This document shows, piece after piece, positions 1-45,156 of a stretch of DNA of 45,156 nucleotides (position 1 is its first letter; each line of letters opens with the position of its first letter). The position numbers and the translations under genes were made by a program. A model generated the notes under the pieces. The model was given only the letters and a program-made list of their open reading frames with translations. It made no database searches and was not told the DNA's origin. The DNA is from Geobacter sp. (GTDB lineage: Bacteria; Desulfobacterota; Desulfuromonadia; Geobacterales; Pseudopelobacteraceae). The stretch lies in the NCBI GenBank assembly GCA_025360785.1, contig JANYBN010000040.1, positions 1 through 45,156 of the forward strand. The letters are read 5' to 3'.

Positions 1-843
1 CTGGGCAGGAGACGGAGCTGCGACTGCCAGCGGAGCCGTAACGGGAGCGCCTTCGCCGAGGATTTCATCACGTTTGATGACGATGATCTTGTTGTCGTCA
101 AGTTTAAGCGTAATATTTCCGGTAAGGATGTTGACCTTATCGACCACACCAACGGCATTGACGGTGCGGACTCGTTTGCCTGATTTCGGAAAATTCTTGC
201 GCAGACAGCAATAGGTTTCGTACTCATAATCCAAGCAGCAGAGCAGCCGTCCGCACTGTCCGGATATTTTGTTGGGATTTAGAGCCAGATTCTGCTCTTT
301 GGCCATTTTAACTGATACCGGCTGGAATTCTCGCAGAAACGAGCTGCAGCAGAGCTCGCGGCCGCAAATGCCGATGCCGCCGATCATTTTGGCTTCATCG
401 CGCACTCCGATCTGGCGCATTTCGATACGGGTATGAAAAGAGTGAGCGAGGTCTTTTACCAGGTCACGGAAATCGACACGGCCATCAGCAGTAAAGAAAA
501 AAACCGCCTTGCTGCTGTCGAACTGGTATTCGACCCGTACCAGTTTCATCGGCATGCTGCGTTCTATGATTCTATTGACACAGAACCGGTAAGCTTCCTG
601 TTCCTTCTGAGAAATCCGTTCAACAGTTGCCATGTCGTCGGGCGTCGCCTTGCGTTTGACAAGTGCCAAAGAACCGGTTGCTTCGGCATCTTTCTCTACG
701 GGAGGTTTTATGACTTGTCCTACCCCGACGCCTCGTTCTGTTTCGACGACAACGTGGTCTCCCTGCGAAAGTTCCAGTGACCCGGCGTTAAAATCATACA
801 TTTTACCGGCTGTTGTGAATTGGATGGTTACTATATGTGACAA
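1..843 (-). CDS. ricT: RicT/YaaT family (PSP1 domain) protein, 3' end cut by window edge
   Basis: Reading the minus strand from a TTG at 843-841 gives 281 codons with no stop before the left edge. The protein begins SHIVTIQFTTAGKMYDF and carries two cysteine-rich blocks typical of PSP1/RicT proteins: CGRELCCSSFLREF and CGRLLCCLDYEYETY. In the Bacillus RicAFT complex such cysteines take part in Fe-S cluster binding, and the family affects RNA maturation and development; in Geobacter the role is unstudied as far as I know. The TTG start is supported by AGGAGGT at 849-855 just upstream; an in-frame ATG lies 14 codons downstream. The visible C-terminus is Ala/Pro-rich. It is the last gene of a tmk-holB-ricT unit, an order common across bacteria. 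Family assignment is firm; the physiological role is inferred. Confidence 0.9.
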   Translation of the reverse strand, partial: MSHIVTIQFTTAGKMYDFNAGSLELSQGDHVVVETERGVGVGQVIKPPVEKDAEATGSLALVKRKATPDDMATVERISQKEQEAYRFCVNRIIERSMPMKLVRVEYQFDSSKAVFFFTADGRVDFRDLVKDLAHSFHTRIEMRQIGVRDEAKMIGGIGICGRELCCSSFLREFQPVSVKMAKEQNLALNPNKISGQCGRLLCCLDYEYETYCCLRKNFPKSGKRVRTVNAVGVVDKVNILTGNITLKLDDNKIIVIKRDEILGEGAPVTAPLAVAAPSPAQ

Positions 844-871
844 AAAGACCTCCTGAAATAAGGGACAAAAG

Positions 872-1843
872 CTATTTGGCCATAATCATAAATAAATGAT
901 CCAGCGCCAACTTGGGATTTGCATTGCGCTGAACGTCGCGTCTGGTTTCATAGATGCGTTCCAGCAACTCCAGGTTGCTCGGGAATGACCGCCTGGTTGC
1001 TATCGATTCAATTGCTGGCCTGACCGAACGGTTGACAATTTCTCCGCTGCCCGCCCCCAGATGGACAGCATCACGGAAGAAGGAGAGTAGCATGTCGAGC
1101 AGCTCAAGTGTCGCGTCCCGGTTGCCGGACAATTCCTCGGCGGCATCAAAAACGGTTGCTATGTGATGAATGTTAAGCTGGCTCACTCTGATCAGCACCG
1201 CTTCACGGCGCGCAGAGAGTGATTCATTATCAAGTTCGAGGGCTCTCTGTAGACTGCCGCCGGACATTGGCGCGACAAGCGCTGCTGCTTCAGGTGTCAT
1301 GCCGCTCCGTTCAAGCAGCGTCAGTACGTGTTCCGGAGAAAGCGGCGCAAACCTGATCAGTTGACAGCGCGAGCGGACCGTCGGCAACAACATTCCGGCA
1401 TTTTCGGTCAGCAAGATGATCAGGGCATCGCCGGGCGGTTCTTCCAGAGTTTTCAGCAGGGAGTTGGCAGCGCCTACGCTCATGCGCTCGGCAGGATCAA
1501 TAATGCACGCCTTACGAGGAGATTCATAGGGGCGAAGCGACAGTACGTGCTGCATTTCCCTTAACTGATCGATGCTGATGTCTCGTTTATCCGGCAATGG
1601 TGCTATTAAATGTATATCCGGATGGTTGCCACTTTCTATTTTTCGGCATGAAGAGCAAATCCCACAGGCGTCATCAGGCAGAGCCGTACAAAAAAGCGCC
1701 TGAATCAGCGCTAACGCCGTTTTTTTACGGCCAGATCCCGGAACACCTTCAAACAGATAGGAATGCGCGGTTTTTCCGCAGCGCAGAGATCGCCGCAGAA
1801 CCTCTATAATCCGATTATGTCCAAGAATGTCAGCAAACGGCAC
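872..1843 (-). CDS. holB: DNA polymerase III subunit delta prime
   Basis: A 323-residue clamp-loader subunit of the DnaX-like AAA+ family. It helps load the beta sliding clamp during replication. A P-loop-like segment GVPGSGRKK (residues 34-42) lacks the usual GKT/S pattern, as expected for delta prime, which does not hydrolyse ATP. A zinc module follows (ACGICSSC, with an extra upstream Cys near residue 52), then the SLLKTLEEPP segment and the SRC motif (RSRCQLIRF) typical of clamp loaders. The ATG start overlaps the last 14 bases of tmk, so translation is probably coupled. ricT lies 28 bases downstream on the same strand. Confidence 0.93.
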   Translation of the reverse strand: MPFADILGHNRIIEVLRRSLRCGKTAHSYLFEGVPGSGRKKTALALIQALFCTALPDDACGICSSCRKIESGNHPDIHLIAPLPDKRDISIDQLREMQHVLSLRPYESPRKACIIDPAERMSVGAANSLLKTLEEPPGDALIILLTENAGMLLPTVRSRCQLIRFAPLSPEHVLTLLERSGMTPEAAALVAPMSGGSLQRALELDNESLSARREAVLIRVSQLNIHHIATVFDAAEELSGNRDATLELLDMLLSFFRDAVHLGAGSGEIVNRSVRPAIESIATRRSFPSNLELLERIYETRRDVQRNANPKLALDHLFMIMAK

Positions 1844-2486
1844 GCAGTGCCTCCGGAATTCGGGTTACTACCTGTTCAGAAATCGTGGCAAAAATATTTT
1901 CGATACTATCAGTGCCATCTATTATCAAAAAACGGTCCGGCTCATCGGCAGCCAGCTGTAGGTAGCCGGCGCGAACCCGTTTATGGAAGGCCAGTGCTTC
2001 CAGTTCGAAACGTTCCTCGCGGGGTCCGCTGGAGGCCTCTATTCTGCGGCGTGCCCGCTCCAGACCTAATTGTGGGTCACAATCGACAAGAATTGTGAGA
2101 TCTGGTGTTATCCCTTGGCATGCCTGAATATTAAGGTTGTCGATGACGCCACGGTCGATGCCTCGCCCAAAGCTCTGATAGGCAATAGTTGCGTCACAAA
2201 AACGGTCGCAAAGCACAATCTTTCCGGCTTCGAGAGCCGGAGAGATAACTTCTGTAACATGTTGGGCTCTGGCGGCAGCGTACAACATCAATTCAGCCAG
2301 AGGAGAAAGTGCCCGGTTATCGGCATCCAGAAGGATAGCGCGGATTTTATCGGCAATCGGACAGCCGCCCGGTTCGCGAGTCAGCACCGTGCCTAAGCCG
2401 AGAGTTGAGAAAGACTTGGACAGAAGCTTGATCTGGGTGGTTTTGCCGCACCCTTCAACACCTTCAAATGTAATGAAATAACCCAC
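1830..2486 (-). CDS. tmk: Thymidylate kinase
   Basis: Phosphorylates dTMP to dTDP in the cytoplasm. The N-terminus has the P-loop GVEGCGKTT, followed by the TREPGG segment, the DRF motif (LCDRFCDATIAYQSFGRG) and a C-terminal lid region rich in Arg (ERARRRIE). Length (about 218 aa) is normal for the family. Two GTG starts are possible, at 2495 and 2486. I chose 2486 because GGGTGA lies five bases upstream and the protein then begins MGYFITFEG, close to the family norm; the longer form adds three residues. It is the first gene of the tmk-holB-ricT operon, driven by the promoter at 2538-2566. Confidence 0.93.
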   Translation of the reverse strand: MGYFITFEGVEGCGKTTQIKLLSKSFSTLGLGTVLTREPGGCPIADKIRAILLDADNRALSPLAELMLYAAARAQHVTEVISPALEAGKIVLCDRFCDATIAYQSFGRGIDRGVIDNLNIQACQGITPDLTILVDCDPQLGLERARRRIEASSGPREERFELEALAFHKRVRAGYLQLAADEPDRFLIIDGTDSIENIFATISEQVVTRIPEALRAVC

Positions 2487-2537
2487 GTTTATCACCCGGA
2501 TCCGTATTGTCGACTCTGCAATAAATGTAAAAGATGA

Positions 2538-2566
2538 ATTATAGGGAAAAGCCCCTGAATTATCAA
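2538..2566 (-). promoter_or_regulatory. Promoter of the tmk-holB-ricT operon
   Basis: On the minus strand the sequence reads TTGATA (2566-2561), a 17-base spacer, then TATAAT (2543-2538). This is a near-consensus sigma-70 promoter with ideal spacing, about 45 bases upstream of the tmk start. Confidence 0.75.
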
Positions 2567-2626
2567 CTTAAATTCCCGTTGTAACTCCCTGGCCTGCCCT
2601 TTATAAACCGGATAAGTGCGTTTACG

Positions 2627-2663
2627 AAGTTATTTTATGCAAGGAAAACGCAGAAAATAACTT
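2627..2663. repeat. Long inverted repeat between tmk and rnc
   Basis: Arms AAGTTATTTTATGC (2627-2640) and GCAGAAAATAACTT (2650-2663) are complementary over 14 bases with one mismatch, around a 9-base loop. An outer pair, CTTTATAA (2599-2606) and TTATAAAG (2669-2676), encloses it. There is no T-tract matched to a GC-rich stem, so it is not a classical terminator. It lies between divergent promoters and could be an operator, a REP-like element or an RNA hairpin. Confidence 0.6.
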
Positions 2664-2684
2664 TTGACTTATAAAGACTTTCGG

Positions 2685-2713
2685 TTGCCAAAACCGGATC
2701 GGGTGGCTATAGT
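2685..2713 (+). promoter_or_regulatory. Promoter of rnc
   Basis: TTGCCA (2685-2690), a 17-base spacer and TATAGT (2708-2713). Transcription would begin near 2720, giving a very short leader that still contains the GAGG ribosome site at 2724-2727. Confidence 0.6.
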
Positions 2714-2732
2714 TTGACAGTTTGAGGTGCCT

Positions 2733-3443
2733 ATGACTACGAATTTACAACAACTTGAGCAACTACTGGAATACACGTTCCACGATCAAAGCCTGCTTGT
2801 ACAAGCCTTGACACATCCATCTTATCTGCATGAAGTCAGTGAAAGTGGTGGCGGCGACTACCAGCGCCTTGAATTTCTTGGCGACGCGGTATTGGGATTG
2901 CTGTTGGCTGAAATGTTGTATGTTCATTATCCAGATTGGGATGAAGGTGCCTTGTCGCAACTGCGCGCTCGACTTGCCGGTCAGGATGCATTGGCAGACC
3001 GGGCGAGAAAGCTTGAACTCGGGAGTTTTCTCCTGCTTGGGCGTGGGGAGGAACAGACATCGGGGCGAGAGAAGGATTCGATTCTTGCTGATGTTCTTGA
3101 ATCACTGATTGCGGCAATCTATAGGGATAGCGGTCTTAACGCTGCGCGAATGCTGGTTGTAAAGCTTTTTGAAGAGTTGGCGACATCTCCGGAGTTGCTG
3201 GTTTTGGGGCGCGATTCGAAGAGTGAGTTACAGGAGTATCTGTCGTTACACGACTACTCTCCGCCGGAATACCAGCCTATTGAAGAATCCGGGCCTCCTC
3301 ATGACCGTCTGTTTGTTTTCCAGATTAAGGTTGACGATGCGATCATCGGAGTTGGGCAAGGGAAGTCGAAAAAAATTGCACAGCAGGCCGCTGCGGCCGA
3401 GGCGCTGGGTAAGCTTATTTCGGGTGCCGGACAGCCGTTGTGA
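2733..3443 (+). CDS. rnc: Ribonuclease III
   Basis: Double-stranded RNA endonuclease for rRNA processing and RNA turnover. The signature RLEFLGDAVLGL is near residue 42, and the second catalytic block ADVLESLIAAIY holds the conserved Asp and Glu. A double-stranded RNA-binding domain occupies about residues 155-230 and ends with the GKSKKIAQQAAAAEAL helix. Length (236 aa) is typical. The ATG at 2733 is preferred, with GAGG at 2724-2727; a GTG at 2727 would add two residues but lacks a ribosome site. The stop overlaps the start of the next gene (GTGA). Confidence 0.95.
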   Translation: MTTNLQQLEQLLEYTFHDQSLLVQALTHPSYLHEVSESGGGDYQRLEFLGDAVLGLLLAEMLYVHYPDWDEGALSQLRARLAGQDALADRARKLELGSFLLLGRGEEQTSGREKDSILADVLESLIAAIYRDSGLNAARMLVVKLFEELATSPELLVLGRDSKSELQEYLSLHDYSPPEYQPIEESGPPHDRLFVFQIKVDDAIIGVGQGKSKKIAQQAAAAEALGKLISGAGQPL

Positions 3444-4489
3444 ACCCGGTCACGGTACCTTTCTTTATCAGCCATCAGGGGTGCCCTCACACCTGTGTTT
3501 TTTGCGATCAACGTATAATATCCGGATCAAACGGCGCTCTACTCACCGCTGAGCAGATAATTGAACGGATCGGACTTTGGCGGGCTACATCCGGAGATCG
3601 ATCTTTGGAGGTCGCATTTTTTGGCGGCACATTTACCGCTCTGCCGGAGGAAATTCAGGCTTGTCTTTTGGCTCCACTGCAGCCGCTTCTGGAGGTCGGC
3701 ACAGTTGGCTCAGTGAGAATATCAACCCGTCCCGATTGCATAGATGCCGATCATGTGTCGTGGCTCTCAAAAAAGGGAGTTCGTACCATAGAACTAGGCG
3801 TCCAGTCGATGGACGATACCGTACTGGCTGAATCCGGGCGAGGCCATACTGCAGCGGATACGCTGAACGCTATCCGCTGTATAAAATCCGAAGGGCTTAC
3901 CGTTGGAGCCCAATTGATGCCGGGACTTCCGGGCGATACTCCAACATCCTCACTCGCTTCACTGGAAAAGGTGCTTTCTGCAGGTGCGGATTTTCTACGT
4001 ATCTATCCGACCGTGGTTCTGCAGGGAACGGAGTTAGCAAGGCGTTATGCTGCCGGCACGTTTGTTCCGTTATCTCTTGATCGCGGGGTGTCTCTCTGCA
4101 AGATGCTTCTGCAGCGTGCCATGCAGGTGTGCGTGCCGGTTATCCGCATCGGCCTGCAGGCTGACCATGGCCTTAATACCGAAAGTGTGCTGGCCGGTTG
4201 CTGGCATCCGGCACTGGGACAGTTGGTCCGTTCGCAGCTTTATTACGATCTGGTTAAACGTTTTGTATCGCCCGGACAGAGTGCTACCGTATGTTGTCAT
4301 CCGGCGAGACAGTCGGATGTAATCGGGATGAAACGGAGCAATCTGCGTAGTCATGCTGAGCGTGGGGTTCAGATGCAGGTTGTTCCCGATGTCGCTCTAA
4401 ACAGGGATGAAATCACGATCCAAACAGAAAATTCTACTGTCACATACTCAATTGTTTCTGATCTTCACTACTCTATCCACGAGGTGTAA
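3440..4489 (+). CDS. Radical SAM protein, Elp3/TYW1-type fold family
   Basis: 349 residues starting at a GTG that overlaps the rnc stop by four bases. The cysteine motif is CPHTCVFC (CX3CX2C, residues 15-22), the [4Fe-4S] ligand set of radical SAM enzymes. It is followed by the FFGGTFTALP segment and the ELGVQSMDD strand seen in the Elp3-like subgroup. The C-terminus lacks an acetyltransferase domain, so this is not a full Elp3. In Geobacter genomes a protein of this kind commonly follows rnc (from memory). The substrate is unknown; tRNA modification or a similar role is possible but not shown here. Confidence 0.85.
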   Translation: MNPVTVPFFISHQGCPHTCVFCDQRIISGSNGALLTAEQIIERIGLWRATSGDRSLEVAFFGGTFTALPEEIQACLLAPLQPLLEVGTVGSVRISTRPDCIDADHVSWLSKKGVRTIELGVQSMDDTVLAESGRGHTAADTLNAIRCIKSEGLTVGAQLMPGLPGDTPTSSLASLEKVLSAGADFLRIYPTVVLQGTELARRYAAGTFVPLSLDRGVSLCKMLLQRAMQVCVPVIRIGLQADHGLNTESVLAGCWHPALGQLVRSQLYYDLVKRFVSPGQSATVCCHPARQSDVIGMKRSNLRSHAERGVQMQVVPDVALNRDEITIQTENSTVTYSIVSDLHYSIHEV

Positions 4490-4492
4490 CCG

Positions 4493-5566
4493 ATGCGTAA
4501 AGAATCACTTAAATTTCTGGAACAACTGCTTGATGCCCCCAGTCCCTCCGGCTATGAACAGCCCGCACAGCGTGTTTTTCGTGACTACGTTGCTCCCTTT
4601 TGTGACGAGATGACAACCGACATCATGGGCAATGTTTTTGGCCACATCAATGGTAAGGGGAAGAATCTTCCCAAGGTAATGATCGTAGGTCATACCGATG
4701 AAATTGGGCTCCAGATCAAGTATATCGACGACAAAGGTTTTCTCTTTTTCGCTGCAGTTGGAGGGGTGGATGCCCATTTGACGCCAGGTAAACGCGTCAA
4801 CGTCCATACTGCAAACGGCGCACTGCCCGGGGTGATCGGCAAAAAGCCTATTCATCTTATGGACAACAAGGATCGCGAAACGGTAGTAAAACTGGAATTG
4901 CAGTATATCGACATCGGAGCCACGGATAAGAAGGAGGCGCAGAAGCTGGTCAGGGTGGGAGATGCAGTGACTTTTGAGAGCGCCTTTACCCGTCTTCACG
5001 GCGACCGGGTCGCTTCACGGGGGTTTGATGACAAGGCAGGCTGCTTTGTTGTTGCCGAGGTGCTGCGACTGGTGGCCGCTTCCGGGAAAAAACCTGCTAT
5101 AGAACTGTATGGCGTCTCTTCGGTCCAGGAAGAAATAGGTCTGCGTGGAGGCACAACCAGCTGTTATACGATTAATCCGGATGTCGGCATTTGTGTTGAA
5201 GTCGATTTTGCCACCGATCAGCCGGATGTCGAGAAAAAACATAACGGTGAGGTCGCTCTGGGCAAAGGGCCTATTCTGGCTCGTGGCGCCAATATCAACC
5301 CGCATCTGTTTGAGTTGTTGTCTAAAACGGCGGAAAAAGAAAAAATTGCGATCCAGCATACCGCCACTCCACGCGCAACCGGCACAGACGCCAACGTCAT
5401 GCAGATTTCGCGAGGCGGCGTAGCTACTGCGCTGGTGAAAATACCTCTGCGCTATATGCATACTCCGGTCGAAACAGTCTCTCTGGGCGATCTTGAAGAA
5501 GCCGCCAGGTTGATTGTTGCGGCGCTTGGCCGGATTACCTCCAGAGAAGAGTTCATACCACGTTAG
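4493..5566 (+). CDS. M42 family metallopeptidase (glutamyl aminopeptidase/FrvX type)
   Basis: A 357-residue dinuclear-metal aminopeptidase of the tetrahedral (TET) group. Visible motifs are the ligand block GHTDEIG (about residue 66), GFDDKAG with the bridging Asp, the QEEIGLRG pair of glutamates (base and ligand), EVD, and the C-terminal YMHTPVE histidine ligand. All expected ligands are present, so it is probably active in cytoplasmic peptide turnover. The ATG is preceded by GAGGTG inside the last codons of the radical SAM gene, indicating one transcript. Confidence 0.92.
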   Translation: MRKESLKFLEQLLDAPSPSGYEQPAQRVFRDYVAPFCDEMTTDIMGNVFGHINGKGKNLPKVMIVGHTDEIGLQIKYIDDKGFLFFAAVGGVDAHLTPGKRVNVHTANGALPGVIGKKPIHLMDNKDRETVVKLELQYIDIGATDKKEAQKLVRVGDAVTFESAFTRLHGDRVASRGFDDKAGCFVVAEVLRLVAASGKKPAIELYGVSSVQEEIGLRGGTTSCYTINPDVGICVEVDFATDQPDVEKKHNGEVALGKGPILARGANINPHLFELLSKTAEKEKIAIQHTATPRATGTDANVMQISRGGVATALVKIPLRYMHTPVETVSLGDLEEAARLIVAALGRITSREEFIPR

Positions 5567-5615
5567 TCTGTATTGAATCGACGACATATTATAACTTCAG
5601 TAAGGAGGACATGTA

Positions 5616-6434
5616 ATGCAGTTTACCGCAATGATTCTTTCGAATGTGGAGGTTTCGCCCGGATATTGGCGGATGCGCATGACCGCTCCGCCCGAATGCG
5701 GGTCGGCACGTCCCGGTCAGTTTATGATGGTGCGCGTTAATGGTGCTATTGATCCTTTGTTGAGGCGCCCTTTTGGCATCTTTGATGTCGGCATTTACAT
5801 GCCGGCACAAAGCGGAGCAGTTTCTCAGCCTTATCTGGAAATGCTCTACCGGGTTGTGGGGAAGGGGACCGCTATGCTGTCCGCTCTGCATGATTCTGAT
5901 CTGCTGGATGTTTTAGGGCCGCTCGGTAAAGGTTTTGATCTTGGAGCGGCAGACGAAGAAAAACTGATCGTCGGCGGCGGGGTCGGTCTGGCGCCGCTCT
6001 ATCTGCTGGCGAAAGAGTTGGTGAAGGAATCAAAGGTCAGACTATTTGCCGGTGGGCGGACACGAGATGACATTCTCTGCATCACAGAATTCGAGCGACT
6101 GGGTGTTGAATGTTATACTGCCACAGAAGATGGTTCGCTGGGAGAATGCGGTTTGGTAACCGAGGCGCTGCTACGGAGACTCGATCAGTTGCAGGGGCGG
6201 GCGACCATTTATGCCTGTGGTCCGAACGGCATGCTGAATGCTGTCGCAGGGATAGCTAAACAGCGGGAAATCCCCTGCCAGGTATCATTGGAAGGGTACA
6301 TGGCGTGCGGTGTCGGCGCCTGTCTCGGCTGTGTCGCTCCGGGCCAATCCCATTCGCCAGAAACCCCTGATTTCCGCTGTGTCTGTACCGAAGGGCCGGT
6401 CTTTGAGTCGGGCGAACTGAAGTGGAGGGATTAA
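5616..6434 (+). CDS. pyrK: Dihydroorotate dehydrogenase electron-transfer subunit
   Basis: A 272-residue FAD and [2Fe-2S] subunit that passes electrons from dihydroorotate oxidation to NAD+. The FAD-binding RRPFGIFD motif is near residue 50, the nucleotide-binding GGGVGLAPL loop near 122, and the iron-sulfur cysteines lie at the C-terminus: CGVGACLGC followed by CVC. AAGGAGGA precedes the ATG. It is directly followed by pyrD, the catalytic partner. Confidence 0.95.
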
Positions 6435-6436
6435 AT

Positions 6437-7351
6437 ATGAAACCTGATATGACCGTCAATCTGGCCGGAATAACGCTTCGTAACCCGGTAATGACCGCCT
6501 CTGGCACCTTCGGCTATGGTGAAGAGTTTGCCGAATACGTTGATATGGAATCAATCGGAGCTTTTGTGACCAAAGGTCTCTCTCTCAAGCCTCGCGCCGG
6601 CAATCCAACACCACGAATTGTCGAGACACCGGGTGGGATGTTGAACGCCATCGGCCTGCAGAATGTCGGCATAGATGCCTTCATCACCAGGAAAGTGCCG
6701 TACCTCCGATCCGTCAACACCCCGGCTATCGCCAACTTCTTTGGCAATACCGTTGATGAATATGCTGAAATGGCCCGCCGTCTGGATGGAATCCCCGAGG
6801 TGGCTGGTCTGGAAGTAAATATATCTTGCCCGAATGTCAAACAGGGGGGAATCGTCTTCGGCACCGATCCGGCCTGCGCGGCCTCGGTAGTTTCGGCCTG
6901 CCGCGCAGCGACTAAAAAACCGCTGATCGTCAAACTCTCTCCCAACGTGACCGATGTGGTGGTCATGGCGCGGGCTTGTGAAGATGCCGGTGCAGATGCG
7001 TTGTCACTGATCAACACCCTGACCGGTATGGCCATTGATCTGAACAAGCGTCGCCCGGTACTGGCTAATATCACCGGCGGTTTTTCCGGGCCGGCTATCA
7101 AGCCGATTGCGTTGCGCATGGTTTGGCAGGTGGCAAAGGCGGTTAAGGTGCCGATCATCGGCATCGGCGGTATAATGAACGCCACAGATGCGCTCGAATT
7201 TATGCTGGCCGGAGCCACTGCCGTGCAGATCGGCACTGCCAGCTTTATCAACCCTGGTGCGGCACAGAAGATCGCTGAAGATATGGAAACCTGGTTGATT
7301 GCTAACGGTGTTGCCGATATAAAGAGCCTGATCGGCGCGCTGGAAACCTGA
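6437..7351 (+). CDS. pyrD: Dihydroorotate dehydrogenase, class 1B catalytic subunit
   Basis: A 304-residue FMN enzyme of pyrimidine synthesis that oxidises dihydroorotate to orotate. The catalytic cysteine lies in NISCPNVK, as in class 1 enzymes, and its pairing with pyrK shows the NAD-linked 1B type. The FMN phosphate site IGIGGIMNA is near residue 235. I start at the ATG at 6437, which has GGAGGG at 6424-6429; a GTG at 6422 would lengthen it by five residues and overlap pyrK. Confidence 0.95.
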
Positions 7352-7365
7352 GGGGATTCACAGAT

Positions 7366-8895
7366 ATGAATACATTGGGTCAGGCTGTTTCAGGTGCTCC
7401 GGTATTGTCATTGATAGATATGAATTTTATCCTGATTAACCGCATATTCGTACTGGTTGTCACCCTGATATTTTTCAGTGCAGTGCTGCTGCTGCGCCGC
7501 TCCCGTGGACAGGAAATTCATGCAGGCATAACAACACCGATCAAACTTTCTCTGTTTGGCTTTATTCTGCTGTATGCCGAACTGACAATGTCTACCCTGC
7601 CTAGTTACCAAGCTCTCCTTCAGGGTGTTCAGACTATTGTCGTGCTGCTCTGTCTTGCCAAGCTGGTAACTTATCTTACAATCGATGTCTATCTTCGCAT
7701 TCATACACGGCGGGAAGTCCCATCTTTTCTTAGGGATTCAGTGCGGTTGGTGGTCTACCTGGCGGTTGGTATCATCTCGCTTAGACTTGTTTTCAAAATC
7801 GACCTTTCTGCAATAGTCACAACCACGACCGTCATCACCGCTACGATAGCTTTTGCGATGCAGAGTACACTTGCCAACGCACTGTCCGGTTTCTCAATCC
7901 AGTCGGATCCACTGCTGTCGCGGGGTAACTGGATATCGATCAAGGAAAAAAATATTTTCGGAGAGATTATCAATGTCGGCTTTCGCTATACAACGCTGAA
8001 AAACCCGGAAAATCAGCTAATCATGGTTCCGAACAGCGTCATCATGCAAAATGTCCTCACATATCATGGTAATTGCGAAACCGAGGAGAAACCCGCTCTA
8101 CAGGTGGATGTCATGCTGGGGTATGATGTGCCTCCGGAAATGGCGAAGGCACTTCTACTCAGAGTGATCCATGACAATCAGCAGGTACTGGACTTGCCGG
8201 AACCTCTAGTGAGGCTGTTTTCACTTAATGACAGCGGCATTACCTATCAACTGAGATTCTGCATCGTAGATCCGTCACGCAGAGTTGCAGTGCAGGACTC
8301 CATCTACAGCCAGGTCTGGTATGCCGTCAATCGAGCCGGCTACTGTTTTCCCTTTCCTCATAGACAAATTATTACAGAAGAAAGCCGTCAGCCGTTCGAC
8401 TTTTCCAAAGAGCACTTTGCCGCCTATCTGCGCGATTCTGAACTGTTCGCAATGCTTGAGGAACTCACGGTTGTTGAGCTGGCTGACCAGGCACCGATTA
8501 CTGTGTATGGTGCAGATGAAATTATTGTTAGACAGGGGGAGGGTGGAAGTTCTCTTTTTGTCGTTCTTAAAGGTGCTCTCGAAGTCTCGATTGATGCGAT
8601 GGTTGTAGGTAACATTTTCCATGGGTCATTTTTTGGAGAGATGTCGCTCCTGACCGGAGAACTTCGCAGTGCAACAGTACGGGCGACCAGCGAAGTGAGG
8701 CTGGCAGAGATTACGAAGGAAGTCATGGAGCCGATTCTGCGAGCTAATCCTGCTATTCTGGAAAATCTCAGTTTGATTTTGGCCGAGCGGGAGTTGAAAA
8801 GCCTTGCGAGCAAAGCAACCTACATTGAATCTGCTCCTGGTTTACCACGTAGCGAAGATTATCTGCAGCGGCTGAAGGGTTTCTTTGGACTGTAA
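7366..8895 (+). CDS. MscS-type channel with C-terminal cyclic-nucleotide-binding domain
   Basis: 509 residues. About five hydrophobic segments lie before residue 175, the last being the Ala/Thr-rich pore helix. It is followed by the MscS beta domain (NWISIKEKNIFGEIINVGFR and VPNSVIMQNV). A cyclic-nucleotide-binding domain follows at about 375-480, with GEGGSSLFVVLKG and the phosphate-binding cassette FFGEMSLLTGELRSATVRA, in which Glu and Arg are both present. This architecture is known as the bacterial cyclic-nucleotide-gated (bCNG) branch of the MscS family. Whether it gates on nucleotide, tension or both is unknown. It follows pyrD after only 14 bases, so the two may be cotranscribed. Confidence 0.88.
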   Translation: MNTLGQAVSGAPVLSLIDMNFILINRIFVLVVTLIFFSAVLLLRRSRGQEIHAGITTPIKLSLFGFILLYAELTMSTLPSYQALLQGVQTIVVLLCLAKLVTYLTIDVYLRIHTRREVPSFLRDSVRLVVYLAVGIISLRLVFKIDLSAIVTTTTVITATIAFAMQSTLANALSGFSIQSDPLLSRGNWISIKEKNIFGEIINVGFRYTTLKNPENQLIMVPNSVIMQNVLTYHGNCETEEKPALQVDVMLGYDVPPEMAKALLLRVIHDNQQVLDLPEPLVRLFSLNDSGITYQLRFCIVDPSRRVAVQDSIYSQVWYAVNRAGYCFPFPHRQIITEESRQPFDFSKEHFAAYLRDSELFAMLEELTVVELADQAPITVYGADEIIVRQGEGGSSLFVVLKGALEVSIDAMVVGNIFHGSFFGEMSLLTGELRSATVRATSEVRLAEITKEVMEPILRANPAILENLSLILAERELKSLASKATYIESAPGLPRSEDYLQRLKGFFGL

Positions 8896-9106
8896 ATTGG
8901 CAGTTGCATCAATTTCAAAACATCAATCCAAAATAGCATTTTTGATAATTGCCAGGAAAATGGATGTTCCAAATTACATCATGAGTGATAGATAAAACAT
9001 ATATTTTATCCTTTGTGAGTATAATTATGTAAAATTACCTTGACAAGTGCCTAATTTGTAGTAAAAGTCTCATAAACTATTAGTTAATATATGGGTCGTA
9101 ATTATA
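8896..9106. other. AT-rich intergenic region upstream of the pil cluster
   Basis: No open frame worth calling. TTGACA at 9040-9045 with a 16-base spacer to TAAAAG (9062-9067) is a weak promoter candidate for the regulator and pilMNOPQ. A near-perfect 17-base palindrome at 9072-9088 (ATAAACTATTAGTTAAT) lies immediately downstream and could be an operator. Confidence 0.45.
9072..9088. promoter_or_regulatory. Candidate operator upstream of the Xre-type regulator
   Basis: ATAAACTATTAGTTAAT is self-complementary except for the A/A pair at the third position from each end and the central T; its core is AACTA-T-TAGTT. It lies between the weak promoter at 9040-9067 and the regulator start at 9107, the expected place for an autoregulatory site. 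No binding data are available. Confidence 0.4.
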
Positions 9107-9313
9107 ATGAAAATGAAAAACGAAGTAAAATCAATTCGTGAATCCAGACTGATGAGCAAATCAGAACTTGCCCGCAAGGCAGGTATTTCTGTCTTAACGG
9201 TTGGAAGAATTGAACGTGGTGAGGATTGCCGGATGGAAACCATGCGTAAAATCATACTGGCATTAGGATACAGTCTTGAGGACAAAAACAAAGTATTTCA
9301 GGATCAAGTATAA
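9107..9313 (+). CDS. Small Xre-family helix-turn-helix regulator
   Basis: 68 residues, essentially one HTH_3 domain: IRESRLMSKSELARKAGIS forms helices 1-2, and VLTVGRIERGEDC covers the recognition helix and following turn. There is no sensing or oligomerisation domain. It ends 11 bases before pilM, so it is probably the first gene of the pilMNOPQ transcript and may control it. No good ribosome site is visible before the ATG at 9107; an ATG at 9113 is an alternative. Confidence 0.8.
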   Translation: MKMKNEVKSIRESRLMSKSELARKAGISVLTVGRIERGEDCRMETMRKIILALGYSLEDKNKVFQDQV

Positions 9314-9324
9314 CGGGACTGGAT

Positions 9325-10380
9325 ATGTTTTTATTTAAGAAGAAAAAAGAGGTTATAGGAATAGACATCGGATCAAGTTCGGTGAAGCTGGTTCAGCTGA
9401 AGGAAAACAAGGGATCATTTCAGCTTCTAAACGCGGGTATCTTTCCTTTGCCTCCTGAAGCCATTGTTGACAACACATTAATGGATAGTTCAACAATCTC
9501 TACGGTAATAAAAAATCTGGTTTCAAGTCTCGGCATAAAGATTAAGGATGTTGTTTGCTCAATCTCCGGGAATTCAGTTATTATCAGGAAAATTGTACTT
9601 CCGGCAATGTCACAGGAGGAGCTGGAGGACCAGATTTCATGGGAAGCCGAACAGTATATTCCGTTTGATGTAAACGATGTAAATATGGATTTTCAAATCT
9701 TATCTCCTGACAACAATGACCCTTCGAAGATGAATGTTCTGTTGGTTGCCAGCAAAAAAGATATTATTAACGATTACGTTTCGGTATTCAGTGAAGCCGG
9801 AATGCAACTTTCTGTTGTTGATGTTGATTCCTTTGCTGTTCAAAACGCATTTGAAGCAAATCATGACTATGGTTCAGAAGATATCATCGCCTTGGTAAAT
9901 ATCGGTGCCAGTGTAATGAATATAAATGTTATTAAAGATGGCATCACACTTTTTACCCGAGATGTACAGATGGGGGGCAACCTTTATTCAGAAGAGATTC
10001 AGAAGCAGGTTGGCCTGAGCAGTGAGGATGCTGAAATTGGTAAATTGCTTGCACTTGAATCAAACAACAAATTGATTCAAAGTGTTATGTTAAAAGTCAA
10101 TGAAACCATTACTCAGGAAATTCGCCGTTCTCTTGATTTTTATAATTCAACAGCAGGTGATGACCGGATATCTGCTCTTTTTGTAAGCGGTGGTGGTTCA
10201 AAAGTATATAATCTCATAGACACTATTGCTGAAAAAATTGGTTTACCGGTTGAAAAACTGAATCCTTTTGCAAAACTAAAATATAATGAAAAAGATTTTG
10301 ACCCGGAATACCTTCAGGAAATTGGCCCACTCATGGCGGTGCCCGTAGGGCTAGCTATCAGGAAGGTAGGGGATAAATGA
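9325..10380 (+). CDS. pilM: Type IV pilus assembly protein PilM
   Basis: A 351-residue actin-like ATPase-fold protein of the cytoplasmic face of the type IV pilus machine, where it binds the N-terminus of PilN. The IGIDIGSSSVKLVQL phosphate-1 motif is at residues 12-26, followed by later FtsA-like segments (ALVNIGAS, LFVSGGGSK). First of five pil genes in the standard order; its stop overlaps the pilN start (ATGA). AT-rich codon use like its downstream neighbours. Confidence 0.95.
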   Translation: MFLFKKKKEVIGIDIGSSSVKLVQLKENKGSFQLLNAGIFPLPPEAIVDNTLMDSSTISTVIKNLVSSLGIKIKDVVCSISGNSVIIRKIVLPAMSQEELEDQISWEAEQYIPFDVNDVNMDFQILSPDNNDPSKMNVLLVASKKDIINDYVSVFSEAGMQLSVVDVDSFAVQNAFEANHDYGSEDIIALVNIGASVMNINVIKDGITLFTRDVQMGGNLYSEEIQKQVGLSSEDAEIGKLLALESNNKLIQSVMLKVNETITQEIRRSLDFYNSTAGDDRISALFVSGGGSKVYNLIDTIAEKIGLPVEKLNPFAKLKYNEKDFDPEYLQEIGPLMAVPVGLAIRKVGDK

Positions 10381-10955
10381 TAAGAATTAATCTTTTACCC
10401 ATCAGGGCTGCCAGGAAGAAGGAAACTGCAATACAGCAATTTGCATTAGCAGGTGTTGTTATTGTTGTTATTGCTTTAATCGTTACATCTCTTTATGTAG
10501 TCAAACGAATTCAGGTGTCTGCAGCCCAGGATGACATAACAACGGCTAACAATAAAATTAAAGAGCTTAAAACTAAAATTGGAAAACTGGAAGAGCTTAA
10601 AACCCTTAAAGATCAAGTTAAGAAAAAACTTGAAGTACTGTCGCAGTTACGAAAAAACAAGACCGGCCCGGCACAGAGATTGTCAAGTTTAAGTGATCTT
10701 ACGCCCGAAAAACTGTGGTTAACAAACTATAGTGAATCTGGTCAGGATATTAAAATATCCGGGATATCCTTTTCTGAAGAACTTATTGCACAGTTTATGA
10801 AGGCCCTCGAAGCATCCAGTGACTTTATGGCGGTAGAGTTATTGGTTTCTGAACAAACGATAGTGGCAGAGACTAAGCTGAAGAAGTTTGATTTAACTAT
10901 GAAGCTGAGGGTCGCTGCAACGCCGCCTTTAGTTGCCCCTGCAGTAAAAAAATAA
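10377..10955 (+). CDS. pilN: Type IV pilus assembly protein PilN
   Basis: 192 residues with the conserved INLLP motif at residues 4-8, which docks into PilM. One membrane helix (about 23-44) follows, then a coiled-coil rich in Lys/Glu/Leu and a periplasmic ferredoxin-like domain. It forms the inner-membrane alignment complex with PilO. Start overlaps the pilM stop by four bases. Confidence 0.93.
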   Translation: MIRINLLPIRAARKKETAIQQFALAGVVIVVIALIVTSLYVVKRIQVSAAQDDITTANNKIKELKTKIGKLEELKTLKDQVKKKLEVLSQLRKNKTGPAQRLSSLSDLTPEKLWLTNYSESGQDIKISGISFSEELIAQFMKALEASSDFMAVELLVSEQTIVAETKLKKFDLTMKLRVAATPPLVAPAVKK

Positions 10956-10980
10956 TGTACATCATTCAGGTGGTCTGAAT

Positions 10981-11589
10981 ATGGATCCTAATGTTGAAAA
11001 AATACTTAAGCTTCCTGCTAAACAGAAAATACTGATTCTTGTTTTGATCTCTGTTATGGAAGCTGCCGCTTTAGTGTGGTTTTTGTACCTTCCAAAATAT
11101 AAAGAACTTGACGGGCTTAAAGTGGAGCTGGCCAAGTTACAGGACGAAATTAACGAAAAAACAAGGATTGCAAATAATCTCCCGAAACTGCAGGCAGAAT
11201 ATGAACAGCTGAACCAGGAGCTAGCTCAAGCATTAACAGAATTGCCGAATTCTAAAGAAATCCCGTCGTTATTGACCAGTATTACAACATTAGGTAAAAA
11301 TGCCGGGCTTGATTTTTTAACATTCCGTCCCAAGCCGGAAGTTCCCAAAGATTTTTATGCAGATGTACCGGTTGATATTATTGTCTCAGGATCATACTTA
11401 AGTGTAGCGAATTTCTTTGCAGCTGTTGCAAACCTGCCGCGAATAGTAAATATTACAAATGTAGCGTTTTCAGATATCAAGAATGTAAATAATCGCATGA
11501 TGACCAAGGTTACGTGTCTCGCTACCACATTCCGCTTCCTTGATAAGAAAGAGATTAAGGATGATAAAAAAGCTGCCCCCAAAAAATAG
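10981..11589 (+). CDS. pilO: Type IV pilus assembly protein PilO
   Basis: 202 residues: a short cytoplasmic segment, one membrane helix (about 16-36), a coiled-coil (about 45-90) and a periplasmic domain containing FLTFRPKPEVPKDFYADVPV, the PilO family signature region. Heterodimer partner of PilN. The last bases overlap the start of pilP. Confidence 0.93.
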   Translation: MDPNVEKILKLPAKQKILILVLISVMEAAALVWFLYLPKYKELDGLKVELAKLQDEINEKTRIANNLPKLQAEYEQLNQELAQALTELPNSKEIPSLLTSITTLGKNAGLDFLTFRPKPEVPKDFYADVPVDIIVSGSYLSVANFFAAVANLPRIVNITNVAFSDIKNVNNRMMTKVTCLATTFRFLDKKEIKDDKKAAPKK

Positions 11590-12133
11590 TAATTTTCCTC
11601 TGGTTGTTGTTTTTGCCTGTGCGTTGTTATTCGTCGCTTGCAGCAAGAACCAGGAACCCGTTCAAGTGACTGTGCCTTCTTCTCAGCCGGCTAAATCACT
11701 TGTGCAATCCAATATCAAGCCTGTCCAAAAACAGACCAGTTCCGCATTACGACTCCCGCCTCCACCTGTAAACCAGTTTGACTTCAGTAATAAAAAAGAC
11801 CCGTTCAAGCCTTTTGTTGCTGTTAAACTTGAACAGAAAAATACACCTGAAAGACCAATAAAAACCCTGATAAATTCTCTTCCGATTCATAGTTTTGATA
11901 TCAGCCAGTTTAAGCTTATCGGCATAGTAACCGGTGGCCGTGAAAATCAGGCAATGGTTACGGACCCAGGTGGAAAAGGGTATGTGTTGAAAGTTGGAAT
12001 GACGATAGGTAAAAATGACGGCAGAATTGTCTCTATCAGCTCAACTGGAGTCGATATTTTAGAACAATTCAAAGATGACAATGGCAGGGTCCGTAAAGAG
12101 AAGATAAAGCTTACCCTTCCCAGGAAGCAATAA
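11561..12133 (+). CDS. pilP: Type IV pilus assembly lipoprotein PilP
   Basis: 190 residues with a lipoprotein signal ending LLFVAC (lipid-modified Cys near residue 27). A low-complexity linker leads to a small beta domain (FKLIGIVTGGRENQAMVTDPGGKGYVLKVG) that in this family contacts the secretin PilQ. The ATG at 11561 overlaps the pilO end by 29 bases; an upstream TTG at 11540 would add seven charged residues and is less likely. It connects PilNO to PilQ. Confidence 0.93.
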   Translation: MIKKLPPKNSNFPLVVVFACALLFVACSKNQEPVQVTVPSSQPAKSLVQSNIKPVQKQTSSALRLPPPPVNQFDFSNKKDPFKPFVAVKLEQKNTPERPIKTLINSLPIHSFDISQFKLIGIVTGGRENQAMVTDPGGKGYVLKVGMTIGKNDGRIVSISSTGVDILEQFKDDNGRVRKEKIKLTLPRKQ

Positions 12134-12143
12134 GGAGTTCCGC

Positions 12144-14930
12144 ATGAAGTGGAAGAATAATATTTTTAAAATTTTGCTCACAACATTTTTCATACTTGCA
12201 AGCGGTTTGTTTGTTGTTCCTGATATTGCTCGTTCCGCTGAGCAGTTGGAAGCAAAAAAGCTTGCCGGAATCGAATCTGTTGCGCCAACAGGTGATGGTT
12301 CTGCCACCGAATTAACGATAAAGCTGACTTCTCCTGCTACCTACACAAGTTACAAAACAGCGTCGCCTCTTCGTCTTGTTATTGACTTTTCTCAGGTTAC
12401 CCCCGGTAATATTTCCTCACCGGTAAATATTGACAGAGGGAACTTTAAGACTGTTAAGGCTAGTCGCTTTGATACTGAGGCAGGCGTATTGACACGGGTG
12501 GAAATTGAACTTGTAAGTGACCTTGAAGCTGTGATTTCCTCGTTGCCGGCCAATCCCGGAGAGTTAAAGATATCTTTTCCTTTACCAGAAGAAAGTCTTA
12601 CTCCGGCTGTCGTTACAAATGTTACTGATAAGAAATCTGTTGTCGTCGAATCACCACCAACTTCATTAGATCCCGCATTGGCCTCTGCCAAAGATGCTTC
12701 GTTCAGGACGCTGACTGCTATTTCAGTCGACAATAATGCCGTTACTCTCGCTCTTGATGGTGTGATCAGCGATTTTAAAACCTTCAGGCTTAACAATCCA
12801 GAACGATACGTAGTCGATTTAATAAATGTAAAAAGCGGTTTGTCGTCCCGGTTGTTGCCATTGAATGCCTCTGGTGTTGCCTCAGCTCGACTTGGTATCT
12901 ATCCGGACAAAGTACGTGTCGTTCTTGATGCTGTAAATGGGAGTTTTCCTGAGGCAACCGCAATCAAAACTGATGCTGGGGTGGTCATTCATCTAGATGC
13001 AAAGATTGTTGATGAAAATGCAAATACGAAGCTAACTTCGACAAAGGTTATTAAGCCTGCGGATGTAAATGTAAATATAATCGCTAAAACTGAAGCTCCA
13101 TCTGTCGTAAAGCCTGTGTCAAAGCCGGAAGCAAAACCAGCAAGCACCTTGGACGTAAAGCCGGTTGCAAAGCCCGAAGCTGCTAATCAAGCTGTTCCAA
13201 CAACGCAAACCTCTAAAAGTACGAATAAACCGAAAATTCCTTCAGGTGTCTCAGCTGTTGAAATGATTGATTTTCAGGTGGTTGATGGAATATCGAGAGT
13301 ATCGGTAAAGGTAACGGGCAATATTAATTCAGATCAGCCGGTTAAAACTCCCGGTTATGTCACATTGAAGTTTAACAATACATCTCTACCAAAAAAACTT
13401 CAAAGATCACTTGAAACTCGTTCTTTTGTCTCACCAGTATTGCGTATAACACCTCTGGTTGTTAAATCTAAAAAAGGTGTTGATACCAAAATACGTATTG
13501 CAATGCGAGTAGCCGCTCCGTTCGAATATCGCCAGGAAGGCGACATGATATATATCGATTTCAAGCATCCTGCAGGATTAGCGGGAGATAAGATTGTGCT
13601 CGAAGCTTCTGAACCAAAATCAAAGCCAGTTCGCCAAAAAGTGGAGCTTGTCTCCGATGAGGAAATGTCATCAGATTTGGCGCCAGTTTTAGAATCCAGC
13701 GTCAAGTCACCTGGTTCTTCACGCAGCTACAAGGGGCGCAAAGTCACGTTGGAATTTGCTGACGCTGAAGTTAGAAAAATATTCCAGCTTCTTTCTGAAG
13801 TCAGCAACAAGAACTTTGTACTCGGTGATGAAGTTACAGGCAATATTAGCTTGAAATTAGTAAATGTACCATGGGATCAAGCACTTGAAATAATACTTGA
13901 TACAAAAGGTCTTGATAAACGTGAAGATGGAAACATTGTAATTATTAAGGGTAAAGGTAAGTTCAAATCTCAAGCTGAGGAAGATCTGGAAATTAAAAAA
14001 ACAGCCGCAAAGTCAATTGAACTTAAGACGGAAACCTTTTCAGTTAATTATGCTGATCTGGGAGAAATAACGTCTCAGTTTGAAAAAATAAAAACTCCTG
14101 ACAGAGGCCAGATATCCTCCGATAAACGAACAAGCAAAGTGATAGTAAAAGATACTCCACAAGCATTAAGTGATATGAGATCATTACTTAACCAGCTGGA
14201 TCTTCCAGAAAGACAGGTAATGATCGAGGCCCGAATAGTTGAGGCAAAATCAACTTTCAGCCGCAATCTGGGTGTCAGTTGGGGTGCTCATAATCGCGAT
14301 GGCTCAGCATCATTTTTGGGAATTAACTCACTTGATACGGCCTTTGGCGGTATTTCATCTGCTCCACCGACTTCTGGCGTAGGATCTGCAGCGGGCGGGA
14401 GCATGGGTATTTCTTTTGGCACACTGGCCAGCACCATCAAGCTGGATACCCGTCTTAGTGCAGCTGCCAGTGCAGGTCTGGTCAAGATCATTTCGTCACC
14501 GAAAGTTGCTACTCTAAATCATAAAACTGCCAAAATATCTCAGGGTGCACAGATACCATATCAAAATACAACTGCAACAACCGGAGCTGTCACCGCATTC
14601 GTGGCCGCAACTCTTTCGCTGGAAGTCACTCCGCACATAAATGCCAACGGCACGATTATGATGAAAATAGATGCAAAGAATGATTCTCCTGGTACTGGCA
14701 GCCCGCCGGCTATTGACACAAAACAGGCTACTACCGAGCTTCTCTTGAAAGATGGAGAAACTACAGTTATTGGTGGAATTTATGTTGACAGTGATCAGGA
14801 AGGCGACGAAGGCGTACCGTACCTTATGGACATCCCTTTTATTGGAAGTCTTTTTAAGTCAAATTCAAAAAGTAAAACCAAAACTGAACTGTTGATTTTT
14901 ATCACACCAAGAATTTTGGGTGCAGTTTAG
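12144..14930 (+). CDS. pilQ: Type IV pilus secretin PilQ
   Basis: 928 residues, exported by an N-terminal signal (cleavage near residue 31). AMIN-like peptidoglycan-binding modules lie at about 40-125 and 190-275, then a Lys/Pro/Ala-rich linker (about 310-360) and a third AMIN-like segment (about 370-475). The STN/N0 domain is near 530-600, the secretin N1 domain near 620-690 and the secretin pore domain from about 690 to the end (VMIEARIVEA, then PYLMDIPFIGSLFKS and LLIFITPRIL). Forms the outer-membrane channel for the pilus. The extra AMIN-like copy makes it longer than many PilQ proteins. Confidence 0.95.
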   Translation: MKWKNNIFKILLTTFFILASGLFVVPDIARSAEQLEAKKLAGIESVAPTGDGSATELTIKLTSPATYTSYKTASPLRLVIDFSQVTPGNISSPVNIDRGNFKTVKASRFDTEAGVLTRVEIELVSDLEAVISSLPANPGELKISFPLPEESLTPAVVTNVTDKKSVVVESPPTSLDPALASAKDASFRTLTAISVDNNAVTLALDGVISDFKTFRLNNPERYVVDLINVKSGLSSRLLPLNASGVASARLGIYPDKVRVVLDAVNGSFPEATAIKTDAGVVIHLDAKIVDENANTKLTSTKVIKPADVNVNIIAKTEAPSVVKPVSKPEAKPASTLDVKPVAKPEAANQAVPTTQTSKSTNKPKIPSGVSAVEMIDFQVVDGISRVSVKVTGNINSDQPVKTPGYVTLKFNNTSLPKKLQRSLETRSFVSPVLRITPLVVKSKKGVDTKIRIAMRVAAPFEYRQEGDMIYIDFKHPAGLAGDKIVLEASEPKSKPVRQKVELVSDEEMSSDLAPVLESSVKSPGSSRSYKGRKVTLEFADAEVRKIFQLLSEVSNKNFVLGDEVTGNISLKLVNVPWDQALEIILDTKGLDKREDGNIVIIKGKGKFKSQAEEDLEIKKTAAKSIELKTETFSVNYADLGEITSQFEKIKTPDRGQISSDKRTSKVIVKDTPQALSDMRSLLNQLDLPERQVMIEARIVEAKSTFSRNLGVSWGAHNRDGSASFLGINSLDTAFGGISSAPPTSGVGSAAGGSMGISFGTLASTIKLDTRLSAAASAGLVKIISSPKVATLNHKTAKISQGAQIPYQNTTATTGAVTAFVAATLSLEVTPHINANGTIMMKIDAKNDSPGTGSPPAIDTKQATTELLLKDGETTVIGGIYVDSDQEGDEGVPYLMDIPFIGSLFKSNSKSKTKTELLIFITPRILGAV

Positions 14931-15073
14931 CGGAAAATATATCGAGACGGGAACAGGTACAGATATAGCCATGCAACTACCGTTTCTTGGGGACTTAGTA
15001 ATTGATCTTGAGGCGGTTTTTATCGAGTAGGGTATTAATTAGAGTACGATTATCTCTCTGAGGGAGTTAGCGG

Positions 15074-15733
15074 ATGAAAAAGATAATATTTTTATTTGTA
15101 GTGTTGAGTTTATGGATGCTTGGGTGTGGGAGCAAAGACACATCTGGAACTCTAACACTGAGCGATATAACATTAACAGACTTAACCGCTGGTAGATTTA
15201 AGGTAGATGCTGTTGCAACCTATGTACCTGACGCCGGCAAAGAAGCTACAAATGCAGTGATTGATTTTACTGCTGTTTACACTACGCCCTCAAATGTCCA
15301 GCCAGAAATAAAAACATTATCATACAGACTCAGTAGGACTGGGATTGCTACCTATACGTATCCGGTAATACAAGCCAATGAGCAGATTTATCTGACTTTG
15401 ACTGCCTCTATGGGTGGGCTGTCTCAGACAAAATATGTGACAATACCTGCAATAGATGTGTTCAATACTACGCCATCCAAAGTTAGCTTCATTCAAATTG
15501 ATCCCGTTGGTGGTCAGGCAGATATTAGTGTTTTATTATCTGGTGGCGCCCCACCTTATAAAGTCTTGAAAAATGATAAGTCATCAGAAATTAGTGCTAC
15601 ATTGTTAGGCACTAGTCTGAACATATCAAAAAATATAGCATCAGGTACAACCTCGGTAGCAACGTTTGTTGATATTATCCTGGTAGATGGTACGGGAGCG
15701 CTGGCTACGCTACGAGTGAACTACTTCAAATAA
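15074..15733 (+). CDS. Putative lipoprotein of unknown function downstream of pilQ
   Basis: 219 residues with a signal peptide ending WMLGC (lipid-modified Cys near 18) and a Thr/Ser-rich, beta-strand-like mature part. I do not recognise a named domain. GAGGGAG precedes the ATG. The 143-base gap after pilQ holds no visible terminator, so it may belong to the pil transcript. Its position suggests an envelope or pilus-associated role, but that is inference. Confidence 0.7.
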   Translation: MKKIIFLFVVLSLWMLGCGSKDTSGTLTLSDITLTDLTAGRFKVDAVATYVPDAGKEATNAVIDFTAVYTTPSNVQPEIKTLSYRLSRTGIATYTYPVIQANEQIYLTLTASMGGLSQTKYVTIPAIDVFNTTPSKVSFIQIDPVGGQADISVLLSGGAPPYKVLKNDKSSEISATLLGTSLNISKNIASGTTSVATFVDIILVDGTGALATLRVNYFK

Positions 15734-15752
15734 GCATAAACGGGAGTTTATT

Positions 15753-17480
15753 ATGAACAAACTGCTGCAACTATTTCTTACAACTCTTTTTTGTACTTTA
15801 ATATTTAGCGGCTGTAATGGTGGTGGTTCATCTTCATCGCAAGTAATTGTTCCAGTGCAAATGCCATCTTCAGGATCATCATTTGGTTCGGTTTCAATAA
15901 CAAAAGATATTCTTCAGTTTGGCGATACAACAAATGTTACAGCAAATTTTACAAAAAAAGATGGTACCCCGGCAAGTGGTATTAGTGTGAATTTTTCTAC
16001 AAATCTGGGTACAATTCTGCCAGCAACTGGTATTGCTCTTACTGATGCCAACGGGACTGCAATAGTTCAACTTATAGCAGGAAGCAATGCTGCTCAAGGT
16101 AAAGTTACTGCTGTTACAACTGTAGATAATAAACCGGTTTCAACAAGCGCTTCTTTTAGTATCAATTTGCCACCGCTTAAATTGGGTATCCTTTCACTTG
16201 ACCTCTCATCAATATCATATGGTGGTTCAACTACTGTGCGGGTACAGGTTAATGATGCTAACATGGTTCCCTACACCTCTCAACCAGTTGATGTTACATT
16301 CACTTCGGTACAGGCTGCATTAGGTAAAGCATCTATCAGCACAACGGCGCGTACTGATAGTACCGGTTTTGCTACGGCTACCTACACATCGCTTACTAAT
16401 ACAGGCATAGACACTATAACGGCATTGATTGCCGGGGACAGCAAAACGGCGAATGTTACGGTTAGTCCGCTTGATACCGGGGCAATATCATATGTTTCAG
16501 CATCTCCTACCACAATTGTTCTCAAGGGAATGGCGGCGCCAGGTTTGTCGGAAACCTCAAATGTGGTTTTTAAGGTATTGGATACTGTCGGTCTGCCAAA
16601 GGTTAGCCAACTTGTTGATTTTACGCTTACGACAAGCGCCGGTGGTTTAGCCGTGCTACCAATATCTGCCAGCAGTGATAAGGATGGTATTGTTTCAACA
16701 ACCGTACAAGCAGGTATCGCGTCAACTCCTTTCAGGGTTATAGCCACTGTCAGAGGGGCTGCAATAGCCAGTCAATCAGCTCAAATGGTTGTATCAACTG
16801 GGGTGCCGGCCAATATATCCACTTCGTTTAAAACTCTTGCATCAGAATCATTTAATTCTGATGGCATTATAGTTCCGGTAACGGCACGACTTTCCGATAA
16901 TATGCAAAATCCTGTTCAGGATCATACGGTTGTATATTTCACAACAGATGATGGAGCTATCGGGTCGTCCTGTTTCACCGCTAACGGTTTCTGTTCGGTG
17001 GATTGGACAAGTCAGGCTCCGAGAACCCATAACGGCACAATCTCAATTACAGCATCTGCTGTTGGCGCTAATGGTAATTTAGTTTCTCAAACGAGCTCTA
17101 TTGTCAGCGCCTCAAACAGGCCTAAAGATAGTACTTTCTTATTGACTGGGACAATCAATCCGGCCTCCGCCGCAGTTGTCGGGCCACCGGCAGTACCTGT
17201 TACAGCGCAGTCCAGCGTGCTTGATTTAACGGTTGAAGATGCAAATGGCCATTTAATGCCAAGCGGGACAATCATTGCTGTCTCCAGTTCCACCGCTGGG
17301 TTAACCTTCTTGCCCGTTTCATTTGTTGTTCCAGATACCACCGTCACAGGAGCTGGCACTACAATGTTCAAGGTAGGGGTGACCAATGGCAATATTACAG
17401 GTGGTTCCGGATCAATTATTGTTACTGTGACCACACCTAAAACAGTTGCTACTACCAAGACGTTCAATTTTGCGTGGTAA
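15753..17480 (+). CDS. Surface lipoprotein with bacterial Ig-like (Big_1/invasin-type) repeats
   Basis: 575 residues; the signal ends FSGC (lipid-modified Cys near 21) and is followed by a Gly/Ser spacer. The rest consists of about five Ig-like units, recognisable by recurring patterns such as DTTNVTANFTKKDGTPASGISVNF ending in DANGTAIVQL, and STTVRVQVNDANMVPY ending in DSTGFATATY. This is the Big_1 pattern of invasin/intimin-like adhesins. It follows the previous lipoprotein after 19 bases and ends before a strong terminator. A role in adhesion or support of the pilus secretin is possible. Confidence 0.8.
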   Translation: MNKLLQLFLTTLFCTLIFSGCNGGGSSSSQVIVPVQMPSSGSSFGSVSITKDILQFGDTTNVTANFTKKDGTPASGISVNFSTNLGTILPATGIALTDANGTAIVQLIAGSNAAQGKVTAVTTVDNKPVSTSASFSINLPPLKLGILSLDLSSISYGGSTTVRVQVNDANMVPYTSQPVDVTFTSVQAALGKASISTTARTDSTGFATATYTSLTNTGIDTITALIAGDSKTANVTVSPLDTGAISYVSASPTTIVLKGMAAPGLSETSNVVFKVLDTVGLPKVSQLVDFTLTTSAGGLAVLPISASSDKDGIVSTTVQAGIASTPFRVIATVRGAAIASQSAQMVVSTGVPANISTSFKTLASESFNSDGIIVPVTARLSDNMQNPVQDHTVVYFTTDDGAIGSSCFTANGFCSVDWTSQAPRTHNGTISITASAVGANGNLVSQTSSIVSASNRPKDSTFLLTGTINPASAAVVGPPAVPVTAQSSVLDLTVEDANGHLMPSGTIIAVSSSTAGLTFLPVSFVVPDTTVTGAGTTMFKVGVTNGNITGGSGSIIVTVTTPKTVATTKTFNFAW

Positions 17481-17526
17481 CAGTTAGTTATAAAACAAAA
17501 CTAATTCATTAAATAATTGTATAGCT

Positions 17527-17565
17527 AAAGCCTCCGAGGTTCTCAAAAACCTCGGAGGCTTTTTC
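17527..17565 (+). terminator. Rho-independent terminator after the pil cluster
   Basis: A perfect 15-base stem, AAAGCCTCCGAGGTT (17527-17541) with AACCTCGGAGGCTTT (17548-17562), a 6-base loop and a run of five T at 17560-17564. It ends the plus-strand pil transcript; the minus-strand regulator ends about 100 bases further on. Confidence 0.92.
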
Positions 17566-17668
17566 GGTCTAGCTGGCATTGTGCTAACTTTATGATATTT
17601 ATATTACTTTACCCAGTCTGCCTTACTAACTTCGACAACATCAGTTTTTGTGAAACAGTTCACCCCAC

Positions 17669-19060
17669 TCAGTAATCTTCCTTCCTGATGCCATACCTCT
17701 TGATCTTTCGATACATGGTAACCATGTTCATGCCGGCCTCTCGCGCTGCCGCATCAATGTTGCCTCCATGTCGTTTAAGAAGGCCTTTCAGTAGATCCGC
17801 TTCGAAACGCTCCAGGGCGGTAGTGTAGGGCAGATCTGGGTTGTTCGGTTCAAGATTGCTTGAAACAGTCCTGCTGTCTGGGGACGCTTCGATAAACTGC
17901 GTCAGAGTATCTCTGGATATATATTCCCCGGTCTCCACAGCCATACATGCTTCAATTACATTTTTGAGTTGGCGGATATTTCCCGGCCATTCATACTCGC
18001 ACAGGATTCGCAGGGCTTCGCTCTCAAATCCTTTGATTGCAGTTTTGAATTTCTGATTCTGAAGATGGATAAAATGGGCAACTAGCAGCGGGATGTCGCT
18101 GCAACGCTCCCGCAAAGGCGGCAGGTGGATGTTGACAACATTCAGACGATAATAGAGATCTTCTCGAAATGCGCCGGATTTTATCGCTTCTTTCAGATCG
18201 GAGTTGGTAGCCGACAGAACACGAACATCAACTCTCGTTGGAGTCGTATCTCCGAGACGGTTAAACTCTTTTTCCTGTAGAAAACGGAGCAAGGTTTTTT
18301 GCACATTCATCGGCAGGTTGCCAACTTCATCCAGAAAGAGGGTGCCGCCGCTGGCGGTTTCCAATAGTCCGCTACGACTCTCCGTAGCGCCGGTAAACGC
18401 ACCTTTCTTATACCCGAACAGCTCGCTTTCCAGCAGATTTTCGGGTAATGCGCCGCAATTAATGGCGACGAATTTTTTCTCCCGCCGTGGAGAGTTGTAA
18501 TGAATGGCTTGAGCGATCAGCTCCTTGCCGGTTCCGGATTCGCCGGTCACAAGGATTGATGTGTCTCTGACAGCGACTTTGCCGACGCGCTCCAAAACAC
18601 TCTTCAGCCCTTCACATGCCCCGATGATGTTTTCAAAGCGGAACTTTTCTTCAAGTTCTGCTCGCAGTTCCCGGTTTTCTTCGAGCAACTGTCTTTGCTG
18701 AAGGGCATTTTTAACCCGATAGATAAGTTCATCAGGTTCGAACGGCTTGGTCAGCATGTCGTAGGCGCCTTTACGTAGCGCCTGGATCGACATGTCAACC
18801 GTTGCATATGCCGTGATCATGATGACCGGAATATCATGCTGCTTGGCTTTAATGGCCTGTAATACCTCCAATCCACTCATGCCCGGCATTTTGATGTCGC
18901 TGATAACGAGATCCCACAAATTTGCCTTAAACTCCTCAACCGCTTTTTGCGGTGAGGTGTAGAAGCGCACCAGATAGCCGTGATCCAACAGAATCTGCTC
19001 CATCATCCGGCAGAGTCCTGCTTCATTATCAATCAGCAGAATGCGTTTTTTGTCAGTCAT
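17669..19060 (-). CDS. NtrC-family sigma-54-dependent response regulator
   Basis: 463 residues. The receiver domain (1-120) has the phospho-acceptor Asp55 (ISDIKMPG), Thr83 and Lys105; the acidic pair is D11-N12 rather than two acids. The AAA+ domain (about 140-370) has Walker A GESGTGKE, the sigma-54 contact loop GAFTGA and the ESELFGY segment. A Fis-type helix-turn-helix ends the protein (GGNIDAAAREAGMNMVTMYRKIKRYG). The ATG at 19060 overlaps the kinase stop (TAATG), with AGAGGAA upstream; a longer frame to 19102 exists but would lie within the kinase. Targets are unknown and no clear -24/-12 site was found nearby. Confidence 0.93.
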   Translation of the reverse strand: MTDKKRILLIDNEAGLCRMMEQILLDHGYLVRFYTSPQKAVEEFKANLWDLVISDIKMPGMSGLEVLQAIKAKQHDIPVIMITAYATVDMSIQALRKGAYDMLTKPFEPDELIYRVKNALQQRQLLEENRELRAELEEKFRFENIIGACEGLKSVLERVGKVAVRDTSILVTGESGTGKELIAQAIHYNSPRREKKFVAINCGALPENLLESELFGYKKGAFTGATESRSGLLETASGGTLFLDEVGNLPMNVQKTLLRFLQEKEFNRLGDTTPTRVDVRVLSATNSDLKEAIKSGAFREDLYYRLNVVNIHLPPLRERCSDIPLLVAHFIHLQNQKFKTAIKGFESEALRILCEYEWPGNIRQLKNVIEACMAVETGEYISRDTLTQFIEASPDSRTVSSNLEPNNPDLPYTTALERFEADLLKGLLKRHGGNIDAAAREAGMNMVTMYRKIKRYGIRKEDY

Positions 19061-21015
19061 TATATTTCCTCTCGCTCCGTCGGCAGTGTAACGGTGACGC
19101 ATGTGCCCTTGCCGACGGTGCTGTCGATGTGAATTTCGCCCTGATGCTGCTCGATTATCTGCCGGGTAATGGCGAGTCCCAGGCCGGTTCCGCGAGCTTT
19201 AGTCGTATAGAACGGTTCGAAAATCTTTTCCAGATTTTCAGGAGGAATACCGCTGCCGTTATCGCTGAAAGTTATGCGGACATGCCTGTCATCAACAGCT
19301 TCAGTGCTAACAGTCAGGTTTCCACCCTCCGGCATCGCTCCGCCGGCATTCAGGATCAAATTGATGGTAACCTGGCGCATCTGGTCACCATCCAGTTCAA
19401 CCAGTGGCAGACCGCTTGCCAGGGTGGTGTTGATCGTTACCCCGCGCATGTCGGTATGATTGGCGGCAAAATCGACAATCTGCTGCAAAAGATCATTCAG
19501 ATCCGTGGGCTCAAGCGTCGGCCGGGGTGTCCTGGCGTACGAGAGCAGATCCTGAACTATTTTTTTGCAGCGTTTGCTTTCCCGCTTGATTTCGTGGATG
19601 TACTGATAGTTGGGATCATCTTCGCTCATCTTGCTTTCAAGATAGCCAGCATAGCCAAGAATAACACCCAGCGGGTTATTTATCTCATGGGCGACTCCAG
19701 AGGACAACACGCCCAATGATGCCATCTTACCCTGTTGGGCAAGATTAGACTCAATCTCCTTGTTGCGCTGGATAATATCCGTCATGCGGTTGAACGCACT
19801 TGCCATCTCTGCCAGCTCATCCTCACCGTTAACGGTCATCCGTTCATCAAAATTGCCGCGTTTGACTCGTTTGATGATCGACATCATATGGGTGATGGGG
19901 CTGGTAAATATTGTCGAAGCGCGGAAAACCAGAGCCGTCGCCGATGCTCCGACAACCAGTATCAGAAGCGTCATGATGAACAGAATATGCGTCTTGATCT
20001 GGTTCGCTTCTTGGTAAAACTCATCCTCATATGACCCGACTGCGACGATCCAGTCCCACGGCTCAAAGTACTCATAGCGCACAATTTTCATGCGGGCGGT
20101 TTTATCAGTTCTGTTTTTCCAGGGATAACGAATCCAGCCGCTTTTGTTGCTGCACATCTCCCTTATAAAGCTGTTCCCGTTCAGATCCTTCGAGTCAATC
20201 AGATTTTTTCCTTCCGAATCGGGGTGAATCGTGAAGTTGCCTTTACTGTCCATACAGAAAATGTAGCCGGTTGCGCCGACTTTTTTAGCCCTGATACATT
20301 CTTTGAGTTTTGCAAATGATTGGCGTTCAAAGGCGGCATCTCCGCCAGTTTCATCAAGATAGCTGCCGGACGCAATTATCCAGTCCCATTCTTTGAAATA
20401 TTTATATGCAACCACTTTGGTGCGTGGTTTCTTGTCTCCCAGAATCGCATTGCGCCAGGGGTAGGTTATGAACAATGTCTCGCCGGGCTTGCTTGCTCTG
20501 GCAGCCACGCACATTTCGCGGATGAAGTAGCGGCCGTTTTCGTCACGTTCGTTAAATACGTTTTCACCTTCACGGGCAATATGGGCCTGAAGGTCACCTC
20601 TGCTGGTCATGGCATATATATAGCCGCTCTCACCGACATTTATTTTTTTCAATGCTTGTCGTGCTTCTAGTTTGGCCGTTTCGATGCCGATTCTTCCCTG
20701 GGCATGCTGATTATGTTCGGTTGAGACGAGGTTGTATGAAAGTGCGGTCAATGTTGCCAGTTCATTATTAAGATTCCGCGTTTTATCCTGCTTGTAAACC
20801 TGAAACTGCTGATGGTGGGAATTGAGTAAATCAATACAGAATGCCGAGAGATGCTGCAGATCATCCTTGCTGGTTTTGGTAATGCCCAGATATGCCTGCT
20901 GGTTGGCAATGAGGCCGATTACTGCGGCCACAACGAATATTGGAATTATTACCAGCGGCAAGACCAGTGCCAGCAGCTTTCCGCGAAGTTTCATTTTGTT
21001 GAGGAGTATGTTCAT
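19060..21015 (-). CDS. Membrane sensor histidine kinase with two Cache-like units
   Basis: 651 residues from the ATG at 21015, which has GGAG just upstream; the open frame extends further but without support. Order: membrane helix (about 12-34), two similar periplasmic Cache modules, second membrane helix (about 355-380), HAMP, HisKA with the phospho-His in GVAHEINNP (about 442), and an HATPase domain with NLILNAGGAM, DNGSGIP and GTGLGL. The two modules share GYI[YF].M.S[RK]G near their start, FIREMC in the middle and WDWI[IV]A.GSY.DE at the end. It presumably phosphorylates the coupled NtrC-type regulator in response to a small periplasmic ligand. Confidence 0.93.
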   Translation of the reverse strand: MNILLNKMKLRGKLLALVLPLVIIPIFVVAAVIGLIANQQAYLGITKTSKDDLQHLSAFCIDLLNSHHQQFQVYKQDKTRNLNNELATLTALSYNLVSTEHNQHAQGRIGIETAKLEARQALKKINVGESGYIYAMTSRGDLQAHIAREGENVFNERDENGRYFIREMCVAARASKPGETLFITYPWRNAILGDKKPRTKVVAYKYFKEWDWIIASGSYLDETGGDAAFERQSFAKLKECIRAKKVGATGYIFCMDSKGNFTIHPDSEGKNLIDSKDLNGNSFIREMCSNKSGWIRYPWKNRTDKTARMKIVRYEYFEPWDWIVAVGSYEDEFYQEANQIKTHILFIMTLLILVVGASATALVFRASTIFTSPITHMMSIIKRVKRGNFDERMTVNGEDELAEMASAFNRMTDIIQRNKEIESNLAQQGKMASLGVLSSGVAHEINNPLGVILGYAGYLESKMSEDDPNYQYIHEIKRESKRCKKIVQDLLSYARTPRPTLEPTDLNDLLQQIVDFAANHTDMRGVTINTTLASGLPLVELDGDQMRQVTINLILNAGGAMPEGGNLTVSTEAVDDRHVRITFSDNGSGIPPENLEKIFEPFYTTKARGTGLGLAITRQIIEQHQGEIHIDSTVGKGTCVTVTLPTEREEI

Positions 21016-21109
21016 TGTGCTCCAATGTTGGTGCGTAGATGCTAGATTGTTTAATAAAACAATTCGCTGGACGGTGAATTTGGAATATGCCTCTTTATAT
21101 CCCTTTCGG

Positions 21110-21138
21110 TTTATAAGATATGTGCGGTTTAAATGCAA
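21110..21138 (-). promoter_or_regulatory. Promoter of the two-component operon
   Basis: On the minus strand, TTGCAT (21138-21133), a 17-base spacer and TATAAA (21115-21110). Transcription would start near 21103, giving a leader of nearly 90 bases before the kinase. Confidence 0.6.
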
Positions 21139-21214
21139 TAGAGACGGTATATTCAAGCATTTAACGTAAACTACTGTCAATGGCGAAGTGCAAGATATGT
21201 CGTCCCCGTTGCTC

Positions 21215-21244
21215 TTGACATTTATCGTTTAAAAATCGTATTGT
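21215..21244 (+). promoter_or_regulatory. Promoter of the glycosyltransferase-cytochrome operon
   Basis: Consensus TTGACA (21215-21220), an 18-base spacer and TATTGT (21239-21244), upstream of the genes that run to 25757. Confidence 0.55.
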
Positions 21245-21322
21245 TGAAAGCGATGTTTGAAATATTTTGAATAAATGAAATTGGAGTCTGTGTCGCTTCA
21301 AACGGCGTCACGCGGAGATATT

Positions 21323-22045
21323 TTGAAGGCATTCGTAATAATCCCAACCTACAATGAAAAAGAAAACGTCAGGACTTTGACCGACGCTGTTCTTGCACAA
21401 CACCCTGATATCCATATTCTGTTTGTCGATGATAATTCACCCGACGGCACCGGTGCTATTATTGACGGTCTGGTTGAAGAGCATGACCGGGTTCACGTTC
21501 TGCACCGCGCCGGGAAGCTTGGCTTGGGCTCTGCGTATCGTGAGGGGTTCAAGATAGCGCTTGAGAAGGGCGCGGACTATCTGATGGAAATGGACGCGGA
21601 TTTTTCTCATGATCCGGCGACGTTGCCGCTTTTTCTGGCTGCGATCAAGGAAAGCGATCTGGTTATCGGTTCGCGCTATCTGAATGGCGTCAGTGTTGTA
21701 AACTGGCCGATCAGACGCTTGATTTTAAGCTATTTCGCCAGTGTCTATACCCGGTGGGTTACCGGGTTACAGGTGCGTGACTGCACCAGCGGCTTTAAAT
21801 GCTTCCGGCGTTCTACCATCGAAGCCATTGATCTCACACGGGTCAAATCGGATGGCTATTCGTTCCAGATCGAGATGAATTACCGCTGCATGGAAAAAGG
21901 CTTTCGCATTTCCGAAATACCGATTATTTTTATCGATCGCCATGCCGGCAGTTCCAAAATGTCGGGCACAATCGTCCGGGAAGCGGTACTAATGGTCTGG
22001 AAACTCCGGCTGAATACCATTCTTTCAAGACTTATAGGGAAATAA
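21323..22045 (+). CDS. Polyprenol-phosphate mannosyltransferase-like glycosyltransferase (GT2, DPM1 type)
   Basis: About 240 residues of the GT-A fold. IIPTYNEKEN opens the nucleotide-binding domain, VDDNSPDGT and EMDADFSHDP are the DxD-type motifs, and DCTSGFKCFRR followed by SFQIEMNYR is characteristic of dolichol-phosphate mannose synthase-like enzymes. It would transfer a sugar from a nucleotide donor to polyprenyl phosphate at the inner membrane. The TTG at 21323 has GGAG five bases upstream and gives the usual family N-terminus; an ATG at 21275 would add 16 residues without a ribosome site. First gene of the cytochrome-containing operon. Donor sugar not determined. Confidence 0.88.
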   Translation: MKAFVIIPTYNEKENVRTLTDAVLAQHPDIHILFVDDNSPDGTGAIIDGLVEEHDRVHVLHRAGKLGLGSAYREGFKIALEKGADYLMEMDADFSHDPATLPLFLAAIKESDLVIGSRYLNGVSVVNWPIRRLILSYFASVYTRWVTGLQVRDCTSGFKCFRRSTIEAIDLTRVKSDGYSFQIEMNYRCMEKGFRISEIPIIFIDRHAGSSKMSGTIVREAVLMVWKLRLNTILSRLIGK

Positions 22046-22052
22046 TATCACT

Positions 22053-22238
22053 ATGTCGCACGATCTTTGGTCAGTCATTCTTATAGCCGGCTTAATCGGC
22101 TGGTTATTCTCCAGCATCATGCTGATGTTAAAGGCGTTTCCTCAAAAGGATGTGTTTGTCGTATCGAGTGGAATACGTTGGGGATCGGCTGGTGTCATTT
22201 CGTTCTGTATATGGGTTGTTGGTATGCTAAATGCTTGA
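22053..22238 (+). CDS. Small two-helix membrane protein
   Basis: 61 residues with two hydrophobic segments (about 6-27 and 43-59) joined by a short loop containing KAFPQKD. It lies 7 bases after the glycosyltransferase and overlaps the next gene by 8 bases, which supports its being real. I do not recognise a family. It could be an accessory membrane subunit of the glycosyltransferase or of the electron-transfer proteins downstream. Confidence 0.65.
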   Translation: MSHDLWSVILIAGLIGWLFSSIMLMLKAFPQKDVFVVSSGIRWGSAGVISFCIWVVGMLNA

Positions 22239-23313
22239 AATGTTCTTGTTTTTTAAATATAGAACCTGTATTGCGCTCCGGGTGACTTTTTGCTGTTCCA
22301 TTTGTTTCCTCCTTGTCACCGGTTGTACTACTGCCAGACTGGATGAGGCGGCCTGGCTGGATAAACGCTTGGGTGCCGTCTGGCCCCATGCTCCTGAAAA
22401 ACCTAGAATTAAATTACTTCAGGTGATCAGTGGGCCAAGGGACGTTGTCGAGGCGTCCTCGGGAGTAACAAAAAAAATATTTGACTACATTACCGGTACA
22501 AAAGAGGAATATGTAGAATTTTATACACCGCAGTGTATCGCGGCAGACGGTAACGGGATGATATATATCGCCGACCCGTCGATAGGGCTTGTTCATAAAT
22601 ACAGCCTTGCGGAAAAAGAAGTGCAGTATGTTTTTCAAGCGGGTGAAAAGAGGCTCGGTAGCCCGGTAGGAGTGGCTCTTGATGGTGACGGCAATCTTTA
22701 CATTACCGATGCACAGCTTGCCGCGGTATTCAAATACGATAAGAGCGGGGCGTTTTTGCGTGAGCTTGACGGCAAAGGCAAACTGCAGCGCCCCGCAGGT
22801 ATCGCAGTCAGAAGCAATGGGGATAAGCTTGTAGCTGATGCAGTGGCTGATAAGGTTTTTATCTTTGGCAAGGATGATCTCTTTAAGGGAGAACTTGCCG
22901 GAACCGATTTTACGGAATCATTCAACAGGCCGACGTATCTGGCTGTTGATAAACTTGATAATGTGTATGTCACCGATACCATGAATTTTACCGTCAGAGT
23001 ATTTGACGTCAACAACAGGTATATCAGGAGTCAGGGGCAGATCGGGGATGTACCTGGTTCGTTCGCCCGCCCGAAAGGCGTGGCGCTGGACAGTGACCTG
23101 AATATCTATGTAATGGATTCGATCTTCGGCAATATCCAAATATTCAACCAGAAAGGTCAGCTGTTGCTGTATCTTGGACAGGAAGGAACATCGCTGGGCG
23201 AATTCATGCTCCCAAGCGGGATATTTATCGATCGGAATGATCGAATCTATATCTCCGATACTTTCAACCACCGCATTCAGATTTATCAGTATTTGAAAGA
23301 GAAGGTGCAATAA
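22231..23313 (+). CDS. NHL-repeat (six-bladed beta-propeller) lipoprotein
   Basis: 360 residues. The signal peptide ends LLVTGC (lipid-modified Cys near 32). Six NHL-type blades follow at about 90-358, seen as recurring P.G[IV]A.D..[GND].[IL]Y[IV][AT]D patterns such as PVGVALDGDGNLYITD and PSGIFIDRNDRIYISD. NHL propellers usually bind proteins or ligands. In Geobacter, NHL proteins often sit beside multihaem cytochromes (from memory). The ATG of the first cytochrome overlaps its stop, so it is probably a partner of that cytochrome at the outer membrane or in the periplasm. Confidence 0.88.
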   Translation: MLEMFLFFKYRTCIALRVTFCCSICFLLVTGCTTARLDEAAWLDKRLGAVWPHAPEKPRIKLLQVISGPRDVVEASSGVTKKIFDYITGTKEEYVEFYTPQCIAADGNGMIYIADPSIGLVHKYSLAEKEVQYVFQAGEKRLGSPVGVALDGDGNLYITDAQLAAVFKYDKSGAFLRELDGKGKLQRPAGIAVRSNGDKLVADAVADKVFIFGKDDLFKGELAGTDFTESFNRPTYLAVDKLDNVYVTDTMNFTVRVFDVNNRYIRSQGQIGDVPGSFARPKGVALDSDLNIYVMDSIFGNIQIFNQKGQLLLYLGQEGTSLGEFMLPSGIFIDRNDRIYISDTFNHRIQIYQYLKEKVQ

Positions 23314-24194
23314 TGAATGTTTTTCGTAAGGTAGTACCATTGGCTGTCATTACCGCGATTCTGCTTTCTCTTGCCTATCGGGCCGATGCAAATGCACCGG
23401 GGCCCAAGGTCTCGGAAGCTAAAAACAAGCACAATCTGTCGGCCTCGAATAACGATGCAAGTATCAAATATAGGGCCATAGACGACCCAGCGAATCCCCG
23501 CAGCAAGGAGATCTGTGTTTTCTGCCATACTCCCCACGGCGCCAATGTTGAAGGGCAGGCACCCCTCTGGAATCGTAAGTTTTCGACAGAAATCTTCCAG
23601 CGCTACTCTTCTGGCACTCTTCAAATTCGTAATATTACTGAAGCAGCGTATGGTGAGCCGAACGGTTCCTCCAAACTTTGCCTCAGCTGTCATGACGGTG
23701 TTTCAAACCTCGGAGATGGTTTTAATGGGACCAAAATAGCAATGATTGGTGGTGATGTGCCTGGTGTTATCGATAGTAGTGGTGTTGGTAACTTTGCTTC
23801 ATTCAAGCCATCTACGAACAAAATGAAGACTGGCCACCATCCGGTTTCTTTTGTGTATAACCAAAGCGTTCTCGATTTAATCAAAGCTGCTGATCCCGCT
23901 GAAAAAAGTCAGTATAAGTTGTCTGATCTTCCTCTATATGTAAAGTTGGACAAAAAAAGCAGGATGCAGTGTACCACCTGTCATGATCCGCATCAGAATC
24001 AATCAAATGATGCCGAATGTTACGGTGGGACAGGCAATTGTGCTTCGCCAGATACCAGAAAAATAACGCCATTCTGGGTCTATGGCGTTAGTGGAACCGC
24101 TACAGCTGGAGCTGATCAGGAAGCTGTTTGCATCTCGTGTCACCCCATGGATGCAGGGGTTGGGTTTACTCAGCAGCCATGGACGCCTAATTAG
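23313..24194 (+). CDS. Tetrahaem c-type cytochrome
   Basis: 293 residues with a Sec signal peptide (cleavage near ADA, residue 26). Four CXXCH haem motifs: CVFCH, CLSCH, CTTCH and CISCH. The first (ICVFCHTPHG) is of the doubled-CXXCH type found in Geobacter multihaem proteins. Long linkers separate the motifs, so this is not a compact c3 or c7 fold. AAGGTG precedes an ATG that overlaps the NHL gene stop. Presumably a periplasmic or outer-surface electron carrier. Confidence 0.9.
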   Translation: MNVFRKVVPLAVITAILLSLAYRADANAPGPKVSEAKNKHNLSASNNDASIKYRAIDDPANPRSKEICVFCHTPHGANVEGQAPLWNRKFSTEIFQRYSSGTLQIRNITEAAYGEPNGSSKLCLSCHDGVSNLGDGFNGTKIAMIGGDVPGVIDSSGVGNFASFKPSTNKMKTGHHPVSFVYNQSVLDLIKAADPAEKSQYKLSDLPLYVKLDKKSRMQCTTCHDPHQNQSNDAECYGGTGNCASPDTRKITPFWVYGVSGTATAGADQEAVCISCHPMDAGVGFTQQPWTPN

Positions 24195-24220
24195 GTTGCC
24201 GGGTAATGAAAGGAAGATGC

Positions 24221-25291
24221 ATGAGATTTCTGTATGTACTTGGGGTTAGCTTCGTCTTGGTAGCCGGTCTGCTTTCTATGGTGTTTGCCACCGATGTAAA
24301 GCCGATTCATCTGGATAAAAAGAATACGCGTAATGGTTGTGCTTCCTGTCATCTTGGTTTTGGTTTTAGGGATGGGGGCGGCGCAAGCAAGTGCCTGTCA
24401 TGCCATGGCCCTTCAGATGGGCAGACAGGTCTGGTTTCTCGAGGTACTCAGCTTAAGGATATATCGAAAGATTTTGCGAAAAATTATCATCATCCGGTTT
24501 TTGAGAAAAAGAGTGCTCACACAACTCGTGAAGTGCTCCCTGAAATTGATCCGACAATGCCACGACACGCCGATTGTGCAGATTGTCACAGCCCGCATTT
24601 TGTTTCAACCGACAACCCTTATGCAGGATTGCGTGGTAAAAAGATCGGAAACTTAAGCGCTCCGATTACCAAAGAATATGAGCTTTGTTATCTTTGTCAC
24701 TCAGATAGTGCCAATCTACCGCTCAGATCTGTAAACAAGCGGGTTGAATTTGCAATTGCCAACCCTTCATTTCATCCTATCGAAGGGGAAGGGAAGAATC
24801 AGGCTGTCATCAGCCTCATCAGACCGTACCGGGAAAAGAAAAGTTCTCCAAACGATATATCGATTCTGAAATGTGGCGATTGTCACAGCAGTGACGATAT
24901 TGCTTCGCCGCGTGGGCCCCATGGTTCAAAGTATCAGGGACTGCTTACTGACAATTATTCAACCGGTGATAATATTGTTGAAAGCATCTTTGCTTACGGG
25001 ATCTGCTATAAATGCCATAAAAGATCGAGTATTCTGGGAAATGAAACTTTCCCATTGCATTCGCGGCATATTACAGGCGAACGCAACCCTAAAGCCGGTG
25101 GGACGTCCTGTTATACCTGTCATACGTCACACGGCAGTGTTGAAAATAAATATCTGATACGATTCAACCGCGATTATGTAACCGAAAGTTCTACCGGAAA
25201 ACTTAAATTTGTCGAGAAGGGTATCTACAATTTCCGTGGTGAGTGCTGGCTGACATGCCACGGAGTCGATCACAATCCTAGATCATACTGA
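24221..25291 (+). CDS. Octahaem c-type cytochrome (seven CXXCH and one CX3CH site)
   Basis: 356 residues with a signal peptide ending VFA. Haem motifs in order: CASCH, CLSCH, CADCH, CYLCH, CGDCH, CYKCH, CYTCH, and near the C-terminus CWLTCH, which has three residues between the cysteines. The ATG at 24221 has AGGAAG upstream; an ATG at 24206 would add five residues before the signal. Probably exported to the periplasm or cell surface with its neighbours. The unusual last site may be a real haem site or a degenerate one. Confidence 0.88.
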   Translation: MRFLYVLGVSFVLVAGLLSMVFATDVKPIHLDKKNTRNGCASCHLGFGFRDGGGASKCLSCHGPSDGQTGLVSRGTQLKDISKDFAKNYHHPVFEKKSAHTTREVLPEIDPTMPRHADCADCHSPHFVSTDNPYAGLRGKKIGNLSAPITKEYELCYLCHSDSANLPLRSVNKRVEFAIANPSFHPIEGEGKNQAVISLIRPYREKKSSPNDISILKCGDCHSSDDIASPRGPHGSKYQGLLTDNYSTGDNIVESIFAYGICYKCHKRSSILGNETFPLHSRHITGERNPKAGGTSCYTCHTSHGSVENKYLIRFNRDYVTESSTGKLKFVEKGIYNFRGECWLTCHGVDHNPRSY

Positions 25292-25304
25292 CAGGAAAAC
25301 TAAT

Positions 25305-25757
25305 ATGATAAAACTGAGCCTTAATGCAGTTCTGCCGGCATTGTTTGTACTTTTTTCATGTAGCGCCGTATGCGCTGTTGAAGATGTAAAGGTTAGCCCT
25401 CATTCAGATGCAGGCGACTGTGCCATCTGTCATGTTGCCACAGAGAACAAGCTGCGCGGATGGTTCGTCTTCGGTTCCACCAAAAGGGAGATGAGAGCTG
25501 ATCTTGATCAGTTATGCTTAAAATGCCATCCGGTTGAAACGACTCATTCATATGAATCTTTGGCGGTCGGAAAAGGCCACGCAACCGGCAAAAAACCCTC
25601 AATTAATCGTCAAAATCTTCCGCTTGCAAGTGACGGAACTATCACATGCGCCACTACCTGTCATAACATGCACGTAACCGCTGATGACAGGCGTCTGCAG
25701 CTTAAGTACTTGAGGGCGCCTTTCAGCTCTCTGTGCGTATCTTGTCACAATGTGTGA
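25305..25757 (+). CDS. Small multihaem c-type cytochrome (three CXXCH and one CX3CH site)
   Basis: 150 residues with a signal peptide ending VCA (about 24). Motifs: CAICH, CLKCH, CATTCH (CX3CH) and CVSCH four residues before... the extreme C-terminus, where the protein ends CVSCHNV. AGGAAAA precedes the ATG. It is the last gene of the operon that starts with the glycosyltransferase, and a terminator follows at 25785. Its short length and terminal haem suggest a compact periplasmic carrier. Confidence 0.88.
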   Translation: MIKLSLNAVLPALFVLFSCSAVCAVEDVKVSPHSDAGDCAICHVATENKLRGWFVFGSTKREMRADLDQLCLKCHPVETTHSYESLAVGKGHATGKKPSINRQNLPLASDGTITCATTCHNMHVTADDRRLQLKYLRAPFSSLCVSCHNV

Positions 25758-25784
25758 AATGATTTCAGCTGGATTGGAATCGAG

Positions 25785-25811
25785 ACCACAGGCACTTTGT
25801 CTGTGGTTTTA
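25785..25811 (+). terminator. Rho-independent terminator after the cytochrome genes
   Basis: Stem ACCACAGGCA (25785-25794) with TGTCTGTGGT (25798-25807), one G-T pair, loop CTT, followed by TTT and an AT-rich stretch. It separates the cytochrome operon from the secretion operon. Confidence 0.8.
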
Positions 25812-25851
25812 TATTTTATTATTTAGCCGTCTATGGTATTAACTTAAGGTT

Positions 25852-27060
25852 ATGGCGCTATATTCCTGCAAACTTGGTGCATCAGACGGTAAAATTCTTC
25901 TCAGAGAGTTTGAGGCCGCAGACAGTGGCGTTCTGCGCAAAAACCTTGAGGATCAGGGTTTTTTTGTCTTTGAAGTGAAAAAAAAGCCATTTCAGTTTCT
26001 GTTTGATAAGGGTATCAAACGGAGAAAGATTGATAACAAGGCTCTTTTGACCTTCAATCAGGAAATGCTTGTGCTGATCAAGGCAGGTATGCCGATCATG
26101 CAGGTACTTGATGCAATTTTGGAACGTCACGATTCCGGTGCGTTATATGAAGTTTTGATTCAGGTGCGTGAAGATGTAAAGGCGGGTGCAGCATTGTCGG
26201 TTGCGATGGAGAAACATGGACGTGCGTTTCCTTATCTCTATGTTGCCTCTATTCGTGCCGGTGAACGGACTGGCGATCTTCCTCAGACCATCAGGCGCTA
26301 TATCGAATATTTGAAAAGAGTAGGCACGCTCCGTAAAAAGATCATAGCAGCCGTATTTTACCCCTCCATCCTCGTTGTCTTCGCTTTTCTAGCGATTACT
26401 CTTCTGCTGGTATATGTCGTTCCTACATTTAGTCAAGTGTACGCCGATTCAGGATCAAAGCTTCCCGCCCTGACCCAGTTTTTGATCACATTCACATCGA
26501 TACTCAGGCGATACTTTATCTTTGGAATCATCGCTGGTATCGGTTTGCTTGCCGCATTCAGATCGTGGAAAAGCACCGAAGCGGGCCGATACGCCCTCGA
26601 TCGTTTCAAACTTACCGTCCCGGTTGCAGGAGATGTTTTTACCAAATATTCAGTGGCCGGTTTTACCCGTACCCTGGCAACTGTTCTGGGAAGTGGTATA
26701 CCTATTATAGAATCACTGCGCATGTCGATCGGAACTTTGAATAACGTCTATATGGAGAAACGCCTGTTCGAGGCGGTCCGTTTTATTGAAGAGGGTGGGC
26801 GGCTTTCGGTTGCCCTTGAACGTATTAACATCATGCCGCCATTGGCATTACGCATGCTGGGAGTGGGCGAAACCACCGGATCAATCGAAGATATGCTGGT
26901 TGATATTTCCAATTATCTGGAAGATGAACTTGAGGAACGGATGCAACTGCTTACAACTGCCATAGAACCGGCCATAATGCTGGTTATGGGTGTAATCATC
27001 GGTGTCATCATTATTGCGATGTATCTTCCTATTTTCAAAATTGCAGGCACGATAGGATAG
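25852..27060 (+). CDS. Type II secretion inner-membrane platform protein, GspF/PilC family
   Basis: 402 residues with two copies of the T2SSF domain (about 65-190 and 270-390) and three membrane helices (about 168-192, 218-238, 372-396). Typical segments are GMPIMQVLDAI, YPSILVVFA and GSGIPIIESLRM. It forms the platform that the ATPase acts on. First gene of a long operon; only AAGG very close to the ATG serves as ribosome site. The adjoining genes show it serves the secretion system rather than the canonical pilus. Confidence 0.93.
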   Translation: MALYSCKLGASDGKILLREFEAADSGVLRKNLEDQGFFVFEVKKKPFQFLFDKGIKRRKIDNKALLTFNQEMLVLIKAGMPIMQVLDAILERHDSGALYEVLIQVREDVKAGAALSVAMEKHGRAFPYLYVASIRAGERTGDLPQTIRRYIEYLKRVGTLRKKIIAAVFYPSILVVFAFLAITLLLVYVVPTFSQVYADSGSKLPALTQFLITFTSILRRYFIFGIIAGIGLLAAFRSWKSTEAGRYALDRFKLTVPVAGDVFTKYSVAGFTRTLATVLGSGIPIIESLRMSIGTLNNVYMEKRLFEAVRFIEEGGRLSVALERINIMPPLALRMLGVGETTGSIEDMLVDISNYLEDELEERMQLLTTAIEPAIMLVMGVIIGVIIIAMYLPIFKIAGTIG

Positions 27061-27062
27061 CG

Positions 27063-28781
27063 ATGCAAACCTTCAGAAGAAAAAATATCGGAGTAATTCT
27101 GATGGAACGGGGATATCTCAATCCCGATCAGATGCCGATCATAATTGATAAGCTGGACACAACCCGGAAGCGTTTTGGTGAAATTGCCATTCAGGAAGGG
27201 TTTGTTACAGAAGAAGACCTGGCGCGAGCTTTGGCGGAACAATTCGGACTTGAATACGTGGACCTGCGGAATTTCAAGATGGACTCCGAGCTGCTAAATC
27301 AATTGCCTCCGGATGCAATTTACCGGTTTCATTTTGTGCCGCTTGAGATGCAGCAGCATTCCATAGTTATTGCTGTTTCCGACCCGACCGATGTGGTCAA
27401 CCTCGATGAGCTTGAGTTGCTGCTGGATCGCCAGGTTCAGATTCGTATCGCTTCCGATGCTGCGATTTCAGCGGTAACCAAAGCCGGCGAGGGAACGCGC
27501 CGGGTTTTGCGCGAAGTTTCCGAAGATTTTATGCTTCAGTTAGTCAAGGAAACCGATCGCGGTGAAGAAGTGTTATCGGTCGAAACCCTGTCTGATGATA
27601 CCAGCCCGATCATCAAGCTGATCAATACGACCATTATGGACGCGCTGACCCGCAGAGCGAGTGATATCCATATTGAAACCGGCCTTGACGGGGTTGATAT
27701 AAAATATCGTATTGACGGTGTTCTGTATAAAGCGAACGAAACGATAGACCAGCACTTTCAGGCTCCGATTATTTCACGACTGAAGGTTATGAGCGAGCTT
27801 GATATTTCCGAGCGCCGCATTCCGCAGGATGGTCGCTTTAAAATCCGCTTTGGAGAGAAATCGATCGACTTCCGCGTGTCGATCATGCCGAGCTCTTTGG
27901 GCGAGGATGCCGTTATCCGTATTCTCGACAAGGAGAGCATTGCCAGCGATCTGAAAGGATTGACACTGGAAAACCTGGGCGTTAGTGAGCGTGAGATCAA
28001 ACGTCTGCGCAAGAAGATCCGTGAACCCTACGGAATGGTGCTGGTTACCGGCCCGACCGGCTCCGGAAAAACAACAACGCTCTACGCAGCTTTGACCGAG
28101 ATTCATACCGGTGAGGACAAGATCATCACTATTGAAGATCCGGTTGAATATATGCTGCGCGGCGTGTTGCAGATTCCGGTTAATGAAAAAAAAGGTCTGA
28201 CATTTGCCAAGGGATTGCGCTCAATCCTGCGCCATGACCCGGACAAGATCATGGTCGGAGAAATTCGCGACTCTGAGACCGCTCAGATAGCCGTCCAGTC
28301 TGCCCTGACCGGACACCTGGTGTTCACAACAGTTCACGCAAACAACGTATTTGACGTTATCGGGCGTTTCATCCATATGGGCATCGATCCCTATAATTTT
28401 GTATCATGCCTTAACTGCGTCCTGGCACAAAGGCTGGTAAGAAAAGTCTGTATCGCCTGTCGCCGTCCGGTACATTACAGTGATGAAGAGTTGATCGAAG
28501 GTGGTGTCGATCCTGAACGTTTCAGGGGGATGACGCTGTATGAGTCGCAAGGATGTGACGAATGTCATGGCACCGGTTATCGTGGTCGTGTTGCAATTGT
28601 CGAACTTCTGGAACTGAATGACCAGCTCCGTGATCTCATTATTGCCAAAGTCCCCGCTACCCAACTGAAAAAAGCTGCCCGTGACGCCGGCGTCATGTTT
28701 CTGCGGGATTCAGCTGAAGAGAAAATGGCGGCTGGTATAACGACACTCAAGGAGATAAACCGCGTCACGTTTGTTGAATGA
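27063..28781 (+). CDS. Type II secretion ATPase, GspE/PilB family
   Basis: 572 residues. An N-terminal GspE-N/MshEN-like region (1-150) is followed by the hexameric motor domain: Walker A GPTGSGKTTT (about 330), Asp box TIEDPVEY, Walker B KIMVGEIRD, His box TVHANN, and a zinc tetracysteine (CIAC about 463, CDEC about 500) typical of GspE and PilB. It powers pseudopilus assembly from the cytoplasmic side. AGGA precedes the ATG, two bases after gspF. The N-terminal repeat lacks the Arg-Leu-Gly pattern of the best c-di-GMP binders, so I do not claim nucleotide binding. Confidence 0.95.
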   Translation: MQTFRRKNIGVILMERGYLNPDQMPIIIDKLDTTRKRFGEIAIQEGFVTEEDLARALAEQFGLEYVDLRNFKMDSELLNQLPPDAIYRFHFVPLEMQQHSIVIAVSDPTDVVNLDELELLLDRQVQIRIASDAAISAVTKAGEGTRRVLREVSEDFMLQLVKETDRGEEVLSVETLSDDTSPIIKLINTTIMDALTRRASDIHIETGLDGVDIKYRIDGVLYKANETIDQHFQAPIISRLKVMSELDISERRIPQDGRFKIRFGEKSIDFRVSIMPSSLGEDAVIRILDKESIASDLKGLTLENLGVSEREIKRLRKKIREPYGMVLVTGPTGSGKTTTLYAALTEIHTGEDKIITIEDPVEYMLRGVLQIPVNEKKGLTFAKGLRSILRHDPDKIMVGEIRDSETAQIAVQSALTGHLVFTTVHANNVFDVIGRFIHMGIDPYNFVSCLNCVLAQRLVRKVCIACRRPVHYSDEELIEGGVDPERFRGMTLYESQGCDECHGTGYRGRVAIVELLELNDQLRDLIIAKVPATQLKKAARDAGVMFLRDSAEEKMAAGITTLKEINRVTFVE

Positions 28782-28798
28782 CCGGAACAGGATACGCC

Positions 28799-29725
28799 AT
28801 GTTGTTTGCCAGAAAGATGATCGGAATTGAAATCAGCCAGCTCGGGGTTGTCTGCGCTTTGACAGGTGGTAGTGCCTCTTCGCCCCGTGTCGAACGGATC
28901 GCTCAAGCGCCATTTTCTCCAAATACTTTGCAGGTTTCACTTCGTGAACAGAATATTCTTGATCCAGACTCATTCGTGGCAGGCTTGAAATCAGCCTATA
29001 ATCTATTGCTCTGCCGATCTGACAGGGTCTCGGTGTCACTGCCTGATGCGGTAAGCAGGATTATGCTGCTGGATCTTGAAGGACGCTTCAAAAGTCATTC
29101 AGAAGCTCTTGATCTGATCCGCTGGAAACTGAAGAAAAGCATACCGCTTGATAGTGCCGACACCCACATCGATTATCAGCAGTTGACGGTTCGTGAAAAT
29201 GGCGATCTGGCACTGTTGGTAGCAATAGCATCGCGTTCAGTTATTTCTCAGTATGAAGATCTGATTACGAAGGCGGGACTTTCTCCAGCTCGTATTGATT
29301 GTAATACGTTTAGTATCTGCCAGCTTTTTGATCGTCGCCTGTCATTGCAAGAGGAGTGCATCCTGATATCGTTTTACGGCAGTACCCTGTCAATAGTGGC
29401 CTTTGTCCAGGGGATCCCTGAATTTATACGTATCAAGGATCTGCACGGTACGTTGGCGACGGACAGTCGTGTCTACATGGAAATAAACAGCTCGATGCTG
29501 GTTTATAAAGAACGTTTTCCTGAACGGCCGGCGCAGTCGGTCTTCTGCGTTGCATCGCCAGATGTTGCTCAGAACTTTCAGGAGATGGTCGCCGAAGCAA
29601 CCGGACTAACGACGGTTTTCTTAGAGACAAAAGGTTCTGTAACCCCCGGTAATTCTGCCCCAGGCGACCAGGTACGGCTATTTCCCTGCACTGCTGCCAT
29701 CGGTACGGCCTTGAGGAGTTTCTGA
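28799..29725 (+). CDS. PilM-like actin-fold protein of the secretion system
   Basis: 308 residues. A PilM/GspL-cytoplasmic-like protein: MIGIEISQLGVVCAL resembles the phosphate-1 strand, and VSVSLPDAVSRIMLLDL and SPARIDCNTFSICQLF match the PilM fold. There is no membrane helix, so it is PilM-like rather than a full GspL. The nucleotide motifs are weak compared with pilM at 9325. AGGA before the ATG at 28799 favours this start; an ATG at 28778 overlaps the gspE stop and would add seven residues. Its stop overlaps the next ATG. Confidence 0.8.
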   Translation: MLFARKMIGIEISQLGVVCALTGGSASSPRVERIAQAPFSPNTLQVSLREQNILDPDSFVAGLKSAYNLLLCRSDRVSVSLPDAVSRIMLLDLEGRFKSHSEALDLIRWKLKKSIPLDSADTHIDYQQLTVRENGDLALLVAIASRSVISQYEDLITKAGLSPARIDCNTFSICQLFDRRLSLQEECILISFYGSTLSIVAFVQGIPEFIRIKDLHGTLATDSRVYMEINSSMLVYKERFPERPAQSVFCVASPDVAQNFQEMVAEATGLTTVFLETKGSVTPGNSAPGDQVRLFPCTAAIGTALRSF

Positions 29726-30261
29726 TGCGTTTCACGATTAATCTTGCGACACGCACATATCTTGACCATCGTTTGCTCAACCGGCTTGCATTTTGTGTTA
29801 TTGCTGTCCTTGTCGCTGTTCTGGGATGGAATATCAGTCGCATAGCATCAAACATGGGGGAACAGAGCCGGTTGAACGCAGAAATTACCGCAATTCAAGC
29901 CAGATCGGGAACTAAACCTGACGGTATATCCGAAACAGCATCCGTTCATCAGAAGACCAGTATCCGGTTTTATAATGAAATTATAGAGCGCAAGAGTACA
30001 AACTGGCTTAGTCTGTTGGATCTTCTTGAGAATGTCACACCGGAGGGGATTTCGCTGTCAGCACTCACTCCGGTTAAAAAGCTGGAAGAGTTGAAACTGG
30101 AGGGGCGTGCAAGATCTTTTAAAGTTGTACAGCTGTACCTTGAAAAACTGGAGTCGTCGAAGTATTTTTCAAATATTCTGTTATTATCACATCAGAATAT
30201 GGTTGCAGGTGAAAATGAACGTGGCGTACAATTCACAATTTCCTGCAAGGTAGTGAATTGA
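29725..30261 (+). CDS. PilN-like inner-membrane protein of the secretion system
   Basis: 178 residues with INLATR at residues 5-10, corresponding to the PilM-docking INL motif of PilN, then one membrane helix (about 21-41) and a periplasmic domain (LSLLDLLENVTPEGISLSAL) of the PilN/GspL-periplasmic kind. Overlaps both neighbours. The previous gene is PilM-like, so the pair together take the place of GspL. Confidence 0.83.
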   Translation: MRFTINLATRTYLDHRLLNRLAFCVIAVLVAVLGWNISRIASNMGEQSRLNAEITAIQARSGTKPDGISETASVHQKTSIRFYNEIIERKSTNWLSLLDLLENVTPEGISLSALTPVKKLEELKLEGRARSFKVVQLYLEKLESSKYFSNILLLSHQNMVAGENERGVQFTISCKVVN

Positions 30262-30806
30262 TGAAACAATATTTAATTGAAATAATCCGTCAGAAATGGC
30301 GACTTCTTATTGTAATTCTGACTCTTTTACTGTTCAACACGGTTCTGGGATATGTGGTTTCAGCCTATCAGCTCCCATCAGTTGCGGATCTGCAAATCAA
30401 GTGGAATGACCTGCGACGTCAGGAAGCTAATGCCGGTAAGGTTGATGCTGCGACCCTTTTTCATCAGGGAACCGCAGACCTCGAAAAGCTGAAGGCGCAT
30501 ATACCTGAAAAACGGGAATTTGCCAAGGTTCTGAACGATCTGTATGAAACTGCCGCAAGTAGCGATGTCGAAATTAGATCGCTCAGTTATACGCCGACGC
30601 AGATCAAGGAAGAAGCTCTATATTCCTACAAATTGACGCTTTCAGTTAGCGGCAGCTATGCGGCAGTTAAAAGCTGCCTGTCCGATCTACAGAACAACCA
30701 GAAACTGCTTGTCGTTGACTCGGTTACTTTTTCAAATGGCGATCCTTTTGTCGAAAATGTTGTCATGAATTTGAATATTACAGTGTATCTCCGGGAGGGC
30801 GTATGA
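30261..30806 (+). CDS. PilO-like inner-membrane protein of the secretion system
   Basis: 181 residues: one membrane helix (about 15-38), a coiled-coil segment (about 45-90) and a PilO/GspM-like periplasmic domain (SGSYAAVKSCLSDLQNNQKLLVVDSV). The ATG at 30261 overlaps the previous stop, with AAGG upstream. Sequence is divergent, so the call rests on size, topology, motif pattern and position between PilN- and PilP-like genes. Confidence 0.78.
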   Translation: MKQYLIEIIRQKWRLLIVILTLLLFNTVLGYVVSAYQLPSVADLQIKWNDLRRQEANAGKVDAATLFHQGTADLEKLKAHIPEKREFAKVLNDLYETAASSDVEIRSLSYTPTQIKEEALYSYKLTLSVSGSYAAVKSCLSDLQNNQKLLVVDSVTFSNGDPFVENVVMNLNITVYLREGV

Positions 30807-31417
30807 ATCGTCAACGCCTTATTCTGTTCGTTTTGGTGATACTCTTTGGCATAGCCGCACTCTGGAGTTACAGCGCTATGCCACGTTTCAAAACTGTCAG
30901 CACGTCCTCCAAAACGAGTCAGCCGGCAAAGCCTGTTGTTGCTACAACAATTAAAACATCCCGTGAAGTGGACGATGGCACCAAGCTGAAAATCAGTCTG
31001 TTTGATAAGGAACCTTTAGAGTTTAAAGGGTATCGACGTAATATTTTTAAGCCTGTTTTTGTAGATGAATTGAAATATGCCAAACAGCAAGCCGTTGCAA
31101 TCAAGCCGCCGCCACCTCCGCCACCGAAACCGGCACCGGTAGTGTCTGCTGCTCCAGTCCCGCAGGCGATGATATTACCTGAAGCCGCTCAATTGGCACG
31201 TTTTACATTTTTGGGTTTCTTGAAAAAAGGGTCTGTAAAAACCATATTCTTGTCAAACGAAAAGGATATTCTGCTTGTCAAAAAAGGGGACATCGTTGCC
31301 GGTCGCTACGAAGCAACCGATATTACTGATCAAGCGTTGACGCTGACGGTCACCGATTCCGGTGATGAGATTGTCATTCCTTTGATAGAAAACCGGCCGC
31401 TTGCTGCTGCTAAATAA
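30803..31417 (+). CDS. PilP/GspC-like periplasmic connector
   Basis: 204 residues with an N-terminal membrane anchor (about 7-25), a linker with a run of seven prolines (PPPPPPPKPAP, about 101-111) and a small beta domain (ARFTFLGFLKKGSVKTIFLSNEKDILLVKKGD) of the kind that in PilP or GspC binds the secretin N0 domain. There is no lipobox, so it differs from pilP at 11561 and resembles GspC in being membrane-anchored. GGGAGGG precedes the ATG, which overlaps the previous stop. Confidence 0.78.
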   Translation: MNRQRLILFVLVILFGIAALWSYSAMPRFKTVSTSSKTSQPAKPVVATTIKTSREVDDGTKLKISLFDKEPLEFKGYRRNIFKPVFVDELKYAKQQAVAIKPPPPPPPKPAPVVSAAPVPQAMILPEAAQLARFTFLGFLKKGSVKTIFLSNEKDILLVKKGDIVAGRYEATDITDQALTLTVTDSGDEIVIPLIENRPLAAAK

Positions 31418-31445
31418 TCATTTATATTCCGAGGAGACGCACTCA

Positions 31446-33998
31446 ATGCGCTACCTGAATCTGACTTCACATATTGCTTTACTAATTGCATTTGCTCTGC
31501 TCTCAGCCTGCGCCTCCACTGCTACACGTGCTTTCAAAACGGCAGAAAAGCTTGAGTTGGAGGGGAAATATGAAGAGGCAATGTATAGCTATGCAGAGTC
31601 CTTTAAAAATGATCCGACGGTCGGTGAGGCCCGGATCCGTTTTTTGAAATCCCGCCAGAAGGCCGCCGATAAGCGTTTCAAACAGGGAATAGACTTGGTT
31701 GCCAAGGGAAATCATGTCGATGCACTGACAGAATTCCAGGCGGCACAGGGTATTGATTCGACCCAGGGGCGCTTCGTACAGCAGATCGAGATTTCAACCC
31801 GTTACAAAGATGCTCAACAGGCATTTCAAGAGGGTCAGGATTTTGAAAAGGGTAACAAGCTTAAGGATGCCCATCGACAATACATTCGATCTGCAGAACT
31901 GTTTCCTAAAAACACAGAATATCAGGCTGCCCTTGAACGAATTACTCTGCTGCGCAAAAGCAAGCTGGAAGGTTATGAATTGCGTCTGAAGTCCAACAGG
32001 CCTATTACTCTCAAGTTTAAAGAAGCCAAGATAAAGGATGTCTTCACTATTCTGACTCAGCTTTCGGGGATTAATTTTGTCTTCGATGAGAGTATCAAGG
32101 ATGTACCTGTCTCAATTTTTATTGAGAATGCGTCGTTCCAGCAGGCACTTGACCTGCTCACTAATATGAACAAACTCGGCACAAAAAATCTGAACGAAAC
32201 GACTATGCTGGTATATTTGAGTTCGCCTGACAAGAGCAAGCAGTATGATGACATGGTTATGCGTACCTTTCATCTTAACTACATGGACGCAAAAAAAGCC
32301 ATTAACCTGATTCGAACTATGGTTCAGGTGCGCAAAGCGTATGTGAATGAAGATTCAAACTCGATAGTCATACGGGATACAGAAGAAATTGTGGCAGTGG
32401 TTGAAAAAATACTTGATGCTAACGACCTGCCCGAGGCAGAGGTCGTGCTTGATGTCGAAGTGATAGAAGTCAGTGATAAGAACGCCGAAAACATCGGATT
32501 GTTGTTGAGTAATTACAATGTGCAGTTAGGAGCCTTTTCGCCGGCCAACAACCTTCTTGCAACGTCGCTGGCTGGTGCGGCAACGGTTGCTCCTGCAGCT
32601 GGTACCACCACCACTACTGCGGCTACAGTTGATAATCTGGTGCGCGCCTTTTCAATGAAGGGTTTTGGCGGCTATGTTACCGTACCGAATGCAACCTTCA
32701 ATCTCGGCAAAACACTTGCCAAGGGCGAAGTGCTTTCCAACCCGAAAATCCGGGTTAAAAACAAGGAAAAAGCAAAATTCAACGTCGGCACCAGGGTGCC
32801 TATTACTACTACGACTCTGACTGGGACGACATCACAAGTAAACGTCCAGTATGTGGACGTTGGAGTCAAGGTTAATGCAGAGCCGACCATACAGCTCAAT
32901 AACGAAATATCCATTAAACTCAGTCTTGAGGTCAGCTCAATCCTTACTAAAGAAAAAGTTGGCGCAGACGGTTTAACTACCGTTGTGACAATTGGTACAC
33001 GAAATATTGATACCGTACTCAGTCTGAAGGATAACGAAACAAGTATAATTGGCGGACTCATACAAAGAACTGACAGCAATGACAAAACCAAGCTGTATCT
33101 GTTGAGTGATATACCGCTGATCGGGCCGCTGTTTACCAACTCCAATACATCCAAGGACAAGACCGAGCTGATGCTGGCAATCACCCCACGGTTGGTCAGG
33201 GGAATTCCTGTGCCGCTCCCCGGTCTCGCCTCTTTTGGTTCCGGCAAAGAAGATCACCCTTCTTTGATAAAGCCGATGTCATCGTTTGATCTAGAACCGG
33301 TTTTTGAGGGTGAAGCGCCGTCGAAAGGGGTTGAAAATAAATCCTCTATTCCTCCGCTTTCAGCCAAAAGGGCGGATTCTGCTGCCAACGGATTGGCTTC
33401 GCCTGCCGTTCAACCAGCGCCTGCTGTTCAGCCTGCTCCAGTCGTTCAGCCGACTCAACCAGTTCAACCAGTTCAACCAGTTCAGAAGAAACCGGAACCA
33501 ATGGTTGTCCAGCCCACTCAAGTACCTGTCAGTGCACCTGTGCCATCCACGGATCCACTTGCACCAGCAGCAATGGCTCCAGTTCAACGCGGTCTTCTTC
33601 AAATAGCTGCTCCTTCGACCGCCTCCGTTGGCCAGCAGTTTAGTCTTGATATTAAGATCAGTGACGTAAATGATCTGGCCAATGCCCAGTTCGTTCTTAC
33701 ATATGATCCGGTTTTTGTGGATTTTGTATCAATCAGTGAAGGTGCGTATATGAAAAAGGATGGCAAGCCGACCGTTTTCAGCAGTAAGGTTGATGCTGCT
33801 TCCGGTACTGTGACGGTCACGTTGGGGCGGGTTGCAGGTTACGGTGGCGTGTCTGGTGGCGGTACGCTGGCGACGGCGTCATTCAGGGCAAAAAATCAGG
33901 GGCCCGCAAATTATGCCTTCACAAAAACTACATTCACCACGTCATTCAGTGCAACTCTGAACATTCTCCCATTCAGTACGGCGGTGGATATTCGTTGA
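31446..33998 (+). CDS. TPR-containing liposecretin with C-terminal cohesin-like domain
   Basis: 850 residues from the ATG at 31446 (GAGGAG nine bases upstream; an earlier start at 31401 lacks support). Order: lipoprotein signal ending LLSAC (Cys near 21); TPR-like helices (about 25-160); N0/STN domain (ITLKFKEAKIKDVFTIL, about 185-245); N1 domain (about 275-340); secretin pore (AEVVLDVEVIEV to ELMLAITPRLV, about 345-590); a Pro/Gln/Val-rich linker with VQP repeats; and a cohesin-like domain (about 717-850). Forms the outer-membrane channel of the secretion system. The lipid anchor could replace a separate pilotin. Secretins normally end in a short S-domain, so the C-terminal fusion is unusual. 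Confidence 0.9.
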   Translation: MRYLNLTSHIALLIAFALLSACASTATRAFKTAEKLELEGKYEEAMYSYAESFKNDPTVGEARIRFLKSRQKAADKRFKQGIDLVAKGNHVDALTEFQAAQGIDSTQGRFVQQIEISTRYKDAQQAFQEGQDFEKGNKLKDAHRQYIRSAELFPKNTEYQAALERITLLRKSKLEGYELRLKSNRPITLKFKEAKIKDVFTILTQLSGINFVFDESIKDVPVSIFIENASFQQALDLLTNMNKLGTKNLNETTMLVYLSSPDKSKQYDDMVMRTFHLNYMDAKKAINLIRTMVQVRKAYVNEDSNSIVIRDTEEIVAVVEKILDANDLPEAEVVLDVEVIEVSDKNAENIGLLLSNYNVQLGAFSPANNLLATSLAGAATVAPAAGTTTTTAATVDNLVRAFSMKGFGGYVTVPNATFNLGKTLAKGEVLSNPKIRVKNKEKAKFNVGTRVPITTTTLTGTTSQVNVQYVDVGVKVNAEPTIQLNNEISIKLSLEVSSILTKEKVGADGLTTVVTIGTRNIDTVLSLKDNETSIIGGLIQRTDSNDKTKLYLLSDIPLIGPLFTNSNTSKDKTELMLAITPRLVRGIPVPLPGLASFGSGKEDHPSLIKPMSSFDLEPVFEGEAPSKGVENKSSIPPLSAKRADSAANGLASPAVQPAPAVQPAPVVQPTQPVQPVQPVQKKPEPMVVQPTQVPVSAPVPSTDPLAPAAMAPVQRGLLQIAAPSTASVGQQFSLDIKISDVNDLANAQFVLTYDPVFVDFVSISEGAYMKKDGKPTVFSSKVDAASGTVTVTLGRVAGYGGVSGGGTLATASFRAKNQGPANYAFTKTTFTTSFSATLNILPFSTAVDIR
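33406..33486 (+). repeat. Short tandem repeats encoding a VQP-rich linker
   Basis: Nine-base units related to TTCAACCAG recur in frame, perfect at 33463-33471 and 33472-33480 and degenerate on both sides, encoding Val-Gln-Pro. This joins the secretin pore to the cohesin-like domain. Its length may vary between strains through slippage. Confidence 0.7.
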
Positions 33999-34549
33999 TG
34001 AAAACCATGGCGAATCAAAATGGTTTCACCTACATTTTGGTTATGACAGTTATTATGATTATGGGGATCATGCTTGGCATGGTTGGACAGTCGTGGAAAA
34101 TTGTCAGGCAGCGGGAGCTTGAAGAGGAAATGATTTTTCGAGGCGATCAGGTCGCCGAGATAATATACCAGAGATTGAGCTGCATGACAAATCCGGCTAC
34201 AGCAATTAACACAAACCAGTTTTTGTGGACAATCAGTTCTCCTAATGGAACTATTCTTGATGATCTAATTGCAGGTAGGGAAGATCGTTGCTTTAACGCC
34301 CCCCCAAGAAAGTTTCGTCTCAGGCAGTCTGCGATTATAGATCCAATGACGAACAAACCTTGGAAAATTGTCCCTCCGGTCGGTGATAATACCCGTTTTG
34401 CGGGTGTGGCAAGTGAAAGTGCAGAAAAACCGTTCAGGCAGAAATTTCAAGCAATATATGATTCACAATTGCTTGATGGAAAAGAGAAATATAGTGACTG
34501 GGTTTTTACGTGGGAATTGAAGAAACCATCACCTTTGATTGTTAAGTAG
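33998..34549 (+). CDS. Minor pseudopilin lacking Glu5 (GspK-like position)
   Basis: 183 residues with a prepilin peptidase site NG/FTYILVM and a long hydrophobic helix (to GMVGQSW). Position +5 of the mature protein is not Glu, unlike most pilins but like GspK-type tip pseudopilins. The C-terminal part contains LDGKEKYSDW. The ATG at 33998 overlaps the secretin stop; the preceding TTG at 33995 would add one residue. Assignment to GspK is by analogy; it is shorter than GspK. Confidence 0.78.
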   Translation: MKTMANQNGFTYILVMTVIMIMGIMLGMVGQSWKIVRQRELEEEMIFRGDQVAEIIYQRLSCMTNPATAINTNQFLWTISSPNGTILDDLIAGREDRCFNAPPRKFRLRQSAIIDPMTNKPWKIVPPVGDNTRFAGVASESAEKPFRQKFQAIYDSQLLDGKEKYSDWVFTWELKKPSPLIVK

Positions 34550-34559
34550 GTGTGATGAT

Positions 34560-35051
34560 ATGCATAGTATGCTAAAAACCTGCAAAGGGCTTTCACTTAT
34601 AGAGTTGGTTGTAACCATGACTATTCTTGGTATTCTGGCGGCCGGAGTTATGCCGTTAACTCGAATGGCTGCTCAGCGAACTAAAGAGATCGAGCTCCGC
34701 AGAAATCTTCGTACAATTAGAACAGCGATTGACGACTACAAACGTAAATTTGACAAAATGCCGGAGGGACCGTTGAAAATCGGTGCCGGTTACCCGAAGG
34801 ATTTGCAGGAATTGCTGGACGGTCGCGAATTCGGCGACGCTAAAGCCGGTAAAATAAGATTTTTGAGGCGTAAAATATACGACCCTTTTCGGCCGCCTGA
34901 AAGTGACAGCGATGATATGTGGGGCTGGAATTTACGCTCCTCTGTCGATAAGCCCGATTCAAGTTCCTGGGGCAAAGAAGACGTGTTTGATGTTTACTCG
35001 ATGAGTGAAGGAACCGCACTTGATGGTAAAACAAAATATAGTGAGTGGTAA
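34560..35051 (+). CDS. Pseudopilin with standard prepilin site
   Basis: 163 residues. The prepilin site is KG/LSLIELVVTMTILGILA, with Glu at mature position 5. A GspG/GspH-like body follows: a helix with RRNLRTIRTAIDDYKRKF, a DPF motif, and a C-terminus ending KTKYSEW. AGGTG precedes the ATG; a TTG start at 34539 would overlap the previous gene and is less likely. Part of the pseudopilus of this system. Confidence 0.85.
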   Translation: MHSMLKTCKGLSLIELVVTMTILGILAAGVMPLTRMAAQRTKEIELRRNLRTIRTAIDDYKRKFDKMPEGPLKIGAGYPKDLQELLDGREFGDAKAGKIRFLRRKIYDPFRPPESDSDDMWGWNLRSSVDKPDSSSWGKEDVFDVYSMSEGTALDGKTKYSEW

Positions 35052-35055
35052 TAAC

Positions 35056-35520
35056 TTGATTCATAAAGCTTTGATACCAGCTTCCAGAGGAAAACGGAAA
35101 CTCGATCGACGAGGTTTTACGTTGATTGAGCTGATGATTGTCGTTTCGATCATCGGTATACTGGCCGCCATAGCCGTACCTAACTACCAATGGGGCATTA
35201 TAAAAGCGCGAGAAGCTGTGTTGCGCGAAGATCTATATAATTTCAGGTCAGTTATTGATCAATTTCATGCTGATCAGGGTAAATACCCGGATTCTCTTGG
35301 CGAGTTGAAGGAGAAGAGGTATATGAGGGAAATCCCCAAGGATCCCTTTACCAATTTGGCGGATTGGGTTGAAGTTCCACCACCTCCAGAGCCAACAGGA
35401 ACAACTCCTGCAGCGCCATCTGGCGGGGGGGGCACTTCATCTCCCGGAAACTTGTATGATGTTCATAGCAATTCGAATAAGATAAGTCCTACAAATAACA
35501 CACCCTACAATACCTGGTGA
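35056..35520 (+). CDS. GspG-like pseudopilin (possible OxpG counterpart)
   Basis: About 154 residues with prepilin site RG/FTLIELMIVVSIIGILAAIA, a helix with REDLYNFRSVIDQFHADQGKYP, the DPF motif, a Pro/Gly-rich insertion (about 110-135) and C-terminus NTPYNTW. It has the general form of the major pseudopilin GspG. The start is uncertain: TTG at 35056, GTG at 35041 and ATG at 35023 are all in frame and none has a strong ribosome site; the long positively charged leader is unusual. In G. sulfurreducens, OxpG is (from memory) the pseudopilin of an atypical type II system, and this is the likely equivalent. Confidence 0.85.
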   Translation: MIHKALIPASRGKRKLDRRGFTLIELMIVVSIIGILAAIAVPNYQWGIIKAREAVLREDLYNFRSVIDQFHADQGKYPDSLGELKEKRYMREIPKDPFTNLADWVEVPPPPEPTGTTPAAPSGGGGTSSPGNLYDVHSNSNKISPTNNTPYNTW

Positions 35521-35524
35521 CACA

Positions 35525-36217
35525 ATGATCCAACTGCATAACGTGTCGCTTGCCTACCAACAGGATGCTTCGGCGCTGAACAATATCGATCTGAAAATCG
35601 GCAAGGGTGAATTTGTCTTTCTGACCGGACCATCGGGCGCAGGGAAAACTACGCTGTTGCGACTGTTGTATGGGGCGCTTACTCCAAATCGCGGGCAGGT
35701 TCTGATCGATGGACAGAATATTACCCGTATGTCGGCATCTCAGATACCGTTGCTGCGTCGCACGGTCGGAGTCGTATTTCAGGATTTCAAGCTGCTGCAA
35801 AATCGTACTGTATTTGAAAATGTTGCTATAACTCTGGAAGTGCTGGGTTGGGGCAGGGCGGATATCGGCAAGAAGACAATGCACATTCTTAAACAGATGG
35901 GAATTGAATCCAAATATAATCTGATTACCCAGCGTCTTTCCGGTGGCGAACAGCAGCGGGTCGCTCTGGCACGGGCCTTGGTGAATGATCCTAAAATCCT
36001 GCTGGCGGATGAGCCGACCGGAAACCTTGATGATGCAAATAAAAACCAGATTCTCAATATTTTCAAAGAAGCTAATATTCGCGGCACAACGGTAGTTGTT
36101 GCGACTCATGATCGTCGTCTTATTGAGCAGAGTCATAAACGTCTTGTTACGTTAATCAAAGGGGAAATCGTTGAACAAGTGGAAAAAGAATCAGCCAGCG
36201 ACGATCAAACCCTTTAA
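35525..36217 (+). CDS. ftsE: Cell division ATP-binding protein FtsE
   Basis: 230-residue ABC ATPase: Walker [11 protein letters not shown]-loop VVFQDFKLL, signature LSGGEQQR, Walker [13 protein letters not shown] and switch His (ATHD). The FtsE-specific pattern [11 protein letters not shown] starts the protein. With FtsX it regulates peptidoglycan hydrolysis at the division site. It starts four bases after the last pseudopilin, so it is likely on the same transcript. Confidence 0.95.
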
Positions 36218-37139
36218 GCGTCCGACGCTTGCAGGTGATGGTTTTGGCGGCAGAGCAGGGTTTTTCCTTTCTCGTGCTGTAACAAATATTCGTCAAAATG
36301 TTTTTGTTAATGTTGTAACAATAGGGACAATCACGCTGGCACTGCTGATTGTTTCGCTGTTTTTGCTCATTTTTGTCAACCTCGAAAGTGCCGCCGAAAA
36401 CTGGAGTGAGCGGGTACAGGTAACCGTTTATTTTGACAAGGAACTGTCAAGCCAGGATCAGAGTGCGTTTCGTGATAAAATTACTGCGTTGTCCGGGGTG
36501 TCTCGCGTCAGCTATGTCACGCGAGAAGAAGCACTAAAACGCTTTAAAAGCCGCCTGCGAGGTCAGGAAACCCTTTTGGAAGGGGTTCGTCCCGAGATTC
36601 TTCCCACTTCGTTCGAGATTGCTCTGAAGCGTACCCATCGTGACACGATTTCTGTAGAAAGTTTTGTTACTACGCTTAAGCGGATCCCAGGCATTACGGA
36701 GGTACAGTACGGTGAAGAGTGGGTACGCCGCTTCAACTCGTTTTTGAACTTTATACGTTTACTTGGTGCCCTGCTAGGCGGATTCCTGGTGATTGCTGTG
36801 ATCTTTATAGTTTCGAATACGATCAAACTCACCATTTATTCGCGTCGTGACGAACTGGAGGTCATGTCTCTTGTCGGGGCGACCCGTTTTTTCATCAAGG
36901 CTCCGTTTCTTCTCGAAGGGTTGATACAGGGAATGACCGGTTCCGTATTTTCTGTTATCCTGCTGTTTGGCCTTTATGAAGGTTTTCTCCATAATGCCGG
37001 CAGTTTTCTTACTTTTAATCCAGTAACTTCCGGATTAAGTTTCCTCCCGTTAGAGTACATTGCCGGATTGCTTCTGGCTGGGGCCATGCTTGGCTTCATC
37101 GGAAGCCTTACTTCGTTGAAGCGCTTTATAAATGTGTAA
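36171..37139 (+). CDS. ftsX: Cell division protein FtsX
   Basis: 322 residues with four membrane helices (about 40-67, 200-226, 247-275, 290-315) and a periplasmic loop between the first two, containing the FtsX ECD segment (VQVTVYFDKELSSQDQSAF). The TTG at 36171 is supported by GGGGAAA upstream and overlaps ftsE by 47 bases; this overlap is long but common in ftsEX. It transmits FtsE ATP hydrolysis to the periplasmic activator encoded next. Confidence 0.93.
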   Translation: MNKWKKNQPATIKPFKRPTLAGDGFGGRAGFFLSRAVTNIRQNVFVNVVTIGTITLALLIVSLFLLIFVNLESAAENWSERVQVTVYFDKELSSQDQSAFRDKITALSGVSRVSYVTREEALKRFKSRLRGQETLLEGVRPEILPTSFEIALKRTHRDTISVESFVTTLKRIPGITEVQYGEEWVRRFNSFLNFIRLLGALLGGFLVIAVIFIVSNTIKLTIYSRRDELEVMSLVGATRFFIKAPFLLEGLIQGMTGSVFSVILLFGLYEGFLHNAGSFLTFNPVTSGLSFLPLEYIAGLLLAGAMLGFIGSLTSLKRFINV

Positions 37140-37142
37140 CTG

Positions 37143-38330
37143 ATGAAGTTTATTTCAGTAATATTCACTCTGCTCCTGATTGCAGCGGCTTCATCAGTTT
37201 TGGCGCAGAATCCGAAAGATGAGTTAAGCGGCGTTAAGAAGGAAATCAAGGCTCAAAGACAGCTCATCACCAAGACTCGCAAAGTCGAAGCGGTCGTATC
37301 AACCGAGCTTCAGGAAATCCTGCGCAATCTTGAACAGAAAGAGTCTGATCTGGGCCGTATGAGCCTTGATTTGCAGGGCGTTGAATCTAGTCTTGACCGT
37401 ACCGGACGCGATATTCACAAGGTGACTGAAGAAGCGAATCGTAAACGGCTGGAGATCGAAAAAAGATTGGCTTCATTGTATAAGGCAGGAGAACTTGGCG
37501 CACTGCGAATGTTTTTTTCGGCAGAGTCATTTCCACAACTTGCCGAAAATATTAGATACATGAAATCCATTCTTGAAAATGACAAAAAAATATTTCTTGA
37601 GTATAATCAGAAAATCGATCAACTAAAGATTCTTAAGTCAGATCTGGAGCGAGATGCCCTGAAAAAAGAGCGCATCATGACCGGTATCGAACATAAAAAA
37701 CGTGAGATCGAAGAGGAAAAGAGTAAAAAAGCTGCTTATCTTGGCAAGGTGCGTCAGGATCGTAAAAGTTATGAAGTCTCTTTGAAAGAATTGCAGGTTA
37801 ATGCCGGTAGGCTGCAGACTATGATTTCCCGACTGGATGCCTTAAGCAGGCGTAAACTTTCATCTCGCCATGAAAGATCGGGAATAAAACAGAAACCCCT
37901 TGCTGAGTTACCTCCTGTGCCTGATCGCGGTTTTGGTTCGCAAAAAGGGCGTATGAATCTTCCGGTCCGTGGCGAAATTATCGAATCTTATGGCAAACAT
38001 AAACATCCCGAATTCAACTCGTTTACATTCAGTAAAGGGTTGTCGATTTCTGCTCCATCCGGAACCGAAATCAAGGCAATTTATGAAGGTACCGTTATTT
38101 TTGCCGATTATTTCAAAGGTTTTGGTAATATGGTTATCGTTGATCATGGTGGTGGTTATTTCAGCCTTTATGCCCATGCGTCACGACTGGCAAAAAAAGT
38201 CGGCGTCGAGGTAGCACGGCATGAAACAATCGGTGCGGTGGGTGATGTCGATTCAAGCAAGGGGAGTTTACTTTATTTCGAAATCCGGCATCAGGGCAAG
38301 CCGGTTGACCCTGCCGGATGGGTCAGGTAA
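37143..38330 (+). CDS. envC: EnvC-like murein hydrolase activator with degenerate LytM domain
   Basis: 395 residues: signal peptide (cleavage near VLA, residue 21), long coiled-coil (about 25-240) and a C-terminal M23/LytM domain (about 275-393). The domain lacks the zinc ligands: the usual HxxxD region reads FSKGLSIS and the HxH region reads YAHASR. The ending LYFEIRHQGKPVDPAGW closely resembles E. coli EnvC. It is therefore likely an activator of an amidase rather than an enzyme, controlled by the adjacent FtsEX. Confidence 0.9.
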   Translation: MKFISVIFTLLLIAAASSVLAQNPKDELSGVKKEIKAQRQLITKTRKVEAVVSTELQEILRNLEQKESDLGRMSLDLQGVESSLDRTGRDIHKVTEEANRKRLEIEKRLASLYKAGELGALRMFFSAESFPQLAENIRYMKSILENDKKIFLEYNQKIDQLKILKSDLERDALKKERIMTGIEHKKREIEEEKSKKAAYLGKVRQDRKSYEVSLKELQVNAGRLQTMISRLDALSRRKLSSRHERSGIKQKPLAELPPVPDRGFGSQKGRMNLPVRGEIIESYGKHKHPEFNSFTFSKGLSISAPSGTEIKAIYEGTVIFADYFKGFGNMVIVDHGGGYFSLYAHASRLAKKVGVEVARHETIGAVGDVDSSKGSLLYFEIRHQGKPVDPAGWVR

Positions 38331-38369
38331 TAACAAAACGTGAAGTATCAATATATCTGGAGGAAACAA

Positions 38370-39743
38370 ATGAGTGCACCAAGTAGTAAAAAGACAAAGA
38401 TGATCGCTGGTTTTGCAGTTATTGTGGCATTGTTGTCCATTTTCATACTCAGTTCCCAGCGTCACAGTTCGGCTGAGGCTAAGGGGAGTGATTATGAATC
38501 GATCGAACTCTTCACGGATGTTATGGCAATTATCAAGAAAAGTTACGTAGAAGAGGTAGACACCAGAAAACTGGTCTACGGTGCAATTAATGGCATGCTT
38601 TCGTCACTCGATCCGCACAGTTCGTTTATGCCCCCCGATACCTATAAAGAGATGAAAATCGATACCAAGGGAGCATTTGGAGGTCTGGGAATTGAAATAT
38701 CTATCAAGGATGGTGTCCTGACCGTTATTTCGCCGATCGAGGATACTCCTGCATTCAAAGCCGGGATTAAATCCGGTGACATGATTCTTAAAATTGACGA
38801 CAAATTTACCAAAGATCTGAATATCAATGATGCCGTCAAGCGTATGCGTGGGCAAAAGGGATCCAAGGTTATCCTGACCATCATGCGTGAGGGATTTGAT
38901 AAGCCGAAGGAATTCCCGCTTGTACGTGATGTTATCCAGGTGAAGAGCGTTAAATTTAATCTTATGGACGGTGGCTACGGCTATGTACGCATTGCCCAGT
39001 TCCAGGAAAAAACAGATGAAGACCTGGCAAAGGCACTTAAGACCATGAAGGAGGAAAACAAGGGCGAGCTTAAGGGGTTGGTGCTGGATATGCGCAATGA
39101 TCCGGGCGGTTTGCTTGATCAGGCGGTCAAGGTTTCCGAACATTTCGTTCCTGAAGGGCAGATGATAGTCTACACCGAAGGGCGTGAGAAGGACTCTAAA
39201 ATGCAGTTCACCGCCAAAAAGGGCAACAAAGAGCCCAATTATCCGATAGTTGTTGTAATCAATGGTGGTAGCGCCAGTGCGTCGGAGATTGTTGCCGGTG
39301 CCTTGCAGGATCATAAACGAGCTATAATAATGGGTACTCAGAGTTTTGGTAAGGGTTCGGTACAGACAATTATTCCTCTGTCGGATGATTCCGGTCTCCG
39401 CTTGACTACTGCCCGTTACTATACCCCAAAGGGACGTTCAATTCAGGCAAAGGGGATAACTCCTGACATTACTGTCGAAGCGGTCGAGCTTCCTAAGGCG
39501 ACCGGCAAGAAAGATACCCTGCACCTGCGCGAAAAGGATCTTGAAAATCATTTTGAAACTGAAGATAAGTCAGGTGCCGGCGAAACTAAAAAAGATGATA
39601 AAAAGAGCGATAAAAAGGATGATAAAGCAGACAAAGCACCGTCAAAGCTTGAAGATGTTCTGAAAACCGATTACCAGGTACTGCGGGCTCTCGACCTGCT
39701 TAAAGGGTGGGAGCTTATCAAGTCGATGGGCAGCGAAAAGTAG
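38370..39743 (+). CDS. ctpA: Carboxy-terminal processing protease, S41 family
   Basis: 457 residues from the ATG at 38370 (TGGAGGAAACAA upstream; a GTG at 38340 is less likely). Membrane anchor (about 10-30), PDZ domain (GAFGGLGIEISIKDGVLTV to GDMILKIDD) and S41 catalytic domain with the Ser block GSASASE and the Lys block FGKGSVQ. The C-terminus ends with a Lys/Asp-rich tail. CtpA proteases are often coupled with EnvC-like activators in such clusters and degrade or process periplasmic hydrolases. Confidence 0.93.
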   Translation: MSAPSSKKTKMIAGFAVIVALLSIFILSSQRHSSAEAKGSDYESIELFTDVMAIIKKSYVEEVDTRKLVYGAINGMLSSLDPHSSFMPPDTYKEMKIDTKGAFGGLGIEISIKDGVLTVISPIEDTPAFKAGIKSGDMILKIDDKFTKDLNINDAVKRMRGQKGSKVILTIMREGFDKPKEFPLVRDVIQVKSVKFNLMDGGYGYVRIAQFQEKTDEDLAKALKTMKEENKGELKGLVLDMRNDPGGLLDQAVKVSEHFVPEGQMIVYTEGREKDSKMQFTAKKGNKEPNYPIVVVINGGSASASEIVAGALQDHKRAIIMGTQSFGKGSVQTIIPLSDDSGLRLTTARYYTPKGRSIQAKGITPDITVEAVELPKATGKKDTLHLREKDLENHFETEDKSGAGETKKDDKKSDKKDDKADKAPSKLEDVLKTDYQVLRALDLLKGWELIKSMGSEK

Positions 39744-39762
39744 CATAATACGTAACAAAACG

Positions 39763-39815
39763 GCAAATCCACCTCAATCCTCCTTTTTTAGAGTGCTTGA
39801 GGTGGATTTGCTTTT
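39763..39815 (+). terminator. Rho-independent terminator after ctpA
   Basis: A perfect 15-base stem, GCAAATCCACCTCAA (39763-39777) with TTGAGGTGGATTTGC (39797-39811), a 19-base loop and TTTT. It marks the end of the 14-gene transcription unit that begins at 25852. Confidence 0.82.
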
Positions 39816-39828
39816 GAATATGACAAGG

Positions 39829-39856
39829 TTGCATAGCCAGCAGTAATAAATATAAG
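39829..39856 (+). promoter_or_regulatory. Promoter of the polysaccharide deacetylase gene
   Basis: TTGCAT (39829-39834), a 16-base spacer and TATAAG (39851-39856), directly after the ctpA terminator and about 20 bases before the start codon. Confidence 0.5.
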
Positions 39857-39876
39857 TGCAAAGAATTCGGTAAATA

Positions 39877-40839
39877 ATGGCCGTTCCAACCAGAAATAAA
39901 TCAAGAAATAATAAGCCGACCGGTTCCCGCGTGGCGGCACTGGTGATTCTGGTTCTGATCGTTGGAGTCGTTGCCGGGTATTATTTGTTTTCACCAGTAC
40001 AAAAAACAGAGGTGGTAATCCGGAAACCGGAACTTTCTGCCGTTAAGCCTGCAATCCCTGCAGCATCAATTCCGAAACACTCCGCAATTCATTTGTCCCC
40101 ACATAAAGAACAAAGCGATTATTCGTCATCGGCTACAATTCCAGAAACCGAAAAACCCGGATCATTGGTCAGAAAATCCGCACGATTGGCGATTGTTATC
40201 GATGATATGGGGAACAGCTTGTCCGAAGCCCGTTCGCTGGCGGCAATAAAAGTCCCGTTGACGTTTGCAATAATTCCAGGTCTGCGCGTTGACAGAGCGG
40301 TAGCGGCATTTGCGGCATCAAATAAAATTGAAACAATGATACATATTCCGATGCAGTCTAAAGGGTGGCCGGAGCGCCGTCTGGAAGCAAATGGTCTTTT
40401 GGTATCAATGGATGCAGCCGAATTGCAGGAGAAAGTGTCCGGGTTTGTACAACAGTTTCCCGGAGCAGTCGGAGCCAATAACCACATGGGATCGGAATTT
40501 ACGGAACAAGAGGAAAAGATGGCGGCTGTCCTTCAAATTCTGAAGAGTAAAAATTTATTCTTTATTGACAGCGTAACGTCGCCGGAGAGTGCCGGCTTGC
40601 GGGTGGCACAGCGGCTTGGCGTAAGGTCTGCAAGGCGGAATGTATTTCTTGATAATGAACAGGAGCGCAGCTACATTTTTGGCCAGCTCCATCAGGCGGT
40701 CAGGATGGCCAGGAAAAACGGATCAGCGATAGCTATCTGCCATCCCCATCCGGCCACTATTGAAGCCCTCGCTGCGTCGCTGCCAGAACTTGCCGGACAG
40801 GGTGTGCAGCTTGTTTCTGCCTCACAACTTGTCAAATAG
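39877..40839 (+). CDS. Divergent polysaccharide deacetylase (YibQ family)
   Basis: 320 residues with one membrane anchor (about 18-42), a low-complexity linker (to about 100) and a DUF610-type deacetylase domain: LAIVIDDMGNS with the Asp pair, MIHIPMQSKGW, GANNHMGSEFT (His and Asn/Ser near the metal site), DSVTSPESAG and AICHPHP. The order envC-ctpA-yibQ recalls the yibP-yibQ neighbourhood of other Proteobacteria, which points to cell-wall work. Substrate unknown. The end overlaps the convergent ParA-like gene by eight bases. Confidence 0.88.
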   Translation: MAVPTRNKSRNNKPTGSRVAALVILVLIVGVVAGYYLFSPVQKTEVVIRKPELSAVKPAIPAASIPKHSAIHLSPHKEQSDYSSSATIPETEKPGSLVRKSARLAIVIDDMGNSLSEARSLAAIKVPLTFAIIPGLRVDRAVAAFAASNKIETMIHIPMQSKGWPERRLEANGLLVSMDAAELQEKVSGFVQQFPGAVGANNHMGSEFTEQEEKMAAVLQILKSKNLFFIDSVTSPESAGLRVAQRLGVRSARRNVFLDNEQERSYIFGQLHQAVRMARKNGSAIAICHPHPATIEALAASLPELAGQGVQLVSASQLVK

Positions 40840-42232
40840 ACAAGATCGCTTCTGCAAAGTGTTTCTGCAAACGGTGGATAGTCTTGTACGACTCTTCATG
40901 CAGGATTGCCTCAGGGTTACCGGGATCTACCGGATATACCGATAGCCAGCTTTCTTTCCGCAAGGCACCTTCAAATCCTGCCAACGCCTCATTTAGCAAC
41001 AAATATAAACGATCATGTATACCATCAAATTCCCCGGCATCAAATCCAGGCATTTCAAGGTCCTTCTGAAGCAGATGTTCCCCAGCCATGCTGAACTGGC
41101 GATAATCAAGCCGAGATGTTTCAGAGCTGATCCGTGGCACCAAAAGTGACACGACTCTGGTCGCCTTGTCTGCAACAAGAGCCCGTGCCGCATCAAATGT
41201 CGGATCATTTTGCTGCAGGCCATAAAGTGTCGAGCAGAGCATGCTGCTGACACAATTGCCATGCAGGAAACCACGTGCGGTACGATCTGATGTTTCGAAA
41301 TAGAAGCTGCGGTCATCGGAATGCTCAGCCAGCAGAGCTCCGCAGATCAGACAGCGTTCCGCCAGACCCTCTAGTCGTGCCAGATATGACTCCTTCTTGT
41401 GAGCCTCTTTTTCAAGCAGCCAGGTGTGATACAGGCAGGCCCTGGTTTCTTTGGTTGCATCGACGCTTCTGAGGATGTCACGGGTTATTTCCATGAACTG
41501 GCCGTGAACTTCGGTGCCTCTGGCGTGGGTCAGGATCGGGTAAATCTTGCCCTCGGGATTTGTATTCAGGCTTTCGACTTTCGGACTTTTTGATATATAG
41601 GTGTCAAGGCAACGGTAGCCGCGATTGACGGCAATTGCCCGCAGAAGTGACTTTTGATCCTTGAAAACCCCCTCAAACTTGATGCGCGAGTCAATCAGGC
41701 AGGGGATCAGTGCCAATGACTTTTTGTCAATGCCGCGCTGGTCAAACAGCGCAAAGATGTTTTTGCAGTTTTCCAGGCTTGGCAGATCTTTGACCGGAAT
41801 CAGCACCCGGTCGGCGGCATACAGGGCATTCTGGGTCAGTATGTTGAGATCCGGCCGCGTATCAATAATTACAATACCGGAGATGCCGGATTCAGCTAGC
41901 ATCCGAGTCAGGGTCATAGGCCCTTTGAAGCGTTCATGGATATCGCCCAGTTCTGTTGACGAACGAATGTAGCCGACTCCATACTGCCCTGTCTGAACGA
42001 CCTCGCCGGCCTTTGCCCCCATCAGAAGAGCATGGACATCGGGAGCGTCCTCTTTCCTTTTTTGCAGTTCGAACATTTTGTCGATCGTAAAATGATTATC
42101 AAAGGAGAGGATCGTTACCGGCAGATCCTCGCGCATCGCTTTCAGATAAATTGCCAAATTGGTAGCGAGGGTCGTCTTGCCGACGCCCCCTTTTTCTGAA
42201 GATATTGTTATGGTATATGGATAGGCATGCAT
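40832..42232 (-). CDS. ParA-like ATPase with Cys/His-containing C-terminal extension
   Basis: 466 residues. The N-terminal half is a ParA/MinD-type ATPase: deviant Walker A KGGVGKTT (residues 14-21), VIIDTRPDLN and VLIPVKDLPSLEN. It lacks a nearby parB or membrane-targeting helix. The C-terminal half (about 260-466) is not one I recognise; it has CLICG and HGNC segments (about 297-340) that could bind zinc, flanked by acidic and helical regions. It may place a cellular cargo. Start is the ATG at 42232, with only a weak ribosome site. Confidence 0.8.
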   Translation of the reverse strand: MHAYPYTITISSEKGGVGKTTLATNLAIYLKAMREDLPVTILSFDNHFTIDKMFELQKRKEDAPDVHALLMGAKAGEVVQTGQYGVGYIRSSTELGDIHERFKGPMTLTRMLAESGISGIVIIDTRPDLNILTQNALYAADRVLIPVKDLPSLENCKNIFALFDQRGIDKKSLALIPCLIDSRIKFEGVFKDQKSLLRAIAVNRGYRCLDTYISKSPKVESLNTNPEGKIYPILTHARGTEVHGQFMEITRDILRSVDATKETRACLYHTWLLEKEAHKKESYLARLEGLAERCLICGALLAEHSDDRSFYFETSDRTARGFLHGNCVSSMLCSTLYGLQQNDPTFDAARALVADKATRVVSLLVPRISSETSRLDYRQFSMAGEHLLQKDLEMPGFDAGEFDGIHDRLYLLLNEALAGFEGALRKESWLSVYPVDPGNPEAILHEESYKTIHRLQKHFAEAILSI

Positions 42233-42290
42233 GAAATATGTTACCGCCGTAATAAAAGTTTAATTTTACCGGTTATGAGTAGGGGGGACG

Positions 42291-42319
42291 ATAGTAGACA
42301 ATTTGACGTGTTTGGTCAA
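42291..42319 (-). promoter_or_regulatory. Promoter of the ParA-like gene
   Basis: On the minus strand TTGACC (42319-42314), a 17-base spacer and TACTAT (42296-42291), a good sigma-70 promoter with a leader of about 50 bases. Confidence 0.7.
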
Positions 42320-42364
42320 CCGATAGCTGGGAGGATCCCAAAATGCATCTATTCAGGGCTTTGC

Positions 42365-42392
42365 TTGCATCCTGAAACGATCTGGTTATAAT
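42365..42392 (+). promoter_or_regulatory. Promoter of the M24 peptidase gene
   Basis: TTGCAT (42365-42370), a 16-base spacer and the consensus TATAAT (42387-42392); transcription start near 42399, about 80 bases before the gene. Confidence 0.65.
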
Positions 42393-42481
42393 CCGGAAAT
42401 TTAAAGTCGGTACACATAGAATATACCTGTTGAATTGAATGAATAGTTGTGGCTTATTTGAAAAAATCAAGGAGAAATTTA

Positions 42482-43675
42482 ATGCGCATAACACCAACCA
42501 CCGAACTTGAATATCGCTGTAAAAAACTTCAGGAGTACATGATATCTGACTCACTTGATGCAGTAATCATCGTTCAGAACGCCGACCTGTTTTATTTTAC
42601 CGGGACTGTCCAGAGCGGTAACCTGTACGTTCCGGCATCAGGTCAGCCGCTCTTCATGGTTCGCAAAGATGCCGGGCGGGCACGGATGGAGTCCGGACTT
42701 AAGGAAGTGGTACCATTCGGTTCTATGAAGGACATTCCGGCGATTCTTTCACAGTACGGTTATCCGGAGCCGAAGCGGATCGGTATGGAACTGGATGTTC
42801 TTCCTGTAAATTTTTATGAACGCTATCGAACCATCTATCCGAACGCCGAATTTTCTGATGTTACCCCCCTGATTCGTAAGGTCAGGATGATTAAATCTCA
42901 TTACGAGATTCACCTTATGAAAGACGCCTCCGATCAGGTCGATCTGGTTTATAAAAGAGCCAGGGAAATTATCAGGGTGGGGGCTACCGATCTTGAAATC
43001 GCTGCAGAACTTGAATTTACGGCACGGAAAAACGGCCACCAGGGATTGATAAGAATGCGGGGTTTTAACTCCGAACTGTTTTATGCCCAGATCTTTTCCG
43101 GCACCGACACTGCCGTACCTTCCTACTCAGACACTCCGTTAGGAGGGCTGGGTTTGAATACTTCGTTCGGGCAGGGAGCGGGACTGAAGCGTATTGAGGC
43201 GCATGAACCGATCATTGTTGATTTCGGCGGATGTGTGGACGGGTATCTGAGTGATCAAACCAGGGTGTTTTCAATCGGAGACCTGTCTGACCGGCTGCGG
43301 AGAGCATACGACGATATGCTGGAGATTCAGGCATTGATGGTGAACGTTGCAGAAGTCGGCATGAGCTGGGGCGCGCTCTACGACACCTGCTTGAATCGCG
43401 CTGTTGATATGGGCTATGCCGACAGCTTTATGGGGGCAAAAGGTTCGCAGGTTTCATTTATCGGGCATGGTCTTGGAGTTGAAATAGATGAATACCCGTT
43501 TATCGCCAGGGGCTTCAATCAGATGCCTCTGGAAGTCGGGATGGCGTTCGCTTTTGAGCCGAAAGTCGTCTTTTCGGGCGAAGGTGCAATCGGTATTGAA
43601 AATACCTTTTATCTGAGTAATGAAGGGCTTAAACGCCTTACTCACTCCAGTGATGAGCTGGTAATTTTGAACTAA
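42482..43675 (+). CDS. M24 family metallopeptidase (Xaa-Pro aminopeptidase type)
   Basis: 397 residues. Creatinase-type N-terminal domain (1-150) and a pita-bread catalytic domain. All five metal ligands are visible: Asp in IVDFGG, Asp in LSDQTR, His in GHGLGVEIDE, Glu in FAFEPK and Glu in IGIENTF. It should be an active dinuclear peptidase cleaving next to proline. AAGGAG precedes the ATG at 42482; a GTG at 42449 is less likely. Confidence 0.9.
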   Translation: MRITPTTELEYRCKKLQEYMISDSLDAVIIVQNADLFYFTGTVQSGNLYVPASGQPLFMVRKDAGRARMESGLKEVVPFGSMKDIPAILSQYGYPEPKRIGMELDVLPVNFYERYRTIYPNAEFSDVTPLIRKVRMIKSHYEIHLMKDASDQVDLVYKRAREIIRVGATDLEIAAELEFTARKNGHQGLIRMRGFNSELFYAQIFSGTDTAVPSYSDTPLGGLGLNTSFGQGAGLKRIEAHEPIIVDFGGCVDGYLSDQTRVFSIGDLSDRLRRAYDDMLEIQALMVNVAEVGMSWGALYDTCLNRAVDMGYADSFMGAKGSQVSFIGHGLGVEIDEYPFIARGFNQMPLEVGMAFAFEPKVVFSGEGAIGIENTFYLSNEGLKRLTHSSDELVILN

Positions 43676-43696
43676 TTTAACGCCGCAAAATTTTTG

Positions 43697-43726
43697 TTGC
43701 ATTTTCCGTATACGGTCGAGTATAAC
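43697..43726 (+). promoter_or_regulatory. Promoter of citrate synthase
   Basis: TTGCAT (43697-43702), an 18-base spacer and TATAAC (43721-43726). The perfect palindrome CCGTATACGG at 43706-43715 sits inside the spacer, between the two promoter hexamers. Transcription would start near 43733, giving a leader of about 130 bases. Confidence 0.65.
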
Positions 43727-43748
43727 AGCCGTACAAATTCGTATACAG
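43706..43748. promoter_or_regulatory. Paired GTATAC operator sites over the citrate synthase promoter
   Basis: CCGTATACGG (43706-43715) and CGTATACAG (43740-43748) share CGTATAC and are spaced 33 bases, about three helical turns. One lies within the promoter and the other just past the expected start of transcription, the arrangement of a repressor that binds two operators. In Geobacter the citrate synthase gene is known (from memory) to be repressed by HgtR; I cannot confirm that this is its site. Confidence 0.5.
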
Positions 43749-43865
43749 TATGCTAAAAAAGAGTCCCGTTTCTCCCCGTCAGAGCTGATGGATTAGATGC
43801 TAGGAAGCTAAAAAGAGCTTTTTATCCGGGTTTAACCCCACACCACAAAAAAGGAGAGTAAAACA

Positions 43866-45156
43866 ATGGCCCTGAAAGACACGCTCAAGCTGAAGATCGA
43901 AGCACACCGTCCCCGTACCGCCAAGCTCGTCAAAGAATTTGGTCAAGTTGTTATCGACAAGGTTACTATCGATCAGTGTATCGGTGGTGCCCGTGATATC
44001 CGTTCACTCGTAACCGATATCTCCTATCTGGATCCACAGGAAGGGATCCGTTTTCGTGGCATGACCATACCTGAAACATTTGCTGCACTGCCAAAGGCTG
44101 CCGGTTCGACATATCCTACCGTTGAGTCCTTCTGGTACTTGCTTCTTACAGGAGACGTTCCGACTGATGCTCAGGTTGCTGAAGTTGTTTCAGAGTGGAA
44201 AACCCGTCAGGTTGTTCCTCAGTATGTATTTGACGCAGTTCGCGCATTGCCGCGTGACAGTCATCCGATGGTTATGCTCTCCGTAGCCATGCTGGCACTG
44301 CAGAAAGACTCCAAGTTTGCCGCTTTCTACAATTCCGGCAAATTCAACAAAATGATCGCCTGGGAATCTGTGTATGAAGATGCGTGCGATATCGTGGCAC
44401 GTATTCCGATCATTGCTGCCTTTATTTACAACCTGAAGTATCGCGGCGACAAACAGATCGCCATCGATCCGACCCTCGACATGGGTGCCAACTTTGCCCA
44501 CATGATCGGCCAGAAAGAGGAGTACAAGGACGTTGCCCGTATGTACTTCATTCTGCACTCCGATCACGAGTCCGGCAATGTTTCGGCTCATACAACTCAC
44601 CTGGTTCACTCAGCACTGTCGGATCCTTACTATTCTTACGCCGCCGGTTTGTGCGGTCTGGCCGGTCCGCTGCACGGTCTTGCCAATCAGGAAGTTCTCG
44701 ACTGGACTCTCAAGTTCCAGGAAAAATACTGCAAAGGTGTCGAGCCGACTCCTGAGCTTATCAAAGCTGCTCTCTGGGATACACTCAATGCCGGTCAGGT
44801 TATTCCGGGATACGGTCATGCCGTTCTACGTAAGACCGACCCGCGCTACATGTCACAGCGTGAGTTCTGCCAGAATACCCCTGGCCTCAAAGACTACCCG
44901 CTGTTCAAAGTTATCTCCATGATCTTCGAAGTTGCTCCCGGCGTTCTCACTGAGCACGGCAAAACCAAAAATCCATGGCCGAACGTTGACGCACAGTCCG
45001 GCGTTATCCAGATGTACTTTGGTCTGACTGAGTTTGAATTCTACACCGTTCTGTTCGGTGTAGGTCGCGCTCTCGGCTGCATGGCCAACATCACTTGGGA
45101 CCGTGGCCTCGGCTACGCTCTTGAGCGTCCTAAATCTGTTACTACTGCAATGCTCG
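43866..45156 (+). CDS. gltA: Citrate synthase, eukaryote-like type; 3' end cut by window edge
   Basis: 430 codons are visible and remain open at the right edge. Catalytic segments are present: SDHESGNVSAHTTHLV (His and neighbours), GLAGPLHGLANQEV with the acetyl-CoA-side His, PGYGHAVLRKTDPRY with the oxaloacetate-binding His and Arg, and WPNVDAQSG with the catalytic Asp. The sequence resembles mitochondrial citrate synthases (GYGHAVLR, NVDAHSG-like) rather than the hexameric type of E. coli; this group has been described for Geobacteraceae. It opens the TCA cycle by condensing acetyl-CoA with oxaloacetate. AAGGAG precedes the ATG at 43866. Confidence 0.95.
   Translation, partial: MALKDTLKLKIEAHRPRTAKLVKEFGQVVIDKVTIDQCIGGARDIRSLVTDISYLDPQEGIRFRGMTIPETFAALPKAAGSTYPTVESFWYLLLTGDVPTDAQVAEVVSEWKTRQVVPQYVFDAVRALPRDSHPMVMLSVAMLALQKDSKFAAFYNSGKFNKMIAWESVYEDACDIVARIPIIAAFIYNLKYRGDKQIAIDPTLDMGANFAHMIGQKEEYKDVARMYFILHSDHESGNVSAHTTHLVHSALSDPYYSYAAGLCGLAGPLHGLANQEVLDWTLKFQEKYCKGVEPTPELIKAALWDTLNAGQVIPGYGHAVLRKTDPRYMSQREFCQNTPGLKDYPLFKVISMIFEVAPGVLTEHGKTKNPWPNVDAQSGVIQMYFGLTEFEFYTVLFGVGRALGCMANITWDRGLGYALERPKSVTTAML

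Follow-up and report, generated by a model that had tools for sequence, protein, structure and literature searches.

The secretin of a Pul/OxpG-like type II secretion system (T2SS) in Geobacter sp. bears a genuine cohesin domain at the end of a long linker. The gene lies in the window, by which we mean the whole stretch of 45,156 nucleotides that was analysed, and its parts are listed in Table 1 with the surrounding genes. An earlier note on this DNA had read a cohesin at the C-terminus of the secretin and had proposed fold prediction and an HMM search for the family. Both give cohesin: the domain scores 55.6 bits on PF00963, for which the gathering score is 24.1, AF2 predicts the cohesin beta-sandwich with a pLDDT of 97.1, and 50 of 50 PDB entries among the matches listed are cohesins or scaffoldins. 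The VQP-rich linker that the note described between pore and cohesin is likewise present. There is a single cohesin stretch, unlike the several of a cellulosomal scaffoldin. A lipobox (LLSAC) lies about 20 residues downstream of ATG 31446, and this ATG is likely to be the start rather than TTG 31401. On the NCBIfam models the secretin reaches 169.8 bits for classical GspD (TIGR02517, cut-off 351.35) and 155 bits for PilQ (TIGR02515, cut-off 284.35). Since both cut-offs are missed, we regard it as atypical and file it under neither name.

Table 1. Features of the secretin gene, the surrounding cluster and the adaptor gene (window positions unless a contig is named).
Feature	Position	Strand	Remarks
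GspF/PilC-like inner-membrane protein	25852..27060	+	PF00482
GspE/PilB-like ATPase with MshEN domain	27063..28781	+	PF00437, PF05157
PilM-like protein	28778..29725	+	PF11104, 27.1 bits (cut-off 27)
PilN-like protein	29725..30261	+	PF05137
PilO/GspM-like protein	30258..30806	+	PF04350, PF10741
GspC/PilP-like protein	30803..31417	+	inferred from position
T2SS-type secretin lipoprotein with C-terminal cohesin	31446..33998	+	ORF listed from TTG 31401
Secretin N-domain, STN-like	32070-32180	+	residues 224-260; under Pfam cut-off
Secretin_N	32259-32438	+	residues 287-346; PF03958, 31.7 bits, over cut-off
Secretin pore domain	32721..33200	+	residues 441-600; PF00263, 133.7 bits, over cut-off
P/Q/V-rich linker from pore to cohesin, including VQP repeats	33198..33584	+	
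Cohesin domain	33585..33995	+	137 aa; PF00963
Pseudopilin-like protein (weak)	33995..34549	+	NCBIfam GspH/GspG matches under cut-off; no Pfam match
Pseudopilin with N-methylation motif	34539..35051	+	PF07963, TIGR02532
GspG-like pseudopilin	35005..35520	+	PF07963; TIGR01710 under cut-off
Gap of 133 bp without listed ORF	39744..39876	.	between protease-like gene and next gene
Adaptor (CDP) gene of the same genome	contig C4, L071 1409-2815		

The operon around the secretin is T2SS/T4P-like. Its GspC/PilP-like product gave no Pfam match at E<=0.1, and the genes that follow the pseudopilins are presumably ftsE/ftsX-like. With the reservations that one of the three pseudopilins is weak and that the ftsE/ftsX identity is presumed, the gene content resembles the Pul cluster of G. 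sulfurreducens as described in PMC3543383. According to section 18 of that paper the Pul system of Geobacteraceae, which the operon of the window resembles, is needed for secretion of OmpB, and the pseudopilins PulG, OxpG and TklG are encoded near cell-division genes. The stretch that immediately precedes the pul operon (22231-25757) includes multihaem cytochrome-like genes, with several CxxCH motifs each, at 23313, 24206 and 25305; locus L069 of a relative has a 7-CxxCH protein at the equivalent place. On the opposite strand, at 40832-42232, is a gene for what we take to be a ParA/MinD-like ATPase, which also adjoins the pul cluster in several relatives.

The cohesin on the secretin is not a local oddity. 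At E<=1e-40 the secretin is detected in 37 of 39 near genomes, its own included. PF00963 matches occur in 119 of the 141 genomes of the order, 118 of them over the cut-off, a count that includes cohesins on proteins other than the secretin. Outside the order the match extends through the cohesin in at least 43 of 88 genomes, and the loci examined there also show a secretin cohesin; the extension is thus kept by orthologues within the order and beyond it. Seventeen of the 22 order genomes that lack a cohesin match were checked for the secretin: 13 have distant secretins only or none, one (G131) has secretin fragments only, and three (G047, G124, G127) have a Pul-type secretin with the pore domain and without the cohesin. 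Three further genomes (G125, G137, G138) have two secretin copies, one apparently lacking the cohesin, as judged for G125 from the complete sequence. In that genome the neighbouring Pul-type genes (L341, 6001-8340 and 16289-18706) differ at their ends: one retains the cohesin, the other has a tail rich in Pro and Ala. In G048 (L077 2982-5395) the secretin and its cohesin fall into two overlapping ORFs, and the secretin of G074 (L076 3443-5859) is itself divided between two; these may be split genes or errors of assembly or frame.

The earlier note had also proposed to search the genome for dockerin-like modules. Five proteins with a dockerin-like C-terminal tag were found in the same genome (E<=5.2e-7, with a profile built from the protein on contig C4 and its counterpart in G114), together with a repeat in the adaptor described below; Pfam dockerins occur only in a protein of contig C184. 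That protein (L004 724-1737) is Ser-rich with several EF-hand-like loops, and on inspection its identity as a dockerin was rejected. The tagged protein on C4 is large and is encoded near the adaptor gene, with two genes intervening. With a six-row profile, tags were detected in 101 of 141 genomes of the order and in 86 of 200 genomes of the class that are at least 90% complete, 84 of which belong to the order; G186 and G224 are the two outside it. Of the 87 tag ORFs examined at 86 loci, 86 have a profile match that stops no more than 6 residues short of the C-terminus. The 80 loci from relatives are the top of the profile list, less matches with in-frame stops or in very short ORFs, and close relatives are therefore over-represented among them.

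Dockerin_1 (PF00404) is the commonest Pfam family among 86 tags, with 22 matches at E<=0.1 (best 8.5e-7), and the NCBIfam GC-type dockerin matches 16. Six of nine PDB matches are dockerin chains, with E between 0.024 and 1.6, although a designed repeat protein ranks first (E 8e-4). A canonical first F-hand loop was found by regular expression in 20 of the 86. The corresponding expression for the second loop gave 0 matches, was judged uninformative and was dropped; in the rows displayed, one in three, this loop seems to hold an insertion. The loops of the L308 tag read GDLDRDGEVAVPDALRAL...GDVAPLVNGKPTPDGTINIGDALVIL. PF00404 does not detect the tags of the genome itself at E<=10, and by sequence these are too divergent for Pfam. 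Where PF00404 and the tag profile could be compared they coincide in 25 of 29 rows, which were chosen by eye and are biased, and this overlap shows only that both models match the same places. Twelve tagged proteins were scanned for domains and contain Ig-like, FN3, chitobiase-C, NHL, glucodextranase-B, TSP3 and PKD domains, with Cu-oxidase (multicopper-oxidase) domains in five; one (L087) has no Pfam match at all. Two tandem proteins at L316 (10620-16462), 1061 and 877 aa long, each combine 2 CxxCH motifs with a dockerin-like tag at the C-terminus and are possibly tagged cytochromes.

Besides the secretin, the genome holds two further cohesin matches. One is in a probable lipoprotein (contig C25, L072 5144-6025) in which 3 CxxCH motifs precede a sub-threshold cohesin (20.5 bits). 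The other is in the adaptor, CDP, which consists of a signal peptide, a cohesin (27.4 bits, over the PF00963 cut-off), a low-complexity linker, a conserved domain and, near the C-terminus, a dockerin-like end made of a single F-hand-type repeat, DLNNDGVRDYMDEY. In relatives (L067, L068, L320, L321) the adaptor gene lies inside the pul cluster, flanked by what are presumably genes for a CtpA-like protease and a polysaccharide deacetylase-like protein, and in L069 and L323-L325 it lies farther downstream of the cluster. The 133-bp gap of the window is the place that it occupies in several relatives. Three consecutive genes of G186 (L308) encode a tagged cargo protein, a lipoprotein and an adaptor whose cohesin exceeds the Pfam cut-off. 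Variants are found in tagless genomes. G167, from another order, has a CDP-like protein without a cohesin and with two dockerin loops (Dockerin_1 15.2 bits, under the cut-off), and in G083 and G088 a CDP-like protein encoded next to the secretin has no recognisable cohesin or dockerin part. G025, G028, G033 and G087 retain the N-terminal part of CDP, in G087 without a cohesin detectable by Pfam; the absence of a tag does not, therefore, as a rule entail the absence of the adaptor cohesin.

Many tagged genes adjoin a gene for a small lipoprotein, and the one modelled member of this family is predicted to have a cohesin-like fold. PF00963 matches 0 of 23 of these lipoproteins at E<=1, and for this reason we speak of a cohesin-like fold and not of members of PF00963. 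Comparison of three lipoprotein groups with the secretin cohesin by hhalign gave probabilities of 0.1-1%, and we accordingly claim no homology in sequence between them. The lipoprotein HMM weakly matches the adaptor cohesin region in L313, L315 and L317 (E 3.3e-5, 6.1e-5 and 4.9e-5, values that come from a small ORF set), and after iteration, with drift uncontrolled, it recovers 44 of 45 candidates. Classes were assigned automatically, so that several "long lipoproteins" appear to be unrelated (L238, L242 and L258, for example) and some lipoproteins were missed and placed under "other" (L220, L267). A fragment of this cargo-partner family occurs on contig C95 (L311 3932-4231, E 1.3e-13), with no tagged neighbour found within the stretch examined. 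This genome and its relatives contain dockerin-like tags, the adaptor with both its cohesin and its dockerin-like end, and this lipoprotein family.

How a T2SS recognises folded cargo has long been an open question, and we know of no general linear signal. The earlier note had supposed that a dock on the secretin might catch cargo or tether a surface partner, and plausible candidates, so far as sequence can propose them, are the tags on large secreted proteins and the adaptor, which several relatives encode in the gene cluster or near it. T2SS secretins are pentadecamers (PMC10550240), so that up to 15 cohesins per pore would be ringed beneath the outer membrane. We infer their periplasmic position by analogy with the C-terminal S domains of known T2SS secretins, which pilotins bind on that side (PMC9239104). 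In a direct route the secretin cohesin would dock cargo, OmpB-like multicopper oxidases for instance, by its C-terminal tag; in an adaptor route it would dock the adaptor by its dockerin-like end, and the adaptor's own cohesin would hold the cargo tag. Docking would concentrate folded cargo at the pore and feed it with cargo, which would make the secretin cohesin the receptor for substrates of the Pul-like T2SS. After export the cohesin-fold lipoprotein would bind the tag and retain the cargo on the surface. Such anchoring is consistent with the outer-membrane association of OmpB, for whose surface location Qian 2007 is cited (PMC5566968), and with the expression of GSU1395, adjacent in number to ompB (GSU1394), which shifts in the same direction in one table of PMC10599522. 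That the ring of cohesins is a receptor docking dockerin-type modules, with a lipoprotein then anchoring the cargo, we put forward tentatively, as a nearly even call. That this amounts to a Gram-negative cohesin-dockerin sorting system, in which tagged cargo is read at the secretin, directly or through the adaptor, and handed to the lipoprotein, is possible, if rather doubtful.

Among the 200 genomes of the class, tag and adaptor occur together in 85, the tag alone in 1 (G124), the adaptor alone in 12 and neither in 102, counts that, like those below, ignore kinship, with neither tree nor phylogenetic correction. The tagged genomes outside the order, G186 and G224, each have both, and by eye both are absent from isolated members of several genera (G093, G122; G006, G012, G103, G105), whose sisters have both. 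Within the order the tag also tracks the secretin cohesin, but less tightly. For any PF00963 match in 141 genomes the numbers are 98 with both, 21 with cohesin only, 3 with tag only (G073, G097, G124) and 19 with neither; G073 and G097 are incomplete genomes in which the search found no Pul secretin. Since adaptor cohesins confound this table, it was replaced by one for the secretin-borne cohesin, compiled by hand from the 112 genomes of the order with a completeness of 90% or more, in which the domain is present in 80 of 84 tagged and 15 of 28 tagless genomes. The exceptions are G124 (Pul secretin without cohesin), G019 (Pul secretin not found), G022 (fragmented) and G052 (967-aa secretin ORF without a listed cohesin row), and G048 was scored as lacking the domain, which sits there in a separate ORF (L077).

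Many genomes keep the secretin cohesin without a detectable tag or adaptor, among them G006 and G103, and the main alternative is for this reason that the cohesin-dockerin system of tag, lipoprotein and adaptor does serve surface anchoring while the secretin cohesin is older and binds some other class-wide ligand, for example a Pul component. The class-level search, in which the secretin cohesin is wider in distribution than the tag and spread irrespective of it, counts against a link between the two, and the far better co-occurrence of the tag with the adaptor points the same way. Against this stand the adaptor genes in or just downstream of the pul cluster (the eight loci named above) and the lack of both tags and adaptor in genomes with distant secretins only (G012, G093, G128, G129, G135, G140). 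We consider this alternative unlikely, though it deserves serious weight. We regard it as improbable that the domain has a structural or envelope-binding role, helping the secretin to assemble or attaching it to peptidoglycan or polysaccharide, with no dockerin ligand. There is one domain per subunit in a fixed place, well conserved (mean column identity 66% in alignment A3, order members only), and its fold is classed in a carbohydrate-binding-like superfamily. Some secretins do have envelope-binding domains, such as the N-terminal SPOR-like domain of LspD (PMC9239104). Yet the length of the linker points to reach more than to structural contact, and the Pul-type secretins with a pore and no cohesin, second copies included, also speak against such a role. 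It is very improbable that the cohesin faces outward and holds already secreted proteins at the pore mouth, as the surface location of OmpB might suggest, given that pilotins bind known secretin C-termini in the periplasm and that separate lipoproteins already suit the anchoring role.

If the receptor reading is correct, the export signal of this T2SS would be identified as a modular tag, and its receptor as part of the pore itself; the findings suggest that a plug-and-socket of the cellulosomal type may also guide protein export in this bacterium. One and the same genome encodes a docking domain on the pore, a C-terminal tag, an adaptor and a candidate anchor, which makes cargo recognition by a T2SS directly testable, and these parts bear on the surface placement of metal-reduction proteins in Geobacter-type bacteria.

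Among the closest known systems is the atypical Pul/OxpG T2SS of Geobacteraceae (Mehta et al. 2006, as cited in PMC3543383, PMC10599522 and PMC5566968), which like the window combines PilB/GspE, PilC/GspF and PilMNO-like genes with a secretin, pseudopilins and cell-division neighbours and reportedly exports the multicopper oxidase OmpB. The word "cohesin" occurs 0 times in PMC3543383, PMC10599522 and PMC3495685, and among the matches listed no title or abstract in the open-licence literature ties cohesin to a secretin or T2SS, a search that cannot prove absence. Non-cellulosomal cohesins and dockerins (Peer et al. 2009, cited in PMC5244752) include modules from syntrophic sulfate reducers and ANME archaea, interpreted as adhesins (PMC10553843) or of unknown function, and the passages on them in these two papers draw no link to a secretin. 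In cellulosomes, type I and II cohesin-dockerin pairs are exemplified by C. thermocellum CipA and A. cellulolyticus ScaB; here, in contrast, one cohesin sits on a secretion pore instead of a multi-cohesin scaffoldin, the candidate partners include lipoproteins, and none of the 12 scanned tagged proteins carries a cellulase family. PEP-CTERM, GlyGly-CTERM and the T9SS CTD are C-terminal sorting tags, and the present tag is like them in being a short C-terminal homology domain common to unrelated large surface proteins and in tracking a partner family across genomes. It differs from them in being dockerin-like, and its candidate readers are cohesin-fold proteins rather than a processing enzyme.
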